A stretch of 64,000 nucleotides of DNA from contig NZ_CP101153.1 of assembly GCF_024298825.1 (NCBI RefSeq), forward strand, positions 2,976,001 to 3,040,000. The letters run 5' to 3'. Below, piece after piece: positions 1-64,000 of this stretch (its first letter is position 1; the number at the start of each line of letters is the position of its first letter). The notes under the pieces were generated by a model. It saw only the letters and a list, made by a program, of their open reading frames with translations. It searched no databases and was not told where the DNA came from. The position numbers and the translations under genes were made by a program. The stretch comes from Haloglomus salinum. Its GTDB lineage: Archaea > Halobacteriota > Halobacteria > Halobacteriales > Haloarculaceae.

Positions 1-27
1 GACTTCCTTCTCGAGCCGATCTATCAT
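1..27 (-). CDS. Start of a divergent CDS, cut by the left edge
   Basis: On the minus strand an ATG at 25-27 opens a frame whose first nine codons read MIDRLEKEV before the window ends. A TATA-like TTTAAA lies about 30 bases upstream, the usual spacing for a leaderless haloarchaeal transcript, which supports a real start. The charged, helix-prone start resembles a family of haloarchaeal winged-helix proteins that I recall beginning in a similar way, but nine residues cannot support a name. It is transcribed divergently from purA. Confidence 0.5.
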
Positions 28-53
28 GGCACGTGTTAACTCGTGAGACGAGG

Positions 54-61
54 GTTTAAAA
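54..61 (-). promoter_or_regulatory. TATA-like box for the left-edge divergent gene
   Basis: The sequence TTTAAAAG sits about 27-34 bases before the minus-strand ATG at 27 and is AT-rich against a GC-rich background. The spacing fits leaderless transcription of the partial gene. TTTAAA is symmetric, so its direction is inferred only from spacing. Confidence 0.4.
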
Positions 62-278
62 GTTGCCCTCACGCCGCCCGATTCGGGGCCATCCAGGCGG
101 ACGGACGTCCGGAATCGGTACCGCATATCACTCGGACCATGTTAACCCTTCCGACCGCGGCAGCCTCCGAGTGGTCGAATCGGGGGCGCTCGGGGCGCAC
201 GCGCGCCGAGACGCGGGGGTGGCGGTGGCCCGGGGGAACCGCAACCGGTTTGTTCGGCCACGCCGCACGCTGGGGCGG

Positions 279-1688
279 ATGACTGTCACTATCGTCGGTT
301 CGCAGTTCGGCGACGAGGGGAAGGGGGGGATCGTCGACGTGTTCGGCGAGGCGGCGGACGTGGTCGTGCGGTACCAGGGCGGCGACAACGCCGGCCACAC
401 CGTCGTGCACGAGGACGTGGAGTACAAACTCTCGCTGGTCCCCTCGGGCGCGGTCCGCGGGAAGATCGGCGTGCTCGGCAACGGCTGTGTCGTCAACCCG
501 GCGACGCTGTTCGACGAGCTCGACGCGCTCCGCGAGCGCGGGCTCGACCCCGACGTCCGCGTCGCCGAGCGCGCGCACGCCATCATGCCGTTCCACCGCG
601 TCCTCGACGGCCTCGAGGAGGACGTGAAGAGCGAGGACGACATCGCCGTCGGCACCACCGGGCGCGGCATCGGCCCCACGTACGAGGACAAGGCCGGCCG
701 CCGCGGGGTCCGCGTCGGTGACCTGCTCGACCCCGAGGTCCTCCGCGACCGCCTCGCCTACGTCGTTCCGCAGAAGAAGGCCCTCGTCGAACAGGTGTAC
801 GACCTCGACCTCGATGCGCTCGACGCCGACGACTTCGGTATCGAGATGGACGTCACCGAGGCGTTCGACGAGGACGCGCTGTTCGAGCGCTACCGCACGT
901 TCGGCGAGCGTCTCGCCGACGAGGGGATGACCGTCAACTGTGGCGCCTTCCTCGCCGAGCGTCGCGAGGCCGGAGACCTGGTGATGATGGAGGGCGCCCA
1001 GGGGACCGGCATCGACATCGACCACGGGAGCTACCCCTACGTCACCTCCTCGAACCCCACGGCCGGCGGCGCGTCCGTCGGAACCGGACTCGGCCCGACC
1101 GTCGTGGGACAGGGTGAGGTCGTCGGTATCGTGAAGGCGTACATCTCGCGGGTCGGGATGGGCCCGCTCCCGACCGAACTCGGCCACGTCGAGGGGCAGA
1201 CCCCACCCGAGGGCGGCGACACCTCCGAGCGCGGTCAGGAGCTCGCGACCTACATCCGTGACGAGGGTGGCGAGTACGGCACCGTCACCGGGCGCCCGCG
1301 ACGGGTCGGCTGGCTCGACATGCCGATGCTCCGGCACGCCGCCACGGCCAGCGGCTTCACCGGCCTCGCTATCAACCACGTCGACACGCTCGCCGGCCTC
1401 GACACGGTGAAAGTCGGACACGCGTACGAGCGCGACGGCGAGGAGCAACTGACCATCCCGGCCACGACGGAGAAGTGGGCCGACTGCGAGGCGGTCTACC
1501 GCGAGTTCGACGGCTGGCCGGAGGCCGACTGGAGCGACGTGGCCGAGCGCGGCTACGACGCTCTCCCCGAGAATGCCCAGGAGTACCTGGGTTACATCGC
1601 GGCCGAACTCGATGCCGACATCTACGCCGTCGGCGTCGGTCCCGGGCGCGAGGACACGGTCGTCGTGCAGGACCCGTTCGAGGTGTAA
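279..1688 (+). CDS. purA: Adenylosuccinate synthetase
   Basis: PurA joins IMP and aspartate using GTP to form adenylosuccinate, the first committed step from IMP to AMP, in the cytoplasm. The N-terminus carries the GTP-binding loop GDEGKGG at residues 11-17 with the catalytic Asp12, followed by NAGHT with His40, the usual catalytic pair. Further on are the family motifs TTGRGIGP and the TGRPRRVGWLD region. The open frame continues upstream to base 63, but homology starts at the ATG at 279 (MTVTIVG), which I use. The protein is 469 residues, somewhat longer than bacterial PurA (about 430). The loop reads KGG rather than the bacterial KGK, which I recall as normal in haloarchaea. purK lies 2.4 kb downstream on the same strand. 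Confidence 0.95.
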   Translation: MTVTIVGSQFGDEGKGGIVDVFGEAADVVVRYQGGDNAGHTVVHEDVEYKLSLVPSGAVRGKIGVLGNGCVVNPATLFDELDALRERGLDPDVRVAERAHAIMPFHRVLDGLEEDVKSEDDIAVGTTGRGIGPTYEDKAGRRGVRVGDLLDPEVLRDRLAYVVPQKKALVEQVYDLDLDALDADDFGIEMDVTEAFDEDALFERYRTFGERLADEGMTVNCGAFLAERREAGDLVMMEGAQGTGIDIDHGSYPYVTSSNPTAGGASVGTGLGPTVVGQGEVVGIVKAYISRVGMGPLPTELGHVEGQTPPEGGDTSERGQELATYIRDEGGEYGTVTGRPRRVGWLDMPMLRHAATASGFTGLAINHVDTLAGLDTVKVGHAYERDGEEQLTIPATTEKWADCEAVYREFDGWPEADWSDVAERGYDALPENAQEYLGYIAAELDADIYAVGVGPGREDTVVVQDPFEV

Positions 1689-1791
1689 CTCCCCTCTCCA
1701 CCTCTTCCGCCCGGTCCGCCGCCGATAGCGGCGTGTCCCGGTTCGGGAGCAACCAGAAGGATTCTAAGGGCAGCGGCTACAGTCCGTAGCG

Positions 1792-3978
1792 ATGGTGGCC
1801 GCCCCTGACGACGACCCCGCCGCCGCCGACGGCGATCCGGGGCCAACAGACGCTCCCCCCACGGATGGTGAGCCCCCCGCCGCCGACGATGGTACCGACA
1901 GTGAGCCGTCCACCGGAACCGGGTCCACGCCCTCCTCCGACTCGGACCCAGCCGCCGGAACCGGGTCCATATCCTCTCCCGACTCGGACCCAGCCGCCGA
2001 GCGCGTCCGCGCCGGCCGGCGACCCTTCCTCGCCGACTACCTCGGCACTGGCACCGAGCGCACCCTCCGGCTGGTGCTGGGCATCACGGTCCTCGCGCTC
2101 GTCGCGCGGTTCGTCCTGCTCGGCGACCGTGTCCAGCATTTCGACGAGGGCCGGGTCGCCTGGTGGACGCTCGAGTACATGCGGACGAGTTCGTTCAGCT
2201 ACCGCTACATCATCCACGGGCCGTTCATCCAGCACCTGAACACGTTCCTGTTCTCGGTGCTGGGGACGACGGACTTCGCGACACGGGTGGTCCCGGCGCT
2301 GGTCGGCGGCCTGCTGCCCGCCACGGCGCTCCTGTTCCGCGAGCACCTGCGCCGGAGCGAACTCGTCGCGATGGCGCTGTTCCTCAGCTTCAACCCCATC
2401 CTGCTGTACTACTCCCGGTTCTCCCGGTCGACGATTCTCGTCGCCGGGTTCTCGTTCGTCGCGTTCGGGTTCTTCGTCCGCGCGATGGACGCCCGCCGGG
2501 CCCGGCACGAGTCGACGACCGCCGCGACCGACGGCGGCACCCCGGCGGCCGCTCGTTCGAGCAGGCCTGGCGGGGCGCTGGCTGACCTGTTCAGCCTCGA
2601 GACGACGCGCTCGCCCGCGCTCTACTTTCACGTCGGCGTGTTCTTCGTCGCGCTCGCGTTCGCCGCGAAGGAGAACGCGCTGGTGTACCTGCTCTGCTGG
2701 GCGGGCGCTGGCGTGCTCGTCTCGGACCGCCTGCTCTCGACGCCCGGCACCAGCGGGTTCGACCGCATCGAGGCCGCCCTGACACGCTTCGTTGTCAGCC
2801 CCGGCTACTACATCGGCCACGCGCTCGTCGCGCTCCTCATCGTCGGTGCCGTGACGCTGTTTTTCTACGCGCCGCGGGGCGCGGCGGCGCCGGACGGCGT
2901 CGGTCTGTACGCTGTACTCGGCCAGCCCGGACAGTTCCCGACGCTCGTCGACGCGACGGTCTCCGATATCGAGACCGGCCTGGAGTACTGGTTCGGCGGT
3001 TCGACCGAGGCGGGGTGTAACAAGGACAACCTCATCGACGGGTACCTCTGCTTCCTCGCCCGGTTCCTCGAATCGACCGTCCTCTACGCGGGTCCGCTGT
3101 TCGCCCTCTCGATTGTCGGTTTCGTCGCCGACCGCTACACCGCCGGCCGGCCGCGGGCGCTGGTCATGTTCGCCGCCTTCTGGGGCTTTGCCTCCGTCGT
3201 CGGCTACCCGCTCGGGACGGACATCTACGGCGCGTGGATCGTCGTGAACGCGCTCGTCCCGCTCGCGGTTCCTGCCGCCGTCGGCGCGGCCATCCTGTTC
3301 CGCTGGGGCGTCGACGCCTACCGCGAGGACGACGGCATCAGCGTGTTCCTCGTCCTCGTGCTGGTGCTCGCTGCGACCGGCGCGACCGGCTACCAGGGCG
3401 TGACCGGTGTCTACGCCGAACCCGAGGAGGGGCCGGACTCGCTCGTCCAGTACGCACAGCCGGAGGGCGAGTGGCGGCCGCTCATCGCGGAGATGCAGGC
3501 CGTCTCGGCGGGTAACGCCCCCGCCGAGACGGACGTGCTCGTCCACGGCTCCTACTACGTCGACGGGGCCGAGTCGGCCGTCCGCACGCCCGCCTGCATC
3601 AAGTGGTTCAAGATACTCCCGATGCCGTGGTACTTCGAGAAGGACCGGATGCAGGTTGCCTGCACCAACTCGACGGCGGAACTCGACTCGCTCGAGTCGG
3701 TCCCGCCGGTCGTCGTCGCTCGGGGGTCCCACGCCGAGGAACTCGACCAGCGCCTCGGCGACGACTACCGGAAGGAGACGGCGCTGATACGCCAGGACGC
3801 CATCTCGACGGTCGTCTACATCGAGCGGTCGGCGCCCCGGGCCGACGTTCAGCGGTCGGCGCCGCGGGCCGACATTCAGCGGTCGGCGCCACGGGCCGAC
3901 ATAGCAGTGCCCGGCGACACCCACGAGGCTGTCCACGACGCCCGCGCCGCGCAGGCGCGGCTCCGGGCCGCCGGCTAA
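1792..3978 (+). CDS. Agl23-type (TIGR03663) GT-C-like membrane protein
   Basis: A 728-residue polytopic membrane protein of the family annotated as flippase activity-associated protein Agl23 (TIGR03663), with the fold of PMT-like GT-C glycosyltransferases. Residues 1-75 are a disordered Asp/Pro/Ser-rich extension with imperfect repeats. About ten or more hydrophobic segments follow from residue 90. The first external loop carries Asp118-Glu119 (HFDEGR), the position of the acidic catalytic motif in GT-C enzymes, and then a conserved stretch around HGPFIQHLNT. The soluble tail (from about residue 545) is probably outside the cell. The last part carries three tandem nine-residue repeats (RSAPRADIQ). 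A role in lipid-linked oligosaccharide handling is inferred from the family name and has little experimental support that I know of. aglJ is elsewhere in this window. Confidence 0.8.
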   Translation: MVAAPDDDPAAADGDPGPTDAPPTDGEPPAADDGTDSEPSTGTGSTPSSDSDPAAGTGSISSPDSDPAAERVRAGRRPFLADYLGTGTERTLRLVLGITVLALVARFVLLGDRVQHFDEGRVAWWTLEYMRTSSFSYRYIIHGPFIQHLNTFLFSVLGTTDFATRVVPALVGGLLPATALLFREHLRRSELVAMALFLSFNPILLYYSRFSRSTILVAGFSFVAFGFFVRAMDARRARHESTTAATDGGTPAAARSSRPGGALADLFSLETTRSPALYFHVGVFFVALAFAAKENALVYLLCWAGAGVLVSDRLLSTPGTSGFDRIEAALTRFVVSPGYYIGHALVALLIVGAVTLFFYAPRGAAAPDGVGLYAVLGQPGQFPTLVDATVSDIETGLEYWFGGSTEAGCNKDNLIDGYLCFLARFLESTVLYAGPLFALSIVGFVADRYTAGRPRALVMFAAFWGFASVVGYPLGTDIYGAWIVVNALVPLAVPAAVGAAILFRWGVDAYREDDGISVFLVLVLVLAATGATGYQGVTGVYAEPEEGPDSLVQYAQPEGEWRPLIAEMQAVSAGNAPAETDVLVHGSYYVDGAESAVRTPACIKWFKILPMPWYFEKDRMQVACTNSTAELDSLESVPPVVVARGSHAEELDQRLGDDYRKETALIRQDAISTVVYIERSAPRADVQRSAPRADIQRSAPRADIAVPGDTHEAVHDARAAQARLRAAG
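3826..3903 (+). repeat. Three tandem 27-base coding repeats
   Basis: Three near-identical 27-base units lie head to tail at 3826-3852, 3853-3879 and 3880-3903 (last unit incomplete) and encode RSAPRADVQ, RSAPRADIQ and RSAPRADI. They are near the C-terminus of the Agl23-like protein. Almost perfect nucleotide identity suggests recent slippage or duplication. Confidence 0.85.
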
Positions 3979-4063
3979 CTTCGCCCGAGCTGGCGCTCTG
4001 CGCTGTTTCTCCCGCCTACCCGGAAGCGAAAGCGGTAGGGTCGGGCGCCGTGGACGCCCGGAC

Positions 4064-5269
4064 ATGACTCATTCCGACGGTCTCGATGCGCGGACGCTGG
4101 CCACTCCCGGCCCGACCCTGGGCGTGGTCGGTGGGGGACAGCTGGGCCGGATGCTGGGCGAGGCCGCGGGCCCGCTCGGCGTCGAACTCGTCGTCTCGGA
4201 CCCGACGCCGGACTGTCCCGCGCGCTCGGTCGTCCGCGACCAGGTGGTCGGGGACTTCGACGACTACGAGACGCTCCGTGAACTCGGCGAGCGCGCCGAC
4301 CTCCTCACCTTCGAGATCGAACTGGCGGACCCCGACGCGCTGGACCGAGTCGCCGAGGAGACCGGCACGCCCGTCCACCCCGCACCGGAGACGCTGCGCA
4401 CCATCCAGGACAAGTACGTCCAGAAGGAGGCGCTGGTCGAGCGGGGTATCCCGGTCCCGGCCTACCGGAAGGTGGACGACGCCGACGACCTCCACGCCGC
4501 CGGCGAGGAGCTGGGCTGGCCGCTGATGCTGAAGGCCCGCGAGGGTGGCTACGACGGCCGCGGGAACGTCCCCGTCGAGGGCCCCGACGAGGTCGAGGCG
4601 GCGATGGAGGCCATCGCCGGGCCAGCCATGGCCGAGGAGATGCTGGACTTCGAGCGCGAACTCGCGGTGATGGGCCTGCGCGGCGCCGACGAGCGAGATA
4701 CGTTCCCCGTCACCGAGACCATCCACCGCGAGGAGATACTCCGCGAGTCCATCTCGCCGGCCCGGGCCGACGAGGCCATCCGCGTCCGGGCTCAGGAGGT
4801 CGCCGACGAGGTCCTCGACGCCATGGACGGGCGCGGCGCGTTCGGCATCGAGCTGTTCCAGGTCGACCCCGACGACCACGACGGCGAGGCCATCCTGGTC
4901 AACGAGATTGCCCCGCGCCCGCACAACTCCGGGCACTGGACCATCGAGGGCTGTCTCACCTCGCAGTTCGAGAACCACGTCCGCGCGGTGCTGGGCTGGC
5001 CGCTCGGCGCGACGAAGCGGCGCGCGCCGACCGCGAACGCCAACCTGCTCGGCGATGTCGACGAGAACCGAGCGGCAGAGCTACGGGGCGTGGACGAGGT
5101 GCTGCGGTCGGAGGGCGCGGCGCTCCACTGGTACTGCAAGCACGAGGCCCGGCCGCTCCGGAAGCTGGGGCACGTCACGCAGGTCGGGAGCGAGGGCGAG
5201 GACATCAGCGACCTGCTGGAACAGGTGCGGGCCCTGCGCGACGCGACGACGTTCCAGCCGGACGCGTAG
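4064..5269 (+). CDS. purK: N5-carboxyaminoimidazole ribonucleotide synthase
   Basis: PurK carboxylates AIR with ATP and bicarbonate to give N5-CAIR in de novo purine synthesis. The 401-residue protein opens with a GGGQLGRM nucleotide-fold motif at about residues 23-30, followed by an ATP-grasp domain. KAREGGYDGRGN is the phosphate-binding loop region, and ELFQVDPD and NEIAPRPHNSGH are the metal-binding end of the site. The start is the ATG at 4064. PurE, the mutase that normally follows, is not next to it: the next gene is a lipoprotein on the opposite strand, with 3 bases between the stop codons. Confidence 0.95.
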   Translation: MTHSDGLDARTLATPGPTLGVVGGGQLGRMLGEAAGPLGVELVVSDPTPDCPARSVVRDQVVGDFDDYETLRELGERADLLTFEIELADPDALDRVAEETGTPVHPAPETLRTIQDKYVQKEALVERGIPVPAYRKVDDADDLHAAGEELGWPLMLKAREGGYDGRGNVPVEGPDEVEAAMEAIAGPAMAEEMLDFERELAVMGLRGADERDTFPVTETIHREEILRESISPARADEAIRVRAQEVADEVLDAMDGRGAFGIELFQVDPDDHDGEAILVNEIAPRPHNSGHWTIEGCLTSQFENHVRAVLGWPLGATKRRAPTANANLLGDVDENRAAELRGVDEVLRSEGAALHWYCKHEARPLRKLGHVTQVGSEGEDISDLLEQVRALRDATTFQPDA

Positions 5270-5272
5270 GCC

Positions 5273-6328
5273 TCAGTTCGGCGTGGTGACCCCGTCCTCG
5301 GGACCACTGGCCGACAGGTGGTCGAACTCGCCGGTCGGGATATCGCCGTCCGTCCAGACCAGCCGGCCGCTGGCCTCGACGTCGAGCCCGTCGTACGGTC
5401 CGAACCGGTCCGACTCGGACTCGATGTACGACGCCAGCTTCTCCGCCTCGGCTGCCTCGGCGTCGGCGTAGGTGTTCGCGAACGTGAGGTGGGTCGTCTC
5501 GGTGCCGAACCGCCACGACTTGAGTCCGCCCGTTATCTCGTCCGCCCGGAACCCGCGGGTCGTGGAGCCGTCCATCGCCTCCGGGTAGCACCAGAGCGCG
5601 TGCGGGTCGTCCACGGTGCCGAGCATCGCGTCGACGTACGCGTTGCCGTTGGCGTAGCTGGCCGCCTCGCCGGCCCCCGCGTCGATGATGGCCTTCGCGT
5701 ACGGACCCGCGCCGTCGCTCTCGGGCCTCATCGGTGATACCTCCATGAAGACGTCCTCAGACACGGCGTAGACGTACTCGGTGCCGTAGAGGTCGAAGCC
5801 CTCGTACTGCTCGGGCTCCGACCAGGGCGTCCGCGTCGGTGTCGTCGGGGTTCGCTCCGCGGTCGGCGTCGACGAGTCGCCGTCGCTGGTGATGCGTTCA
5901 CCGATGGCATCCGGGTCGAACGAGCCGATGGCCACCCGTGCGTCGCCGACCCCGACCGAGGCAGCGATGTCGGCGGCGTCGACGTACCGGTCCGGGGCGG
6001 GGTAGAGCATCTCCCGTTCGAGGCGGCGATAGGCGTTCTCGTGCATCGCCTCCCGGTGCCGCCGGATGGCCGCGATGTCGAACAGACGGACACTGTAGCC
6101 GTCCCGAAACGGCGACGAGGCCGGGTTCGGGAGCCACTGTGCGAGGTCGACCGACACCGACTCGGTCGTCCCGTCCGCCGGCGTCGGTTCGTCTGTCGGG
6201 GAGGACCCGGCCGGGGAACTGGCGCCGCCGGTCGGGGAGGTGCTGGTACAGCCGGCCAGTGTTGCGAGCGCTCCACCGCCGAGCGCGAGACCTGTCGCTT
6301 CGAGGAGGGACCGTCTTGAGCGGGGCAT
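5273..6328 (-). CDS. Tat-type lipoprotein of unknown function
   Basis: A 351-residue predicted lipoprotein. The N-terminus has a twin-arginine start (SRRSLLE), a hydrophobic stretch and a lipobox TLAGC with Cys27, as in Tat-exported haloarchaeal lipoproteins. A Ser/Thr/Pro/Gly-rich linker follows. The remainder is a soluble domain with a WCYPEAMDG segment and a Thr/Pro-rich insert (about residues 170-190). The frame stays open nine codons further up, but the ATG at 6328 places the signal sequence correctly. I do not recognise the soluble domain. It converges on purK. Confidence 0.75.
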   Translation of the reverse strand: MPRSRRSLLEATGLALGGGALATLAGCTSTSPTGGASSPAGSSPTDEPTPADGTTESVSVDLAQWLPNPASSPFRDGYSVRLFDIAAIRRHREAMHENAYRRLEREMLYPAPDRYVDAADIAASVGVGDARVAIGSFDPDAIGERITSDGDSSTPTAERTPTTPTRTPWSEPEQYEGFDLYGTEYVYAVSEDVFMEVSPMRPESDGAGPYAKAIIDAGAGEAASYANGNAYVDAMLGTVDDPHALWCYPEAMDGSTTRGFRADEITGGLKSWRFGTETTHLTFANTYADAEAAEAEKLASYIESESDRFGPYDGLDVEASGRLVWTDGDIPTGEFDHLSASGPEDGVTTPN

Positions 6329-6507
6329 CGTCAGGAATCGTGCCACGGGCGGCAAAAATCTTCTCTACGGTCATCGACCACGAACGATGGCATGGCTCGC
6401 TCTGATGTCGGTAGGTATCTTGTTCGGGCTTTCACGGATTTGCCGTGCGAGTTTTACAGTAATACGGTATACTCTGCTCTAGCTCGGGGTCTAACGCTGC
6501 TACCCGT

Positions 6508-7476
6508 CTACGGCGTCAGCACGACCTTCCCCGAGGACTTGCGGTCCTCGATGTACTGGTGGGCCTCGGCGGCGTCGGTGAGGTCGAACGTCTCGCCGAC
6601 CTGGACCTCCAGCGTGCCGTCGCCGAGCAGCTCGGTCAGCTCGGGGACGGCGCCCATCACCTGCATCGGCTTGCGCTCGATAGCGCGGCCGAGATGGTAG
6701 CCTTCGACGGTGACGTTGCCGAACAGGAGCTTGTCCGTCGGCGGAGCGCCCGGCTCGCCCGAGGCGGCGCCGTAGACGACGAGCGTGCCGAACTCCTTCA
6801 GCGCGTCCACGGAGCGCTCGGTGGTGTCGCTGCCGATGCCGTCAAGCACCATGTCCAGCCCGTAGTCCGTCTCGGCCTCGCAGACCTCGACGAAGTCCTC
6901 CTCCGTGTAGTTGATGGGGTGGTCACAGCCCAGCGAGGCCGCCTTGTCCAGCTTCTCCTGGGTCGAGGCCGTGCCGAACACCTCGGCGCCGGCGTTGCTG
7001 GCGAGCTGGACGGCCGCGGTGCCGACCCCGCCCGCGGCAGCATGGACCAGCACGGAGTCGCCCTCCTCCAGCCCGCCCCACTCGAACAGGCAGTTGTGGG
7101 CCGTGAGGTACTGGACGGGGAAGCCCGCGGCCTCCTCGAAGCTCATCTCGCCGGGGATGTCCATCAGCCCCATCGCGTCGGCGATGGCGTAGTCGGCGTA
7201 GCCGCCGCCGTTGACCATCGAGACCACCTCGTCGCCGACCTCCCGGCCGACTCCGTCGCCGACGGCGTCGACGACGCCCGCGACCTCCATCCCGGGCGTG
7301 TAGGGCGGCTGCGGACCGCCGTGGTAGTGGCCGCGGCGCTGCATGATGTCCGCGAAGTTGATGCCCGCGGCCTTCACCTCGATACGGACCTGCCCGTCGT
7401 CCGGTTCGGGAACGTCCTGCTCGACCTGCTCGAGTTCGGCCGCGTCACCGAAGGCCGACACCTGAATGGCTCGCAT
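6508..7476 (-). CDS. Zinc-independent MDR oxidoreductase, quinone reductase type
   Basis: A 322-residue medium-chain dehydrogenase/reductase of the NADPH:quinone oxidoreductase (Qor) type. The N-terminal GroES-like half carries the GINFADIMQRRG motif (residues 38-49) typical of quinone reductases. The NADP-binding half has HAAAGGVGTAAVQLA at 145-159. No structural or catalytic zinc cysteines are seen, which separates it from alcohol dehydrogenases. The substrate could be a quinone or an enone. A TATA-like element about 28 bases upstream of the ATG suggests a leaderless transcript, divergent from the glcD-like gene. Confidence 0.85.
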   Translation of the reverse strand: MRAIQVSAFGDAAELEQVEQDVPEPDDGQVRIEVKAAGINFADIMQRRGHYHGGPQPPYTPGMEVAGVVDAVGDGVGREVGDEVVSMVNGGGYADYAIADAMGLMDIPGEMSFEEAAGFPVQYLTAHNCLFEWGGLEEGDSVLVHAAAGGVGTAAVQLASNAGAEVFGTASTQEKLDKAASLGCDHPINYTEEDFVEVCEAETDYGLDMVLDGIGSDTTERSVDALKEFGTLVVYGAASGEPGAPPTDKLLFGNVTVEGYHLGRAIERKPMQVMGAVPELTELLGDGTLEVQVGETFDLTDAAEAHQYIEDRKSSGKVVLTP

Positions 7477-7500
7477 GGGTTGGTCGTCGTCCGCCCGTCG

Positions 7501-7506
7501 TATAAA
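7501..7506 (-). promoter_or_regulatory. TATA-like box for the MDR oxidoreductase gene
   Basis: TATAAA on the plus strand (TTTATA on the minus strand) is centred about 28 bases before the minus-strand ATG at 7476, the expected place for a leaderless haloarchaeal promoter. Confidence 0.5.
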
Positions 7507-7558
7507 CGATACTGTTAGCAGAAGCGCTCCAAAAGCTTATCATTGTAAGAGACGCAGG

Positions 7559-7634
7559 CGGTGGTGGAGCATCCGTTTCCCCGTTTCGGGTGCTCCGCTC
7601 CGTCCCGTTCCGTGTCGGCGCGGACCCACCACCG
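7559..7634 (+). ncRNA. Possible structured small RNA or long structured leader
   Basis: The segment is bounded by perfect 9-base complements: CGGTGGTGG (7559-7567) and CCACCACCG (7626-7634). Inside lies a second helix of ten pairs, one a G-U, between 7566-7575 and 7587-7596 with an 11-base loop; it shares two bases with the outer helix, so the outer one would shorten to seven pairs when both form. A TATA-like box (CTTATCAT, 7535-7542) sits about 20-25 bases upstream of the 5' end, and a T/C-rich run follows at 7645-7663. It matches no RNA family I know. It could also be part of a leader of the downstream glcD-like gene, although that gene has its own closer TATA box. Confidence 0.35.
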
Positions 7635-7756
7635 TGCCGACGCGTTCTTTCCCCCTGTCCCTTTGAGGCCACGTGTCACGGCGGTGACCCGGCGAGGCGA
7701 TGACCCGGTCTCCCGATGGTGGCCGGACAAGAACCTCCCCGGACTCGCGCGGATAG

Positions 7757-7765
7757 CTTTATCAT
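7757..7765 (+). promoter_or_regulatory. TATA-like box for the FAD dehydrogenase gene
   Basis: CTTTATCAT is centred about 28 bases before the ATG at 7789, the usual spacing for a leaderless transcript. It supports that ATG over the much longer upstream open frame. Confidence 0.5.
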
Positions 7766-7788
7766 CGCCTGCCCGTCCACTACCGGGT

Positions 7789-9219
7789 ATGTCGTACGAT
7801 TGTGCGTTCCTCGCCGACCTGCTGCCGGAGGGGCAAGTCTCGTTCGGTGAGTCCGACCGTGGGAATCACGCTGCCGACTGGGGAGCCGAGGAGGCCGGCC
7901 GCGGCGTCACGCCGGACGCCGTCGTCTGGCCCGAGTCGACCGAGGACGTGAGCACGGTCCTCGAGGCCGCCAACGACCGCGGGGTCCCCGTGACGCCGTA
8001 CGCCGCGGGCACCTCGCTGGAGGGCAACGCCGTGCCGCAGTTCAAGGGTATCTCGATGGACGTGACCCGGATGAACGACGTGCTGGAGGTCCGTCCGGAC
8101 GACTTCCAGATAGATGTCCAGCCCGGCGTGATGGGCTCGAAGGTCGACGAGACCGTCGAGAGCGAGGGGCTGTTCTTCCCGCCGATGCCGTCCTCGGCCA
8201 ACATCTCGACCATCGGTGGGATGATCGTCAACGACGCCTCCGGACAGAAGACCGTCAAGTACGGCGAGGTGAGCGACTGGGTGCTCGAGCTGGAGGTCGT
8301 CCTCGCGGACGGGACCGTCATCGAGGCGGGGTCGAAGGCCGTCAAGACCAGCGCCGGCTACAACCTGAAGGATATCCTCGTCGGCAGCGAGGGGACGCTC
8401 GGTGTCGTCACGCGCGCCACCCTCGAACTCGAGGGGCTGCCCGAGCAGATTCGCGGCGGCCGCGCCGTCTTCGGCGACCTCGACGACGCGACCAGCGCCA
8501 TCTTCGACGCCGTCCGCTCGGGCGTCGACGTGGCCAAGATCGAGCTCATCGACCCGCTCGCCGCCGAGATGTCGAACCGTTACCTCGACACGGGGCTCCC
8601 GGACAAGCCGATGGTGTTCCTGGAGTTCCACGCCAACCACGGCGTCCAGGAGGAGATCGACTTCTGCGAGGCGATCTTCGAGAGCCACGACGTGGAGCTG
8701 TTCGACATGAGCGAGGACGACGAGCGGATGGCCGAACTCTGGAAGGCCCGGACGGAACTCGCCTTCGCCGTCCAGAGCTACGACCCCGACCTCCGGCCGA
8801 TCCATCCCGGCGACGTGACCGTTCCGATCTCGAAGTACCCCGACATCATCCGCTACGCGAAGGAACTCGGCGAGGAGCACGACATCATGGTTCCCGTCTT
8901 CGGGCACGCTGGCGACGGCAACGTCCACTACTCCGTGATGGTCGACCCCGAAGACGAGGCGATGGTCGAGACGGGCGAGGAGATCTACGACTCGGTCGTC
9001 CGCAAGGCCATCGAGATGGGCGGCACCTGCACCGGCGAGCACGGTATCGGCGGCGGCAAGCGGGAGTACCTCGAACTCGAACACGGCGAGGGGGGCGTCG
9101 AGGCGATGCGCCGCATCAAGGGTGCGCTCGACCCGAAGGACACGCTCAACCCCGGGAAGATATTCCCCGAGACCATCGAGGAGGGCGGCCGGGTCCACCT
9201 CTCGGCCGACGACGACTGA
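7789..9219 (+). CDS. GlcD/D-lactate dehydrogenase-type FAD oxidoreductase
   Basis: A 476-residue flavoprotein of the GlcD/DLD family, which oxidises 2-hydroxy acids such as D-lactate or glycolate. The FAD-binding PCMH domain covers about residues 45-220, with PYAAGTSLEGNA, NDASGQKTVKYG and TSAGYNLKDILVGSEGTLG motifs. The C-terminal substrate domain carries GHAGDGNVHYS and the CTGEHGIGGGK motif with conserved histidines, and ends with the typical LNPGKIFP. No iron-sulfur cysteine motif is fused to it. The frame is open to 7561, but homology and the TATA box favour the ATG at 7789. The electron acceptor is not evident. Confidence 0.88.
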   Translation: MSYDCAFLADLLPEGQVSFGESDRGNHAADWGAEEAGRGVTPDAVVWPESTEDVSTVLEAANDRGVPVTPYAAGTSLEGNAVPQFKGISMDVTRMNDVLEVRPDDFQIDVQPGVMGSKVDETVESEGLFFPPMPSSANISTIGGMIVNDASGQKTVKYGEVSDWVLELEVVLADGTVIEAGSKAVKTSAGYNLKDILVGSEGTLGVVTRATLELEGLPEQIRGGRAVFGDLDDATSAIFDAVRSGVDVAKIELIDPLAAEMSNRYLDTGLPDKPMVFLEFHANHGVQEEIDFCEAIFESHDVELFDMSEDDERMAELWKARTELAFAVQSYDPDLRPIHPGDVTVPISKYPDIIRYAKELGEEHDIMVPVFGHAGDGNVHYSVMVDPEDEAMVETGEEIYDSVVRKAIEMGGTCTGEHGIGGGKREYLELEHGEGGVEAMRRIKGALDPKDTLNPGKIFPETIEEGGRVHLSADDD

Positions 9220-9361
9220 CGACGGCCGTCCCATCGACCGGTTCCATCCGGTGGGCACGGCCGGGAGCGCGTCCCGTCGCCCGCCGTGGCGGTGACACCG
9301 GCACGCGGCAAGCATCCCGGTAGCGCGAACCTTTTCGTTCCGGCGAGTTCCCCATCGGACG

Positions 9362-11503
9362 ATGGCTGCGCTCCGACCGAGCCACGGTCTGTCGGTCGTA
9401 TCGACCCTCGTCCTCGCCCTCCTCCTCGCCATCCAGCCGGCGGCGGCCGCCGCGATGGCCCCCGGGCCGACCACCGTCGGGGCCACGCCACGCCCGGCGC
9501 TGGCGCAGTCCGACGGCACGAACGAGAGCGATGGGCTCGACGCCGACCACGTCTACGTCGAGCGCGACGGGGACGTGATACTGGTGTCGAACGGCACGGA
9601 CGCCGCCAGCAGGGCCAACACCACCGTCGAGGACGACTCGCTCGACGAGGTCCGCAACGCCTCGTTCGGCCTCGTCACGGGTCAGGGACTGCTCTACGGG
9701 CTGTACGAGACGGACCGCTCGGAACTCGCCGAGGACGGCGAGACGTTCCCGGGGACGTTCTCGGTCGCGACGCGTGCAGCGCCCGACCGGCTCGCCGCTG
9801 GCGGGACGTTCGCGACGGAGCGCCCGGCCCAGCTGCAGGCGTTCCGGCTGGACATCGAGGGCGCGCGGACGGACGAGCGCGCCGGCGCGACGCTCGACGG
9901 GCGCGCGACGGTGACCGTGAACGGCTCCGCGGCCGCGGGCGCGGTGCTGGAGCGCGCGGAGACCCGCTCGTACGCCCGGGTCGGGCCCCGGAACCTCACG
10001 CTCCGGAGCAACGGGACGGCACGGGTCGCGCCCTCCGCAGCCGGGACGGCCGACCCGTTCCGGTTCTCGGCGGTCCTGACCGAGGAGCCGGGCGTCTACC
10101 GGCTCGCGGTCGAGCGCAACAGCAGCGTGGGTGCCCAGGCGGTCGGGAACTGGTCGACCCGCGAGCGGGCCCGGGAGACGCTCGAACGGCGGTTCGCCGG
10201 CCAGGGCGCCCGGCAGTTCGCGAACACGTCGCTTCGGCTCCGGGCGTACGACTTCCGGAACGCGACGGACGGCGAGGGCGGTCGTCTCGTCGTCAGCTAC
10301 GTCGTCCGGTACGAGGGGATGAAGGCCCGGCTGCGCCCCCTGGCGCTGGGGGCGCTCACGGCCGACGAGGAGAACGGGCTCGACCCGCTGCAGGCCCAGC
10401 GCATCACCGCGGACCTGTTCGCGCTCCGGGTCGAGCGAGCCGCGGTCGACGCGACCTACCGTGACGGGCAGTTCGAGGGCTCGACGGAGCTCCGCCTGAA
10501 TCGCTACGACCGGGCCGTCGACGGCGCGCTCGACCTGGCGACCGCGTACAATCTGACCGCCAACGAGACCGTCGCGCGCTACGTCCGGGGCTTCCGGACC
10601 CGGTTCGACGCTGCGCGTGAGGCGGGCCTCGTCCGTGAGTACCGCCTCGGAACCACCTACCAGCGACCCGGCTCCCGTGAGGCGACCGTCGAGGTGACCA
10701 GTCGCTACCGGACCACCAACTGGGACGCGTACGTCGCCGAGCTGGACGAGCGCGGCGTCACCCGGCTCGACCTGACGGGCGACCTGCACGCGCGCGCCGA
10801 CGGCGACCGGCTCCGGGGCGACGCGAGCGTGGCAGCCGCCCGACCGGGGCTGCTGGCCGACGCCGTCGACGGTCTCCGGAACCTCTCGCGCGCCGGCGTC
10901 GAGGACGAGTTCGCCTCGCCCGCCGAACGCGCCGCAGAGCGCGAGGAGTTCAACGACACCCGGGCGGTGCTCGACGCCTTCGAGCGGAGCGACCTCCGGA
11001 CGGCCCGGTTCGAGCTGAACGTGACCGACGAGGCCGCGCGCGTCGAGGGTGCCGCGCGGTTCGGCAACCTGAGCGCGTTCCGTCCGCTCCTGCGCAACGA
11101 CACGACCGGCGAACTGCCGACCGACCTGGTCGTCCGCGAGGCCGTCGCCCGGCCGCGACCCGATGGCGGCTCCGTGGTGTACGTCTACGCCGAGGGGGCG
11201 GTGCCGGTCAGGCCGTCGGAGGCCGACGTCCGGGCACTCGCGGCGGTCAACGAGAGCATGACGGTCCACATGCCCGGCGAGTGGGACCGGTCGTTCCCGC
11301 GCGTCGACCGCGAGCGGGCGTACGGGGTCCTCCGGGCGACCCCACCCGAACCAACGCCGACGGAGACGCCACTCCCGCCAACCGACGGCACGAACGGGAC
11401 CAGAAGCGACGGACAGCCCGGCTTCGGCCCGGCTGTCACGGCCGTGGCGCTCGTGGCCGGCGTCGTGCTGCTGGCCCGGCGGCGAAGCGAGCACGCCGAA
11501 TAG
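9362..11503 (+). CDS. Secreted surface protein with PGF-CTERM anchor
   Basis: A 713-residue secreted protein. Residues 1-31 form a Sec-type signal sequence rich in Leu/Ala. The large middle part is rich in Asp/Glu/Arg and contains many N-x-S/T sequons (for example NGT, NTS, NLS, NDT), consistent with N-glycosylation outside the cell. The C-terminus has a Thr/Pro-rich stalk, then PGFGP at residues 686-690, one hydrophobic helix and an Arg-rich tail, the tripartite PGF-CTERM signal processed by archaeosortase A in haloarchaea. The ectodomain fold is not one I recognise. A TATA-like element (CCTTTTCG, about 9331) lies upstream. It stands alone between the glcD-like gene and convergent small genes. 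Confidence 0.8.
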   Translation: MAALRPSHGLSVVSTLVLALLLAIQPAAAAAMAPGPTTVGATPRPALAQSDGTNESDGLDADHVYVERDGDVILVSNGTDAASRANTTVEDDSLDEVRNASFGLVTGQGLLYGLYETDRSELAEDGETFPGTFSVATRAAPDRLAAGGTFATERPAQLQAFRLDIEGARTDERAGATLDGRATVTVNGSAAAGAVLERAETRSYARVGPRNLTLRSNGTARVAPSAAGTADPFRFSAVLTEEPGVYRLAVERNSSVGAQAVGNWSTRERARETLERRFAGQGARQFANTSLRLRAYDFRNATDGEGGRLVVSYVVRYEGMKARLRPLALGALTADEENGLDPLQAQRITADLFALRVERAAVDATYRDGQFEGSTELRLNRYDRAVDGALDLATAYNLTANETVARYVRGFRTRFDAAREAGLVREYRLGTTYQRPGSREATVEVTSRYRTTNWDAYVAELDERGVTRLDLTGDLHARADGDRLRGDASVAAARPGLLADAVDGLRNLSRAGVEDEFASPAERAAEREEFNDTRAVLDAFERSDLRTARFELNVTDEAARVEGAARFGNLSAFRPLLRNDTTGELPTDLVVREAVARPRPDGGSVVYVYAEGAVPVRPSEADVRALAAVNESMTVHMPGEWDRSFPRVDRERAYGVLRATPPEPTPTETPLPPTDGTNGTRSDGQPGFGPAVTAVALVAGVVLLARRRSEHAE

Positions 11504-11586
11504 CTAGCGAATATTTCTCTTGATTTCGAGCTATTACGTCAACGTGCGTGAGTAAGTTGCGAATTTCTCTGCGTGTTCTAATTCTA
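11504..11586. terminator. AT-rich convergent intergenic region with T tracts
   Basis: The gap between two convergent genes is clearly AT-rich. It holds two similar blocks, GCGAATATTTCTCT (11507-11520) and GCGAATTTCTCT (11559-11570). The T-rich runs just after the stop of the surface protein suit archaeal termination, which needs only T tracts. The repeat may be chance or a shared terminator module. Confidence 0.4.
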
Positions 11587-11784
11587 CTACGACAGGATAT
11601 CCTTCACCCGCCGCGGCTCGCCGGAGAGCGCAGGGTCCTCCTCCACCATCTGGAGCACCTCGTGGTCGGTCACGTCGGGGTAGCTCTTCTGCGTGGCCTC
11701 CTCGATGAGTTCGGCATCCAGCCGGAACTCCGTTCCCTCGTAGACCACGTCGGCTCCCTTCTCGTCGAACGATAGAACGGTCAT
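11587..11784 (-). CDS. Small conserved haloarchaeal protein (DUF5800-like)
   Basis: A 65-residue acidic soluble protein. The segment VVYEGTEFRLD near the start and PDVTDHEVLQMVEEDPALSGEP in two halves near the end look like a small haloarchaeal family I remember as DUF5800; the function is unknown. The frame extends nine codons upstream, but the ATG at 11784 is supported by a TATA-like GTACAAAAAG at 11806-11815, about 27 bases before it. It sits between menE and a surface protein gene. Confidence 0.7.
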   Translation of the reverse strand: MTVLSFDEKGADVVYEGTEFRLDAELIEEATQKSYPDVTDHEVLQMVEEDPALSGEPRRVKDILS

Positions 11785-11850
11785 GCGCGGCGATAGCCGG
11801 TCGGCGTACAAAAAGGGCGCGTCCCGGGGTTCCGGGCGGACGGCAGCGGC

Positions 11851-13500
11851 TCAGTCCTCGCCCTCGGCATCGGCGGCCTCCGTGCTGGCACCATCGCCCA
11901 GTTCGAAGACGGTGGTGTCGGCGTCCGGTGCCTGCAGGCGGGCGCGGACCGCCTCGCGGTCGACGGTATCCGAGGCCGTCCGGGGGAGGGCGTCGGTGAC
12001 ACCGACCGTCCGCGGGAGCTTGTACCCGGCCAGTCGCTCACGGCAGTGGCGTTCGAGCGCCCTCGCCTCCACAGCGCCGTCAGCGACGACCAGCGCTGCC
12101 ACGCGCTCGCCGAACTCCGGGTCCGGGAGGCCGACGACCGCCGCGTCGGCGATACTCGGGAACGCGCGGAGTGTGTCGACGACCTCGCCGGGGTCGACCG
12201 TCTCGCCGCCCGGATTGAGACGGTCATCGAGCCGGTTGAGCACCCAGATGCGGCCGTCCTCGTCGCGGTAGCCGGCGTCGCCCGTGTGGAACCCGTGGGG
12301 TCCGAACGCCCGCTCGGTCGCCGTCGAATCGCGGTAGTAGCCCGGCGTCACGGCGGGCCCGCTGACAACGAGCTCGCCCCGTTCGCCGGGTTCTACGGCG
12401 GCGCCGCTGTCGACGACGGTCACGTTCGTCGTGAACAGCGGGTTCCCGACGGTCCCCGGGTTGGCTCGCGCCTCCGACGGGCGGGCCGTCGCGATCTGCG
12501 ATGCCGTCTCGGTCATGCCGTAGGTGGGGGCGACGGGTACGTCGCGCTCGGCGCACCGCTCCAGCAACTCGTCGCTCGCCGGTGCACCACCGAGCAGAAC
12601 GAACCGGAGCGAGTCGGGGAGGTCGCCGGCGTCGAGCAGGCGCGACAGCATCGTCGGCACCAGCGACGTACAGGTCGCGCCCGTCTCGTGCATCGCGTCG
12701 AGCGCCGCCTCGGGGTCGAAGCCACCGACGCCGTAGGCCGCGCCGTCCCCGTCATCCTGCTGCTCCGGCGCGTCGGAGCCTCGAAGCGCCACCGCGGTCC
12801 CGTAGCAGACCGAGCGGTACACCGGGGCCAGCCCGCCCATGTGGCTCATCGGGAGCGGGTCGAACCAGCGGTCCGCCGGGTCCAGCCCCAGCCGGAATGC
12901 CGAGGCGGTGGCGCTCGCCAGGACGTTGCCCATCCGCAGGTCGACAGCCTTCGGGTCGCCGGTCGTCCCGGAGGTGAACAGCAGGCAGAGGCGCCGTCCG
13001 GGTGACCACGCCGGGAGGTCGTACGTCTCCGGCGTCGCGTCGGCGAGCGCCGTCGCGCCCTCGCGGGGCGTGTCGATGGTGGCCACGGGGAGGTCCGTCC
13101 CCGCGTCGGCCGCGTGTTCGGCCGCCGCTACGACGGTGGCCTCAGTCGCCGCGTCACCGCAGACGAGTCCACAGTCGGCTTGCAGCGCTCGCTCCGCCAG
13201 TTCCTGCGCGGTCGAGCGGGCGTGCAACGGCACCAGCACGGCGCCCAGGCGCATCGTCGCGTGGACGAGTTCGACGAACGCCGGCCGTGTCGGGAGGCAG
13301 ACACCGAGATGCGTGCCCACGCCGACGCCCATCGCCGAGAGGCGCCCGGCGAGTTCCTCGACACGGTCGTCCAGTTCGCGGTAGGTGGCCGGCCCGTCGT
13401 CGCCGTCCTCGCCGTCGTCGGCTGCCGCGGCACCGCCGGCGACGCGGAGCGCCGCCGCTCCCGGTGTTGCTGCCGTCCGGTGGGCCAACCAGTCGCGCAC
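11851..13500 (-). CDS. menE: o-Succinylbenzoate-CoA ligase
   Basis: MenE activates o-succinylbenzoate to its CoA thioester through an acyl-adenylate in menaquinone synthesis. It is an ANL-superfamily enzyme with the phosphate loop FTSGTTGDPK, the YGMTETAS motif, the HTGDAGYRD hinge-region motif and LPRTASDTVDR near the C-terminus. The frame is open to 13830 inside menC, so the start is uncertain. I chose the GTG at 13498-13500 (reading VRDWLAHR), where similarity begins, giving 549 residues and 55 bases after the menC stop. An AT-rich AAATAC lies before it and may be an internal promoter. It is the last gene of menA-menC-menE, all on the minus strand. The substrate assignment depends on that context. 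Confidence 0.85.
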   Translation of the reverse strand: MRDWLAHRTAATPGAAALRVAGGAAAADDGEDGDDGPATYRELDDRVEELAGRLSAMGVGVGTHLGVCLPTRPAFVELVHATMRLGAVLVPLHARSTAQELAERALQADCGLVCGDAATEATVVAAAEHAADAGTDLPVATIDTPREGATALADATPETYDLPAWSPGRRLCLLFTSGTTGDPKAVDLRMGNVLASATASAFRLGLDPADRWFDPLPMSHMGGLAPVYRSVCYGTAVALRGSDAPEQQDDGDGAAYGVGGFDPEAALDAMHETGATCTSLVPTMLSRLLDAGDLPDSLRFVLLGGAPASDELLERCAERDVPVAPTYGMTETASQIATARPSEARANPGTVGNPLFTTNVTVVDSGAAVEPGERGELVVSGPAVTPGYYRDSTATERAFGPHGFHTGDAGYRDEDGRIWVLNRLDDRLNPGGETVDPGEVVDTLRAFPSIADAAVVGLPDPEFGERVAALVVADGAVEARALERHCRERLAGYKLPRTVGVTDALPRTASDTVDREAVRARLQAPDADTTVFELGDGASTEAADAEGED

Positions 13501-13555
13501 GACAACGGACTTGCGACGTGGGGGTATTTGCTGTTTCGCTCCGTCCTCCGCAATC

Positions 13556-14659
13556 TCACACCCGGTCGGTTCTTCCCTGGTGCCATCGCGTCGCCCCTGC
13601 CACGCCGGGGCCGTCCGGGACTCGTACCCGCCCGTCGGCGACGGGGGCCGGGTCCGCGTCGAGCAGGTCGCACTCCAGCCGGTCGCCGGTCGCGAGCCCG
13701 CAGGCCGACACGTCGGGTACCGCAGCGGCCGCGTGGACGGCGGTCGCGCGCGCCAGCGCCCCGTCGATAGTCGTCGTGAGGACCGGCTGGACGCCGGCGT
13801 TCCGGGCCGCGTGGGCGGCGGCCACGGCACGGTCGGGCCCGCCCAGCGCCATCGGCTTCAGCACGAGCGCGTCCGCCGCGGCCGCGTCCAGTGCCGCCGC
13901 GACCGGTTCCCCGCCGACCGCCAGCGACTCGTCCAGCGCGATGCCGACGCCCAGTCCCCGGAGTTCGGCGTGGGCTCGCAGGTCGCGTCGGGTGCCCGAC
14001 TCCGGGGTCGGGTCGGCCGGGAGTGGCTGCTCCACGTAGGCCACGCCGTGGTCGGCGAACGCTTCGAGCGCGCGTTCGGCGGCCCTCAGGTCCCACGAAC
14101 CGTTGGCGTCCGCTCGGAGGGTGATATCCGGACAGCGGTCCCGAACAGCCGCGATGCGCTCGATGTCGGCCGCGACGGACCGCGCACCGACCTTCAGTTT
14201 CACCGTTCCGAAGCCGTCGGCGACGGCCGATGCAACCGCGGCGGCGGTCGCTTCGGGCCCTCCGTCCCCGACGGTCGCGTTCACCGGCACGGACGCGCAC
14301 GGCGCGGCCCCATTGCCCGCTTCGTCGACCAGCGTCCGGGCCAGCGGCTCCCCCGCCGCGTGCGCCCGTGCGTCCAGCACCGCGCTCGCGACTGCGTGTC
14401 GGGCGGCCGGGGCGTCGGCGAGCGTCTCGTGGGTCGGCAGGGCCGTCGGCTCGGTCTCTGCCTCCGACTCGGCGACCCGTTCCAGTGCCGCCTCGCACGC
14501 GGCGAGCGACTCCGTCCAGTCCGGGAGCGGCGCCGCCTCGCCGACGCCGGTCGTCCCGTCGACCGAGAGCCGGACGACGAACCCCTCACGTTCGGTGATG
14601 TCGCCGCGGGCGGTGCCGAGTGGTCGCGCGAGCGCGAGCGCGAACGGGTGGATATCCAT
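13556..14659 (-). CDS. menC: o-Succinylbenzoate synthase
   Basis: MenC dehydrates SHCHC to o-succinylbenzoate in the menaquinone pathway. It is an enolase-superfamily protein of 367 residues with the KLKVG motif (catalytic lysine), metal ligands in RADANGSW, VEQPLP and ALDES, and the second lysine in VLKPMALGG. Members of this superfamily can be dipeptide epimerases or racemases, but the position between menA and menE makes MenC the natural call. The ATG overlaps the stop of menA (TGATG), a sign of translational coupling; a GTG one codon upstream is also possible. Confidence 0.9.
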   Translation of the reverse strand: MDIHPFALALARPLGTARGDITEREGFVVRLSVDGTTGVGEAAPLPDWTESLAACEAALERVAESEAETEPTALPTHETLADAPAARHAVASAVLDARAHAAGEPLARTLVDEAGNGAAPCASVPVNATVGDGGPEATAAAVASAVADGFGTVKLKVGARSVAADIERIAAVRDRCPDITLRADANGSWDLRAAERALEAFADHGVAYVEQPLPADPTPESGTRRDLRAHAELRGLGVGIALDESLAVGGEPVAAALDAAAADALVLKPMALGGPDRAVAAAHAARNAGVQPVLTTTIDGALARATAVHAAAAVPDVSACGLATGDRLECDLLDADPAPVADGRVRVPDGPGVAGATRWHQGRTDRV

Positions 14660-15636
14660 CACAGGAATCGCGGAAGCGCCAGCCCGATGGCGAACAGGAC
14701 CGAGTGGGCGGCCAGCAGTTTCCCCGTCTTCTCGAGTGCCGGATTGAGCGCCGCGCCATCGGTCCGTTCGAGTACCGTCTCGCCGATATCGAGGGCACCG
14801 GAGAGTGTCGCCAGCGGGAGCAGCGCCGACAGCCCCCAGCCGGTGGCCGCGAACACGGCCGGAATCACGTACGCCATCCCGACGAGCGCACAGAACTCGA
14901 CGCGGGAGAAGCGGTAGCCCAGCAGGACGGTCAACGTCTGTTTGCCGGCTTCGGCGTCCGTCTCACGGTCGCGGACGTTGTTGATGACGAGGATGGCCGA
15001 GGAGAGCCCCGCGGCGGGGAGCGCGGCGACCACCGCGGCGAGCGGCACGACCGACAGCGGCGCGTCGAACGGCGGGATGCCGGCGACGCTGGCGACCGCC
15101 TGCACGTAGTAGGTACCCGTCACGGCGACGAGGCCGAAGTACAGGAAGACGAAGAACTCGCCCAGCCCCCGGTAGCCGTACGGGTACGGCCCGCCGGTGT
15201 AGAGGATGCCCGCCGCGACCGAGGAGAGGCCGACGACGACGATGACCGGGCCACCCACGTAGACGAGGTACGTCCCGAGGAGGATGGCCAGCCCGAACGT
15301 CCCGTACATCGCCCGTTTGACCTGTGCGGCGGGGATGAGCCCGCCCGCGGTGACGCGGGTGAACCCCTCGCGCTCTTCCGTGTCGGCGCCCTTCACCGCG
15401 TCGTAGTAGTCGTTCGCGAAGTTGGTGCCGACCTGCAGGAGCAGGGCCCCCACGAGCGCGCCGAGCGCGGGCAGCACGGCGAACTCGCCCAGTCGGAGCG
15501 CGAGACCCGTCCCGACGATGACGGGTGCGGCGCCCGCCGGGAGGGTCTGTGGCCGGGCCGCCATCACCCACGCCTCGCGCTTCGAGATGTCGGCCGGCTC
15601 GTCGGAGCCGCCACCGCTCTCGACCTCGGTACTCAT
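14659..15636 (-). CDS. menA: 1,4-Dihydroxy-2-naphthoate prenyltransferase
   Basis: MenA attaches the polyprenyl chain to 1,4-dihydroxy-2-naphthoate, giving demethylmenaquinone, in the membrane. The 325-residue UbiA-family protein has both Asp-rich prenyl-diphosphate motifs, NDYYD (about residue 75) and NNVRDRETD (about residue 218), the R-P-Q-T-L-P start typical of MenA, and about eight or nine hydrophobic segments. A short acidic N-terminal extension precedes the first helix. It is the first gene of the menA-menC-menE operon and overlaps the menC start by one base. Confidence 0.92.
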
Positions 15637-15741
15637 TAGGGAGAGGTAGGTGCGGGCGGGTTGAAGGGTGTACCGGGGTCGGGCCGGGTGCCGGCGACCG
15701 GGGCGGTGGATGGACGCCGGAGGGTGAGCGGGGGCTCCCTG

Positions 15742-16617
15742 TCAGGGTGTCGACGTCGGTGTGGTATCCTCGTCGACCTCTCCATCGCAGTCGTTGTCCT
15801 TCCCATCGCGGACCTCCTCGGCGCCGGGATGGACCGTTTCGTCGTTGTCGTTGCAGTCTTGCTCGGTCGTGTAGCCGTCCGCGTCGGCATCCTGTGCCGT
15901 TCGAGTCTGGGTCTGCGTCGGAGTGGTGCCCTCGTCGACCTCTCCATCGCAGTCGTTGTCCTTCCCATCGCGGACCTCCTCGGCGCCGGGATGGACCGTT
16001 TCGTCGTTGTCGTTGCAGTCTTGCTCGGTCGTGTAGCCGTCCGCGTCGGCGTCCCGTGGCGTTCGAGTCTGGGTCTGCGTCGGAGTGGTGCCCTCGTCGA
16101 CCTCTCCATCGCAGTCGTTGTCCTTCCCGTCACGGATTTCTTCGGCACCAGGGTAGACCGTCTCGTCGTTGTCGTTGCAGTCCTCCTCGGCCGTGTAGCC
16201 GTCCGCGTCGGCGTCCCGTGGCGTCGGTGTGCCGGGCGCCTCCGTGGTCGTCGTCCGAGTCTCTGTCGACCGTGGTGTCGGAGTCGCTGCCGTCACGGTC
16301 GTCCGTGTGGGTGTGGGCGTCGATTGCAGTGTCCGCGTCGGCGTTTCGGCACCATTACCCCCCGCAGTTGCGGTCGGTGACGGTGTGGCTGTCGCAGTTG
16401 CGGTCGGTGACGGTGTGGCTGTCGCAGTTGCGGTCGGTGACGGTGTGGCTGTCGCAGTTGCGGTCGGTGACGGTGTGGCTGTCGCAGTCAGGTCGTCGGT
16501 CGTCCCCGCTGACGGGAGGCCCGTACAGCCCGCGAGGAGCATCAGCATCGCGGTTGCGACTGCGAGCCAGAGACGGGTCGTCCTGCTGCCGGATGAGCGT
16601 CGGGCATCTCCCCCCAT
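15742..16617 (-). CDS. Lipoprotein with three MopE-type metal-binding repeats
   Basis: A 291-residue predicted lipoprotein. The signal ends in the lipobox LLAGC (Cys31). Four identical TATPSPTATA units and a Thr/Pro-rich stalk follow. The C-terminal half is three 54-residue repeats of the MopE/PF11617 type, each with DADADGY, DCNDND, PGAEE and DGKDNDCDGEVDE. The regularly spaced aspartates and paired cysteines suggest calcium or copper binding and a disulfide in each repeat, on the outside of the cell. An ATG five codons upstream (16632) is also in frame, but a TATA box at 16641-16648 sits about 28 bases before the ATG at 16617, which I prefer. The biological role is unknown. Confidence 0.82.
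   Translation of the reverse strand: MGGDARRSSGSRTTRLWLAVATAMLMLLAGCTGLPSAGTTDDLTATATPSPTATATATPSPTATATATPSPTATATATPSPTATAGGNGAETPTRTLQSTPTPTRTTVTAATPTPRSTETRTTTTEAPGTPTPRDADADGYTAEEDCNDNDETVYPGAEEIRDGKDNDCDGEVDEGTTPTQTQTRTPRDADADGYTTEQDCNDNDETVHPGAEEVRDGKDNDCDGEVDEGTTPTQTQTRTAQDADADGYTTEQDCNDNDETVHPGAEEVRDGKDNDCDGEVDEDTTPTSTP
15745..16215 (-). repeat. Three tandem 162-base coding repeats
   Basis: Repeat units at 16054-16215, 15892-16053 and 15745-15891 (last one shortened) encode the three MopE-like modules. Units two and three are almost identical over most of their length; unit one is slightly more diverged (YTAEED rather than YTTEQD, VYPG rather than VHPG), so the second duplication looks more recent. 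Confidence 0.9.
16363..16482 (-). repeat. Four identical 30-base repeats encoding a Thr/Pro stalk
   Basis: Four perfect 30-base units lie in tandem and encode TATPSPTATA four times, directly after the lipobox region of the MopE-like lipoprotein. The perfect identity points to recent slippage. They are in frame, uninterrupted and have no spacers, so this is not a CRISPR array. Confidence 0.92.
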
Positions 16618-16640
16618 GTCAGTAGAGGGCATAGCTTCGG

Positions 16641-16648
16641 AATATAAG
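16641..16648 (-). promoter_or_regulatory. TATA-like box for the MopE-like lipoprotein
   Basis: On the minus strand the box reads CTTATATT, centred about 28 bases before the ATG at 16617 but only about 12 bases before the alternative ATG at 16632. It therefore decides the start in favour of 16617 for a leaderless transcript. Confidence 0.5.
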
Positions 16649-16751
16649 AGTTGTCCTGCTGGCCGGCACCGACCGGCCTCGGCTGGGCGCGCCGAATCGC
16701 CCGAACCGTCACCGTCAAAGCCACCCGCCGACTTCCCACGGATACGAGTAG

Positions 16752-17567
16752 ATGACCCTCACCAAACGCATCATCCCCTGCATCGACGTCGACCTGGACG
16801 AGAACGGCGACGCGAAGGTGTATACGGGGGTCAACTTCGAGGACCTGCAGTACACCGGCGACCCAGTGGAGATGGCACGGGCGTACAACCGCGCGGGCGC
16901 CGACGAGTTCGTCTTCCTCGACATCACGGCCAGTGCCGAGGGGCGCGAGACGATGCTGGACACCGTCTCCGCGGTCGCCGACGAGGTGTTCATCCCGTTG
17001 ACGGTGGGCGGCGGCATCCGCACGAAGGCCGACATCGTAGAGACCCTGCGCGCGGGCGCCGACAAGGTCTCCATCAACACGGGCGCGCTCGACCGACCCG
17101 AACTCATCACCGAGGGGGCCGACTCGGTGGGGAGCCAGGCCATCGTCATCAGCGTCGACGCCCGCCGGCGCTACGACGAGCAGGGCGAGCACTACGAACA
17201 GATCGACGGGGAGTCCTGCTGGTTCGAGTGTACCATCAAGGGCGGCCGCGAGGGGACTGGAACCGACGTGATCTCCTGGGCCCAGGAGGCCGAGGACCGT
17301 GGCGCGGGCGAGCTGTTCGTCAATTCCATCGACGCCGACGGGACGAAGGACGGCTACGACATCCCGCTGACGCGGGCGGTCTGTGACGCCGTCTCCACAC
17401 CCGTCATCGCCTCCTCGGGCTGTGGCGGCCCGGAGGACGCCTACGAGGTGTTCACCGAGGCCGGCGCGGATGCGGCCCTCGCGGCCAGCATCTTCCACTT
17501 CGACGAGTTCTCCATCGACGAGGTCAAGCGCTATCTCGACGAGCGCGGCGTGCCGGTCCGGCTCTGA
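16752..17567 (+). CDS. hisF: Imidazole glycerol phosphate synthase subunit HisF
   Basis: HisF is the cyclase subunit that, with ammonia from HisH, converts PRFAR to imidazole glycerol phosphate and AICAR, linking histidine and purine synthesis. The 271-residue (beta-alpha)8 barrel has the first catalytic Asp in PCIDVD (Asp12), VGGGIRT and GADKVSINT phosphate-binding motifs, the second Asp in ISVDARR, and ASSGCGG near the end. No other his gene is adjacent, as is common in haloarchaea. Confidence 0.96.
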   Translation: MTLTKRIIPCIDVDLDENGDAKVYTGVNFEDLQYTGDPVEMARAYNRAGADEFVFLDITASAEGRETMLDTVSAVADEVFIPLTVGGGIRTKADIVETLRAGADKVSINTGALDRPELITEGADSVGSQAIVISVDARRRYDEQGEHYEQIDGESCWFECTIKGGREGTGTDVISWAQEAEDRGAGELFVNSIDADGTKDGYDIPLTRAVCDAVSTPVIASSGCGGPEDAYEVFTEAGADAALAASIFHFDEFSIDEVKRYLDERGVPVRL

Positions 17568-17850
17568 GGGCCGGCCCGTGGCGGGAACCGCCCGCCTGAC
17601 ACCCGACTGGAATCGTCCGACTGCCCGCCGACCGCCCCGCCTGTTTCCACTCCAACTTCGAGTAGAACTGTACTCAGGAGCTCCAGGTGTCCTGTTTTCC
17701 AGGGCGGGACTCCTCGAGATTTCACTTCCACTCCGCACCCGGGGCTCGCCCATCTGCGCCCGGACCAGAGGGTAGCTGTCGTCGCACCTATCGACCGCGA
17801 GGTAGTCGAGGCGTCCGGCTGGGAACGACCGCTGAGGACGACGGGGACGG
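17568..17850. other. 283-base intergenic region, no gene seen
   Basis: Between the ends of hisF and rpo11, which converge, I see no tRNA, no convincing reading frame and no repeat. It contains a short T-rich run (CCTGTTTTCC, about 17690-17699) that could end transcription of hisF. One minus-strand frame gives a passably protein-like segment (around RLDYLAVDRCDD) but has no start, codon pattern or family resemblance that I can defend. Confidence 0.5.
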
Positions 17851-18138
17851 TTACGCCGCGGCGGCCTCGAACGCGTCGCGGAAGGTCGTGGTCTTGTCCC
17901 TGACGTTCTGGGCGGCGGCCTCCAGCGCGTCCAGCGGCGCCGTGTCGTCCTCCGTCTTGATGGTGAGGATGGGGTCGGTCTGACCACCGGACTGTTCGGG
18001 GTTCATGTCGTAGGTCGCCGCGGCGACGCCCTCCGTCTCCAGCAGGGCCTCCTTGAGGACGTTCATGAAGGTGTGGTCCTCACCGGCGATCTCGATGGAG
18101 AGTTCGGTCTCCTCGTTCTCGATGACGCGCAGGTCCAT
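17851..18138 (-). CDS. rpo11: DNA-directed RNA polymerase subunit Rpo11 (L)
   Basis: Rpo11 pairs with Rpo3 to form the assembly platform of the archaeal RNA polymerase, equivalent to the bacterial alpha N-terminal domain and to Rpb11. The 95-residue protein starts [10 protein letters not shown] and has the family core [10 protein letters not shown], with the aspartate-rich second half ending in a helix (residues 65-92). The start and length are standard. It is on the minus strand, 71 bases downstream of the OsmC gene, and may be co-transcribed with it. Confidence 0.93.
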
Positions 18139-18209
18139 GCCGTCGGGTAGCCGACAGCCGGCAATAGAACTTGCGAAGCGGGGCCCGGTGGAGAACGGCC
18201 TCGTTCCCG

Positions 18210-18611
18210 TTACAGGTCGGCACCGGGGTGGATGCTCACGTCGGCGTGGAGCCCCTCGCGGAGGGCGGCGTGGACGTGGCAGATATCGTCCGCGAGCTGC
18301 TTCAGCTCGGCCTGCTCGTCGTCGTCGAGGTCGGCCTCGACGTGCATGTCGAAGCTGATCGACTCGAGGTCGTCGTCGTCGTCGAGGTCGGCGGAGGCAT
18401 CCGTCTGGATCTTGCCGAGGTCGTCGTATGAGTTGCGCTGGGCGCCGGCCCGGAACGCGAAGGTGTAACAGGAGGCGTAGTCAGCTACCAGCACCTCGTT
18501 CGGAGAGGGTCCGTCCTCGGTCGTGGCGTCGATGCTCAGCTCGAACTCGCCGACAATACTCAGGCTGTGAAATCCGGAGTCGTTCGTCGTGGTGGACTCG
18601 ATATCTGCCAT
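18210..18611 (-). CDS. OsmC family protein
   Basis: OsmC/Ohr proteins reduce organic hydroperoxides with two cysteines. This 133-residue protein keeps both: Cys48 in ADYASCYT and Cys111 in ADDICHVH, each at the start of a helix as in the family. The [10 protein letters not shown] segment before Cys48 is typical. The usual catalytic Arg near the N-terminus of Ohr is not obvious, so it is closer to the general OsmC group than to Ohr. The frame is open upstream but similarity starts at the ATG at 18611. Confidence 0.88.
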
Positions 18612-18749
18612 AGCGGGTGATACCACTCTCGACGCGACCGTAAACGTTGCCCCGAGGCGCCAGCAGTCATCGGCCCGGACCGGGGCTCGGGGCACGAATC
18701 GCCCCCTCCCTCCGCAACGGTTTTTCCCCCACCGGGGCGAGAGGGTGGT

Positions 18750-19259
18750 ATGGACGAGTCGTCCGAGGGGGGCCAGTCCGAGGACACCGTCGACCCCGAG
18801 GCGACCGACGAGGACGTCGAGGCGGCCATCAACGGGGTCGAAACAGCCCCTGGCGGGTCGAGCGGCGCCCAGCACGACCCGGAAGAGCCGTCGCTATCCC
18901 CGGACGGGCCGGCCGAGTCCCCCGCCGAGGGCGCGTCCGGCCCCGATTCTGGCCCCGGCCTCGATTCCGATTCTGGCCCGGGAGACCTCCCGGAAGAGGT
19001 CATCAACGCACCGGCCAGCGCCGAGGACGGGGACCACACGCTGCTCGAAGATTACGAGCGCGAGAACGAGCCCCGGTGGAAGACGCTCGCCCGGAAGGGC
19101 GCGTTCTGGGTGGGTGCGACCGCCGTTGCTGTCGCGGTGACGCTCACCGCTGTCGTCTCGCTGCGTCAGAGCGGACTCTCGGACGGTGTCGCGTTCATCC
19201 TCGCCAGCGTGGGGATGGCGGTCATGGTCGGGTTCGTCTTCCTCTCGCTCCGGCGGTAG
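18750..19259 (+). CDS. Haloarchaeal membrane protein with acidic N-terminal tail
   Basis: A 169-residue protein. Residues 1-105 are extremely acidic and rich in Pro/Ser/Gly, with SGP repeats (around 70-90), probably disordered and cytoplasmic. Two hydrophobic helices follow at about 113-132 and 140-163, ending in SLRR. Such two-helix membrane proteins are common in haloarchaea; I do not know the function. It is divergent from the OsmC gene and precedes aif2a on the same strand. Confidence 0.72.
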   Translation: MDESSEGGQSEDTVDPEATDEDVEAAINGVETAPGGSSGAQHDPEEPSLSPDGPAESPAEGASGPDSGPGLDSDSGPGDLPEEVINAPASAEDGDHTLLEDYERENEPRWKTLARKGAFWVGATAVAVAVTLTAVVSLRQSGLSDGVAFILASVGMAVMVGFVFLSLRR

Positions 19260-19382
19260 ACATCACGGCACGGAGCCGACCCGACGGCGTCGCTGCGGCC
19301 CCAACGGACCGGCACTCCGACCCCGCCACCGAGGGTCGCGACTCTCGGTGGGTTTATCCCCGACAGCGGGCTAGCGTCGCGT

Positions 19383-20183
19383 ATGAAATTCAGCGGCTAT
19401 CCCGACCCCGGGGAACTCGTCGTCGGCCGGGTCGACGAGATCGAGGACTTCGGCGTGTTCGTCGACCTCGAGGAGTACGAGGACAAGCGTGGGCTCGTCC
19501 ACGTCAGCGAGGTCGCCTCCGGCTGGATAAAGAACGTCCGCGACCACGTCGGCGTCGACGAGCGCGTCGTCTGCAAGGTGCTCGAGGTCGACGAGGACGC
19601 CCAGCAGATCGACCTCTCCATCAAGGACGTCAACGACCACCAGCGCTCGGACAAGATCCAGGAGTGGAAGTCCGAGCAGAAGGCCGAGAAGTGGATGGAG
19701 CTGGCCTTCGGCGAGGACATGAGCGACGAGCAGTACAGCACCGTCGCGAACGCGCTGTTCGCGGAGTTCGGCTCGCTGTACGACGGCTTCGAGCAGGCCG
19801 CCATCCACGGCCACGAGGCGCTCGAGTCGACCGACCTCTCCGACGAGGACGCCGACGCCATCGTCGAGACCGCCCGCGAGAACGTCTCGGTCCCGTACGT
19901 GCAGGTGACGGGCTACGTCGACCTGCGCGCGCCGGGACCGGCCGGCGTCGAGACCGTCCGGAAGGCCCTGGAGGCCGCGGAGGGCAACGGCGAGGTCCCC
20001 GACGAGATCGACCTCGAGGTCACGTACGTCGGCGCGCCCGAGTACCGCATCCGGGTACAGGCACCCAACTACAAGACCGCCGAGTCGGAGCTCGAGACTG
20101 CGGCGGAGCGCGCCAGCGAGGCCATCGAGGCCGCCGGCGGGACCGGCGAGTTCCACCGCGAGCGCCGGACCGACGAGGAGTAA
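19383..20183 (+). CDS. eif2a: Translation initiation factor aIF2 subunit alpha
   Basis: aIF2-alpha is part of the trimeric factor that delivers initiator tRNA to the small ribosomal subunit. The 266-residue protein shows the N-terminal S1 domain (residues 1-85, [19 protein letters not shown] and GLVHVSEV), the helical domain (about 86-175) and the C-terminal alpha-beta domain. The position where eukaryotic eIF2-alpha has its regulatory serine is not conserved as a kinase site in archaea. nop10 follows after 62 bases on the same strand, an arrangement that I recall as conserved in archaea. Confidence 0.95.
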
Positions 20184-20245
20184 CACGGATATAACTCTGC
20201 CTCGAATCGAACGCTCTTGATTATCCGACAACGCCAACATCTCTC

Positions 20246-20452
20246 GTGAAATCCGACATCCACGTCTGTTCCGACTGGCGCGACGCCCACGACCGCCCGG
20301 TCTACACGCTCGGCGACGAGTGCCCCGAGTGTGGCGCCCAGGCGGTCAACAGCGCGCCGGCGCCGTTCAGTCCGGAGGACCCGAACGGGGAGTACCGGCG
20401 GCGCGCGAAGCGGCGGCGGGGGTTGTTGCCGGCGGCCGAGGACGACGGGTAA
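20246..20452 (+). CDS. nop10: RNA-protein complex protein Nop10
   Basis: Nop10 is a small subunit of H/ACA pseudouridylation complexes, bridging Cbf5 and the guide RNA. The 68-residue product starts with GTG at 20246 and contains CPECG, then SAPAPFSPEDPNGEYRRR in pieces, the signature of the family. Most archaeal Nop10 proteins have a four-cysteine zinc ribbon; here only Cys8 remains of the first pair, followed by SDWRDAHDRP. The C-terminal tail is longer than usual. It follows aif2a and was probably transcribed with it. Confidence 0.92.
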   Translation: MKSDIHVCSDWRDAHDRPVYTLGDECPECGAQAVNSAPAPFSPEDPNGEYRRRAKRRRGLLPAAEDDG

Positions 20453-20574
20453 GCGAGGCGGAAGAGGGACAGCCCGCACGTCGCCGTCGGGGGACGGCCC
20501 GCTGGGCCTGATGGGGGGTCCGCTGGATGAAGGGCTCGCATAGACTGATGTCGGCGCGTAGCGGACTCCCAAAT

Positions 20575-20641
20575 CGACGGCCGGAGCAGACGCCTATGCC
20601 GGGACTCGGGAGTCACGTTCGAGTGTGTGCCCCGGCCGTCG
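20575..20641. repeat. Long stem-loop between convergent nop10 and mutY
   Basis: A perfect 10-base inverted repeat, CGACGGCCGG (20575-20584) and CCGGCCGTCG (20632-20641), encloses 47 bases that contain a second small hairpin (GACT, 20603-20606; AGTC, 20611-20614). It ends 3 bases before the mutY stop codon, so it could act on both converging transcripts. No H/ACA or C/D box is clear. Confidence 0.5.
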
Positions 20642-20644
20642 ACG

Positions 20645-21619
20645 TCACCGGCGGAGCTGCACGAGAGCCTCCCCGTCGGTTTCCGCGACCTCGACCAGCC
20701 CGTCGTCGACGAGGTCGTCGATGAGCCCCCGGAGCCAGTCCTGGCCGTATTCCCCGTCGGGCGCGTAGTCGACGCGCACCCGTGGCCCGAGCCGGTCGAT
20801 CGGCAGCTCCCCGTGTTCCTGTAGCGCGCGCACCACGCGCCCCCGCATCTGCCGACGCGACCCCTCGAACTCCGGCTGGGTCGGCACGTCCGGCGCCGTG
20901 AAGTCGTTGGTCGCGTAGGCGTGGCACCACTCACGCCATGGGCAGCCCGCCGCGTCACACTCCGGGGTCTTCCCGCAGGCGACCCCGCCCAGTTCCATGA
21001 TGGCGTTGTTCCAGACCCGGGACTCGCCGGCAGGCATGAGCGTCCGGGCGACCCGCTCGAAGGTGTCGTCCTCGTCCGGGGTATCGAACGCTCGATGGAG
21101 CACGCGCTTGACGTTCGTATCGACCACCGCATCTCCCTCGTTGAACGCGAACGAGGCGACCGCGTTCGCGGTGTACGGGCCGACGCCCATCAGCTCTTGC
21201 AGGCCCTCGGGCGCCCGGGGGAACTCGCCCGCATCGACGCCGTCCACCTCGCCGTCCACGACCTGTCGGGCGGCCTCGTGGAGGTACTTCGCGCGATTGT
21301 TGTAGCCCAGCGAGTGGTCGGTCCAGAAGCCGACCACGTCGGCGCGGTCGGCATCGGCGAGTGCCTCCACGGTCGGCCACTCGTCGAGGAAGTCGTGCCA
21401 CGCCTCGACCACGCGGTCGAGCTGTGTCTGCTGGCTCATCACCTCCGAGACGAGGATCTCGTAGGGGTCTTGGGTCTCGCGCCAGGGGAACGACCGGTGG
21501 TCGGCCTCGTACCATTCGACGAGCGCCTCGCGAACTGCCTCGACGGCCTCGGGGCCGTCCGGGAGGGCAGGTGCGTCGCCGTCCGCCAGTTCGTCGGGCA
21601 GGGCCCCGGCGTCGGTCAT
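20645..21619 (-). CDS. mutY: A/G-specific adenine DNA glycosylase
   Basis: MutY removes adenine mispaired with 8-oxoguanine. The 324-residue protein shows the catalytic Glu in WRETQDPYEILVSEVMSQQT (in two halves), the helix-hairpin-helix LMGVGPYTANAV, the catalytic Asp in AVVDTNVKR, and four cysteines for a 4Fe-4S cluster. The cysteine spacing is C-x5-C-x4-C-x5-C rather than the textbook C-x6-C-x2-C-x5-C. The C-terminal part after residue 230 is a short winged-helix-like domain instead of the bacterial NUDIX-like domain. The frame is open to 21838, but homology begins at the ATG at 21619. Confidence 0.9.
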   Translation of the reverse strand: MTDAGALPDELADGDAPALPDGPEAVEAVREALVEWYEADHRSFPWRETQDPYEILVSEVMSQQTQLDRVVEAWHDFLDEWPTVEALADADRADVVGFWTDHSLGYNNRAKYLHEAARQVVDGEVDGVDAGEFPRAPEGLQELMGVGPYTANAVASFAFNEGDAVVDTNVKRVLHRAFDTPDEDDTFERVARTLMPAGESRVWNNAIMELGGVACGKTPECDAAGCPWREWCHAYATNDFTAPDVPTQPEFEGSRRQMRGRVVRALQEHGELPIDRLGPRVRVDYAPDGEYGQDWLRGLIDDLVDDGLVEVAETDGEALVQLRR

Positions 21620-21704
21620 CACCCGGAGTCGGGGTGGACGGTACTTTCCGGTGGCGGTTCGTGGCGGCGTCAGGCTGAAGCACCGCCCAGTGTACCGACC
21701 GGAC

Positions 21705-21896
21705 ATGCGAACGACGGCCTGGCTTCTCGGTGTCGGTGTCGTCTGTCTCGTCGCGTCGTGGCCCCTACTCGAGTTCACCGGGAACGCCGCGGGCGGCGTA
21801 CTGCTGGTGCTGGGTTTGCTCCTGCTGGTCGCTGCCATCGCGAACTCCTACCTGAACGACTTCCGCGAGGGCTACCGCTCTGCGGGCGAGGAGTGA
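21705..21896 (+). CDS. Small two-helix membrane protein
   Basis: A 63-residue protein with two hydrophobic stretches (about residues 5-20 and 27-47) separated by a short turn and ending in a charged tail (NDFREGYRSAGEE). The start ATG at 21705 leads straight into the first helix. It is divergent from mutY. Similar small proteins are common in haloarchaea; no function is known to me. Confidence 0.6.
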   Translation: MRTTAWLLGVGVVCLVASWPLLEFTGNAAGGVLLVLGLLLLVAAIANSYLNDFREGYRSAGEE

Positions 21897-21950
21897 ACAG
21901 GAGGCGGACGCGGACCTAGCTATCGACCAAGACGCGAAAGAAGAGTGGGT

Positions 21951-22532
21951 TCAGCCCAGCAGCAGGCGGAGCCAGCGGTTGTTCTGGACGACGGCCATCT
22001 TCTCGACGATGGAGTCCACGCCCAGGATGCGGCCCGCGCCGACCGCGCCGAGGCCGAACAGGAGGGCCGCGTAGACGAGGTGGTCGTCGACGACCCAGCC
22101 GTGTGCGACCGGGAGTCCGGCCATGATGCCGCCCGTCAGGCTCGCTGCCCAGAAGAACATCATCATGACGGCGCCCCAGAACGCGTTCCAGCGCACCGCC
22201 GCGCCGATGATGAGGCCGAAGCCGGTCAGTGTCAGGCCCCACATGACGAGGCCGTCGATGAGCGGCATCCCGGCCATGCTCGCGAAGAACCCAGTCAGCG
22301 GGTTCCCCTGGGGGATGGCGTTGAGCAGGAAGCCCGCCGCGGTCCAGTTGTTCTCCGGGTTCGCGTCGAGGTACGTGACGAGCTTCGTGAGCCCGCCCTG
22401 GAGGAGGACCCAGCCCATGACGACTCGCATCGAAACCAGTGCGTAGCCGAGCCAGTGTTCGCTGTATTCGAAGTGCGCCTCACGACCGAATATCTCGGTG
22501 TCGAGTTCTCGGGTTGGGGTCTTAGTTGACAT
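21951..22532 (-). CDS. DoxX family membrane protein
   Basis: A 193-residue four-helix membrane protein of the DoxX/DoxD type, related to the small subunit of thiosulfate:quinone oxidoreductase and to uncharacterised quinone-linked membrane proteins. The first helix region RVVMGWVLLQGGLTKLV is the family signature. The start codon is preceded by a good ribosome binding site (AAGGTGA on the minus strand, 22539-22545, six bases before the ATG), so unlike many neighbours it has a leader. It is divergent from tenA across a dyad-rich region. The true electron donor or acceptor cannot be told. Confidence 0.85.
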   Translation of the reverse strand: MSTKTPTRELDTEIFGREAHFEYSEHWLGYALVSMRVVMGWVLLQGGLTKLVTYLDANPENNWTAAGFLLNAIPQGNPLTGFFASMAGMPLIDGLVMWGLTLTGFGLIIGAAVRWNAFWGAVMMMFFWAASLTGGIMAGLPVAHGWVVDDHLVYAALLFGLGAVGAGRILGVDSIVEKMAVVQNNRWLRLLLG

Positions 22533-22572
22533 CGTGTTTCACCTTACAGATACATCTACTACACGCACCCCT

Positions 22573-22590
22573 ATCACCCTGAATGGTGAT
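22573..22590. promoter_or_regulatory. Inverted repeat ATCACC-N6-GGTGAT in the doxX-tenA promoter region
   Basis: ATCACC (22573-22578) and GGTGAT (22585-22590) form a dyad 41-58 bases upstream of doxX. The same hexamer occurs as a perfect palindrome beside the tenA promoter (22735-22746). Shared half-sites suggest one regulator acting on both sides; the regulator is unknown. Confidence 0.4.
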
Positions 22591-22734
22591 TCCAAATCCG
22601 TGGGAATCCACGTGTGTCTCCCGATTTCGCCGGATTCCATGCTCGACATTGGATAACAATCCCGCCCCGAACAGGGGGGTCGTCTACCGGCCCACCGTCA
22701 TCTCGATACGCAAGGGTAACCCCTGATACAAAAC

Positions 22735-22746
22735 GGTGATATCACC
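22735..22746. promoter_or_regulatory. Perfect palindrome GGTGATATCACC upstream of tenA
   Basis: A perfect 12-base palindrome lies 34-45 bases before the tenA ATG. A TATA-like element (AATCGATAAG, 22747-22756) follows immediately and is centred about 28 bases before the ATG, so the palindrome covers the place where the archaeal BRE and an activator or repressor would bind. It is a good operator candidate for thiamine-responsive control. Confidence 0.45.
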
Positions 22747-22779
22747 AATCGATAAGTCGGTCGCGCTCGAGGCGTCGGC

Positions 22780-23445
22780 ATGGGATTCACGGACGAACTC
22801 GAACCCCTCCACGACGAGGTCGTCACCGCCATCGTCGAGCACCCGATGGTCACGGGAATCGGTGACGGGACACTCGATCTCGAGCCGTTCCGGCGCTGGG
22901 TGCGGCAGGACTACGTCTACCTCGTCGAGTACAACCGCGTGTTCGCGCTCGGCGCCGCGAAGGCCCCCGACCTCGCCCGGATGGGTCGGTTCGCGGAGCT
23001 GCTCCACGAGACGCTCCACACGGAGATGGACCTCCACCGGTCGTACGCCGCCGAGTTCGGCATCACGGAGGCGGAACTGGAGGCCACCGACCCCACGCCC
23101 ACGACCCGCGGGTACACGGATTTCCTCGTCCGGGTCGCCGCGCTGGGGACGTTCGGTGACCTCGTCGCCGCGCTGCTCCCGTGCATGTGGGGGTTCAACG
23201 AGACGGCCGAGCGCCTCGCCACCGACGGCCTCCCCGACGAGGAGCGCTACGCCGAGTGGATTCGCACGTACACCAGCGACGAGTTCGCCGACCTCGCGGA
23301 CTGGTGCCGGGAACTGCTCGACGAGGTCGCTGCGGGCGCGCCCGACCGTACTCGCGAGCGCTACCGTGACCTCTTCTACACGTCGGTGCGCTACGAGTAC
23401 CGTTTCTGGGACGCCGCGTATCGCGACGAGGGGTGGGGCGTATGA
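22780..23445 (+). CDS. tenA: TenA family thiaminase II / aminopyrimidine hydrolase (Cys type)
   Basis: TenA hydrolyses aminopyrimidine breakdown products of thiamine so that HMP can be salvaged. This 221-residue protein keeps the family's catalytic set at nearly the same numbers as the Bacillus subtilis enzyme: Asp44, Tyr47, Tyr112, Cys135 (LLPCMW) and Glu206. It is therefore of the TenA_C type. The stop codon overlaps the start of a second TenA-like gene (ATGA), so the two are made together. A palindrome lies just upstream of the promoter. Older annotations as a transcriptional activator come from the Bacillus history of the name. Confidence 0.92.
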   Translation: MGFTDELEPLHDEVVTAIVEHPMVTGIGDGTLDLEPFRRWVRQDYVYLVEYNRVFALGAAKAPDLARMGRFAELLHETLHTEMDLHRSYAAEFGITEAELEATDPTPTTRGYTDFLVRVAALGTFGDLVAALLPCMWGFNETAERLATDGLPDEERYAEWIRTYTSDEFADLADWCRELLDEVAAGAPDRTRERYRDLFYTSVRYEYRFWDAAYRDEGWGV

Positions 23446-24146
23446 GCACTCCCAGCGCCGCGAACGTCCCGGCCAGTTTCGCCGAGAGCGACTTCGACCG
23501 GTACACGGCGTGGCTCCGCGCACGGACAGGCCCGAACTGGTTCGCCGCGACCGAGCACCGGTTCGTCACTGAACTCGCCGCGGGCGAACTGGACGACGCC
23601 ATCTTCCGTCGCTATCTGGTGCAGGACTACGCCTTCGTCGACGCGCTCACGTCGCTGGTCGGCCACGCCGCCGGGCACGCCCCGACCGTCGAGACACGCG
23701 TGGAACTGGCCGACTTCCTCACGACGGTGGGGACCGACGAGGACGAGTTCTTCCGGCGCTCGTTCGACGCGCTGGACGTGCCCGATGCCGACCGGACCGA
23801 CCCGGACCTGTGGGCCGTCACCCGCGCGTTCCAGGACCTGCTCGGCCGCGCGGCCCGCGCGGGCTACGCCGAGTCGCTGGCCGTCCTCGTTCCCGTCGAG
23901 TGGGTGTATCTGGAGTGGGCGACCGCAGCAGCCGAGGAGCCCCGCCCCGACCGCTTCTACCTCGACGAGTGGATCGACCTGCACGCCGTCCCCGCGTTCC
24001 GCGAGTTCGTCGGGTGGATTCGTGAGGAACTGGACGATGTGGGTCCGGCGCTGTCCCCCCGTCGAACGCAGCGCGTCGACCGACTGTTCCGCCGAGCGGT
24101 GGAGCTGGAGGTGGCCTTCTTCGACGGCGCGTATCAGCCCGACTAG
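23442..24146 (+). CDS. TenA family protein lacking the catalytic Cys (TenA_E type)
   Basis: A 234-residue TenA-fold protein. It keeps Asp62 in the VQDYAF motif (matching Asp44 of its neighbour) and the C-terminal acidic motif VELEVAFFDGAY. Where the first protein has Cys135 in LLPCMW, this one reads LVPVEW: the Cys is Val152 and the next residue is Glu153. That is the pattern of TenA_E enzymes, which I recall as acting on formylated or other aminopyrimidine salvage intermediates. The ATG overlaps the upstream stop (ATGA), so coupling is strong. The two proteins may work in sequence or as a heteromer. Confidence 0.85.
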   Translation: MSTPSAANVPASFAESDFDRYTAWLRARTGPNWFAATEHRFVTELAAGELDDAIFRRYLVQDYAFVDALTSLVGHAAGHAPTVETRVELADFLTTVGTDEDEFFRRSFDALDVPDADRTDPDLWAVTRAFQDLLGRAARAGYAESLAVLVPVEWVYLEWATAAAEEPRPDRFYLDEWIDLHAVPAFREFVGWIREELDDVGPALSPRRTQRVDRLFRRAVELEVAFFDGAYQPD

Positions 24147-24148
24147 AA

Positions 24149-24164
24149 TCGTGTATTCACACGA
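24149..24164. repeat. Short stem-loop after the tenA pair
   Basis: TCGTGT-ATTC-ACACGA forms a six-pair hairpin with a four-base loop starting three bases after the second tenA stop codon, in an AT-rich stretch. It may help end the transcript or protect its 3' end. The region 24147-24326 also has a TATA-like GATATAAATG at 24182-24191, presumably a promoter for the next gene. Confidence 0.4.
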
Positions 24165-24326
24165 ATATGTGGGGTATAACTGATATAAATGTCCAATTGC
24201 GGCCATACGTTCGAAATATGGGGGTCTGGTAACTGTGGCCATCCTGGTGTGGCTCCTACGACGAGGCGAGCATCGGCTCGCGGGGACAGCACAGCCCTCA
24301 AGCCCGTCGCCGACCTCGGTCGAGGT

Positions 24327-24662
24327 ATGAGTCTGGACGAGCTGTCCGCCGATATCGAGGCGACGTACGCGGAACTGGGCGAGACGATGGACCTGTCGCT
24401 GGACCGTGAGACGCGCAACGAGCTGGCGCTCCTGGCGGCCGCCTACGACCCCGACGAGCTGGACGAACTCGTCCGGCGGGGCGTCCACATGCTGTTCCAG
24501 TCGGCCGTCGACACCGGGAACGTCGACTTCCACCTCCGCTCGGGATACGACGTAACCTACGACGAGTACCTCTCTGGGATGACCTACGAGGAGATGACTG
24601 GTGGCGCCGCCGGTGCCGGTGGCCCCCCGGACCGTGACGATACGCGTCGCTACCAGCAGTAG
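24327..24662 (+). CDS. Haloarchaeal hypothetical protein, acidic
   Basis: A 111-residue acidic soluble protein, mainly helical, with LSADIEATYAELGETMDLSL at the start and a YDEYLSGMTYEEM motif near the end, and a disordered Gly/Arg/Gln tail. I do not recognise a family. The frame continues upstream to an ATG at 24189, giving an extension with two CGH motifs, but a TATA-like sequence overlaps that ATG, so translation there is unlikely and I use the ATG at 24327. It converges on the tbsP-like gene. Confidence 0.65.
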   Translation: MSLDELSADIEATYAELGETMDLSLDRETRNELALLAAAYDPDELDELVRRGVHMLFQSAVDTGNVDFHLRSGYDVTYDEYLSGMTYEEMTGGAAGAGGPPDRDDTRRYQQ

Positions 24663-24729
24663 CCCCCACGAGAAATCCCCGTTCGTCCCGTTCCCCGTTC
24701 GTCCCGTTCCGTTCCCCTCGGCTTCCGAT

Positions 24730-25545
24730 TCAGGCCGCGGCCAGCGCCGAATGCGTGGCGCTGACCAGTTCCTCGATGTCGGCGTCCTGCAATTCCTCGT
24801 CGCCCAGCAGGAGCCGGAGGCGCGGTCGCCCGACGTCGATGGGCACCTTCTCGGTGTCGATGAGGTCGTTCTCCTCGAGTTTCGTCTTCGTCCGCGAGAA
24901 CGTCGCCTTCGAGGCGATACCGATGTCCTCGCCCCACTTGCTGACGTCGTAGAGGAGTTCGCGGTTCTTCGCGGCCACGAGCAGGCTGATGGTCACCTCG
25001 TCCAGCCCCTCGCCGTCGCCGCGGGCGGTCTCCAGCGTCGCGAGGATAGCGTCGAAGTCGTCGGCCGAATCCGGCCCCAGCGATTCGCGTAGCGTCTCGC
25101 GGACGCGGGAGATGGCGGGGGTCCGGAGGTTGTGCGGTTCGGCCGCCTCCCACGCGTCGGCGTACTCCTCGTACGCGCCCTCGATGAACTCCCCGTCGTC
25201 GGTCGCGAGCGCGGCGACCCGGCCGCCACCGGCGACGAGTGCTGCGACGGAGTCCTGGGTCACGAGAAGCGTGTTATCCCCGTTCTGGTACGTCCGGAGC
25301 TCGAGGCGTCCGGCCTCGACGAGGTCGGCGGCACGACTGGCGACGATGAAGTCGTCCAGCACGGCCTTCAGCACGCTCTCGTCCGCGAGGAGGCGGACCG
25401 TCGGCCCACCGTCGGGCGAGAGCACGTCGACGAGTTCTTCGACGGTCTCCGAGGCCGGATTCACGACGAAGACCGACTCGTCGACGTTGTCTAGTGCTTC
25501 CGAGAGTACCTCGGCGATACTGTTCTCGAGTAGATTAGCATCCAT
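24730..25545 (-). CDS. tbsP: TbsP-like (DUF5821) transcriptional regulator
   Basis: A 271-residue regulator. The N-terminal part (residues 1-125) is an alpha-beta domain reminiscent of the TrmB-type effector half, with LLADESVLKAVLDDF. The C-terminal part (about 180-245) is a winged helix: LLVAAKNRELLYDVSKWGEDIGIASKATFSRTKTKLEENDLI in outline, with recognition helix around SKATFSRTKT. This arrangement is what I recall for TbsP, which together with TrmB controls gapII and glycolytic/gluconeogenic genes in Haloferax. A strong TATA (TATATATT, 25573-25580) lies about 31 bases upstream. The name is from memory of the family, not from alignment. Confidence 0.7.
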   Translation of the reverse strand: MDANLLENSIAEVLSEALDNVDESVFVVNPASETVEELVDVLSPDGGPTVRLLADESVLKAVLDDFIVASRAADLVEAGRLELRTYQNGDNTLLVTQDSVAALVAGGGRVAALATDDGEFIEGAYEEYADAWEAAEPHNLRTPAISRVRETLRESLGPDSADDFDAILATLETARGDGEGLDEVTISLLVAAKNRELLYDVSKWGEDIGIASKATFSRTKTKLEENDLIDTEKVPIDVGRPRLRLLLGDEELQDADIEELVSATHSALAAA

Positions 25546-25572
25546 GATAGCTGGTGTAACTATGACCTGAAG

Positions 25573-25580
25573 TATATATT
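25573..25580 (-). promoter_or_regulatory. Strong TATA box for the TbsP-like gene
   Basis: TATATATT is centred about 31 bases before the ATG at 25545. The 204-base region upstream (25546-25749) also holds TTGGCCAA (25587-25594, palindromic), CGGCCAAC (25645-25652) and TTGGCCA (25728-25734), possible sites for self-regulation. Confidence 0.5.
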
Positions 25581-25749
25581 AATTTATTGGCCAACTGTGA
25601 GGAACTGGCCGTCTCGGACGCAAGAACGGTATGTCGGCGGGAATCGGCCAACCGAGAGTGTGGGCCTCTGCTCGGGTGATTATACTCGCCAGTAATACAA
25701 AAGGGTCCCGGAACACCGCCAGGCGAGTTGGCCACTGGCCCGCTCGTCG

Positions 25750-27960
25750 CTACGCGTCGTCGGCCGCCAGTTCCGCGGCGAGGTCGGTCGACCAGTGGAG
25801 GCGGCCGTCGTAGCACACCGGAAGGGAGCGGTCCCGGAGCAGGTCCACCGTCTCCCCCTGGCTCAGTTCGACCCTGGCCGGCCGGCCGTCCAGTCGGTCG
25901 CAGCGGCCGAACGGCGAGCGGTGGCTTCGTCCGGTGGCGTCGGCCGAGAGGACCTCCTGGACAACCTCGAACCCGCCCTCGTCCTCGCTCTCGCTCTCGG
26001 AGACGTGCAGCACCGCCGGCGACGCCGCCGGTGCCAGCGCGTACGTGCCGTCGCCGACCACGGCGTAGTCGCTACCCATCAGTATCTGCTGTCGGGCGAG
26101 CGAGAGGGCTCGCTCGAAGCCCACCCCGCGGATGAGCAGGCGGGCGAACGCCGTCCCGACGGTCGCCGCGTGCCGGTCCAGTACCGTCGTCAGCGTCACG
26201 GCGCCCGCCACGCTCCCGCGCTCGACCAGGCGCTGGCCCTGCTGGTACGAACCACAGGCGTTCAGGAAGAACGTCCGCGCCCGGACCGTCTCCAGGTCGG
26301 CCACGTCGAGGTAGCCGTTCCGGCATCGCAGTCCTTCGCGCTCGCAGTGGCCGATGTAGTGGACGAAATCACACGGTTGCTGGAGGAGGTCGGCCAGTGC
26401 GTGCCGGGTGAGCGAGCCGTGGACCGTCACGTCGACCTCCAGGTCGGCCGCCCGGTCGCGGTAGATGTCGGCGACGGCTCGCTCGCCGGTCATATCGGTG
26501 TCGTTGCAGACCACGGCGATATCGAGCGCCCCCTCCCGGTCGCACTGGGCGGCCAGCCGATTCCAGTAGGCGGTGGGCGTCGTCTTGAACGCCTCGATGG
26601 GAGTTCCATCGGCGAGCCAGCCGTGGAGCCGGGCGTTCCGGAGCTCCGGGGCGAGTCGGTCCGCGGTCGCCACGTTGCCGGCCGACCGGGTCGTCCCGTC
26701 GTCATTCGCCGGGGGCGCTGCCCGTCCGGTCACGCCGTCGACGAGCGCCGACCCCGGTCCCCGGTAGAACCCGTCGAGGGCCCGCCGGAGGAGCGAACTG
26801 CCGTCGAGTTCCGACGCGGCGGCCGGGTAGACGAGGCTCAGTCGGTCGAGCAGATGCGGGAGACAGCGGACGGCCCGCGTCCCGCCGTCGACGTACGTCG
26901 CCAGCGGCCAGGCCGGGAGTTCGGCCTCGATGCGCTCGAAGGGCGCCTCGAGGTACGCCGCAAGCCGCTCGGCGGGCGAGCGGGCGCGCACGGTCCCGGG
27001 GTCGAGCCCCACCTGTTCGAGCAGGCCCGTCCCGGCCAGTCGCTCCGCCGGCCGGTCGCGGGCCAGGCAGTCGAGACCGAACACCCGTCGGAGCAGGTCG
27101 GCCACTGCGTCGGCGAACGGCCCGTCCTCGGCCGGGAGCGCGCGGTCGATTCCGGCTCCCGGGGCGCGGAGCCGCGGTCGCGACCGCCCCTCGTCGACTC
27201 GTACCGTCGCCCCGAGGTAGAACGCAAGCGGCGCTGCCAGCGCGCACGTCGTCAGCGACGGCGGGAGCCGGAGTTCGATTCCCGATTCGGGTGTGGCCCG
27301 CTGGACCGCGGCCGGGATGTCGCGCTCGCCGAACGCGACGAGCGGCGGGTGGCCGCGTCGGTCGGGGTGGGAGCGCTCTGGCCCGAGCGTTTCGAGGGCG
27401 GACGAGGCGTGCGTGAGCGCCGTCGCGGCACCCGCGGGCGTGGGCGGGACGGTCACCATCGGCGGGTTCGCGGTTCGCTCGCGGAAGCCGACCGTGACGG
27501 TCGTGGGGGCGTCGAAGCTGACCGTGGCCCTGGGTGTGGACCGGGCGTCGGAACGGGGGCCGGACGGCTCGCCGCCACCCGGGTCGCTCGGTTCCCCGGT
27601 TCCGGCGGCACTGCCCATCCCCGTGCCGCTCCCGTCGGCGAGCGCTGGCGGCTCCACGCGCGCCGGGCCATCGAAGCGGAGCACGGTCTCGACGGGGCCA
27701 CCGCTCGCGACCAGCGCTTCGTCGGCTTCCAGACTGACCGCCCCGGTGGCCGCCCGGGCGCTCGCCGGGGCCTGCACCGAGACGGCCGAGCCGGGGACCG
27801 CGAGGCGTGTGGTCCGTCCGTCGGTCCGTGTATCGACCGGGAGCGGGAGCGACGGGGACGAACCGCTGGGTGCCCCCCGCCACGCGGCCGCAGCGACCCG
27901 GATGGAGCCCTCGCGGCCGTGCGCGACTATCCTCCCCCCCGATGTGGAACACCACACCAT
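25750..27960 (-). CDS. CHAT domain (caspase-like) protein
   Basis: A 736-residue cytoplasmic protein whose C-terminal part (about residues 480-640) is a CHAT domain, a caspase-fold peptidase related to TPR-CHAT/Craspase and to separase. The predicted catalytic dyad is His538 in FVHYIGHC and Cys569 in FFLNACGS, both at the ends of hydrophobic strands as in clan CD peptidases. The N-terminal 450 residues have a beta-rich region (1-170), a Gly/Pro-rich linker (about 110-140) and a helical region with LTTCALAAPLAFYLGA; I recognise no TPR repeats there. The ATG at 27960 is preferred; a TTG ten codons upstream is possible. It is divergent from glyA and 204 bases upstream of the tbsP-like gene. Substrate and trigger are unknown. 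Confidence 0.78.
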   Translation of the reverse strand: MVWCSTSGGRIVAHGREGSIRVAAAAWRGAPSGSSPSLPLPVDTRTDGRTTRLAVPGSAVSVQAPASARAATGAVSLEADEALVASGGPVETVLRFDGPARVEPPALADGSGTGMGSAAGTGEPSDPGGGEPSGPRSDARSTPRATVSFDAPTTVTVGFRERTANPPMVTVPPTPAGAATALTHASSALETLGPERSHPDRRGHPPLVAFGERDIPAAVQRATPESGIELRLPPSLTTCALAAPLAFYLGATVRVDEGRSRPRLRAPGAGIDRALPAEDGPFADAVADLLRRVFGLDCLARDRPAERLAGTGLLEQVGLDPGTVRARSPAERLAAYLEAPFERIEAELPAWPLATYVDGGTRAVRCLPHLLDRLSLVYPAAASELDGSSLLRRALDGFYRGPGSALVDGVTGRAAPPANDDGTTRSAGNVATADRLAPELRNARLHGWLADGTPIEAFKTTPTAYWNRLAAQCDREGALDIAVVCNDTDMTGERAVADIYRDRAADLEVDVTVHGSLTRHALADLLQQPCDFVHYIGHCEREGLRCRNGYLDVADLETVRARTFFLNACGSYQQGQRLVERGSVAGAVTLTTVLDRHAATVGTAFARLLIRGVGFERALSLARQQILMGSDYAVVGDGTYALAPAASPAVLHVSESESEDEGGFEVVQEVLSADATGRSHRSPFGRCDRLDGRPARVELSQGETVDLLRDRSLPVCYDGRLHWSTDLAAELAADDA

Positions 27961-28097
27961 CCGTAGAGCGAATCTCGGGTGCCCGACCAAAGAACTACCG
28001 CCCAGCAGGCCCGGGCCTTTTTATCGCCCGGCCGGGACACCCGCCCGGATTGCCGGAGACGGGAAGCTACTTCCATACCCATCCCCGACGCTCTCGT

Positions 28098-29348
28098 ATG
28101 TACGACCGCGTCCGCGAGACCGACCCGGCAGTGGCCGACGCCCTCGCCGGTGAGGTGGACCGCCAGCGCGAGACCCTCGCGATGATCGCCTCCGAGAACC
28201 ACGTCTCCCCCGCGGTGCTGGAGGCCCAGGGCTCCGCGCTCACCAACAAGTACGCCGAGGGCTACCCCGGCGAGCGCTACTACGCCGGCTGCGAGTACGC
28301 CGACGAGGTCGAGCGTCTCGCCATCGACCGCGCGAAGCAGCTCTGGGGTGCCGAGCACGTCAACGTCCAGCCCCACTCGGGGACGCAGGCCAACATGGGC
28401 GTCTACCTCGCGATGCTGGACCCCGGCGACAAGATCCTCTCGCTGGACCTCAACCACGGCGGGCACCTCTCGCACGGCCACCCGGCCAACTTCACCGGGC
28501 AGACCTACGAGGTCGAGCAGTACGAGGTGAACCCGGAGACGGGCTACATCGACTACGACGACCTCCGCGAGCACGCCGAGCGGTTCGACCCCGACATCGT
28601 CGTCTCGGGCTACTCCGCGTACCCGCGCGAGGTCGAGTTCGAGCGCGTCCAGGCGGCGGCCGACGCCGTCGACGCCTACCACCTCGCCGACATCGCCCAC
28701 ATCACTGGGCTCGTCGCCGCCGGCGAACACCAGTCTCCGGTGGGCGTCGCCGACTTCGTCACCGGCTCGACGCACAAGACCATCCGCGCCGGCCGTGGCG
28801 GCATCATCATGACCGACGAGGAGTACGCGAGCGACATCGACCCGGCCGTCTTCCCCGGCGGGCAGGGTGGCCCGTTGATGCACAACATCGCGGGCAAGGC
28901 CGTCGGCTTCAAGGAGGCGCTCTCGGACGACTTCGAGGCGTACGCCGCACAGGTCGTCGACAACGCGAAGGCGATGGCCGAGGTGTTCGCCGACCACGGT
29001 CTGAAGGTGGTCTCCGGCGGCACGGACACCCATCTCGTCCTCGTCGACCTCCGCGAGTCGCACCCGGACCTCTCCGGCGGTACCGCCGAGGAGGCCATGG
29101 AGGAGACGGGGCTGGTCCTGAACGCCAACACGGTGCCCGACGAGAGCCGCTCCCCGTTCGACCCCTCGGGTATCCGCGTGGGCACGCCCGCGCTCACGAC
29201 CCGCGGGATGGACGAGGACGCCGTTTCAGAGGTCGCACACCTCATCTGCGACGTGCTGGACGACCACGACGACACGGCGACGCTGGACCGCGTCTCCGAG
29301 CAGGTCGAGGCGCTCTGTGCGGACTACCCGCTGTACGAGGACCTGTAG
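28098..29348 (+). CDS. glyA: Serine hydroxymethyltransferase
   Basis: GlyA interconverts serine and glycine while loading a one-carbon unit on tetrahydrofolate, with pyridoxal phosphate as cofactor. The 416-residue protein shows ASENHVSPAVLEAQGS, YAEGYPGERYYAGC, the substrate region NVQPHSGTQAN, the PLP aspartate in HLADIAHI and the PLP lysine in TGSTHKTIRAGRGG. The frame is open for 97 codons upstream but the family starts at the ATG at 28098. A TATA-like CTTTTTATCG at 28017-28026 gives a leader of about 50 bases. folD, the next enzyme in one-carbon flow, is in this window at 60431-61324. Confidence 0.96.
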   Translation: MYDRVRETDPAVADALAGEVDRQRETLAMIASENHVSPAVLEAQGSALTNKYAEGYPGERYYAGCEYADEVERLAIDRAKQLWGAEHVNVQPHSGTQANMGVYLAMLDPGDKILSLDLNHGGHLSHGHPANFTGQTYEVEQYEVNPETGYIDYDDLREHAERFDPDIVVSGYSAYPREVEFERVQAAADAVDAYHLADIAHITGLVAAGEHQSPVGVADFVTGSTHKTIRAGRGGIIMTDEEYASDIDPAVFPGGQGGPLMHNIAGKAVGFKEALSDDFEAYAAQVVDNAKAMAEVFADHGLKVVSGGTDTHLVLVDLRESHPDLSGGTAEEAMEETGLVLNANTVPDESRSPFDPSGIRVGTPALTTRGMDEDAVSEVAHLICDVLDDHDDTATLDRVSEQVEALCADYPLYEDL

Positions 29349-29488
29349 CGCGGGTCGCTACTTCCTGGAGAGGATTCGCACTCTCCGGGCAGGGCGTCGG
29401 CGTCGCCGCGAAGTGATGGGAGCGGTGGTACGGGACGGCCGGCAGTAGCCGGTGAGTTTTTGCGTCCGAAGCGGGTAAAGACGGGAAG

Positions 29489-30880
29489 ATGGACCCCTCT
29501 CCGTCCCTGGGTGTCCTCCTCGACCATGCCCGGGACAAGATAATCCTCCTCGACGAACGGGGACGGGTCACCTACGCCAACGGAGCCGTCGAGGATATCC
29601 TGGGGGCCTCCCCCGAGGCGTTCGAGGGCGAGGACGTCTTCGACTACATCCATCCCGACGACATCGACGCGGTCCGCGCGGCGTTCGAGGAGACCATCCG
29701 CAGCGAGACGTTCGTCGAGACGACCATTGAGTACCGCTGCCGGGCAGCCGACGGCTCCTGGGTCCACCTCGAGAGCCGGATGTCGAACCTTACTGACGAC
29801 GAACTGGACGGGTACGTCGTGAGCTCCCGGGACATCACGGACCGTGTCGCGGCCCAGCGCGAGCACGAGGCGGTGACGAGACGGCTCCGGGAGCTGTCGG
29901 CCACGACGGGTGACGTGCTCTGGATGTTCGACGGTGACTGGTCCGAACTCCTCTTCGTCAACCCCTCGTACGAGGACGTGTACGGCCAATCAGCCGAGAC
30001 GCTGGAGGCGGACCCGCAGCGGTTCCTGGATACCATCCACCCCGACGACCGCGCGACGGTCGAGGAGGCGATGGCGTATCTGTCGGCGGGCAACTCCGCC
30101 GACATGGAGTACCGGGTGAACCCGAACAAGGACTACCGGACGTGGGTCTGGGTCCAGGCCGAGCCCATCGTCGAGGGCGGCGAGGTGGTCCGCATCACCG
30201 GCTTCACCCGGGACATCACCGACCGGCACCGACGCGAGCGCCAGCTCTACGTGCTGGACAACCTCCTGCGGCACAACCTGCGAAACGACATCAACACCAT
30301 CTCGGGCAACGCCGAACTCATCGAGGAGGAGGCACCCGAGGTGGCCGACAGGGCCGCCGTAATCCGACGGACCGGTGAGGAACTCCTCCGTAGTGCGGAG
30401 AAGGACCGAGACATCATCGAACTGCTCATCGGGGCCACCGGACCGGAGCGGGTCGACGTCGTCGCGGCGATCGAGACGGCCGCCGAAACCGTCAGGGACC
30501 GCGGTCTCGTGGCCGACATCGATATCTCCACTCCCGAGACGGCCGACGCCCTCGCGCTGCCGGAACTCCGCCTCGCCGTCGTGGAACTCCTCGAGAACGC
30601 CATCCTGCACAGCGACGCCGATACGCCGCTGGTGTCGGTCACCGTCGAGCTCGACGCCGAGCGGGTGGCCATCCTCGTCGACGACGACGCGCCGCCCGTC
30701 CCCGAGATGGAGGAAGCGGTCCTCGCCGGCCACCACAACATGGACGGGCTGTACCACAGTACCGGGCTCGGACTCTGGCTCGTCTACTGGGTCGTCGAAC
30801 TCTCCGACGGCCGCATCGAGGTGACGCGCCGGGGCGGCGGGAACCGAATCCGGGTGGACCTGGCTCGTCCTCCGGAGTGA
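29489..30880 (+). CDS. PAS-PAS sensor histidine kinase
   Basis: A 463-residue soluble kinase of the haloarchaeal type. Two PAS domains with PAC motifs occupy about residues 8-122 and 135-250 (each ending in RDITDR). The dimerisation and phosphoacceptor helix carries LLRHNLRNDINT with His262. The HATPase domain has the N box in VVELLENAILHSD and the G box STGLGLWLV. There is no membrane helix and no receiver domain, so it probably senses a cytoplasmic signal such as redox state or a bound cofactor. No response regulator is adjacent. It follows glyA by 140 bases and is likely independent. Confidence 0.9.
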   Translation: MDPSPSLGVLLDHARDKIILLDERGRVTYANGAVEDILGASPEAFEGEDVFDYIHPDDIDAVRAAFEETIRSETFVETTIEYRCRAADGSWVHLESRMSNLTDDELDGYVVSSRDITDRVAAQREHEAVTRRLRELSATTGDVLWMFDGDWSELLFVNPSYEDVYGQSAETLEADPQRFLDTIHPDDRATVEEAMAYLSAGNSADMEYRVNPNKDYRTWVWVQAEPIVEGGEVVRITGFTRDITDRHRRERQLYVLDNLLRHNLRNDINTISGNAELIEEEAPEVADRAAVIRRTGEELLRSAEKDRDIIELLIGATGPERVDVVAAIETAAETVRDRGLVADIDISTPETADALALPELRLAVVELLENAILHSDADTPLVSVTVELDAERVAILVDDDAPPVPEMEEAVLAGHHNMDGLYHSTGLGLWLVYWVVELSDGRIEVTRRGGGNRIRVDLARPPE

Positions 30881-30954
30881 GTCCGGAATCGACACCGGTC
30901 GCAGCGGCGACGGGATACCCGACCTCAGGGGCATGCCCGAGCCTCGAAGACGAG

Positions 30955-31794
30955 CTATCCCTCCCGAGCGACCAGCAGGAGTACCCCCCCGAACAGCCCG
31001 CACAGCGCCGCGACGTACCAGCCGATACCGGTGCCGATGGTCACGACCGCGGCGGCGCCGATTCCGAGGAACAGCAGCGCCAGCACGCCGGCGGCCAGCC
31101 GGACCTGCGGGTTCGGGTCCCGGCCCGTCTCCGGGTCCGCTGTCGCGACGACCACATCGAGTGCCGCCTCCACGTCGGCGAGCCGTGCTGTCGGGACCAG
31201 CAGCCGGGTCGTGCTCCGACCGAGCCGCCCCGGTCGGTTCGGGACCGCCAGCGTGACCAGCGAGAGCGGGCCGAGCCGGCGCGACCGGTAGCCGGTCACG
31301 CGGTCGAGTTCGAACTCGCGAGCGCCCGTGTCGAGGACGGCACGCTCGGTGTCGATGGTTCCCCGGGTCGCCGCCACGGCGTACGTCAGCCCGGCCAGCA
31401 CACCGCCGCCGACGATGGCGGCCGCCACCCGTGGGTCGAGCCACCAGCTCCCGACGAGAACGGCCCCACCGGAGAGGCCGAGTGCGACCCGCTGTCGGAC
31501 CGAGAGCGCCAGCCCCATCGTCATCTCCTCGGGGTAGAACGAGGGGCGCTGGTCGGTGTCGCGGAGCATCGGGAGCAGGTAGAGCAGCGAGGCAGGCCCG
31601 CCGACCAGCGCGAGCAGGACGACCAGCGCTCGGGCCCCGGTGCTCCCGGTCCAGAGGACGACTCCGAGCAGGGCGAGCCCTCCCGCCGCGACCACCACTC
31701 CCACCCCGTGGAGCAGCGCGGCGGCGAGCAGGAACAGGACCCGGAGCCACCGCTCGGTCGTCGCGTCGTGGCGCCACGTGACGCTCCCGGCCAT
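30955..31794 (-). CDS. Haloarchaeal multi-pass membrane protein
   Basis: A 279-residue protein with about six hydrophobic segments: two near residues 17-60, two near 88-125 and two near the C-terminus (about 230-275). A soluble loop of about 100 residues between the fourth and fifth (with DTGAREFELDRVTGYRSRRL, resembling a PH-like/YcxB-type segment) is probably cytoplasmic. I do not know the function. The frame is open upstream into the next gene but the first plausible start is the ATG at 31794. It is divergent from the cobalamin adenosyltransferase gene. Confidence 0.7.
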   Translation of the reverse strand: MAGSVTWRHDATTERWLRVLFLLAAALLHGVGVVVAAGGLALLGVVLWTGSTGARALVVLLALVGGPASLLYLLPMLRDTDQRPSFYPEEMTMGLALSVRQRVALGLSGGAVLVGSWWLDPRVAAAIVGGGVLAGLTYAVAATRGTIDTERAVLDTGAREFELDRVTGYRSRRLGPLSLVTLAVPNRPGRLGRSTTRLLVPTARLADVEAALDVVVATADPETGRDPNPQVRLAAGVLALLFLGIGAAAVVTIGTGIGWYVAALCGLFGGVLLLVAREG

Positions 31795-31889
31795 CACCGA
31801 GGCTGCACCGCTCGGCGTCAAAGAGGTGTCGGCGCGGCCGGGACGGCGGTGCCGCCTGTTATAAGTCTCCGCCCCCCGAACCGGGATGC

Positions 31890-32426
31890 ATGAAGATCTA
31901 CACCGGTCGCGGCGACGAGGGGATGACCGACCTGCGTGACATGAGCCGGGTGTCGAAGACGAGTCCGCGCATCGAAGCGTACGGCACCGTCGACGAGGCC
32001 AACACCGTCGTCGGGATGGTCCGTCCCTCGGGCCACGACGACATCGACGAGAAGCTCGAAGCCATCCAGAACCACCTCCACATCGTGCAGGCCGACTTCG
32101 CCAACCCCGACCTGGACGACGACGACGCGCCACATCTGGAGGAAGAGCACGTCGACGAACTGGAGGACTGGATGGACGCCTACGACGAGGAACTGGAGCC
32201 GCTGGAGAACTTCATCCTGCCGGGCGGCAGCGAGGCCGGTGCACACCTCCACCACGCCCGCGCGGTCGTCCGGCGGGCCGAGCGCCGCTCCGTGGAGCTG
32301 GCGTCGGACGAGCCCGTCAACGCCACCGCCATCGCCTACCTGAATCGGCTCTCGGACGCGCTGTTCGTCTTCGGCCGCGTCGTCAATCAGCGCGACGGTG
32401 TCCCCGAGGAGTCGCCGAGTTACTGA
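31890..32426 (+). CDS. Cob(I)alamin adenosyltransferase, PduO type
   Basis: A 178-residue ATP:cob(I)alamin adenosyltransferase of the PduO-type five-helix fold, which makes adenosylcobalamin for methylmalonyl-CoA mutase and ribonucleotide reductase. Signatures are KIYTGRGDEG at the N-terminus (ATP site), RIEAYGTVDEANT (residues 27-39), RRAERR (about 131-136) and LNRLSDALFVFGR. The N-terminal TKTGD-like loop and the Arg-rich motif are both complete. No cobalamin synthesis gene is next to it. Confidence 0.9.
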   Translation: MKIYTGRGDEGMTDLRDMSRVSKTSPRIEAYGTVDEANTVVGMVRPSGHDDIDEKLEAIQNHLHIVQADFANPDLDDDDAPHLEEEHVDELEDWMDAYDEELEPLENFILPGGSEAGAHLHHARAVVRRAERRSVELASDEPVNATAIAYLNRLSDALFVFGRVVNQRDGVPEESPSY

Positions 32427-32482
32427 CTCCGAACACGGAGCGCGGGGATGTCGGGTTCGGTCGTCCGTGGGAGGTGTCGGTC

Positions 32483-34480
32483 TCAGTCGTCCGCGGCGGC
32501 CTGGGCGTCGGCGTCCCCTTCGGCCGGCGTCCGCCCGTAGATGTCGTCGATGAGGTGTTCGTGGCGGCTCCGGATGATGCGGCGCTTCTTCTTCAGCGAC
32601 GGCGTGAGCGCGTCGTTGTCCGCTGTCCACTCCTCCGGGGCGAGGCGGAACTCCTTGATGGTCTCGTGGTGACCCAGCCGTTCGTTGACGGCCTCGACGT
32701 CCTCGGCGACCCACTCGCGGACGCGCTCGTCGTTCGCGACGGCCTCGGGGTCCTCGGGCAGGTCGATACCCGCCTCGTCGGCCCACTCGCGGAGCTGCTC
32801 GAAGTTCGGCACGATGACCGCACCGATGAACTTCTCGTTGTCACCGACGACCATCACCTGGTCGATGCGCGCGGAGGTGGCGAACTCGTCCTCGATGGGC
32901 TCGGGAGCGACGTTCTTGCCCGTGTCGAGCACGATGAGGTTCTTCCGGCGGTCGACGAAGGAGTAGTAGTCGTCCTCGTCCCGGGCCACGATGTCGCCGG
33001 TCCGGAACCAGCCCGTCTCCGTGAACGCCTCCTCGGTCTTGTCGGGCTTGTTCCAGTAGCCCTCGAAGACGTTGGGTCCTTTCGCCAGCAGCTCCCCCAC
33101 CTCACCCTCGGCGGCCTCCTTCTGCTCGGGCGAGACGACGCTCCGGTCGAGCTTGAGCTGGACGTCGTGGAGTGGCGGCCCCATCGTCCCGACCTTGATA
33201 TCCTCGGGGGGATTGAACACCAGCCCCGGCGCCGTCTCGGTCAGGCCGTACCCCTCGATGATGGTGATGCCCATCGCCCGGTAGAGCTTCGCGAGATCCT
33301 CCGAGAGGGACCCACCGCCGGAGACGAACATCTCGATGTTGCCACCCAGCGCCTCGCGGACCTTCGAGAAGACGAGTCTATCTGCGAGCTTCATCTTCGT
33401 CCGGAGGCCGAGCCCCGGCGACTCGGCATCGTCGTACGCCTTCCCGGTCTCGACTGCCCACTCGAAGATGCGCTTCGAGACGGGCGAGTCGCTGGCCTGC
33501 TCGCGCATCCCGTTGTAGATGCGCTCGTACACCCGGGGGACGGAGTTGGCCACCTGTGGTTGCACCTGCTGGATGTCGTCGGCGATGGTGTCGGTCGACT
33601 CGGCGTAGCCGATGGTGATGCCGGAGGCGAGCGACTGGAAGTGCCCCGACCGCTCGAAGGCGTGCGCCAGCGGCAGGAAGGCAAGCGAGGTCTTGCCGGG
33701 CTCGAACTTCGGCATGTCCTCGGGCTTGTCCGGGCGGGGGCCGAGCCGCTTGCGGACGGCGTTCATCAGGCTCCGCCAGTGCCTGTGCTGGAGCATCACC
33801 CCCTTCGGGTCGCCGGTGGTCCCGGAGGTGTAGACGAGCGAGGAGAGCTCCGTCCAGTCCCGGCGGTCGAGCCAGCGCTCCACCGCGTCGCGGTCGAACT
33901 CCTCGCTGCCCAGTTCGTACACCTCGGCGAGCGTGTACGTATCGGCGTCGAGCGGTTCGGTAACCTCGTCCGGCACCTCGTCCAGCGTGACGACGAACGA
34001 GAGCGGCAGTTCGCTCTCGACCTCGGCGAGCGTCTCCAGCAGGTCGGCGTTCTCCACGACGACGCCCATCGAGCCGGGGTCGTCGAGGAGGTACTTCACC
34101 TGCCGGGGGCTCGACTCGGTGTAGACCGTCGTCGCCACGCCCTCGGCGGTCTGGATGGCCATGTCCGCGTGGGCCCACTCCATCCGCGTGTCGGCGTAGA
34201 TGCTCACGCGGTCGTCGGCCTCGACACCCAGTTCGCGGAAGCCGGCCGCCAGCCGCGCGACGATATCACCCACCTCCTCGTACGTGAGCGCGGCGTACTC
34301 TCCCGACGGCGCCGCCGGGACGACGTTGCCCGAGACGAGCGACCGGTCGTAGATGCCACCCTTGTAGAGCTGGCAGTCCAGCTCGCCGTGTTGGTCCACC
34401 GCGTCGAAGAACGCCCTCGGGATGGTCGTCTCCCCCATAACCTCGTCCGTGTACTCCGCTTCCGCCTGGCGCCAATCCAT
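32483..34480 (-). CDS. Long-chain acyl-CoA synthetase (FAA1/FadD type)
   Basis: A 665-residue AMP-forming acyl-CoA synthetase. It has the phosphate loop YTSGTTGDPKG, the gate region with FLPLAHAFERSG, the YGLTETAPG motif, the WFRTGDI motif and the KNLIVLDTGKNVAPEPIE segment, with a C-terminal domain ending in TPSLKKKRR. Large size and the inserts are those of the long-chain (FAA1) group rather than the acetate group. Haloarchaea have isoprenoid lipids, so substrates are probably dietary or degraded fatty acids. A close paralogue of almost the same length is at 53360-55363. Confidence 0.92.
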   Translation of the reverse strand: MDWRQAEAEYTDEVMGETTIPRAFFDAVDQHGELDCQLYKGGIYDRSLVSGNVVPAAPSGEYAALTYEEVGDIVARLAAGFRELGVEADDRVSIYADTRMEWAHADMAIQTAEGVATTVYTESSPRQVKYLLDDPGSMGVVVENADLLETLAEVESELPLSFVVTLDEVPDEVTEPLDADTYTLAEVYELGSEEFDRDAVERWLDRRDWTELSSLVYTSGTTGDPKGVMLQHRHWRSLMNAVRKRLGPRPDKPEDMPKFEPGKTSLAFLPLAHAFERSGHFQSLASGITIGYAESTDTIADDIQQVQPQVANSVPRVYERIYNGMREQASDSPVSKRIFEWAVETGKAYDDAESPGLGLRTKMKLADRLVFSKVREALGGNIEMFVSGGGSLSEDLAKLYRAMGITIIEGYGLTETAPGLVFNPPEDIKVGTMGPPLHDVQLKLDRSVVSPEQKEAAEGEVGELLAKGPNVFEGYWNKPDKTEEAFTETGWFRTGDIVARDEDDYYSFVDRRKNLIVLDTGKNVAPEPIEDEFATSARIDQVMVVGDNEKFIGAVIVPNFEQLREWADEAGIDLPEDPEAVANDERVREWVAEDVEAVNERLGHHETIKEFRLAPEEWTADNDALTPSLKKKRRIIRSRHEHLIDDIYGRTPAEGDADAQAAADD

Positions 34481-34597
34481 GCGGGCCGGTACCTCCCGCC
34501 CACCTTAAGCATAGGGGGCCGTTCGCGAGGTTCCTTGAGACGACAGGCCCGACGGGTGCCCCCCGAAACCTTTGCCGCCGGCGGTGGTTGACAGGTC

Positions 34598-35863
34598 ATG
34601 GTCGACCGCCCACGGATGGACGAGGCCGACCCCCTGTCGTGGATGCGCGAACAGATGCCCGTACTGCGAGCGCTCGGTGCCGCCGGGGAGCCGCTGGCCG
34701 GGACCACTGTCGCCGTCGCCTCCCACCTCGAGCCCTCGACCGGCTTCTTCATCGAGACGCTCCACGAGGCCGGCGCCACGGTGCTGGCGACGGCCAGCGA
34801 GGCCGACAGCACCCACGACGACGTGGTCGCGTATCTGGACGGACTGGAACGCGTCGAGACGTTCGCCGATAGCTCGATGGACGACGCCGCGCTCGACGAG
34901 GCTCACCGCCGTCTCCTCGACCGCGAACCCGAGTTGCTCCTGACCGACGGCGCCGAGCTCGTCGTGAAAGCTCACGACGATGTCTCGGATGTGGCTGATT
35001 CGGTCCGGGCGGCCGCCGAGCAGACCACCTCCGGGGTCGGCCGGGTCGAGGCGATGGCCGACGCCGGCGAACTCACCATCCCGGTCTACCGGGTCAACCA
35101 CACCCCGATGAAACACCAGTTCGACAACGTCCACGGGACCGGCGAGAGCGCGCTCACCAACATCGCGATGACGACGAACACGATACTCGCCGGGCGCACG
35201 GTCGTCGTCGCGGGCTACGGCTACGTCGGGAAGGGTGTCGCCCGGAAGGCCCGCGACCTCGGTGCGGAGACGGTCGTCACGGAGATCGACCCCCGGAAGG
35301 CGCTGAAAGCACGGATGGACGGCCACCGCGTCATGCCGATGGCCGAGGCCGCCGCCGAGGGGGAGCTGTTCGTGACTGCCACGGGCAACTGTCGTGTCAT
35401 CCGCGACGAGCACTTCGAGCGGATGCCCGACGAGGCCATGCTCGCGAACGTCGGACACATGGACGTGGAACTCGACCTCGATGCGCTGGCCGAGCGCGCG
35501 ACCGAGGTGACCGAGACCGACCAGGGCATCACCCGCTACCGCCTCCCCGACGGCCGCAGACTGGACGTGCTCGCCCGAGGACGGTTGGTCAACCTGGCAG
35601 GCCCGTTCAGTCAGGGGCATCCGGCGGCCGTGATGGACACCACCTTCGGCGCGATGTTCGTCGCCGGCCGAGACCTCGCCGACGGGCCCGTGCCCGGCCC
35701 GGGCGTCCACGACCTGCCCGACGAACTGGACCGCGAGGTGGCGGAACTGAAACTCGACGCGATGGATATCGACATCGACGGGTTGACCGACAAGCAAGCG
35801 GCGTATCTGGACTCCTGGAACCGCGAGGAGACGCTGGCGGAGTGGGAGTCGGAGCGGTCCTGA
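34598..35863 (+). CDS. S-Adenosylhomocysteine hydrolase-like protein (divergent paralogue)
   Basis: A 421-residue protein of the SAHH family. The NAD-binding part is complete (VVVAGYGYVGKGVA, residues 202-215), as are FDNVHGTGES, GHMDVEL (His287) and VNLAGP with His341. The C-terminus ends at LTDKQAAYLDSW, lacking the KPDHYRY tail as in other archaea. Relative to human SAHH (numbering recalled from memory), His55, Asp131, Lys186, Asp190, Asn191, His301 and His353 are kept (His43, Asp117, Lys172, Asp176, Asn177, His287, His341), but Glu156 is Gln142 and Glu59, which contacts the adenine, is Ser47. The substrate may differ from S-adenosylhomocysteine. A canonical copy is probably elsewhere in the genome. 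Confidence 0.75.
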   Translation: MVDRPRMDEADPLSWMREQMPVLRALGAAGEPLAGTTVAVASHLEPSTGFFIETLHEAGATVLATASEADSTHDDVVAYLDGLERVETFADSSMDDAALDEAHRRLLDREPELLLTDGAELVVKAHDDVSDVADSVRAAAEQTTSGVGRVEAMADAGELTIPVYRVNHTPMKHQFDNVHGTGESALTNIAMTTNTILAGRTVVVAGYGYVGKGVARKARDLGAETVVTEIDPRKALKARMDGHRVMPMAEAAAEGELFVTATGNCRVIRDEHFERMPDEAMLANVGHMDVELDLDALAERATEVTETDQGITRYRLPDGRRLDVLARGRLVNLAGPFSQGHPAAVMDTTFGAMFVAGRDLADGPVPGPGVHDLPDELDREVAELKLDAMDIDIDGLTDKQAAYLDSWNREETLAEWESERS

Positions 35864-35927
35864 CCCCGGGAACAGCTACCCGTTCCGCCGGGGGAAGCTA
35901 CTTGTTCCGGGCTGGTGACGCCCGGCC

Positions 35928-37112
35928 ATGCGCCTGTCCGAGTCCGACCGGCTGTTCCGCGACACCCTCCGGGAGTTCCTGGAGCGCGAGGTCGCGCCGG
36001 ACCTGCCCGAGGCCGACCACGAACCCGTCTCGAAGGAGCAGGCCGTGGCCTACCAGCGCGACCTGGGCGACCTCGGTGTCGGTCCGGGTGCCGGCGAGGA
36101 TGCCTCGTTCGAGGACCCGGTGACCTACGCCGTGACCATCGAGGAGATAGCACGCGTCTGGCCCAGTCTCGTGATGATCATCACGATGGGGTTCCCGTTC
36201 CCGGCGGCACTGGTACCGTACGCCGGCGACCGGACCCGCGAGGCGCTGGGTGACCGGTCGCGGGCGGGCGAACTGGTCGGCTGTCTCGCCGTCACGGAGC
36301 CGGCGGGCGGCAGCGACACCACCAGCCCCGCGACGACCGCCGAGCGCGACGGCGACGAGTACGTCATCGACGGGGAGAAGACGTGGGTGTCGAACGCGAC
36401 CATCGCGGACGTGGCGCTGGTGCTGGCGACCGACACGGACACGGGCGCGCGGGACTTCTTCCTCGTCGACGCCGAGACGACGAGCCTGGAGTCCCGGGAG
36501 CTGGACAAGCTGGGGTGGAAGGGGTCGCCGACCGGCCAGCTGTTCCTCGACGAGTGCCGGATTCCGGTCGAGAACCGGCTGCTGAACGCCGTCGGCCGGA
36601 TGGCGAGCGAGGGTGGCACGAACGTGCTCGAGAACCCGATATTCCGGACCCAGGACCCACAGAACGCCATGTTCGCCTACATGCGGACGGGCATGGCGTC
36701 GATGGCGGTCGGCATCATGCAGGCGTCGTTCGAGGCGGCGCTGGACTACACCACCGAGCGGACCGTCGGCGGCGACGCCATCGCCGGCAAGCAACTGGTG
36801 CAGGACCACCTCTACGAGATGAAGGCCGGCATCGAGACCGCGCGGCTGCTCACCCACCACGCCGCTACGCACGTCGCCGAGGGGCACGCCGACGCCCGGC
36901 TGCTCTCCTCGCTAGCGAAAGGATACGCCTGCGAGACGGCCGTCGATGTGGCCAGCCGCGCGGTCCAGGTCCACGGTGCCAACGGTCTCTCGACGGACTA
37001 CCCGGTGGAGCGCTACCTCCGGGACGCCCGGACGACCACCATCCCCGATGGGACCACGGAGATACAGAAGCTCATCGTCGGGTCGGAGCTGACCGGCTAC
37101 CCGGCGTACTGA
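35928..37112 (+). CDS. Acyl-CoA dehydrogenase family protein
   Basis: A 394-residue flavoprotein of the acyl-CoA dehydrogenase family. The middle domain has TEPAGGSD and EKTWVSNA, and the C-terminal domain carries VDVASRAVQVHGANGL with the FAD-adenine contacts. In the region where medium-chain enzymes have the catalytic base in YEGT, it reads PDGTTEIQ, so the residue is Asp. That can occur in some subfamilies that place the base on another helix, so activity is likely but the substrate is unclear. It is not joined to an ETF gene. It follows the SAHH-like gene by 64 bases on the same strand. Confidence 0.85.
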   Translation: MRLSESDRLFRDTLREFLEREVAPDLPEADHEPVSKEQAVAYQRDLGDLGVGPGAGEDASFEDPVTYAVTIEEIARVWPSLVMIITMGFPFPAALVPYAGDRTREALGDRSRAGELVGCLAVTEPAGGSDTTSPATTAERDGDEYVIDGEKTWVSNATIADVALVLATDTDTGARDFFLVDAETTSLESRELDKLGWKGSPTGQLFLDECRIPVENRLLNAVGRMASEGGTNVLENPIFRTQDPQNAMFAYMRTGMASMAVGIMQASFEAALDYTTERTVGGDAIAGKQLVQDHLYEMKAGIETARLLTHHAATHVAEGHADARLLSSLAKGYACETAVDVASRAVQVHGANGLSTDYPVERYLRDARTTTIPDGTTEIQKLIVGSELTGYPAY

Positions 37113-37150
37113 CAGGAACGGGTCGCTGCCTGCGTCGGCCGGTGGCAGGC

Positions 37151-38197
37151 TCAGTCGTCGGTCCCCGGTGCCGGCCGCTCCGCGAGGAACGCCGCCAGCG
37201 CCTCGCGGGTCCCCGTCGCTCCGTTCTCGATGAAGTAGGTCGCACAGGCGTTGCCGAGCGCCAGCGCCGCCTCGGGGTCGAGCCCGCTCCCGAGAGCGTG
37301 GGCCAGTCCCGCCGTGAACCGGTCGCCCGCGCCCGTCCGGCGGGTGATGGAGCGGGCGTCGAAGTTCTCTACCCGGGCCATGCCCCCGCCGAGTCGGTCG
37401 TCGGTGGCCGACAGGGCCGCGGGTTCGTCGTGGCGGACGACCCCCGCGATGTCCAGCGCCGCGCGGAGGTCGCGCTCGCGTTCCGGGCGGGCGTCCTGCG
37501 TGACCCCGAGGCCCTTCGCCAGCGCCCGGAGTTCCCCACCGTTCGCGCTCAGGACCACCGGGCAGGTCTCGTCGAGGTGCGCCATCGCGTCGCGAAGTTC
37601 CTCGATATCCTGCTCGACGCTCCCGCTCAGGTCGCCCGGGTCCAGCACCACCGGACACGCGATGTCGTAGGTCGCGAGCGTCCGCATCGTCGGCATCAGC
37701 TCCCGGAACGACACCCAGTTGGCCAGGCAAACCGAGCCCGCCCGCTCGATGCGGCCCCGGAACGGCGCCTCGTTCTCGTGGAGCTCCGCGAACGACCAGC
37801 CGTCGATGTCCGGCGGCTCCCGCGAGAACATCAGGTCCGTCCGGTCGAACGAGAGGACGGTCACCTCGGCGGGCGGTCCCATCGAGTACGTCTCGAACGG
37901 GAACGTCAGCAGCGGGTGGTCGAGGTGGCCGAACAGCGTCACCTCGTCGCCCAGCGCGTGGGCCTGCCGAGCGGCGTTGACCGCCTGGCCGCCCGGCTGC
38001 CGATCGTACTCCTCCAGCCGGACCGACCGGATGGCGCCCGTCGAGATTCGGCGCCCGAACTCCTTCCGCGACGACACGCGGTCACGCCCGCCGTCGTAGA
38101 CGTGACAGAGGATGTCCACGCTCCCGTCGGGGAGACAGACGACCGGGAGGGTGCCGGACGGGTCGGAGAGGTGGGCGACGAGTCGCTCGTACGGCAT
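37151..38197 (-). CDS. PfkB family carbohydrate kinase
   Basis: A 348-residue ribokinase/PfkB-family protein that would phosphorylate a sugar or nucleoside with ATP. Signatures are PGGQAVNAA with its sugar-binding glycines (about residues 68-76) and the C-terminal anion-hole motif RRTGAGDRFTAGLA with catalytic Asp. The N-terminal 40 residues and the EEYDRQPGG approach differ from ribokinase and fructokinase, so the substrate is not defined. It converges on the acyl-CoA dehydrogenase-like gene. Confidence 0.83.
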   Translation of the reverse strand: MPYERLVAHLSDPSGTLPVVCLPDGSVDILCHVYDGGRDRVSSRKEFGRRISTGAIRSVRLEEYDRQPGGQAVNAARQAHALGDEVTLFGHLDHPLLTFPFETYSMGPPAEVTVLSFDRTDLMFSREPPDIDGWSFAELHENEAPFRGRIERAGSVCLANWVSFRELMPTMRTLATYDIACPVVLDPGDLSGSVEQDIEELRDAMAHLDETCPVVLSANGGELRALAKGLGVTQDARPERERDLRAALDIAGVVRHDEPAALSATDDRLGGGMARVENFDARSITRRTGAGDRFTAGLAHALGSGLDPEAALALGNACATYFIENGATGTREALAAFLAERPAPGTDD

Positions 38198-38452
38198 CTG
38201 CCCGCCCCGAGGCGGGCGGCTGGTGTAAAACCCGGTGCCACGAGGCGGACGGATGAGTGGCCGTGGTGCCGTGTGGTGGTGGCAATAGGAATATCCTACG
38301 TATAGTACTAGAAAGAATCACATAGAGATTTTATGCGCACTTTAATAGTCTAATATTGCGACTTCTCGTGTAATATGGGGTGGACTTCGGTGACATGGCC
38401 GCCTCCGCAATCGGCAACCCTTAAGGTTCGCGCCGCCGCTACCTCGGAACGC
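38198..38452. other. 255-base intergenic region with an AT-rich patch before tRNA-Val
   Basis: From about 38285 to 38380 the sequence is far richer in A and T than the rest of the window, with runs such as ATCACATAGAGATTTTATG and no reading frame of note. It ends in the tRNA promoter. Such AT-rich patches next to tRNA genes in haloarchaea often mark old insertion sites. Confidence 0.5.
38419..38426 (+). promoter_or_regulatory. TATA-like box for tRNA-Val
   Basis: CCTTAAGG is centred about 30 bases before the 5' end of the tRNA and is the only AT-containing core in a GC-rich stretch, the usual place for the archaeal promoter of a stable RNA. Confidence 0.5.
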
Positions 38453-38527
38453 GGGTCGGTGGTCTAGTCCGGTTATGACGGCTCCTTCACACGGAGCAGG
38501 CCGGCGGTTCGAATCCGCCCCGACCCA
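38453..38527 (+). tRNA. tRNA-Val (anticodon CAC)
   Basis: The 75-base sequence folds as a standard cloverleaf: acceptor stem GGGTCGG (38453-38459) with CCGACCC (38520-38526) and discriminator A; a D arm with GTC and GAC; an anticodon stem GCTCC/GGAGC with loop TTCACAC, giving anticodon CAC at 38488-38490; and a T arm GGCGG/CCGCC with loop TTCGAAT. CAC reads the valine codon GTG, which is much used in this GC-rich genome. No CCA is encoded and no intron is present. Confidence 0.95.
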
Positions 38528-38618
38528 TCCTGCGACGAACGAACGTGAAGAGCGGATAGGCCCGGCGGATTCCGACCCCTGTCACGAGCAAGCGGAGCGA
38601 GCGACGTGGCTCCGGTGA

Positions 38619-38633
38619 GAATCCCCCCGACCC
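38619..38633 (+). repeat. Degenerate copy of the tRNA-Val 3' end
   Basis: GAATCCCCCCGACCC differs from the T-arm and acceptor end of the tRNA-Val at 38511-38526 (GAATCCGCCCCGACCC) only by loss of one G. It lies 91 bases after the tRNA. This kind of partial tRNA copy is typical of an attachment site left by an integrase, but no integrase or cargo gene lies between the copies. Confidence 0.5.
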
Positions 38634-38730
38634 TCTTGTCGAACCTTCTACGGCTCAGGAGCGTTGCGAACTGCTCCGCGTTCGTCAACCCGTGGGCCGT
38701 GACTGCGGGCGGAATCAGCTAACCCGACGA

Positions 38731-38761
38731 TTAAGTACAACAGGGTACGACTACCAGGTAG
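38731..38761 (+). promoter_or_regulatory. thiB promoter with palindrome at the start codon
   Basis: TTAAGTAC (38731-38738) is centred about 26 bases before the thiB GTG start, so the transcript should be leaderless. Between it and the start lie two overlapping dyads: GGTA-CGAC-TACC (38744-38755) and CTACC-A-GGTAG (38751-38761), the second covering the first base of the start codon. A regulator bound here would block transcription or initiation. No TPP riboswitch sequence is present. Confidence 0.45.
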
Positions 38762-39825
38762 TGAATCGACGGAGCTTCCTCGCAGCGGCGGGCGGCGCGA
38801 CGACGGTCACGCTGGCCGGTTGTACCTTCGGCAGCAATCCCGGCCGTGGCGACGGCAGCAGGGACACGCTGGTCGTCGGCACGTACAGTTCCCTCATCGA
38901 CTCGCCCTCCTCCTCGCCGGGTGCGTGGCTCAAATCCACGTTCGAGGAGGAGTTCGACATCGACCTGGTGTGGCAGACCCCGAGCAACGAGCTGAACCAC
39001 TACGTTCAGCGCCAGCAGGCGGGCGTGGATATCGAGGCCGACCTCTACATGGGGCTCAATCCCGAGGACCTCGTCCGCGTCGACCGGGAGCTGGACGAGG
39101 CGCTGTTCGCCGAGGCCGGTGACGTCGAGGGGCAGTCCGATATCAAGTCCGGGCTGCAGTTCGACCCGCAGAACAGGGCCCTCCCGTACGACACGGGCTA
39201 CGTCAGCCTCGTCTTCGACGGGACCGAGATGACCGCACCGGAGACGTTCGAGGGACTGCTGGCCGACGAGATGCAGGGCGACCTCATCGCGCAGAACCCC
39301 AGCAGTTCGTCGACGGGCCGGGCATTCCTCCTGCACACTGTCAAGGAGTTCGGACCCGATGGCTACCTCGACTACTGGGCGGACCTGCAGGCCAACGACG
39401 TGCAGGTACTCGGGTCGTGGGACGATGCCTACAGCGCCTGGGGCAGCGGCGAGGCGCCGATGGTCGTCTCCTACTCGACCGACCGGGTGTTCGCGGACGA
39501 GTCGGGAGCGAACCTGGAGGAGCACCGAATCCGGTTCCTCAACGACCAGGCGTACGCCAACCCGGAGGGGATGGCCGTCTTCGCCGACAGCGACCGGCCC
39601 GAGGCGGCCCGGCAGTTCATGTCGTTCCTCCTGCGCCCCGAGATCCAGGGGGAGATCGCCGTCCGCAACGTCCAGTTCCCCGCCACCGACACGGTCATCC
39701 TCCCCGAGGACTACGCCGAGCTGGCCCGGGAGCCCCCCGAACCGGTGACCTTCACCTACGAGGAGCTACAGGGGAACGTGAGCGACTGGGTCTCCGACTG
39801 GGAGCGCCAGTTCGCCGGTAACTGA
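38761..39825 (+). CDS. thiB: Thiamine-type ABC transporter substrate-binding lipoprotein
   Basis: A 354-residue solute-binding protein of the ThiB/TbpA group. The start is a GTG that opens MNRRSFLAAAGG, a Tat signal, with lipobox TLAGC (Cys21). The core has VVGTYSSLID, ALPYDTGYVSLVFD and NPSSSSTGRAFLL, with the WDDAYSAWGSGEAPMVVSYST region that in ThiB lines the thiamine site. It would sit on the outer face of the membrane and pass the ligand to ThiP. The next gene starts 5 bases after its stop. Thiamine is the best substrate from family resemblance; sulfate or iron carriers are related, so it is not proven. Confidence 0.85.
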   Translation: MNRRSFLAAAGGATTVTLAGCTFGSNPGRGDGSRDTLVVGTYSSLIDSPSSSPGAWLKSTFEEEFDIDLVWQTPSNELNHYVQRQQAGVDIEADLYMGLNPEDLVRVDRELDEALFAEAGDVEGQSDIKSGLQFDPQNRALPYDTGYVSLVFDGTEMTAPETFEGLLADEMQGDLIAQNPSSSSTGRAFLLHTVKEFGPDGYLDYWADLQANDVQVLGSWDDAYSAWGSGEAPMVVSYSTDRVFADESGANLEEHRIRFLNDQAYANPEGMAVFADSDRPEAARQFMSFLLRPEIQGEIAVRNVQFPATDTVILPEDYAELAREPPEPVTFTYEELQGNVSDWVSDWERQFAGN

Positions 39826-39829
39826 GCCG

Positions 39830-41680
39830 GTGACCGGACAGCGTCCAGCGAGCGACGAGGCGTCGGCGAGCGACGGCGGAGGGCCCGCGGCCGGGCGCTT
39901 CGGCAGCCTGCGCCGGGTCCGCGCGGGCATCGAGCGGCGGTCGCTCCCGATGCTCGCGGCCGCCGTCCTCGCGCTGCTGGTCGTGCTGTTCTACTACCCG
40001 GTCGCGACGGTGTTCGTCGACGCCGTCCTGGTCGAGGGACGGCTGACACTCCGGGTGTTCGCGAGTATCCTCACGGACCCGTTCTACCTCGGGGAACTCG
40101 CGCGGCTGTTCGCCGGTGACTCGCCGGTGGCCGTCCTCCGGGCGCTGCTCTCGGCGGACCGGCGGCTCGGCATCGTCGGCTTCACCGCGTACCAGGCGGC
40201 GCTCTCGACGGTCGTCAGCGTCGCCGTCGGGGTGCCGCTGGCGTACCTGCTGGCCCGGTACGAGTTCCCCGGGCGCCGGACGGTGCGCTCGCTGACCATC
40301 CTCCCGTTCGTCCTGCCCTCCATTATGGTCGCGGTCGGCTTCTTCGCGGCGTTCGGCGCCGACGGGACGCTGAACGCCGTGCTCGGCGCCGTCGGCCTGG
40401 GGCCGGTGGACCTCCTGCCGAGTCTCGAGGCCATCGTCGTCGCCCACGCGTTCTACAACGCGCCGCTGGTCGCGCGCATCACGACCGCGTCGTGGGAGTC
40501 GGTCGACGCCAGCGCCGTCGAGACGGCCCGGAGTCTCGGCGCGGGCCCCTTCCGGGCCTTCCGTGACGTGGTGTGGCCGCAGGTCTACCCGGCGGTGCTG
40601 ATGAGCGCGGCGCTGACCTTCGTCTTCACCTTCGGCACCTTCCCCATCGTGCTCGCGCTGGGTGGGTTCGAACTGGCGACCCTGGAGGTGTTCATCTACG
40701 GGCTCATCCGCGACCTGGCGTACGCCGAGGGCGCGGCGCTGGCGCTGCTCGAACTGGCCATCTCCCTGTCGGTCCTGTACGGCTACCTCCGGTACGAGGC
40801 GGCGCACACGGTCGAAGCGGGCAGCATCCGGCCCCAGGAACGCCGGCCCCTCCGGCCGCCGTCGTGGTCGCTCCGCGAACTCCTCCCCCGCATCGGGCTG
40901 GCAGCCTACGCCGTCGTCGCGCTCGTGCTGTTCTGTCTTCCCATCGCGAGCATGGTGTACGCCAGTCTCTCGGGACCGACGGGGCTCACGCTGGAGCACT
41001 ACCGCTTCCTGCTGGAGCGCCAGGTCACCGGGGCGGCGTTCCAGGTCCGGCCGTGGCCCGCGGTCCGGAACTCGCTGCTGTTCGGGGCCGCGGCGCTGGC
41101 GGTGGCGCTCCCGATGGGCGTCGTCGTCTCGGTGCTGACGACCCGTGATTACGCCGGCCGGGAACTGGTCGACACCATCGCGATGGCGCCGCTCTCCGTG
41201 TCGAGCATCGTCGTGGGGCTGGGACTGCTCCGCGGGCTCGTCTTCGGCGTCGAACTCGGCGGCGTGCGCGTCGCCGTCGGCGGAGCGCTGGCCATCGTGG
41301 CTGCCCACGCCGTCGCGGGCTACCCGTTCATCGTCCGGGTCGTCGCCCCCGGCCTGGCGTCGCTGGACCGGCAGCTGGTGGAGTCCGCGCGGGCACTGGG
41401 CGCGCCGCGCGCGCGTGCGTTGCTGGACATCGAACTCCCGCTGGTGTGGCCCGCGGTCGTCGCCGGCGCCGCCTTCGCCGCCGCCATCTCCATCGGCGAG
41501 TTCTCCGCGACGGCCGTCCTCGCCTCGGGGACGGGCCAGTACACGATGCCAATCGCTATCGAGCGGTTCATCGGCCGACGGCTCGGCCCCGCGACGGCGA
41601 TGGGCGTCGTCCTGCTGGTCGTGACGAGCGGGAGCTTCCTCCTCATCGACCGGTTCGGGGGTGACCGCGTTGGCCTCTGA
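39830..41680 (+). CDS. thiP: Thiamine-type ABC transporter permease, fused two-domain
   Basis: A 616-residue membrane protein made of two permease halves, as in ThiP, with about twelve hydrophobic segments. Each half has an EAA-type loop that contacts the ATPase: ETARSLGAGPFRAFRDVVWP (first half) and ESARALGAPRARALLDIELP (second half), both in pieces in the coupling position. It starts with GTG 4 bases after thiB and overlaps the ATPase gene by 20 bases, so the three genes form one operon. Confidence 0.88.
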   Translation: MTGQRPASDEASASDGGGPAAGRFGSLRRVRAGIERRSLPMLAAAVLALLVVLFYYPVATVFVDAVLVEGRLTLRVFASILTDPFYLGELARLFAGDSPVAVLRALLSADRRLGIVGFTAYQAALSTVVSVAVGVPLAYLLARYEFPGRRTVRSLTILPFVLPSIMVAVGFFAAFGADGTLNAVLGAVGLGPVDLLPSLEAIVVAHAFYNAPLVARITTASWESVDASAVETARSLGAGPFRAFRDVVWPQVYPAVLMSAALTFVFTFGTFPIVLALGGFELATLEVFIYGLIRDLAYAEGAALALLELAISLSVLYGYLRYEAAHTVEAGSIRPQERRPLRPPSWSLRELLPRIGLAAYAVVALVLFCLPIASMVYASLSGPTGLTLEHYRFLLERQVTGAAFQVRPWPAVRNSLLFGAAALAVALPMGVVVSVLTTRDYAGRELVDTIAMAPLSVSSIVVGLGLLRGLVFGVELGGVRVAVGGALAIVAAHAVAGYPFIVRVVAPGLASLDRQLVESARALGAPRARALLDIELPLVWPAVVAGAAFAAAISIGEFSATAVLASGTGQYTMPIAIERFIGRRLGPATAMGVVLLVVTSGSFLLIDRFGGDRVGL

Positions 41681-42740
41681 GCCGCCACCGGCGCTGGAGC
41701 TGGACGGCGTGACCCGTCGCTACGGCAGCACGGCCGCGGTCGACGACCTCTCGCTGTCGGTCTCCGAGGGCGAGTTCTTCACGCTGGTCGGCCCCTCCGG
41801 CTGCGGGAAGACGACGACCCTCCGACTCGTCGCGGGTTTCGAGGCGCCGACGAGCGGCACCGTCCGGTTCGGCGGCCGCGACGTGGCCGGCGTGCCGCCC
41901 GAGGACCGCGACGTCGGCGTCGTCTTCCAGAGCTACGCCCTCTTCCCCCACATGACGGTCGCGGAGAACGTCTCGTACGGGCTGAACTTCGCGGACCCGC
42001 CGGGTGGGGTGAGCGAGGCCGAACGGGTGGCCGAACTGCTCGAACTGGTCGACCTCCCCGATGCGGGCGACCGCGACCCCGACAGTCTCTCGGGCGGGCA
42101 GCAACAGCGCGTGGCGATGGCCCGGGCGCTGGCCCCTGGCCCGGACGTGCTCCTGCTCGACGAGCCGATGAGCGCGCTCGACGCCCGACTCCGCGAGCAA
42201 CTCCGGGTCCAGGTCCGGGAGATACAGCAGGAGCTGGGCATCACGACGGTGTACGTCACCCACGACCAGGAGGAGGCGCTCGCCGTCTCCGACCGGGTGG
42301 CCGTGATGCGCGACGGTGCCGCCGAGCAGGTCGGCCCACCGCGGGACATCTACCGGCGACCCGCCTCCCGGTTCGTCGCCGAGTTCGTCGGCGACAACAA
42401 CGTCCTCGACGGCGAGGTCCGCGCCGTCGCGGACGGGACGGCCACGGTCGCGGTCGGCGGTGAGACGCTGTCGGTCGGACTCGATGACTGGAACGGGGAG
42501 CGGGTCTCGGTCGGCGACCGGCTCACCCTCTGTATCCGGCCGGAGGCGCTGTCGGTCGACGGCGGGCCGAACCGCCTCGTGGCGACCGTCGAGAGCGTGG
42601 AGTTCCTCGGCGAGACGACGCGGGTCCATCTCGACTGGGCCGGCCACGACCTCCTGCTCCGGACCCGGGACCCCCTGACCGGCGAGGTGACGGTCGGGTT
42701 CGACCCGGTGGATGCGCACGTGGTCGAGTGCCACGAGTGA
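41661..42740 (+). CDS. thiQ: ABC transporter ATP-binding protein with TOBE domain
   Basis: A 359-residue ABC ATPase partner of ThiB-ThiP. It has the Walker A GPSGCGKTT, Q-loop VVFQSYALFPHMT, the signature LSGGQQQRVAMARAL, Walker B LLLDEPMSALD and the switch His in VTHDQEEA. After residue 240 there is a TOBE domain, like MalK/PotA, whereas ThiQ of enteric bacteria is shorter and has none. It starts with GTG inside the end of thiP; a TTG three codons later is possible. Substrate assignment rests on the neighbouring thiB. Confidence 0.85.
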   Translation: MTALASEPPPALELDGVTRRYGSTAAVDDLSLSVSEGEFFTLVGPSGCGKTTTLRLVAGFEAPTSGTVRFGGRDVAGVPPEDRDVGVVFQSYALFPHMTVAENVSYGLNFADPPGGVSEAERVAELLELVDLPDAGDRDPDSLSGGQQQRVAMARALAPGPDVLLLDEPMSALDARLREQLRVQVREIQQELGITTVYVTHDQEEALAVSDRVAVMRDGAAEQVGPPRDIYRRPASRFVAEFVGDNNVLDGEVRAVADGTATVAVGGETLSVGLDDWNGERVSVGDRLTLCIRPEALSVDGGPNRLVATVESVEFLGETTRVHLDWAGHDLLLRTRDPLTGEVTVGFDPVDAHVVECHE

Positions 42741-42820
42741 GGGCGCCCCGGCGGTGACGCGGCACCGACCCGGAACGGAACAGAACGGTCGACTGTCGCG
42801 CTCGCAGCGTACGGAGACCG

Positions 42821-43408
42821 CTACTCTCGACGGGTGCGTCCCCCCTGTTGCGACCGTCTCTGCCGGGCTGTCGCGTTCGGATGGGGCTCTTCGGCGTCCT
42901 GCAGCGCGTTCTGGAACGAGTCGTCGACGAGGTCGACATCCTCGTTGGGCGCGACCAAGGCTGCGGCGCGGCGGAACCCGAGGCGTTCCAGCACGTACCG
43001 GAGCAACTCTCGGAGCTTCTGGACCTGCGGGATGGTCCGGACGGTGACGAGCAGCTGGCCGGCACCCAGCAGCCCCAGGAAGGCGAGACTGGCGGCGAAC
43101 AGCAGGTCGCCGTCGATGAAGAAGTTGAACGCGAAGACGAGGAATCCGAGACTGAAGCCGGCCTCGATCTTCGCCTCGAGCAGGCTGATGGTCTCGTCGA
43201 CCTTGCTCAGCCGCCGGTCGACGGCGACGAGTGTCTGGTTCGCCTCCTTGACCGCCTCGGCGGCCTCGTCCTCGACCTCCTCGACCCGGTCGAGCGTGTC
43301 GTTGACGTCGTTCACCAGGTCCTCGGCCTGCGCGATCGCCTCCGTGAACCCGTCGTCGCTCAGCAACTCCACCAGTTGCCGAACGTTGTTGACCTCGGAC
43401 AGCAGCAT
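42821..43408 (-). CDS. Coiled-coil membrane protein of unknown function
   Basis: A 195-residue protein. Residues 20-85 form a long charged amphipathic helix (probable coiled coil) with AEAVKEANQTLVAVDRRLSK; two hydrophobic helices follow at about 88-105 and 109-128; the C-terminal part has VRTIPQVQKLRELLRYVLER and a disordered acidic/basic tail. I know no family. The frame is open to 43486 but the ATG at 43408 is the first likely start. It is divergent from the FxsA gene. Confidence 0.65.
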   Translation of the reverse strand: MLLSEVNNVRQLVELLSDDGFTEAIAQAEDLVNDVNDTLDRVEEVEDEAAEAVKEANQTLVAVDRRLSKVDETISLLEAKIEAGFSLGFLVFAFNFFIDGDLLFAASLAFLGLLGAGQLLVTVRTIPQVQKLRELLRYVLERLGFRRAAALVAPNEDVDLVDDSFQNALQDAEEPHPNATARQRRSQQGGRTRRE

Positions 43409-43518
43409 ACCCGACCAACCGGCGGCGAGCGTATCCCTCTTTGGGCGAACCGGTCCGACGCGGCCGCCACCGTCGCTCCGTGCCAAGCGTTTTGCGTCGC
43501 ACCCGCCGAGCCACTGGT

Positions 43519-44151
43519 ATGTTCGGGCTCCTGCTGCTGTTCGCCCTGCTGCTCTCGCTGGCCGACGCCCTCCTCCTCGTGGTCGTCGCGGGGGAGATCG
43601 GCGCGCTCCCGACGGTCGGACTGGTCGTCCTGACCGCCCTGCTCGGCTCGCTGCTCGTCCGCAGCGAGGGCCGGGCCACGCTCCGCCGCCTCCAGCAGCG
43701 CGCCCAGCAGATGGAGGCCCCGACCGACGAACTGCTGGACGGCGCGCTCATCCTCGCGGGCGGCGCGTTCCTCATCACGCCCGGTCTGCTGACCGACCTG
43801 ACGGGTTTCCTGTTCGTCATCCCGCTCACGCGCTACCCGCTCCGGGTCGCGCTCAAGCGGTGGATCGTCGGCCCGTACATCCGCGAGAAGATGGAGAACG
43901 GTAGCATCAACGTCCAGTTCGGGTCGATAGGCGGTGGCGGCGGCTTCGGGGGTGCGGGGAGTACCGGCGGCGCCGGTGGCGCGGGCGGCCCTGGCTGGCC
44001 GGAGCCCGACGACGGCCCGGGTGGTCGGTCATCCTCCGGCGATGCGGACGATGGAGACGATGTCTACGACCTCGGCGACGATGCCTACGACATCGACGTC
44101 GGGGAGCGCGACGAGGACGACCCGGACCGATCGCAACGGGGCGACCACTGA
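43519..44151 (+). CDS. FxsA family membrane protein
   Basis: A 210-residue protein. Residues 1-120 are an FxsA domain: two N-terminal hydrophobic helices with LLVVVAGEIG, a loop with GRATLRRLQ, and a third membrane stretch with ILAGGAFLITPGLLTDLTG. FxsA of E. coli affects phage T7 exclusion by F plasmids; the role in archaea is unknown. The C-terminal 85 residues are a Gly-rich then Asp-rich low-complexity tail (for example GGAGSTGGAGGAGG). It precedes the DUF4129-type cluster on the same strand. Confidence 0.85.
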   Translation: MFGLLLLFALLLSLADALLLVVVAGEIGALPTVGLVVLTALLGSLLVRSEGRATLRRLQQRAQQMEAPTDELLDGALILAGGAFLITPGLLTDLTGFLFVIPLTRYPLRVALKRWIVGPYIREKMENGSINVQFGSIGGGGGFGGAGSTGGAGGAGGPGWPEPDDGPGGRSSSGDADDGDDVYDLGDDAYDIDVGERDEDDPDRSQRGDH

Positions 44152-44276
44152 CCGGTCGCGCGCCGTTCCGGTGGTCGCAGCACGCGACCCGAACAGGATA
44201 CCGCGTCCCGGTGTCCACAACGCATAAGCGGCCGCCCGGGCACGGTTACCCGAATGGACGCCAGGGGGGTCAGACG

Positions 44277-46409
44277 GTGACCGGAAGCGGCCGCCAGCCG
44301 GGTCGGGCGCTGCTCGCGCTCGTGGCGGCGTTCGGACTCGTGCTCGCGGCGGGTATCCTGCCGATGTTCGGCGCTGCCGCACCGGCCGGTGAGGTGGCCC
44401 GCGAGATCGGCGCCCTCGCCAGCAGCGGCGCCGACGACGCCGACGAGAGCCCGTCCGTGCGCGCACCCGGCGGCTCCGGCGGCTCCGGCGGCGGCCCCGG
44501 TGGGTCCGGCGGTCCGGGACTGGGTGACAGCGGCGTGCTGGGCGGCGACACATCGGCGCCACTCGTCGAGAGCCTGCTGCGTCTCGTCGGTGGTCCGAGC
44601 GGTAGTGGTGGTGGTAGCGGCGGTGGCGTCGGCGCGGGTGGTGGTGGTGGAGCCGGCGGTAGCGGTGGGGGGTCCGGTGGGGGTGGCGGTGGAGGCCTGT
44701 TCGGCGGTGGTGGTGGTGGCGCGGGGGGAAGTGGTGGTGGCGGCGGCAGTGGTGGTAGCGGTGGCGGCGGGCTGTTCGGTGGCCTGTTCGGTGGCGGCGG
44801 TGACGGTGGTTCGAGTAGGTCGGGAGGTCCCGGCGATAACGGCGGCTCGCAGGCCGGCAGTGGCGCCGACGGCGGCTGTCTGTCGTCGGGCGAGTACCGG
44901 CTCTGCTTCGACAGCGAGCTCGCCGCCGGGAGCGAGACGACGGTGCGGGTCACGCGCGGCGGCGAGCCGGCGTCCGGTGTCGTCGTCACGTTCGACGGCG
45001 AGGCGGTCGGCCGGACGGACGCCGACGGGGAGGTCACCGCCACCGTCCCGTACGTGCGCCAGCTCTCGGTCGGCGTGCGCGCCCCGGCGAGTGCAATCCA
45101 GCCGGTCGCGGACCGGCAGTACTCGCTCGCACAGCCCGACGACGGGGCGGTCACCGTGACGGTCGACAGCGACCTGCGCATCGAGGTGGCGGACGACCCC
45201 GACCCCGGCGGCACGGTGGGCATCCGGACGCTGGTCGGTGACCGACCGGTGCCGGACGCGACCGTCCGGGTCGACGGGGAGACGGTCGGGCGGACGGACC
45301 GCGCGGGGCGCCTGCAGGTCCCGCTGCCGGTCGCGGAGACGGCGACGGTCGCGGCCGAGCGTGGCGACCTCGCGGCGTCGCGGAGCCTCACGCTCGCGCG
45401 GGTCGAAGTCGCGCTGGGCGCGGGGCTCGTGCCCGTCGCGGTTCCCGGACAGCCGACGACCGTCACGGTCACCGACGGCGGCGAGCCGGTGACGAACGCG
45501 AGCGTCGCGGTCGCCGGCGGTGCGACCGGGCGGACGGACGCGAACGGCACCGTCCGGGCGACGTTGCCGCTCGCACCGACGACGGACGTGACGGTCACGA
45601 CGGCGGCGGGGCTGACGGTCACCCGGTCGAAGGCCATCTTCGTCGGGCCGCTGGTCGCGCTGTTGCTCCTGCTGGGCCTGCTCGGCGCGGTCGGCTACGT
45701 CTACCGGCAGTCCGAGGTGACCGGTCGCGGGCTGCTGGCGCAGGCCCGGGCGACGCTGTCGGCGCTCGCCGCGGACCTGCTGTCGGCGCTGGTCGGGCTG
45801 TCGAGCGGCATCGAGGGGGTCCTGTCCGACCTGCGCGAGGAGCTGCGAGGGGCCATCGCCGCCGTCTCGGCGCCGGACGTGTCGGTGCGTGCGTTCGTCC
45901 GCGAGCGGCTGGCCGCGCTACGGGCTGCCGTCCGCGGTGCGCTCGGTGCGCCGCTGGCCCGGTTCCGGGACCGGGGTGGGACTGACACCGACACGGGCAC
46001 CGCCACGGCGGCGGCCGCGCCGGACCGCGCCGACCCGCGCGAGCGCATCGAGCGGCTCTGGGCGCGGTTCGTCCGGCGGGTCGGGCTCACGCGGGCGCGG
46101 ACGCGGACGCCTGGCGAGGTCGCGGGCCGGGGCGTCTCACGCGGGCTCCCGGCCGAGTCGGTGGAGCGCCTGACCGACGCCTTCCGCGTCGTCGAGTACA
46201 GCGATGCCGACCCCGCGGCCCACGTCGAGGCCGCGACGGACGCGGCCGGGGAACTGGACCTCGACGGGGACGCGGCGGCCGACGAGACGGACGGAGCGGG
46301 GTCCGTCGACGGAACAGACAGCGACGGCCTGCCCGGCGAGGAGGATGCCGACGAGACAGCAACAGCGCCCGACACGAACGACGTCACCACGGAGGGCGAG
46401 TCCCGATGA
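44277..46409 (+). CDS. DUF4129-like membrane protein with Gly-rich linker
   Basis: A 710-residue protein. It has an N-terminal hydrophobic helix (about 8-30), a very long Gly/Ser-rich segment (about 75-200, with GGGGLFGG repeats), three Ig-like/carboxypeptidase-regulatory-type beta repeats (each with GRTDADG or similar, about 220-460) probably outside the cell, a membrane helix (about 467-487), and a cytoplasmic tail with a DUF4129-type motif around GRGVSRGLPAESVERLTDAF (residues 610-640). A GTG at 44277 with an upstream purine-rich AGGGGGG fits; another GTG at 44211 is in frame. The next gene overlaps by 4 bases. DUF4129 is usually found with transglutaminase, DUF58 and MoxR. Confidence 0.75.
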   Translation: MTGSGRQPGRALLALVAAFGLVLAAGILPMFGAAAPAGEVAREIGALASSGADDADESPSVRAPGGSGGSGGGPGGSGGPGLGDSGVLGGDTSAPLVESLLRLVGGPSGSGGGSGGGVGAGGGGGAGGSGGGSGGGGGGGLFGGGGGGAGGSGGGGGSGGSGGGGLFGGLFGGGGDGGSSRSGGPGDNGGSQAGSGADGGCLSSGEYRLCFDSELAAGSETTVRVTRGGEPASGVVVTFDGEAVGRTDADGEVTATVPYVRQLSVGVRAPASAIQPVADRQYSLAQPDDGAVTVTVDSDLRIEVADDPDPGGTVGIRTLVGDRPVPDATVRVDGETVGRTDRAGRLQVPLPVAETATVAAERGDLAASRSLTLARVEVALGAGLVPVAVPGQPTTVTVTDGGEPVTNASVAVAGGATGRTDANGTVRATLPLAPTTDVTVTTAAGLTVTRSKAIFVGPLVALLLLLGLLGAVGYVYRQSEVTGRGLLAQARATLSALAADLLSALVGLSSGIEGVLSDLREELRGAIAAVSAPDVSVRAFVRERLAALRAAVRGALGAPLARFRDRGGTDTDTGTATAAAAPDRADPRERIERLWARFVRRVGLTRARTRTPGEVAGRGVSRGLPAESVERLTDAFRVVEYSDADPAAHVEAATDAAGELDLDGDAAADETDGAGSVDGTDSDGLPGEEDADETATAPDTNDVTTEGESR

Positions 46410-47095
46410 GCGACCGCGACGACGTGCGCCTCCGGAACTCGGTCCTCGGCATCGGTAGCCTGCTGGCGGTCCTCCTCGCGGCGGTGGCGGTGCTGGAACC
46501 GGGTGCGGTCCCGCTGCCGCCGCCGGTCCGGGCGGTACTGACGACGCTGCCGCCGGGCGTGGTGCTCGCGGTGCTCGCGTTCGTCGGGGTCGTCCTGCTA
46601 CTGGTCCGGTCGCGGGGGTCGCGGGCCGCCCCGCCGGAGCCGCTGGTCGAGCGCGAGGAGCCGACCGCCCGCGCGACGGAGCTGGGCAGCGAGTTCGACG
46701 CCCGGCTGGCGACGGCGACCGACCTCGACGCCGACAGGGCGCGCCGCCTCACCGCCCGCGAGTCGGTCGAGGCGACCGTCCGCGATATCGCCGTCGAGGC
46801 GTACGCACTGGACGCCGACGTGGACCACGAGGCCGCGGCCCGGGCCGTCGAGACCGGCGCCTGGACCGAGGACCGTCGGGCGAGCGCCCTCGTGGGCGGG
46901 CCCGAGGCGCCGAGTCCCTCGCGACTCCGGTGGCTGCTCGACCTGCTGCTGACCGGCAGCGCCTACCAGCGCCGCGTCCGCCACGCGGTCGCCGAGGTCG
47001 ACCGATTACTGGTCGGGGACCCTTCGGACAGCAGCGACGATACCGGGGGAGCGACCGACGCCGACGGAGCCGGAGACGGAGGTGTGTCCGCGTGA
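46406..47095 (+). CDS. Membrane protein of the DUF58/MoxR cluster
   Basis: A 229-residue protein with two hydrophobic helices (about 11-30 and 46-66) and a cytoplasmic acidic domain with ARRLTARESVEATVRDIAVEAY and LLTGSAYQRRVRHAVAEVDRLL. It overlaps the previous gene by ATGA and the next by GTGA, so it is part of one coupled cluster. It looks like the short membrane protein that I recall in haloarchaeal DUF58 clusters; it has no known activity. Confidence 0.75.
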   Translation: MSDRDDVRLRNSVLGIGSLLAVLLAAVAVLEPGAVPLPPPVRAVLTTLPPGVVLAVLAFVGVVLLLVRSRGSRAAPPEPLVEREEPTARATELGSEFDARLATATDLDADRARRLTARESVEATVRDIAVEAYALDADVDHEAAARAVETGAWTEDRRASALVGGPEAPSPSRLRWLLDLLLTGSAYQRRVRHAVAEVDRLLVGDPSDSSDDTGGATDADGAGDGGVSA

Positions 47096-48450
47096 GTGCC
47101 GGCCGACTGCGACCCGGGCTGCTGGCCGCGCTCGGCGCCGGCGTGCTCGGGCTGGCTACGGGTGAGCCGCTGTTCCTGTTCCTCGGACTCGTCCCACTCG
47201 CGTACGGCCTCTTCGGCTATCTCAGCGGCGCGCCGCCGGCGACAATTGCGGTCGAGCGGGCCGTCAGCGACACGGAGCCACGCCCTGGCGACACCGTGAC
47301 CGTCACGCTCACCGTCGAGAACGAGGGTGACCGACCGCTCGCCGACGTTCGGGTGGCCGACGACCCGCCCGGTGGCATCCCCGTCGATGGGCCGACACAG
47401 CTCGCGACGGCGCTCCGCCCGGGCGAGACGACGAGCCTGACGTACGAGATGAGTCTTCCCCGCGGCACGTTCGAGTTCGGCGAGGTCACGGCCCGGAGCC
47501 GGAGCCTCGCGGGCGCGGTCGTCGAGGAGACGGCGGTCGAGGCCGCGGGCGACGGGCTGGTGACCTGTCAGACGCTGCTCGACGCGGTGCCGCTGCAGGA
47601 CCACACCATCCAGTTCGTCGGCCGGACGCCGACCGATACGGGCGGGAGCGGGGTCGAGTTCTACGCCACCCGCGACTACCACCGCGGCGACCCGGTCGGG
47701 CGCATCGACTGGAACCGCTACGCCCGGACGGGGGAGCTGACGACCGTCGAGCTGCGCGAGGAGCGCGCGATGACCGTCGTCTTCCTCGTCGACGACCGTG
47801 CGGGCGTCCAGCGGTCGGTCCCCGGCTACGGCCCCGACTCGCTGGACCTCGCGACCTACGCGGTCTCGCGGGCGCTGCCCACGCTGCTGGACGAGAACCA
47901 CCGCGTCGGCGTCGGCCTGCTGAGCCGCATCGCCGACGACGGGGGGTTCGTCGAACCCGGTGGCGGCGAGGCGGTCCGGGCGGCCAGCGAGGCGACGCTC
48001 CGCGACGCCGGCGAGGACCGGGCTCGCACGGACGGCGGTGACGCGGCCGCGGCCGCCGATACGGCCACCACCTCGGATGGCTCGTCGGATGCCGACCGGG
48101 AGTCGGCGTCCGTCGGCCGGCGGAACGGGCTCGCGGTCGGGCGGCGGCTGGCCGAGCGGCTGCCGCCGCGGGCGCAGGTGGTCTGCTGTACGCCCCTGAC
48201 CGACGACCTCCCCGCGGGGCTCGCGGACGCGCTCGTCCAGCGGGGGTACGCCCTGACCGTCCTGTCGCCGGATATGCGCACCGCCGGCGATGCCGAGCCC
48301 ACGCTCGGCCGGGAGGTGGCCGCACTCCAGCGCGAGGCTCGCCGCCGTCGACTCACCCGGCGCGCCGTGCCGGTCGTGGACTGGTCGCTGGACGCGCCGC
48401 TGGCGTTCGCGCTCGCGGCGGTGTTCGACTCGTGGGGGCGGTCGCTGTGA
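47092..48450 (+). CDS. DUF58 domain protein
   Basis: A 452-residue protein. Two hydrophobic helices at the N-terminus (about 5-45) are followed by a beta-sandwich repeat region (about 50-140, with VTLTVENEGDRPL) and a DUF58 domain with the signature FYATRDYHRGDPVGRIDWNRYAR in pieces and VFLVDDRA at the start of the vWA-like part. DUF58 proteins are regular partners of MoxR AAA+ ATPases. A Thr/Ala/Asp-rich insert occurs at about 310-340. It starts with GTG overlapping the previous stop (GTGA) and overlaps the next gene in the same way. Confidence 0.88.
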   Translation: MSAGRLRPGLLAALGAGVLGLATGEPLFLFLGLVPLAYGLFGYLSGAPPATIAVERAVSDTEPRPGDTVTVTLTVENEGDRPLADVRVADDPPGGIPVDGPTQLATALRPGETTSLTYEMSLPRGTFEFGEVTARSRSLAGAVVEETAVEAAGDGLVTCQTLLDAVPLQDHTIQFVGRTPTDTGGSGVEFYATRDYHRGDPVGRIDWNRYARTGELTTVELREERAMTVVFLVDDRAGVQRSVPGYGPDSLDLATYAVSRALPTLLDENHRVGVGLLSRIADDGGFVEPGGGEAVRAASEATLRDAGEDRARTDGGDAAAAADTATTSDGSSDADRESASVGRRNGLAVGRRLAERLPPRAQVVCCTPLTDDLPAGLADALVQRGYALTVLSPDMRTAGDAEPTLGREVAALQREARRRRLTRRAVPVVDWSLDAPLAFALAAVFDSWGRSL

Positions 48451-50039
48451 GCACGTCCCCGCTCTCGACGGCGGCGACGCCCGGCCGGCGCGAGCGACTC
48501 CGGCAGTGGGTCGGCGGCCTCCGTCAGCGACTCGTCCGAATCCGTCCGGCATCGGTCGCTGGCGGTGTCGTCGCGTTCGTGGTGGCGCTGCTGGTGGGCC
48601 GTCTGGTGGTCGGACTCGGTTCCACCGCGCAGGCGCTACTGGCCGGTATCGTTCTCGCCAGCGGCGTGTATGCGCTCAACAGCGACCGACCGCTGGTACA
48701 GATGGGTGGTGTGGTGGTGCTGCTTCCGGGCGGACTGCTGGTGACCGCGAGTCTCGGGGGGGCCGCGTCCGTCGCCGGGCAGAGCCTCGCGGGGAGTCTG
48801 ACGGTGCTGGCCGTCGTCGTCTCGGTCGGCACCATCGGGCTGGTGGCGGCACTCTCCGGGACTACCGCCCCGGACGAGGGGCAACTGGGCGTCGCGAACT
48901 CGCGGGCGACCCGGGCGCTACTGGGGCCGCTGGTGCTGCTGGTGGTACTCGTCCTCCCGGACCTCGGACTCGCGGCGCAGCTGGCCGGCGTGGCCGCCGA
49001 CATCGCTGGTGTCGTCCTCGGCCACCTGCTCGCCTCACCCCCCGGCCTCGCGCCGTTCGTCTTCCCGGTGCTGCTGGGGGGCACGGCCGTCCTCTGCCGG
49101 CGGGCGCTCCAGACGGTCCCGGTCGACACCCTCGTCCAGCCGGACCGCCGTGAGGCGGTCACCCTGCGACTGGCGGCCGTGGAGCGGGCGCTCTCGCGGA
49201 CGGCGCTCGTCGCCGTCGGACTCCTGTTCGCACTCGGGGTCCTGAGCGCCGTCGGCGGGTCGCCGGACCTCACCGGCCTTCGGGCAGCCCTTCCGCCCGC
49301 ACTCGCCGGCATCGTTGCGGGTGTCGTCGGCTCGACGCTGCTGCGGATGGCGCTCCTGGCACTCGCTGCCGGAGGGTTCGTCGTGACCGAGGCCTACCGG
49401 CTCGTCGCACTCGTCCGGGGAGCCAGCCCGCAATCGCTGGCCCGCCGGTTCGCACCGCCGCTGGGGGGACTGCTCGCGGCCGCGGTGGTGGCGGGGCTGC
49501 TCACCGCCTCCGGCGTCGCCGGGGCGACGCGCCAGCGCCTCCTGGCGGCCGTGAACGCCTCTCTCGTCGACCTGCTCGCCGGCTTCGGGCCGTACGTACT
49601 GAGTGTCGGCATCGCGGGGCTGGTGCTGCTGGCGGCGGTGAGTGCCCTGCGGACGCTGGGTGTGGTGACCTGGCTGGTCGCGCCGCCACGGGCCGTCGGC
49701 CCGGCGCTGGCCGGCCTCGCGTCGTTCGTCCTGGCGGCGGTGGCGCTGGTGGTCGGCGCGACGGTGCTGGCCTTCGGTGTCGCCGCGCTCGCGGTCGTCG
49801 CCTGGGATATCGGGGAGTACGGGCGTGGCCTCGGCGAGGAACTGCTGGCCGATGCCCGGACGACGCGGGCGGAGCTGACCCACGCATCGGGCAGTTTCGC
49901 CGTCGGCATCGCGGCGGTGCTGGTCGCGCTGGGACTCGGCGCGCTACTCTCCGGGGCTGCGGCCATCCCGTCGACGGTCGCGCTGGCGGCGCTGGTGCTG
50001 GCCGTCGGGGCCGCGACGCTACTGCTCTACAGCCTGTGA
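48447..50039 (+). CDS. Polytopic membrane protein of the DUF58/MoxR cluster
   Basis: A 530-residue protein with about twelve to fourteen hydrophobic helices and little else; the N-terminal 30 residues are basic and cytoplasmic. No catalytic motif can be seen. A GTG start overlaps the DUF58 stop (GTGA). It is the last gene of the coupled cluster and its end faces the moxR gene, 28 bases away. I recall such proteins as members of haloarchaeal DUF7519-type families but am not sure of the number. Confidence 0.75.
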   Translation: MSTSPLSTAATPGRRERLRQWVGGLRQRLVRIRPASVAGGVVAFVVALLVGRLVVGLGSTAQALLAGIVLASGVYALNSDRPLVQMGGVVVLLPGGLLVTASLGGAASVAGQSLAGSLTVLAVVVSVGTIGLVAALSGTTAPDEGQLGVANSRATRALLGPLVLLVVLVLPDLGLAAQLAGVAADIAGVVLGHLLASPPGLAPFVFPVLLGGTAVLCRRALQTVPVDTLVQPDRREAVTLRLAAVERALSRTALVAVGLLFALGVLSAVGGSPDLTGLRAALPPALAGIVAGVVGSTLLRMALLALAAGGFVVTEAYRLVALVRGASPQSLARRFAPPLGGLLAAAVVAGLLTASGVAGATRQRLLAAVNASLVDLLAGFGPYVLSVGIAGLVLLAAVSALRTLGVVTWLVAPPRAVGPALAGLASFVLAAVALVVGATVLAFGVAALAVVAWDIGEYGRGLGEELLADARTTRAELTHASGSFAVGIAAVLVALGLGALLSGAAAIPSTVALAALVLAVGAATLLLYSL

Positions 50040-50067
50040 CCGGTGGCGGGTGTGGCCGTCGGCGCCC

Positions 50068-51024
50068 TCAGAGGTCGTCCATCGCCGGGACGGGAACCCG
50101 GTCCAGCACGTCCTCGACGACCGCCCGCTTCTCGATGTCCCGGACCTGTGCCTCGCCCGTGAGGACGAGCCGGTGGGTCAACACCGGGTAGACGACCGCC
50201 CGAACGTCGTCCGGCGCGACGAACGAGCGCCCCTCGAGGACGGCCCGGGCGCGCGCGGCCTCGAACAGGCGCTGGACCCCACGCGGCGAGACGCCGACCT
50301 CGACGCGGCTGTCCTGCCGTGTCTCCCGGCCCAGGTCGACGACGTACTCGCGGATGTCGTCGTGGGTCTCGACCGTCTCGGGGACGGCCTGCAGCTCCGT
50401 GACCGTCTCGCGGTCGGTGACACGCTCGGCGCTGGGTGCCTGCGTCGTCCGGCTCGCGCGGCGGTCGATGAGTTCGAGTTCGCCGTCGCGGTCCGGGTAG
50501 CCCATCGAGGTCTTGACGGTGAAGCGGTCGACCTGGGCCTCCGGCAGCCTGAAGGTGCCCTCCTGCTCGACGGGGTTCTGCGTCGCGATGACGAAGAACG
50601 GCTCCGGCAGGTCGCGCGTCTCCCCGTCGACCGACACCTGCCCCTCCTCCATCGCTTCGAGCAGCGCGGCCTGGGTCTTCGGCGGCGCACGATTGATCTC
50701 GTCGGCGAGCACGACGTTCGCGAAGACGGGCCCCTCCGAGAACTCGAAGGCCCCCTCGTGTTCGTTGTAGACGTGCGTGCCCGTGATGTCGGAGGGGAGC
50801 AGGTCCGGCGTGAACTGGATGCGCGTGAACTCCAGTCCCAGCGCTGTCGCCAGCGTCCGCGCGGTCAGCGTCTTGCCGGTCCCGGGCACGTCCTCCAGCA
50901 GCACGTGCCCGTCGGCGAGCACGCCCGTCAGCACGGTCTCGAAGAACGAACGCTCCCCGATGACCGTCCCCGTCACTGCCTCCAGCACCGACTCGCACTG
51001 GCCGGCGGCCGCCTCGATATCCAT
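50068..51024 (-). CDS. MoxR family AAA+ ATPase
   Basis: A 318-residue AAA+ chaperone of the MoxR group. Walker A is DVPGTGKTLTA, Walker B VVLADEINRAPP, sensor 1 VIATQNPVEQEGTF, and the arginine finger region is in LPEAQVDRF. The C-terminal lid has GVSPRGVQRLFEAARA. MoxR ATPases act on DUF58/vWA partners, which are encoded next door but on the opposite, convergent strand. An upstream in-frame ATG (51084) would add 20 residues; the ATG at 51024 (MDIEAAAGQ) matches the family start. Confidence 0.92.
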   Translation of the reverse strand: MDIEAAAGQCESVLEAVTGTVIGERSFFETVLTGVLADGHVLLEDVPGTGKTLTARTLATALGLEFTRIQFTPDLLPSDITGTHVYNEHEGAFEFSEGPVFANVVLADEINRAPPKTQAALLEAMEEGQVSVDGETRDLPEPFFVIATQNPVEQEGTFRLPEAQVDRFTVKTSMGYPDRDGELELIDRRASRTTQAPSAERVTDRETVTELQAVPETVETHDDIREYVVDLGRETRQDSRVEVGVSPRGVQRLFEAARARAVLEGRSFVAPDDVRAVVYPVLTHRLVLTGEAQVRDIEKRAVVEDVLDRVPVPAMDDL

Positions 51025-51144
51025 GCCGGAGTCTCCCGTGGGCCGCCGAAATAACTTCCGTGAACCGCCGTCGGCGGCGGCCATGACAACTCCCCGGAAC
51101 GGGGAGGGGGTTTTAGTCGTCCCCGCACTGCTGGCATCATCCCT

Positions 51145-51873
51145 ATGGGGGATTCTCCCGTGGACGGTGGTATGACCGACGAGAGTGCGGACGACCGATT
51201 CCCGGCGGACGGCTGGCACAGCAAGGCCGAGCCACGGGTCGAGAGCGACGGTGGGGTCGCCCGCCCGGACGCCGAACTCGGTCGCGGCACCGAACTCCCT
51301 CCCGCCGCCGACGCCGGGGGCACCGAGGTGGGCGCCGATATCGACGCCGAGGCCGTCGAGCCGACGGACGCGTCACTGCTGAGCCCCCACGGCCGCTCCC
51401 TGCTCGCCTACGCGGGCAGCGTCGTCGCCGTGTTCGTGGCCGCGGGCGTCGGCCTCGGCCTCGGCTCGAACTTCATCCTGGGCTTCCTCATCGAGCAGTT
51501 CGTCGAACCGGGTGCCAGCCCGACCGACAGCACGCTCGTCAGCATCATGCTGCTGCACAACGTCATCACGCCGTTCCTCGTGGGCCCGCTGATGGCCATC
51601 GGTGCGGGCGCGCTGCTGGGCCGGGCGCTCCCGGACCGTCCCCTCACCGCGACGGCCGTCGGCGGGACGGCGTCGCTGGCCGGGTTCTACCTGATGACCG
51701 GCCTCACGCTGTTCCTCACCATCAACGTCATCGCGCAGTACTCCACCGGCGGCGGTGGTGGCAGTGGCGCCCTCGACCAGGCGGCGCTCGGCAAGCAGGT
51801 CATCGAGAGCGGCATCCCGGCGGCCGTCGTCGGCGCGGCGGGCGCCTACATCGGTTCGTACATCTCCGACTGA
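51145..51873 (+). CDS. Haloarchaeal membrane protein with acidic N-terminus
   Basis: A 242-residue protein. Residues 1-80 are acidic and disordered. Four to five hydrophobic helices follow from about residue 88, with a GSNFILGFLIEQF region, and the last ones end in AGAYIGSYISD. A Gly/Ser-rich loop (GGGGGSG) precedes the last helix. A TATA-like GGTTTTAGTC lies about 32 bases before the ATG at 51145, which supports it over a later ATG at 51172. Function unknown; it is divergent from moxR. Confidence 0.7.
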   Translation: MGDSPVDGGMTDESADDRFPADGWHSKAEPRVESDGGVARPDAELGRGTELPPAADAGGTEVGADIDAEAVEPTDASLLSPHGRSLLAYAGSVVAVFVAAGVGLGLGSNFILGFLIEQFVEPGASPTDSTLVSIMLLHNVITPFLVGPLMAIGAGALLGRALPDRPLTATAVGGTASLAGFYLMTGLTLFLTINVIAQYSTGGGGGSGALDQAALGKQVIESGIPAAVVGAAGAYIGSYISD

Positions 51874-51986
51874 GGCGGTCCCCCGTTTCTGACGACACGG
51901 GGCGACGGTTCCGGTTCCTCGCTTGCGGGTTCGTCCACCGCCATCGGCCGGCGGACTTTTGCACACCCCTGCCGTAGCGTGGTCCG

Positions 51987-52724
51987 ATGGAGGAGTCCCC
52001 GTTCACCATCGACCCACACGTCCACTCGGAGGGCTCCTACGACGGCCGCGAACCCGTCGACCTGCTCCTCGAACACGCCGCGGACATCGACCTCGATGCC
52101 ATCGTCGTCACCGACCACGATACCATCGAGGCGTCGCTCCGGGCGGCGCGACTGGCACCCGAGTACGGCCTCGTGGGCGTCCCCGGCGTGGAGGTGTCGA
52201 CGGCGGACGGCCACCTGCTCGCCATCGGCGTCGAGGAGTGCCCCGCACCCGGGCGGCCGCTCCCGGAGACGGTCGCACGGGTGCGGGACCTGGGTGGCGT
52301 GGCGGTCGTCCCGCACCCGTTCCAGCGCACGCGTCACGGCGTCCCACGCCGCCGGCTCGCGGGGGTCGACGTCGACGGCATCGAGACGTACAACGCCTGG
52401 CTGTTCACGGGCTACCGGAACCGCCGGGCGGCCGCGTTCGCGCGTCGCTACGGCCACGCCGACCTCGCGGGCAGCGACGCCCACCGCGTCGAGACCGTCG
52501 GCCGCGCGTTCACCGCGCTGGACCTGCCGACCGACGGGAGCGCGACGGCCGACGACGTGGTGGCGGCCATCCGGCGCGGCGACACCGCGGTCCACGGCCG
52601 TCGCGCGCCGCTGCACCGCTGTGCCGGCCACTACGTCAAGGGCGCCGCCCGGAAATCCGGCTACGCGGCCCGGAAGGCGCCCAGCGTCGCGGGTGCGGTC
52701 GCGTCGGCGGTCTTCCCGTTCTGA
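51987..52724 (+). CDS. PHP domain metal-dependent phosphoesterase
   Basis: A 245-residue PHP-fold hydrolase. Metal ligands are seen in DPHVHSEGSYDG (His11, His13), TDHDT (about residues 42-46), GVEVSTADGHLLAIG, PHPF (about 108-111) and LAGSDAHR (about 163-170). Stand-alone PHP proteins hydrolyse nucleotide or sugar phosphates, or short RNA; the substrate cannot be told. The C-terminal 40 residues are basic and helical. It lies between a membrane protein gene and hsp20. Confidence 0.88.
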   Translation: MEESPFTIDPHVHSEGSYDGREPVDLLLEHAADIDLDAIVVTDHDTIEASLRAARLAPEYGLVGVPGVEVSTADGHLLAIGVEECPAPGRPLPETVARVRDLGGVAVVPHPFQRTRHGVPRRRLAGVDVDGIETYNAWLFTGYRNRRAAAFARRYGHADLAGSDAHRVETVGRAFTALDLPTDGSATADDVVAAIRRGDTAVHGRRAPLHRCAGHYVKGAARKSGYAARKAPSVAGAVASAVFPF

Positions 52725-52826
52725 CAGCCGGGAGATTACGCATCTCTGGCTCGATTATCACAGATGGAGTCGTGGTAGCAGTCTTCTCGCGCGGTTTATG
52801 TCCTGAAATGCCGTATACGGGTGTTG

Positions 52827-52834
52827 AAAGGTGA
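52827..52834 (+). promoter_or_regulatory. Ribosome binding site that fixes the hsp20 start
   Basis: AAAGGTGA lies five bases before the ATG at 52840. The GTG at 52831 that would also start the frame is inside this site, so ATG is the better start. A TATA-like GTTTATG (52794-52800) lies 40-46 bases before the ATG, consistent with a short leader. Confidence 0.55.
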
Positions 52835-52839
52835 ATACG

Positions 52840-53283
52840 ATGGAAAATCGACGATATCCCTTCGACGAGATGGACAGCACAATGAACCGGATGTTCCGCA
52901 CCATGTTCGAGGAGTTCGGCTCCGGACTCGGGCTCGACCACTCCGGCGAGGGGCGGATGGGCCGGCGCGACATCCACCTGCACATCGAGGAGACCGACGA
53001 CGGCTACGTCGTCTTCGCGGACCTCCCGGGCTTCGAGACGGAGGAGATCGACCTCCGGCTCGACGACGGCTTCCTCACCATCGAGGTCGAGCACGAGATG
53101 AGCGAGGGTGACGCTGCGGTGCACTACGCCCGCTCGCGAAGCGCCTTCGAGCGCGTCCGTCTCCCCGAGGGCGACATCGTGGCCGCGGACATCGCGGCCG
53201 AGTACCACAACGGCGTCCTCGAGGTCCATGTCCCCATGGCCGGCACGATGGACGACGAGGGGCTCCGGATCGATATCGACTGA
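52840..53283 (+). CDS. Hsp20/alpha-crystallin small heat shock protein
   Basis: A 147-residue small heat shock protein that binds unfolding proteins. The alpha-crystallin domain (about residues 45-140) has FADLPGFETEEIDLRLDD in pieces, the beta-strand with FLTIEVEHE, and the signature EYHNGVLEVHVP (the A-x-x-x-n-G-v-L motif). The C-terminal tail ends LRIDID, a weak form of the I-x-I motif. The N-terminal arm is short and methionine-rich (MDSTMNRMFRTMFEEF). It has a ribosome binding site and its own promoter. Confidence 0.92.
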   Translation: MENRRYPFDEMDSTMNRMFRTMFEEFGSGLGLDHSGEGRMGRRDIHLHIEETDDGYVVFADLPGFETEEIDLRLDDGFLTIEVEHEMSEGDAAVHYARSRSAFERVRLPEGDIVAADIAAEYHNGVLEVHVPMAGTMDDEGLRIDID

Positions 53284-53359
53284 ACGGGCACCCACCTCGG
53301 CTCCGCCGGATGAATGTCACCATTGATTACCCCCGGGACGCAGTATCACGGCAACAGGT

Positions 53360-55363
53360 ATGTCTGGTAGGACGAACGAGCCGGCGTGGCTCCAGGCCGA
53401 GCGGGACTACACCGACGAGGTCACCGGGGAGAACACCATCCCGCAGCTGTTCGCCGAGAGCGCCAGCCGGCACGCCAACCGGGACGCACAGTGGTACAAA
53501 GGTGGCATCTACCGGCGGTCGCTGGCCGACGGCATCGTGCCGGCGGCGCCCAAGGGGCAGTACGCGGCGCTGACCTACGACGAGATGTTGAACGTGGTCC
53601 AGCGGCTCGCGGCCGGGCTCCGCGACATCGGCATGGAGACGGGCGACCGGGTCGGCATCTTCGCGGACACGCGGATGGAGTGGGCCCAGAGCGACCTCGC
53701 CGTCCTCTCGGCGGGCGGCGTCGTCACGACCGTCTACACGGAGTCGAGCCCGCGGCAGGTCCGCTACCTGCTCGACGACCCCGACGCCGACGGCGTCGTC
53801 GTCGAGAACGAGGAACTGCTGGAGCGGGTCCTGGAGGTCGAGGACGACCTCGACCTGGAGTTCATCGTCGTGATGGACGAACTGGACGACGAGGCCCACG
53901 TCGAGCGCGCGGACGTGTTCACGCTGGCCGACCTCTACCGCCGTGGCGACGAGACCTTCGACCCGGACCACTGGGACGAGTGGCTCCAGAGCCGCGAACC
54001 GGAGGACACCGCGAGCCTCATCTACACCTCCGGGACGACCGGCCAGCCGAAGGGCGTCCAGCTGAGCCACGCCAACTTCCGGGCCAACATCAACGGCGTC
54101 CGCAAGCGGTTCGGGCCCCGCAACGACAAGCCCGCCGACGTACCCGTTCTGGACGAGTCGGCCCGCTCGCTGTCCTTCCTTCCGCTGGCGCACGTCTTCG
54201 AGCGGACGGCCGGGAACTTCGTGATGTTCGCCTCGGGCGGGACCGTCGCGTACGCCGAATCCACCGACACCATCGCCGAGGATATCCAGCTCGTCGAGCC
54301 CACCACCGCGACGAGCGTCCCCCGGGTGTACGAGCGCATCTTCGACCAGATGCGGGCCCAGGCGACCGAGTCCGACACCAAGGAGCGCATCTTCGAGTGG
54401 GCTATCGAGATCGGCCGCGAGCACGCCCGGACAGAGAGCCCGGACCTCTCGCTCCGGGTGAAGTACGCCATCGCGAACAAACTGGTCTTCTCGCAGGTCA
54501 AGGAACAGATGGGCGGCAACATCGACTTCTTCATCTCCGGCGGCGGGTCGCTCTCGAAGCGCCTCGCCGAACTGTTCGAGGGGATGGGGCTCCCTATCCT
54601 CGAGGGGTACGGCCTCACCGAGACCGCGCCGGTCGTCTCCACGAACCCGCCGGAGGACCCGCGCCCCGGCACGCTGGGGCCGGCGCTCGTCAACGTCGAC
54701 CTGAAGCTGGACAGTTCGGTCATCACCACCGAGCAGGCCCAGAAGGCCCGCCCGGACAGCGAGATCGGCGAACTGCTGGTCAAGGGCCCCAACGTGACCG
54801 AGGGCTACTGGGAGAAACCCGAGGCGACGATGGACGCCTTCACGAAGGACGGCTGGTTCCGGACCGGCGACATCATCGAGCGGACGAGCGACGGCTACCT
54901 CGTCTACCACGACCGGCTGAAGCAGCTGCTCGTGCTCGACACCGGGAAGAACGTCGCCCCCGGACCCATCGAGGACGCCTTCGCCACCTCCGACCGCATC
55001 CAGCAGGTGATGGTGATGGGCGACAACGAGAAGTTCGTCTCCGCGCTCGTCGTGCCGGACTTCGAGGCTATCCGGCGCTGGGCCGACCGCGAGGGTGTCG
55101 ACATCCCGGACACGAACGAGAGAATCTGTAACGACCCGCAGGTCCGTCAGTACGTCCAGGAGGAGGTTGACCGCGTCAACGAGCAGTTCGAGAAGTACGA
55201 GCGTATCAAGGAGTTCCGGATGGTCCCGGTCGAGTGGACCCCGGAGAACGACCTGCTGACCCCCTCGATGAAGGTCAAGCGCCGGAACGTCCTCGACCGA
55301 TTCACCGGCCAGTACGACGACATCTACGGCGAGCAGGAGGCTCGCGCCGCCGCGGACGACTGA
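53360..55363 (+). CDS. Long-chain acyl-CoA synthetase (FAA1/FadD type), second copy
   Basis: A 667-residue AMP-forming acyl-CoA synthetase with YTSGTTGQPKG, FLPLAHVFERTAG, YGLTETAPV, WFRTGDI and VLDTGKNVAPGPIE. It aligns along its whole length with the protein at 32483-34480 (both start with W-x-x-A-E-x-x-Y-T-D-E-V) but with clear sequence divergence, so it is an older paralogue rather than a recent duplication. Its stop codon is directly followed by the stop of the HAD gene on the other strand. Confidence 0.92.
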   Translation: MSGRTNEPAWLQAERDYTDEVTGENTIPQLFAESASRHANRDAQWYKGGIYRRSLADGIVPAAPKGQYAALTYDEMLNVVQRLAAGLRDIGMETGDRVGIFADTRMEWAQSDLAVLSAGGVVTTVYTESSPRQVRYLLDDPDADGVVVENEELLERVLEVEDDLDLEFIVVMDELDDEAHVERADVFTLADLYRRGDETFDPDHWDEWLQSREPEDTASLIYTSGTTGQPKGVQLSHANFRANINGVRKRFGPRNDKPADVPVLDESARSLSFLPLAHVFERTAGNFVMFASGGTVAYAESTDTIAEDIQLVEPTTATSVPRVYERIFDQMRAQATESDTKERIFEWAIEIGREHARTESPDLSLRVKYAIANKLVFSQVKEQMGGNIDFFISGGGSLSKRLAELFEGMGLPILEGYGLTETAPVVSTNPPEDPRPGTLGPALVNVDLKLDSSVITTEQAQKARPDSEIGELLVKGPNVTEGYWEKPEATMDAFTKDGWFRTGDIIERTSDGYLVYHDRLKQLLVLDTGKNVAPGPIEDAFATSDRIQQVMVMGDNEKFVSALVVPDFEAIRRWADREGVDIPDTNERICNDPQVRQYVQEEVDRVNEQFEKYERIKEFRMVPVEWTPENDLLTPSMKVKRRNVLDRFTGQYDDIYGEQEARAAADD

Positions 55364-56086
55364 TCACGCCGCGTCCGACTCGCCGTCGGGGCTGCCCCCG
55401 CCCTCCTCGCTCCTTCTCCCATCCTCCTCGCTCGCGAGGGTCGCGACCGCTTCCAGCCCGTCGACGACGTACGTCGGGGTCACCCCGTCTGGCACCGTGG
55501 GGCAGTGGGGTCGCCGGACGAAGACGCTGTCCAGGCCCGCCCGCTCGGCCGCGACCACGTCGCTCGCGCTGTCGCCCACGTAGAGCGCCGTCGACGCGTC
55601 CAGGTCGGCCAGCGCCCGGTCCAGATAGTGTGTGTTCGGCTTCTTCAGGTCGATACTCTCGACGGTCATCGGGCGGCCGTAGTGGGTCTCGAACCAGCCG
55701 CCGAGGTCGAAGAAGTCCAGCACGAACGAGACGGTACTGTGGTGGTTGTTGCTGACGACGCCCCGCGCGGTCGGGATGTCGGCCACGGCGTGGATATCGT
55801 CGTACGTGGTCCGTTCGCCGGCGTGGAACGCCTCGACCTGTGAATCCTCGTCGAACCGTTCCCGGGCAGTCCAGAGCGTCGCCGGGTCGAGGTCGTGTGC
55901 TGCAGCCACAGCGCGGAGCGAGTCGACCGTCACGCCGTGCCGGAGGGTATCGACGTGGTCGGGGTCGGGGTCGGCAACACCGACTGACTCGAAGGCGGCC
56001 GCCACGGCCGCAGCCTGCGTCTCGGGGGCGGGTGGCTCTACCAGCACCCCGTCGTTGTCGAAGAGGACCGCATCGTAGGGGGACAC
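55364..56086 (-). CDS. HAD family hydrolase
   Basis: A 240-residue HAD phosphatase of the phosphoglycolate-phosphatase-like group. Motif I is FDNDGVLV with the nucleophile Asp and general acid Asp; motif II is GVVSNNHHST; the lysine motif is LKKPNTHYLDRAL; motif III is VGDSASDVVAAERAG. A helical cap lies between motifs I and II. The Asp at the second position of motif I is present, so it should be active. Substrate unknown. Its stop codon touches the stop of the acyl-CoA synthetase gene. Confidence 0.85.
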   Translation of the reverse strand: MSPYDAVLFDNDGVLVEPPAPETQAAAVAAAFESVGVADPDPDHVDTLRHGVTVDSLRAVAAAHDLDPATLWTARERFDEDSQVEAFHAGERTTYDDIHAVADIPTARGVVSNNHHSTVSFVLDFFDLGGWFETHYGRPMTVESIDLKKPNTHYLDRALADLDASTALYVGDSASDVVAAERAGLDSVFVRRPHCPTVPDGVTPTYVVDGLEAVATLASEEDGRRSEEGGGSPDGESDAA

Positions 56087-56128
56087 GGCCGAGGGTAGCG
56101 CGAAGTTGATGTTGACCGTTTCGGAGCG

Positions 56129-57205
56129 TCAGTCCTCACCGTCGGCGCCGACCTCGGTCGGGGGCGTCCCGACCGGGTCGTCGTGCTCCCCGCTATGGTC
56201 CGCCTTCCCGCTACCCTCGCTCGTGGCAGTGTCGCGCGGCGGCTGGTCGCTTTCCGGGCTGGCGCCCGGGGCCGACGACCGGTCCGGTGACAGCTGTTCG
56301 GCCAGTTCCTCGAGGCGGCGCGTCTGTTCGCGGTTGACGGTGACGATGATGTCCGAGAGCACGCCGAACATCACCAGCTGGACGCCGAGGAGGATACCCG
56401 CGGCGGCGACCACCGCGAGCGCCTCGTGGGAGATGTCGTTGACGAGGAAGTCGTATCCGACGTACGCCGCGACGAGCAGGCCGACGAGCCCACTCACGCT
56501 GCCGACGCTCCCGAAGTAGAACAGTGGGTTGTTCGTCTTCGCCAGTTTGTACAGCGTAAGGAAGATGTTCGCACCGTCGCGGACCGGGTGGAGGTTCGTC
56601 TCCGACTCGTCGGGACGGGCGCCGTAGGTGATGGGGACGACCTCCGTACCGGTGCCGTGCTTGACGGACTCGACGCTGAGTTCGGTCTCGATGCCGAACC
56701 CGTCCGAGCGCAGCGAGTACCGCTCGACGGAGTCCCGGGTGAAGGCCCGATAGCCGCTGAGGATGTCCCGCAGGTCGCGGCCGTGGATGAACGCGAACGC
56801 TCGGTTGACGAGGCCGTTCCCGAGCCTGTTGAGCCGGGTCATCGCGCCGTCCTCCATGTCAGCGAACCGGTCGCCGATGACGTGCTCGGCACGCCCATCG
56901 AAGATGGGCTCGAGCATCCGCTCGGCGTCCGCGGGCCGGTACGTCCCGTCGGCGTCGGCCATCAGGACGATGGGCTCGTCGATATACGTGAGGCCTTCCC
57001 GGACGGCCTGCCCCTTGCCGACACCGCTCTGCTCGACGACGCGCGCACCGTGTTCGCGGGCGATTTCCCGGGTCCCGTCGGTGGAGTGGCCGTCGACGAC
57101 GAGGACGTGCTCGAACCCCTCGTCGTGGAAGCCGTCGATGACACTCCCGACGGTCTCGGCCTCGTCCAGCGTCGGCAACAGGACGCAGACGTCGTCGCGG
57201 TCCAT
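56129..57205 (-). CDS. aglJ: AglJ-type dolichol-phosphate glycosyltransferase
   Basis: AglJ adds the first hexose to dolichol phosphate in S-layer glycoprotein N-glycosylation in Haloferax. The 358-residue protein has a GT2 domain with LLPTLDEAETVG, VVDGHSTDGT, the DADGT (DxD) motif, and LSGYRAF; the ISGYRAFTRDSVERY-type segment is very like Haloferax AglJ as I recall it. Two membrane helices follow at about 230-255 and 265-290. The tail from 305 is acidic and disordered. The Agl23-like gene is far away in the window; no other agl genes are adjacent. Confidence 0.85.
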   Translation of the reverse strand: MDRDDVCVLLPTLDEAETVGSVIDGFHDEGFEHVLVVDGHSTDGTREIAREHGARVVEQSGVGKGQAVREGLTYIDEPIVLMADADGTYRPADAERMLEPIFDGRAEHVIGDRFADMEDGAMTRLNRLGNGLVNRAFAFIHGRDLRDILSGYRAFTRDSVERYSLRSDGFGIETELSVESVKHGTGTEVVPITYGARPDESETNLHPVRDGANIFLTLYKLAKTNNPLFYFGSVGSVSGLVGLLVAAYVGYDFLVNDISHEALAVVAAAGILLGVQLVMFGVLSDIIVTVNREQTRRLEELAEQLSPDRSSAPGASPESDQPPRDTATSEGSGKADHSGEHDDPVGTPPTEVGADGED

Positions 57206-57306
57206 TCACTTGCCGGTCGACGGCGCGCCCGCAAAAGCGCTCCGGCCCGCGCCGAAGCCGGGGCTCGCAGCCTCGAGGTGGTTATCGGAGCCCGGGTGGC
57301 GACTCC

Positions 57307-57411
57307 CTACTCCTCGCGCTGCTCGCTCAGGTGTTCCCAGACCTCCGTGCAGCCACACCCGTCCTCGAGCTCGGAGAGATGCTCCTGGCTCGCTCGTTCG
57401 GTTTCACTCAT
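57307..57411 (-). CDS. 34-residue haloarchaeal mini-protein with CGC motif
   Basis: A short frame on the minus strand encodes a 34-residue product, MSETERASQEHLSELEDG then CGCTEVWEHLSEQREE. It contains Cys-Gly-Cys and a tryptophan in WEHLSE, features I recall in small proteins present in many haloarchaea. A TATA-like sequence (GTTTTATCA on the minus strand, 57441-57449) lies 30-38 bases upstream. It is 102 bases from aglJ on the same strand. Function unknown; two cysteines may bind a metal or form a disulfide. Confidence 0.65.
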   Translation of the reverse strand: MSETERASQEHLSELEDGCGCTEVWEHLSEQREE

Positions 57412-57511
57412 TTACTCGACTGATGAGTAACTCTCTGTAATGATAAAACTTGGCCCGAGGGCCCCATCCGTTCACCGGCGCGTTTACGGTCACCCCGGAT
57501 GAGCGTCCGGT

Positions 57512-58381
57512 ATGGCCGACGGGGACGGGACGGACCTGTTCGACGCGCTCGACCTGACGGAGTACGAGGAGACTGCGCTCTCGAACCTGCTCCGCCTCGG
57601 ACGGACGACCGCCCCGAACCTGGCGGAGGCGACAGGCATCCCCAAAGCACGCATCTACGGCGTGCTCGATGCGCTCGCCGACCGAGGCTTCGTGAAGGTG
57701 ATTCCCGGCCGCCCGAAGGAGTACCAGTCACGCTCGCCGGCGGAGATCGTCGACCGGGCGAAGGAGAACCAGCGGCAGGCGTACGAGTCCACGGCGACGG
57801 AACTGGAGGCCGGTCGCGAGGCGTTCCTCGCGGAATTCGGCCCGCAGTTCGACTCCGCCACCGAGGACGTGCGCCCGGCCGAGGAACTGTTCCACGTCGT
57901 CGACGTCGGCGAGTCGAGCGAATCCGAGACCCGCCGGCTCTACCACGAGGCCGAGCGGGAGGTCCGGGTCCTCACCAAATCGTGGGAGTACCTCGAGAGC
58001 GTCGAGCCGGCGCTCCGTGACGCCCTCGACCAGGGTATCGCGGTCCGGACGCTGTTCCTCCACCCCGACCGCCTGAGCGACGAGAACCGACGTATCCAGG
58101 CGGGTATCGTCGACCGACTGCGCGAGGAGTTCCCGGGCGTCGAGTTCCGGTTCGCGGAGGGGGCGCTTCCATGGCGCGGGACGCTCACCGACCCGCCCAC
58201 CGACGCGGGCGAGGTGAGCGGGGAGTCCGGCGGCGAGGCAATTTTCCTCGTCGAGGAGCCGGACGTGCCCAACCATATGCGGCAAGCTGCTATCACCGAG
58301 AACGAGTCGTTCGTGGCCGGGCTGAAGCGATTCTTCGACCTCGTGTGGGAGCACGAATCGGTCGACCGCCGGGCCGACTGA
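57512..58381 (+). CDS. TrmB family transcriptional regulator
   Basis: A 289-residue regulator. Residues 12-75 are a TrmB-type winged helix (LTEYEETALSNLLRLGRTT, IPKARIYGVLDALADRGFV with the recognition helix). A coiled coil (about 85-112) and a TrmB/PLD-like C-terminal domain (about 125-285) follow, with VLTKSWEYLE and FLVEEPDVPNHM. Haloarchaeal TrmB controls sugar metabolism; this one lacks the exact TrmB features I know, so it is only a family member. It is divergent from the mini-protein gene. Confidence 0.85.
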   Translation: MADGDGTDLFDALDLTEYEETALSNLLRLGRTTAPNLAEATGIPKARIYGVLDALADRGFVKVIPGRPKEYQSRSPAEIVDRAKENQRQAYESTATELEAGREAFLAEFGPQFDSATEDVRPAEELFHVVDVGESSESETRRLYHEAEREVRVLTKSWEYLESVEPALRDALDQGIAVRTLFLHPDRLSDENRRIQAGIVDRLREEFPGVEFRFAEGALPWRGTLTDPPTDAGEVSGESGGEAIFLVEEPDVPNHMRQAAITENESFVAGLKRFFDLVWEHESVDRRAD

Positions 58382-58446
58382 CCCACGAGTGCGCCACCGA
58401 GCGCCCGAAGGACAGGAGTGAACTACCCGCCTGCCGGACCGGGCGT

Positions 58447-59697
58447 ATGACCGACGAGGACACCGACGGCTCGGCGACCCGGAACCGCGAGGGTCCCCTC
58501 GAGGGGCTCCGGGTGGTGGACTTCTCCGGGATGGTCGCCGGCGGCTTCGCGACGATGACGCTCGCTGACTTCGGCGCGGATGTCGTAGCTGTGGAGCACC
58601 CGCAGGCTGGCGACCCCATCCGCGACTGGGGCCCCTTCGACCCCGATTCCGGGATGTCGCTGTGGTGGAAGGCGCTCGCACGGGGGAAACGGTCCGTCAC
58701 CTGTGACCTCTCGACGCCGGAGGGCCACGCGCTCGCGCTGGACCTCGTCGAGACCGCCGACGTGGTCGTGGAGAACTTCCGTCCCGGGACGATGGAACGG
58801 TGGGACCTCTCGTACGACGACCTGCGCGAGGTCAACCCTGGGGTCGTGATGGTCCGCATCTCCGGCTACGGACAGACCGGGCCGCGCGCCGAGCAGCCGG
58901 GCTTCGGAACGGTCGCGGAGGCCATCTCTGGGTTCGCGCACGTCAACGGATTCCCCGACCGGGAGCCGCTGCTGCCACCGATTCCGCTGGCCGACATGGC
59001 CGCCGGCCACTACGCGGTCCAGGCAGCGATGTTCGCCCTGTTCGAGCGCGAGGTCGGGCCCGATGGCGACGGCAGCGGCGAGGGGCAGGTGGTCGATGTC
59101 TCCCTGTACGAGTCGCTGTTCCGGATGTTCCCGGGCGACGTGGAGGCGTACGACCGGCTGGGACAGGTCCGCGAGCGCCGGGGCAACCACCACAGTAACG
59201 CCGCACCGCGGAACGTCTACGAGGCCCAGGACGGCTACGTTGCGCTGTCGGCCTCGGCACAGTCCATCTTCGAGAACCTCGCCGAGACCGTCGGCCACCC
59301 GGAGCTACTGGACGACGAACGGTTCGTCACGAACGACGCGCGGGTCGAACACGCCGACGAGCTGGACGAGTACATCGCCCCGTATATCGCCGAGCGGACC
59401 GTCGAGGAGGCCATCGCTGACCTGGGCGCGGGCGACGCGGTCGTCGCGCCGGTGTACGACGTGAGCGACGTGTTCGAGGACGAGCAGTACGCCGCCCGAG
59501 ACAACCTCGTCGAGGTGGCAGACGAGGACGTTGGGAAGATTACGACCCACGGCGTGGTCCCGCGGCTGACGCGGACACCGGGCGCAGTCGAGCACCTCGG
59601 GCCGCGACACGGACAGCACAACGAGGCCGTCTACGAGAGCGAGCTGGGGCTGGACGAGGAGACGCTCGACGACCTCCGGAACCAGGGCGTCATCTGA
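58447..59697 (+). CDS. CaiB/BaiF family CoA transferase
   Basis: A 416-residue class III CoA transferase. The N-terminal part has LEGLRVVDFSGMVAGGFAT and the Rossmann part ADFGADVVAVEHP, with NFRPGTMERWDLSY. The catalytic Asp is in PIPLADMAAGHYA (about residue 180), the site of the formyl-CoA transferase Asp. Domains and length are standard. Likely substrates are branched acyl-CoA or mesaconate-type acids, which cannot be decided. The frame is open for 92 codons upstream inside the TrmB gene but similarity begins at the ATG at 58447. Confidence 0.9.
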   Translation: MTDEDTDGSATRNREGPLEGLRVVDFSGMVAGGFATMTLADFGADVVAVEHPQAGDPIRDWGPFDPDSGMSLWWKALARGKRSVTCDLSTPEGHALALDLVETADVVVENFRPGTMERWDLSYDDLREVNPGVVMVRISGYGQTGPRAEQPGFGTVAEAISGFAHVNGFPDREPLLPPIPLADMAAGHYAVQAAMFALFEREVGPDGDGSGEGQVVDVSLYESLFRMFPGDVEAYDRLGQVRERRGNHHSNAAPRNVYEAQDGYVALSASAQSIFENLAETVGHPELLDDERFVTNDARVEHADELDEYIAPYIAERTVEEAIADLGAGDAVVAPVYDVSDVFEDEQYAARDNLVEVADEDVGKITTHGVVPRLTRTPGAVEHLGPRHGQHNEAVYESELGLDEETLDDLRNQGVI

Positions 59698-59875
59698 CGG
59701 TGCTGTGGAGCCGGACGAGAGCGTGAGCTGGCGAGCAGGCGGCGCGACCGAACGCCGGACCGTGCGCCGCGCTGGCGGAACCGACCGGAGGGTGGCGTTC
59801 CCCCCGCTCGGGCCGGCGGCCCGGCGGTGGCTCGTCAGGTCACGGGGGCGCTGGTCCCGCCACCCTACTTGAAAT

Positions 59876-60427
59876 TCAGTCCCAGCCGTCGCCGAGGAGC
59901 CGGCTGAGGAGGTCGCGGTCGAGGGTGTTCTCCGGGAGTTCCTCGACCCACCGGACGGTCTCGATATCTTCGTCGGGCAGTCCGGGGTTGTCGCCGAGTG
60001 CTGTCGAATCGGCCGTCGCCCGGTGGATGGCGAACCGGAACGACAGTCCATCGTCGCCGTGGCGGAGGATGTTCCGAACGATGGCCACCCGCTCTCTGGG
60101 TGTGATGTCGATACCGGTCTCCTCCCTGAGTTCACGCACCAGGGCCTCGTCGTGGTCCTCGCCGGCCTCCACCTCGCCGCCCGGGAGGAGCCACCGGCCG
60201 TCCTCGCGGACGAGCAGCACGCGCCCGTCGGCCTCGACGAGCGCGCCGACGCCCCACTCGAGCCCGTCTTCGCCACGGATGCGGTCACGTGCCTCCGCGA
60301 ACTCCTCGGCATCGAGACTGTGAGCTCGCTCGCGACGGTACTCGCCGTCCTTCCGCCAGGTCCGGACCGTCGTCTCCGGGTCCGTGTCGTCGATGACCGG
60401 GTCGTCCTCCTGGGCGTCGTCGCTCAC
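59876..60427 (-). CDS. NUDIX hydrolase
   Basis: A 183-residue hydrolase that cleaves nucleoside diphosphates linked to another group. The NUDIX box GX5EX7REUXEEXGU is complete: GGEVEAGEDHDEALVRELREETGI in pieces, from about residue 83. The N-terminal 50 residues are acidic, with an RRERAHSLDAEEFAEAR helix. A standard Nudix beta-sheet with LLVREDGRWLLPGG precedes the box. It follows folD after 3 bases on the same strand and is likely co-transcribed. The substrate is unknown. Confidence 0.9.
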   Translation of the reverse strand: MSDDAQEDDPVIDDTDPETTVRTWRKDGEYRRERAHSLDAEEFAEARDRIRGEDGLEWGVGALVEADGRVLLVREDGRWLLPGGEVEAGEDHDEALVRELREETGIDITPRERVAIVRNILRHGDDGLSFRFAIHRATADSTALGDNPGLPDEDIETVRWVEELPENTLDRDLLSRLLGDGWD

Positions 60428-60430
60428 GGG

Positions 60431-61324
<894 letters not shown>

Positions 61325-61390
61325 GTCTCAACCGCAGCGGCGCCCGGTATTCAAAGTCGCGATGCACGAGTCACCGGGAGCGCGTCCGCC

Positions 61391-62008
61391 CTACGGACAG
61401 TCCTCGTCGGCCTGCGACATACGGTCGGGTCCCTGGTTGACGAATCGCACCTCGCCTGTCGACACCCGGACGAGCGCGGCCTGTCCGCCGTACTCGTGGA
61501 CCTCGTCGTGACCCCGGACGACCACGCAGTCGTGGCTCTCGGGTACCTCGATGGTCTCGGACCGGGTGAACTCGCGGGTCCCGTGCGCGTGGAGGAGTTC
61601 ACGCTGTCCGAGCCGCTCGCCGTCACGGGTCTCGATCTGCCACCAGTTCGCGTAGCCGTCCTCACCATCGTCATCGTGGTACAGCGTCACGTCGAAGCGG
61701 AACGCGCGGCCGGACTGCTGCTCGACGGTGACACCCGTGACGTTCGCCTCGCGGAGGTCGAGGCCGCCGTCGGTCGCCGACTGCGTCGGGGAGTCTCCCT
61801 GCGTGGGCGTCGGGTCGGCGCTGTCGGGCATCCCCTCGTCCTCGTCGCCACCACCACCGGGGCCATCCTCGCCCTCACCGTCATCCGTTCCGCCCGCGTC
61901 GCTTCCGTCCCCGCCACTTCCGCCGTCGGTCGAGCAGCCGGCCAGCGTGACCAGCCCGCCGGCCGTGCCGACCAGTAGTGCCCGCGAGAGGGCTTCACGT
62001 CGGTTCAT
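61391..62008 (-). CDS. Tat-type lipoprotein with acidic stalk
   Basis: A 205-residue predicted lipoprotein. MNRREALSRA and a hydrophobic stretch end in TLAGC (Cys25), a Tat/lipobox signal. A Gly/Asp/Glu-rich stalk (about 27-80) follows. The soluble domain (about 85-205) is beta-rich, with VTGVTVEQQSG, FRFDVTLYHDDDG, YANWWQIETRDG and a CVVVRGHDEVHEYGG segment, compatible with a small beta-sandwich; it has two Cys outside the signal. I do not recognise it. It is divergent from the winged-helix-like gene. Confidence 0.75.
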   Translation of the reverse strand: MNRREALSRALLVGTAGGLVTLAGCSTDGGSGGDGSDAGGTDDGEGEDGPGGGGDEDEGMPDSADPTPTQGDSPTQSATDGGLDLREANVTGVTVEQQSGRAFRFDVTLYHDDDGEDGYANWWQIETRDGERLGQRELLHAHGTREFTRSETIEVPESHDCVVVRGHDEVHEYGGQAALVRVSTGEVRFVNQGPDRMSQADEDCP

Positions 62009-62123
62009 GCTGGCCCCCACGATTGCGCCCGGCGAAAAGCCGTCGCCGTCCGTGCGAAGGGGACACACGGCCCGTCGACCGCGACCCGCAACCGTTTCAA
62101 GTCCCCCGCCGAACCGTGGCCCG

Positions 62124-62633
62124 ATGACCGAGGCGGACCTCACCGACGAGGAGCGCGAACGACTGGGCGACGTGGTCGCGCTCCAGCCCACGAAGAACTC
62201 CGAACTCGCCGACCGCTGGGGACTGGAGGGTGGCAGCGAGGTGCACTCCTACCTCGAGGAGCACCTGAAAGAGTACTACTTCCGCGACGAGAACAGTCTC
62301 ATCCGGGCGACCGAGGAGGCTGCCGAGGTTTCCGGAGTCGCCCCCGGCGTCGAGGAGGCCGAGGACGGCAGTCGCGTCGTCCGCGTCCCGGACCTCCAGT
62401 ATCACGTCCTCCGGGTTCTGTCCGACCAGGACGAGGACCCGCAGAGCGTCGTCGGCGTCCTGCAGGCCGTCCGCGGCCTCGACGGGGGACTCGACCCCGA
62501 CAACGACGCTATCCGCGAATCCCTCCGCTCGCTCGCCAACAAGGGCGTCGTCGAGAAGGTCCAGTTGACCGTGCCGACCTATCGACTCGCGATGTCCCGG
62601 GCGGACCTGCAGGTCGAGCGGCTGGACGACTGA
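62124..62633 (+). CDS. Haloarchaeal winged-helix-like protein (DUF5797-like)
   Basis: A 169-residue protein. Its first 60 residues look like a helix-turn-helix (LGDVVALQPTKNSELADRWGLE) and residues 90-150 like a second winged helix (YHVLRVLSDQ, LRSLANKGVVEKVQLTVPTYRL). I recall a haloarchaeal family DUF5797 with this appearance; role unknown but DNA binding is plausible. The ATG at 62124 opens the similar part; the longer open frame upstream overlaps the divergent lipoprotein gene. Confidence 0.7.
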   Translation: MTEADLTDEERERLGDVVALQPTKNSELADRWGLEGGSEVHSYLEEHLKEYYFRDENSLIRATEEAAEVSGVAPGVEEAEDGSRVVRVPDLQYHVLRVLSDQDEDPQSVVGVLQAVRGLDGGLDPDNDAIRESLRSLANKGVVEKVQLTVPTYRLAMSRADLQVERLDD

Positions 62634-62722
62634 CTGTCTTCGGGCCGTCACTGCACCGGCCCGCGTTCCCGGTTGGCGAGAACCAGCCATACATCCACTA
62701 CCTCCGGGGCCCTCTCTCCGGT

Positions 62723-63157
62723 ATGGGACTCGAATCAGTGATGACGACGGACGTGGTGACGGTCGCCCTCGACGACACCGTGCTGGACGTGGCTGCGGTG
62801 TTCCGCGAGCGTGATGTGGGGAGCGCCGTGGTCCTGAACGCCGACGACGAAATCGCCGGCATCGTCACCGACCGCGACCTCGTCGTCTTCGGTCAGGAGT
62901 TCGTGGAGACGCTGGAGCAGACGCTCGTGAACCAGGTGCTCTCGCCCGTCGTGTTCACCGTCTCTCCGGACACGGACACGCACGAACTCGCCCGGATGAT
63001 GCGCGAGGAAGGGGTCAGACGGGTCCCCGTCGTCGAGGACGGAGACCTGCGCGGCATCGTGACGCTCGACGACCTCGTCGTCGTGCTGGCGGAGGACCTG
63101 GAGAACCTCGCGGCCCTCATCAGAGCCGAATCGCCGTCACGGATGGTCGTGGACTGA
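62723..63157 (+). CDS. Two-CBS-domain protein
   Basis: A 144-residue protein made of two CBS domains (about residues 1-58 and 68-130), with VMTTDVVTVALDDTVLDVA, GIVTDRDLV, VLSPVVFTVSPDTD and GVRRVPVVEDGDLRGIVTLDDLV. CBS pairs bind AMP, ATP or SAM and regulate a partner protein. No partner is fused, and none is adjacent that would tell the ligand. It converges on the partial gene at the right edge; the 119 bases between are AT-rich. Confidence 0.9.
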   Translation: MGLESVMTTDVVTVALDDTVLDVAAVFRERDVGSAVVLNADDEIAGIVTDRDLVVFGQEFVETLEQTLVNQVLSPVVFTVSPDTDTHELARMMREEGVRRVPVVEDGDLRGIVTLDDLVVVLAEDLENLAALIRAESPSRMVVD

Positions 63158-63276
63158 CGCTGCTCCCCGCCGTCGCGGAGGCGGTGTGCGCTCGCGACAA
63201 TAGTCTTATCTGAATTTTAGAACGACTATATGTCCGATAATTGTTGAGTTCCTGTATCTGGGTGTGTATACTTCTG

Positions 63277-64000
63277 CTATCTCCGGAACCGCTCGCGCTG
63301 CCGCTCCAGCAGCCGCTTCGCACCATTCCCGGGACCACCGTCGATAGGCCAGCCATTCGCCCGCCACACCGGTGGCTCCGGCTCGAACTGGGGGCACGAC
63401 CCCGAGCACTCGCGGGCGGTGACGCAGCGGCCCTTCGCGGCGCAGGCCGGGAGCGGTGCCTCGGCATCGGCCAGCCGGAAGTGCCGACAGTCCGTCCGGA
63501 CCTGCCCCATGTAGCCCCGCCAGCCGCGCTCGTAGGCGCGCTCGGCGATCTCACGGCGCTTGCCGGCCTTCCACTCGGCGTCGGCATACTCGAACCGGGC
63601 GGCCGACTGGTCGTGTGCGCCCCCGTCGGGCCGTTCGAGGATTTGCGTGCCTGGCGCATCGACCGCGAGCGACCGCGGGTACCAGACCGGCTCCACGTCC
63701 AGCCCCGCGGGGCCGCCCCCCTCGCGCACGGCGAGGATGCCGGCCTCGACGGGGAGTCGCTCCAGCAGGGCCGGTTCGACGCCTCGGCCGTCCGTGTCCC
63801 TGTCGGCGGTCGCGCGCGTGGCGACCCACACCTCGTCGGCGAGGCCCAGCGCCACGTCGCGCTCGAGCTGGTCGCCGAGGGCTCGTGCCGCGCTGGCGTC
63901 GAGGTCCGGCTTGTTCTCGATGGCGACAACCCGCTCGACCCACTCCGGGTAGCGCCACCGCCGTCGGAGCTCGATGCGGTTGCCGCGCTTGCGACGCTCC
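63277..64000 (-). CDS. Partial nuclease-like protein with ExK motif and Cys cluster (DUF5787-like)
   Basis: The minus-strand frame runs off the right edge (first complete codon ends at 63999), so the N-terminus is missing; at least 240 residues are seen. Its start shows basic RRKRGNRIEL, then VVAIENKPDLD at 63928-63896 and QLERDVALGLADEVWVAT, the strand-ExK-helix-strand layout of PD-(D/E)XK nucleases. Further on there are five cysteines (codons at 63489, 63444, 63426, 63408 and 63396 downward), spaced C-x14-C-x5-C-x5-C-x3-C, and HFRLAD between. The acidic PD residue would be beyond the window. I recall a haloarchaeal DUF5787 family like this. It could be an iron-sulfur nuclease; activity is inferred. 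Confidence 0.7.
   Translation of the reverse strand, partial: ERRKRGNRIELRRRWRYPEWVERVVAIENKPDLDASAARALGDQLERDVALGLADEVWVATRATADRDTDGRGVEPALLERLPVEAGILAVREGGGPAGLDVEPVWYPRSLAVDAPGTQILERPDGGAHDQSAARFEYADAEWKAGKRREIAERAYERGWRGYMGQVRTDCRHFRLADAEAPLPACAAKGRCVTARECSGSCPQFEPEPPVWRANGWPIDGGPGNGAKRLLERQRERFRR

Follow-up and report, generated by a model that had tools for sequence, protein, structure and literature searches.

The window, that is, the whole stretch of 64,000 nucleotides of Haloglomus salinum DNA analyzed here, encodes on its minus strand a predicted CHAT-type clan CD cysteine peptidase flanked by tbsP and glyA. The genes, domains and codons considered in this work are as follows.

25750..27960, minus strand: gene for a predicted CHAT-type cysteine peptidase of clan CD, 736 aa (open reading frame, orthologue alignment, class-wide family)
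27445..27960, minus strand: N-terminal beta-sandwich-like domain, residues 1-172 (AlphaFold2 model, strands 3-171)
26761..27444, minus strand: second domain, alpha/beta, residues 173-400 (pLDDT mostly >90; conservation)
26044..26526, minus strand: predicted caspase-fold catalytic core, about residues 479-639 (DSSP of the AlphaFold2 model; Foldseek)
26347..26349, minus strand: predicted catalytic His538 codon (His in 148/150 distinct family sequences)
26323..26325, minus strand: Cys546 codon, on the hairpin that follows His538, the predicted catalytic His (Cys in 149/149 sequences where aligned)
26254..26256, minus strand: predicted catalytic Cys569 codon (Cys in 148/150 distinct family sequences)
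24730..25545, minus strand: tbsP, downstream same-strand neighbor across a 204-bp gap (Pfam TbsP_N, HTH_TbsP_C)
28098..29348, plus strand: glyA, divergent neighbor across a 137-bp gap (recognized from its sequence and used as tblastn query)
C1:1745153-1747948, elsewhere in the same genome: paralogue with its upstream DUF7504 gene (loci L171 and L223)

The reading frame begins with an ATG at 27960 and its stop ends at 25750. A longer version starting with TTG at 27990 is possible; the ATG was preferred because the orthologues align from it, with the consensus 'MxxW...'. Numbered from this ATG, the dyad residues are exactly H538 (FVHYIGHC) and C569 (FFLNACGS), so that the start, the length and the dyad positions proposed in the first-pass annotation all match our reading of the frame. 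The closest named orthologue, from Haloglomus halophilum, is 92% identical. Relatives are encoded in 130 of 146 genomes of the same taxonomic family and in 365 of the 391 Halobacteria genomes, and these counts, together with the retention of the dyad in all but two of the distinct sequences, establish that the gene is not a chance reading frame. An antisense frame on the plus strand (25795-27966, 723 aa) was without support and was rejected as the GC-rich mirror of the gene. Most of the window has a GC content of about 69%, rising to 73-75% across 44001-52000, with raised skew at 44-48 kb.

The family is poorly captured by existing models. Pfam CHAT (PF12770) matched the window protein at 17 bits (E 0.004, residues 497-631), below its curated cut-off of 24 bits, and matched 21 of 67 orthologues at E 0.01, the best at 1.9e-5. 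Up to E = 10 CHAT was the only Pfam family matched by the protein, with neither C14 (caspase/metacaspase) nor TPR among the matches. Across whole genomes the same model found only the paralogue in the window genome, below cut-off, and among 14 control genomes, H. volcanii included, it matched in Methanosarcina alone. Searching the PDB by sequence, either with the protein alone or with the family profile, yielded chance matches only and no relatives, and no transmembrane or signal segment was seen. Nearly all of the 25 plasmid records with relatives are annotated as 'hypothetical protein', one being called 'caspase family' and one 'CHAT domain-containing', and a search of one literature collection for CHAT proteins in haloarchaea or Haloferax returned none. 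Thus, the haloarchaeal family escapes the Pfam CHAT model and is almost undescribed.

The gene is set among metabolic genes. Its ten neighboring genes include no defence gene and no CRISPR family, and PADLOC gave no match for the protein itself; the sole PADLOC match nearby, a MutY-type DNA glycosylase gene at 20645-21838, was taken as a family cross-match. The earlier statement that no defence gene is adjacent thus agrees with both lines of evidence. Two TenA-like (thiaminase II family) genes in tandem, with a small HalX-like gene after them, lie on the plus strand at 22780-24146, as judged by sequence alone.

The placement beside tbsP and glyA, which the first-pass annotation had pointed out, holds for both genes and well beyond this genome. 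Of 80 named loci of the clade to which the window protein belongs (window clade), 79 have tbsP next to the CHAT gene, and glyA was found by tblastn in 77. In the 78 loci that were measured tbsP lies downstream on the same strand in every case and on the opposite strand in none. Since the gap between them ranges from 82 to 847 bp (median 380), the two genes do not form a tight operon. Among 22 genomes chosen for having no obvious window-clade copy, tbsP was present in 20 and glyA stood directly beside it in 14, as judged in short flanks; one of the remaining loci without direct glyA-tbsP adjacency (L149) carries the CHAT gene after all. As glyA and tbsP are neighbors also where the CHAT gene is absent, the locus is no proof of a link to TbsP; synteny as functional proof is weakened and the neighborhood is less telling than it had seemed. 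The CHAT gene thus either entered an older glyA-tbsP neighborhood or was lost from it.

Predicted catalytic core, N-terminal half and known relatives

An AlphaFold2 model of the window protein built with 66 orthologues reached a pLDDT of 83 and a pTM of 0.79. By DSSP its core runs, from residue 479, in the order beta-alpha-beta-alpha-beta-His-hairpin-beta-Cys-alpha-beta-alpha-alpha-beta, with His538 at the end of strand 530-540 and Cys569 at the end of strand 561-569. In the clan CD core, His and Cys are located at the ends of neighboring strands of the central sheet, on loops L3 and L4 (PMC4357240), and in the model the core of the window protein corresponds to this arrangement. The full model was compared with the PDB by Foldseek, where SAVED-CHAT was the best match (E 7.1e-6) followed by separase (E 2.5e-5), both with probability 1.00, and then by gingipain R and caspases with probability near 1. 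Judged by the order of secondary structure and by the matches to separase, gingipain R and caspases, the predicted dyad is placed as in clan CD. In the model the fold is thus of the caspase type and the nearest solved structure is that of a CHAT protein (8tl0), and the His and Cys stand in an HxxGH ... NAC context, as in CHAT proteins.

The dyad is retained across two clades though most alignment columns vary. Its two exceptions among the 150 distinct sequences are one truncated at the end of its locus and one, L131, with Arg and Asp at the dyad positions. L131 (genome G476, family f19), which comes from outside Halobacteria, is a divergent relative and by its sequence likely a pseudoprotease. 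Within the window clade H538, C539, C546, C569 and S571 are invariant (99/99); outside it C546 is retained and C539 is replaced mostly by Ile, Thr or Val. The invariant C546 could have a part in redox or metal control, which is a guess. Taken together, model topology, Foldseek matches and conservation uphold the earlier view of a protease fold with a complete dyad, and make protease activity plausible.

The N-terminal half has a different character. The model divides it into the beta-sandwich-like domain, with a low-confidence insert at residues 109-139, and the alpha/beta domain, in which 'RSxP..R.HPP' (R196-P206), W351 and 'LPFLLD' are near-invariant. Residues 1-400 modelled alone gave a pLDDT of 87, and with this model no PDB entry was matched under E 0.03 (best E 0.033). 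A known sensor was sought and rejected, as Pfam offered none and the GST-like and mannosidase fold matches superpose poorly. A separase-like pseudo-protease arisen by internal duplication was likewise rejected, since comparing the profiles of the second and the catalytic domain gave nothing. The first-pass description of an N-terminal part that is neither TPR nor any known sensor is therefore borne out, by Pfam and by the modelled folds for the former and by the lack of a confident match among solved structures for the latter.

Four known systems bear comparison with the window protein. SAVED-CHAT (PDB 8tl0) shares its His/Cys dyad and caspase-type core; in contrast, no SAVED domain was found in the window protein, its gene has no CRISPR neighbor, and its N-terminal half is unmatched to 8tl0. 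Separases of Chaetomium, yeast and human (5fby, 5u1t, 9hn0) share the catalytic fold, with E values from 2.5e-5 to 9e-4, and have it likewise preceded by a big N-terminal portion, but the alpha-solenoid of separase (C50) is absent from the model and identity is only 10-15%. By motif, the window protein is without the Trp of 'LW' as found in separase and CHAT proteins, and 'VTD' reads 'VLD/VLN' there. The position so aligned with the Asp of 'VTD' is Asn in 56 and Asp in 43 sequences of the window clade. TPR-CHAT (Csx29, Craspase) has the CHAT-type dyad in common, whereas the window protein lacks TPR, an association with Cas7-11 and a linked CRISPR effector; Csx29 was not among the 50 Foldseek matches listed.

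Prokaryotic caspase-fold proteases are best known from defence. The cyanobacterial HetF, a putative CHAT protease that is required for heterocysts to develop and that acts in cell division (PMC8406250), has a developmental and cell-division role instead, and the earlier statement that bacterial CHAT proteases work in defence is thus too narrow. HetF differs in being cyanobacterial and in having its CHAT domain within aa 1-555, and is set beside the window protein by description only.

Distribution of the family and its second clade

In a tree of 115 rows the family separates into the window clade, almost all of whose members have tbsP next to them, and a second clade, with four sequences of family f19 outside both. 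These come from the only four genomes with relatives outside Halobacteria in a sample of the wider phylum, and no relative was found in viral contigs. The window clade forms one group whose branches are largely ordered by haloarchaeal taxonomic families, and by its sequences looks vertically inherited. An exact DNA signature around Cys569 (FFLNACG..) placed it in at least 237 of the 391 class genomes, the reversed control pattern giving 0 matches. The window clade is absent from many genomes and is therefore not essential in general, and genomes without it carry the second clade instead. In genus g66 (G245, G284, G418) there are 5-6 window-clade active-site signatures per genome, nearly all other genomes having at most one, which would represent an expansion in one genus.

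Immediately upstream of the second family member of the window genome, at C1:1745777-1747948, lies a DUF7504 gene, and a MinD/ParA-type ATPase gene follows downstream. DUF7504 is itself a large paralogous family, with 14 copies in the window genome and 1-15 in 40 other genomes searched. Similarity of TbsP to DUF7504, by which both clades would have had the same type of partner, was looked for and not found. Among six plasmid-borne members that were read, DUF7504 adjoins five, in places fused to a HalOD1 output domain. Genus g40, which is probably Haloferax, as one of its plasmid contigs resembles Haloferax plasmids most, has exactly one family member per genome (15/15), with DUF7504 directly upstream in all 15. 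Across 18 second-clade loci DUF7504 made up 7 of 83 neighbor proteins, and the pairing is therefore limited to part of the clade. Genes for PAS proteins, kinases and response regulators are frequent near these loci as well, and the gene context as a whole suggests signal control of the second clade, which bears on the window gene only indirectly. Where DUF7504 and CHAT genes are paired, the arrangement resembles an operon of two genes, one for a signalling protein and one for a caspase-fold protease.

Proposed function and alternatives

We infer that the window protein, placed in the caspase/separase/CHAT superfamily, is probably a cysteine endopeptidase of the cytoplasm that is regulated by a signal and has a core role outside defence. 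His538 and Cys569, at neighboring strand ends, would hydrolyse peptide bonds of specific substrate proteins, and the two N-terminal domains would restrain the enzyme and either receive a signal or recruit the substrate. In known relatives this task is performed by TPR, SAVED or solenoid domains. Inherited with the chromosome as a core gene, it would most likely act in ordinary physiology or in adaptation to stress rather than in defence against phages, with TbsP as one candidate partner. The non-defence role is argued from the fixed metabolic neighborhood, the pattern of descent, the near-universal family and the absence of a PADLOC match, and the near-universal, vertically inherited distribution fits the housekeeping reading first offered for this gene.

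Among the alternatives, it is unlikely that the protein is a conserved non-peptidase which uses fold and dyad for binding or other chemistry, as a scaffold, a ligase or a thiol sensor through C546 and C569. Such a role would account for C546 being as invariant as the dyad and for C539 being invariant in the window clade, and the Asn or Asp at the 'VTD' Asp position means that the pocket is not plainly of the Arg-specific type. However, His and Cys are strictly conserved together, along with the NAC.S motif, as a peptidase function predicts, and pseudoenzymes usually lose one of the dyad residues.

We consider it rather improbable that the protein acts in defence or regulated death, cleaving host proteins upon infection in the manner of Craspase or SAVED-CHAT. 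SAVED-CHAT is indeed the closest solved structure, and relatives of the second clade occur also on plasmids, some beside signalling-type genes; against this, the window gene has metabolic genes and no defence gene around it, PADLOC is without a match, and a fixed locus in a near-universal family is unlike the patchy occurrence of defence genes. A dedicated partnership with TbsP, in which the protein cleaves TbsP, is controlled by it or is transcribed under it, with a tie to carbon and glycine metabolism, is very doubtful, as the constant downstream position of tbsP is countered by the wide gap, by a glyA-tbsP adjacency that occurs also where the gene is absent, so that its position may be simply inherited, and by the location of the second clade elsewhere.

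With the regulated endopeptidase as the preferred reading, the family also bears on an observation made in haloarchaeal extracts. Seth-Pasricha et al. reported that caspase-4-like activity dominates proteolysis in extracts of Haloferax volcanii, that archaeal genomes are without clear caspase homologues and the responsible protein is still to be found, and that the same kind of activity occurs in Pyrococcus and Sulfolobus (PMC3615174). The suggestion that the window protein is of a kind not described in archaea thus needs amending, since caspase-like activity had been described biochemically in haloarchaea without a gene. To this strong, gene-less activity the haloarchaeal family adds a clan CD candidate. 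It would be a long shot that both clades are the source of the dominant haloarchaeal caspase-like activity, as a core non-defence system in which DUF7504 and HalOD1 control the second clade. We know of no member of the family in Pyrococcus or Sulfolobus, which counts against the link.

The window CHAT protein represents a new architecture in a superfamily that is already known. What is surprising about it is the core, non-defence distribution through a whole archaeal class, combined with an N-terminal half without solved relatives. The caspase-like activity of Haloferax has been without a gene for more than a decade (PMC3615174), and the genus that is probably Haloferax has a single member of this family per genome.

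Follow-up and report, generated by a model that had tools for sequence, protein, structure and literature searches.

A divergent haloarchaeal branch of the S-adenosylhomocysteine hydrolase family with a fixed active-site substitution and recurrent importer neighbours

Introduction

S-adenosylhomocysteine hydrolases (SAHH) have regulatory relatives in animals. For example, AHCYL1/IRBIT is an SAHH-fold paralogue that stands beside canonical SAHH, carries an N-terminal extension and has lost the catalytic set. In the mouse enzyme, the structural account of PMC4647836 has the ribose 2'-OH bound by Glu156 and Asp190, the 3'-OH by Thr157 and Lys186, and the 5'-OH by His55, Asp131 and His301; Leu54 packs on the base, and Cys79 and Asn80 line a putative homocysteine channel. 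The base is read by a short fingerprint: enzymes with HxExK prefer S-inosylhomocysteine (SIH) and those with HxTxE prefer S-adenosylhomocysteine (SAH), according to the comparison by Koeppl et al. (PMC10978960). Searches of the open-access literature turned up no description of a paralogous SAHH in haloarchaea.

Here we analyse such a paralogue, SAHH2, encoded in a stretch of 64,000 nucleotides of Haloglomus salinum (NZ_CP101153.1, positions 2,976,001 to 3,040,000; hereafter the window, whose numbering we use unless a contig is given). A first-pass annotation had described it as an SAHH paralogue with changes in the catalytic Glu and the adenine pocket, which may act on another nucleoside thioether such as SIH or on none.

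Results

An SAHH-family protein with a changed active site

The SAHH2 gene (34598..35863, forward strand, as are all features within it) encodes a protein of 421 amino acids, identified from the open reading frame, Pfam and PDB matches and an AlphaFold model. Sequence comparison shows that the protein is SAHH over its whole length, with the best PDB SAHHs at E = 1e-93, and both Pfam domains score above their cut-offs (PF05221, 87.5 bits; PF00670, 160.1 bits). The start and the reading are kept in the Haloglomus halophilum copy (91% identity). The model (residues 7-421, pLDDT 92.5, pTM 0.89) has the SAHH fold, which together with the two domains places the protein in the SAHH superfamily. Its best PDB match is the Pyrococcus SAHH (Z 55, 43% identity), and the whole fold resembles that of the archaeal HxExK enzymes from Pyrococcus furiosus (7R37/7R38) and Methanococcus maripaludis (7R3A), with Z of 54-55 and 38-43% identity.

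We aligned the protein to solved SAHHs and to haloarchaeal copies. The alignments agree with the first-pass annotation that human Glu156, the catalytic 2'-OH contact, is replaced by Gln142 (35021..35023) and Glu59 by Ser47, and they restore the Glu at neither position; Thr57 corresponds to Glu45. The protein thus reads EQTTSG where the canonical motif is EETTTG. Its nucleobase-binding fingerprint, H43-L-E-P-S47 (34724..34738), is neither the HxTxE(Q) of human and other SAH-preferring enzymes nor the HxExK of SIH-type archaeal hydrolases (PMC10978960). The replacement of the human N80-P-L-S-T motif by E68-A-D-S-T72 (34799..34813), also reported in the first pass, was found again; human C79 and N80 are the residues described as lining the putative homocysteine channel (PMC4647836).

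The NAD site and the remaining catalytic residues are retained, as had been claimed. With human equivalents in brackets, these are H43 (H55), D117 (D131), T143 (T157), K172 (K186), D176 (D190), N177 (N191), H287 (H301) and H341 (H353), so that the full His/Asp/Lys/Asp/His set of canonical AhcY is present. The human numbers mostly follow PMC4647836, with those of N191 and of the motifs assigned from the alignments. K172 to D176 are encoded at 35111..35125, and the NAD-binding glycine motif GYGYVGKG (G206-G213), which falls in invariant alignment columns within the PF00670 match, at 35213..35236. H287, the equivalent of the gate residue His301 (35456..35458), is followed by Met288 and not by Phe.

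SAHH2 is a separate and conserved clade

Full-length SAHH2 proteins from 29 genomes form one clade (support 100/100) whose stem measures 0.88 changes per column; every canonical haloarchaeal SAHH and every outgroup SAHH in the tree falls outside it. The window copy lies within a five-member subclade (100/100, stem 0.61). Using an identity of at least 53% to the window protein together with the SAHH2 motif as criteria, we found SAHH2 in 16 of 59 relatives and in 19 of the 243 genomes of the order with at least 90% completeness, spread over seven families. Each of the 19 has two or more SAHH-family matches. Among 295 genomes of the phylum, none outside the order had SAHH2 by score (the seven matches are all within it), and in the 23 of the other loci whose motif was read it was always EETTTG.

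We compared the 29 SAHH2 proteins with 45 canonical haloarchaeal copies. Two partial SAHH2 sequences from G015 are excluded from all counts out of 29: L022frag, with the motif EQTTAG, and L073, with a frame broken before the motif. The same draft, metagenome-like assembly carries a truncated SAHH2 (L069:7930-8529) directly before a full copy (8687-9940). The motif is EQTT[AS]G in every SAHH2 and EETTTG in every canonical copy: site 142 is Gln in 29/29 vs Glu in 45/45, and site 145 is Ala or Ser vs Thr, again without exception. Two other sites separate the groups completely, site 120 (Glu vs Asp) and site 42 (Ser or Thr vs Met or Leu). Site 67 is Ser in 28 of the 29 and Cys in all 45; site 68 is Glu in 25 of the 29 and Asn in all 45. 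Site 47 behaves differently, with Lys 37, Thr 6 and Ser 2 among canonical copies and Lys 21, Ser 4, Asn 3 and Val 1 in SAHH2. Because it varies in both groups, Ser47 by itself is a minor change and says little. The weight that the first pass had given to the loss of Glu59 therefore falls away, although the substitution itself stands: Glu is the human and crenarchaeal state at this site, where archaeal enzymes carry Lys, Thr or Ser. Gln142 is the strong change of the two.

The retained residues are equally constant. H43, D117, T143, K172, D176 and H287 are present in 29/29 SAHH2 proteins and N177 in 28/29; the residue after H287 is Phe in 24, Arg in 3 and Met in 2. Given the site roles in the mouse enzyme, the residues for 3' oxidation and 5' elimination are intact in SAHH2; what differs is a single 2'-OH contact, a base-stacking residue and the wall of the channel. 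The 2'-OH contact (Glu156) is the only invariant change among the known ligand contacts; those in the base pocket are Met to Ser/Thr at site 42 and the variable residue 47. A reading of the adenine pocket as the main change is not supported. Read from these residues, the pattern suggests a shift in specificity and not a loss of chemistry.

SAHH2 is under purifying selection and shows no decay. The dN/dS ratio is 0.137 between the window copy and its sister and 0.10-0.145 in four other SAHH2 pairs (0.067 for a canonical pair), which argues against the earlier suggestion that the protein acts on nothing, in the sense of a decaying gene. In terms of family models, the window protein scores 405.8 bits against TIGR00936 (ahcY), below the cut-off of 497.6, and four other SAHH2 proteins also fail (454, 417, 456 and 466 bits). 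All tested proteins pass the laxer cut-off of NF004005 (275), which explains why the genomes label SAHH2 proteins plainly as adenosylhomocysteinase. The idea of a paralogue with an evolutionarily fixed active-site change, outside the strict AhcY group, is thus borne out by both alignments and TIGR00936. SAHH2 falls within the SAHH superfamily but outside the strict AhcY group and, as judged by the fingerprint of the window copy, outside the SIH hydrolases.

SAHH2 shares with archaeal HxExK enzymes the NAD site, the catalytic His/Asp/Lys/Asp/His, the HxE Glu at base N1 and the short archaeal C-terminus. It differs in having Gln in place of Glu156, Ser or Thr at the human Leu54 site where those enzymes have Leu, Ile or Met, Glu instead of the conserved Asp at 120 and S-E-x-x-S-T for [SC]-N-P-L-S-T, and the window copy also has Ser for the Lys of HxExK. 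Like AHCYL1/IRBIT, SAHH2 is a paralogue beside a canonical SAHH, but it has no extension, as family homology begins before residue 16, and of the catalytic set it has lost only Glu156.

The canonical copies and S-inosylhomocysteine

SAHH2 is not the sole SAHH of the H. salinum genome (a single contig of 4.19 Mb, 99.65% complete). A canonical gene (G000:C1:2479780-2481009) lies 0.5 Mb from SAHH2. Its product is 50% identical to SAHH2 and falls in a separate clade of the same family; it reads EETTTG and NPLST and passes TIGR00936 (546 bits). A gene for a DadD-like deaminase (G000:C1:2476709-2477881) lies at a gap of about 1.9 kb from it.

The first-pass annotation had offered SIH as an example of a different substrate for the paralogue. 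This does not fit the canonical copies: 37 of 45 in haloarchaea already have HxExK, whereas the window copy of SAHH2 reads HLEPS. DadD-like deaminases, which score below the NCBIfam cut-offs, are present in 243/243 genomes; among the 79 of these with both gene coordinates recorded, 65 have one within 5 kb of canonical SAHH. SAHH2 has such a deaminase next to it only at L070, where it starts 43 bp after the gene. The HxExK fingerprint and the linkage to DadD make the canonical haloarchaeal copy the likely SIH enzyme, and we dropped SIH as the lead for SAHH2, keeping it as a rival. As the Glu of HxE is retained in 29/29 SAHH2 proteins and the Lys in 21/29, a purine base is still plausible.

Importer genes adjoin SAHH2 in many genomes

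Importer genes adjoin SAHH2 in 16 of 29 loci, and they are of two unrelated types. In 12 loci these are three genes of a QueT-family ECF transporter (S component, EcfA fusion and EcfT), adjoining SAHH2 or within about 2 kb of it. The S component scores 57.9 bits against Pfam QueT (cut-off 33.7); at L058 it was identified by only some of the searches. In the four other loci, a gene for a BMP/PnrA-like lipoprotein of a nucleoside ABC transporter lies some 30 to 230 bp beyond SAHH2 on the same strand, with genes for an ATPase and two permeases after it. This linkage of SAHH2 to two unrelated importers is new here.

The QueT-like S component is present in 11 of 19 genomes with SAHH2 and in 7 of 224 without it (n = 243; Fisher p = 5.5e-10, a test that ignores phylogeny). 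The best copies are 63-100% identical to the query in the 11 and 49-60% in the 7; in one of the former, G115, the copy is on a contig other than that of SAHH2. The seven genomes without SAHH2 (G014, G071, G099, G104, G111, G158 and G224) carry a sister group of these S components. BMP relatives are widespread (171/243 genomes); three linked to SAHH2 are 66-100% identical, and the next is at 48%. Large plasmids (L161, L162) of Natrononativus amylolyticus and Natronosalvus halobius carry SAHH2 and the ECF transporter, and on these named plasmids the genes for the QueT-family S component, EcfA, EcfT and 'adenosylhomocysteinase' stand in a row.

The published QueT family members transport queuosine precursors of the deazapurine type and not thioethers (PMC11130926). 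Salvage of preQ0 or queuosine-type compounds gave no pattern: QueC (TIGR00364), for preQ0 synthesis, is above its cut-off in 7 of 11 genomes with SAHH2 and the ECF transporter, and it is also absent from some without SAHH2, so that no such pathway explains the pairing of SAHH2 with QueT. Disposal of MTA was rejected because MTA phosphorylase (TIGR01694) showed no anti-correlation, being above its cut-off in 12 of 20 genomes with SAHH2, that of the window included, vs 9 of 20 without; a thirteenth, G115, was just under it. An SDR protein, considered as a sugar-epimerase partner, occurs in the retrieved surroundings of 7/29 loci (60-86% mutual identity), but its family is found in 71/243 genomes regardless of SAHH2. 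Neither the cbi-like (cobalamin) genes that adjoin SAHH2 in three members of a single genus (L103-L105) nor the paa-like (phenylacetate) genes in two members of another (L058, L101) are general; both were named by eye from sequence, except for one PaaI-type thioesterase match.

The window's own locus

The neighbours of SAHH2 in the window are of another kind. An acyl-CoA dehydrogenase gene (35928..37112, forward strand) lies 64 bp downstream, and an AMP-binding acyl-CoA synthetase (32483..34480, reverse strand) is the divergent neighbour. SAHH2 and the dehydrogenase occur together in H. salinum and H. halophilum, and neither orthologue was found in two further genomes from this genus, G001 and G003 (the latter 81% complete). 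No importer lies near SAHH2 here or in the other members of its five-member subclade, and neither importer subfamily was found anywhere in the window's genome. Further along, a PfkB-family kinase gene (37151-38197; 83 bits against Pfam Khk, above the cut-off) is convergent with the dehydrogenase, and genes of a thiamine/iron-type ABC transporter occupy 38692-41680 (binding protein TIGR01254, 131 bits; permease PF00528).

Discussion

Our preferred explanation, held with moderate confidence, is that SAHH2 is a respecialised hydrolase acting on a nucleoside 5'-thioether, or an otherwise 5'-substituted nucleoside, that differs from the cell's own SAH and SIH and is often imported. SAHH2 would then be an old, separate haloarchaeal branch of the family that presumably retains SAHH chemistry: a tightly bound NAD would oxidise the ribose 3'-OH, the 5' substituent would be eliminated and water would add back. 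The substrate in many species is probably a purine-like nucleoside supplied by a dedicated importer, and the reaction would most likely be C5' hydrolysis, or its reversal, on a purine nucleoside distinct from the SAH and SIH that the cell itself makes. Counting against this are the window copy, with acyl-CoA gene neighbours and no importer, and the fact that sequence alone fixes no substrate. We infer the role of the window's five-member subclade from clade membership alone. A more specific version, possible but tentative, is that SAHH2 is a new NAD-dependent nucleoside 5'-substituent hydrolase which, with dedicated QueT-type ECF or PnrA-type ABC importers, salvages from the environment a purine nucleoside distinct from both SAH and SIH; a different 5' thiol or a modification at the 2' position would be examples.

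Several other explanations bear on the same evidence. SAHH2 might be a second SIH or SAH hydrolase, a redundant or condition-specific isoenzyme with the same substrates and altered kinetics. The retained fold and catalytic set, the N1-contact Glu45 with the frequent Lys47 and the adjoining deaminase at L070 all agree with this, and extra SAHH isoforms with differing fingerprints are described in Methanohalobium and Methanohalophilus (PMC10978960). Yet such an isoenzyme would explain neither the long stem, the invariant Gln at the 2'-OH contact and the Glu that mostly replaces Asn80 of the homocysteine channel, nor a linkage to importers, which have no role in an intracellular methyl cycle; moreover, the canonical job is already taken in all 19 SAHH2 genomes of the order. 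We consider it rather unlikely. The fixed loss of the Glu156 carboxylate would also suit a catalytically dead or weak regulator or binding protein, comparable to the animal relatives. This is improbable given that the other catalytic residues examined are kept, that dN/dS is low, and that SAHH2 lacks a regulatory extension and is co-directional with importers instead of regulated pathways. Finally, SAHH2 could amplify a known side reaction of SAHH and act as an NAD-dependent nucleosidase, oxidising C3' of an imported nucleoside and expelling the base. Free nucleobase is a side product in all SAHH set-ups described in PMC10978960, and both the importers and the invariant change at the 2'-OH contact accord with this. 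However, such an enzyme has no need of the 5'-chemistry residues H43, D117 and H287, which SAHH2 never loses, and we regard it as very unlikely.

If the salvage reading is true, the swap of Glu to Gln would mark a changed recognition of the ribose or of the leaving group. With its fixed catalytic-residue swap and two unrelated importer types, SAHH2 is a candidate, open to direct test, for a housekeeping enzyme turned to scavenging nucleosides, and it would also hint at what an ECF transporter subfamily carries. As for the canonical copies, their linkage to DadD-like deaminases predicts a methyl cycle through S-inosylhomocysteine, by which haloarchaea may recycle SAH.
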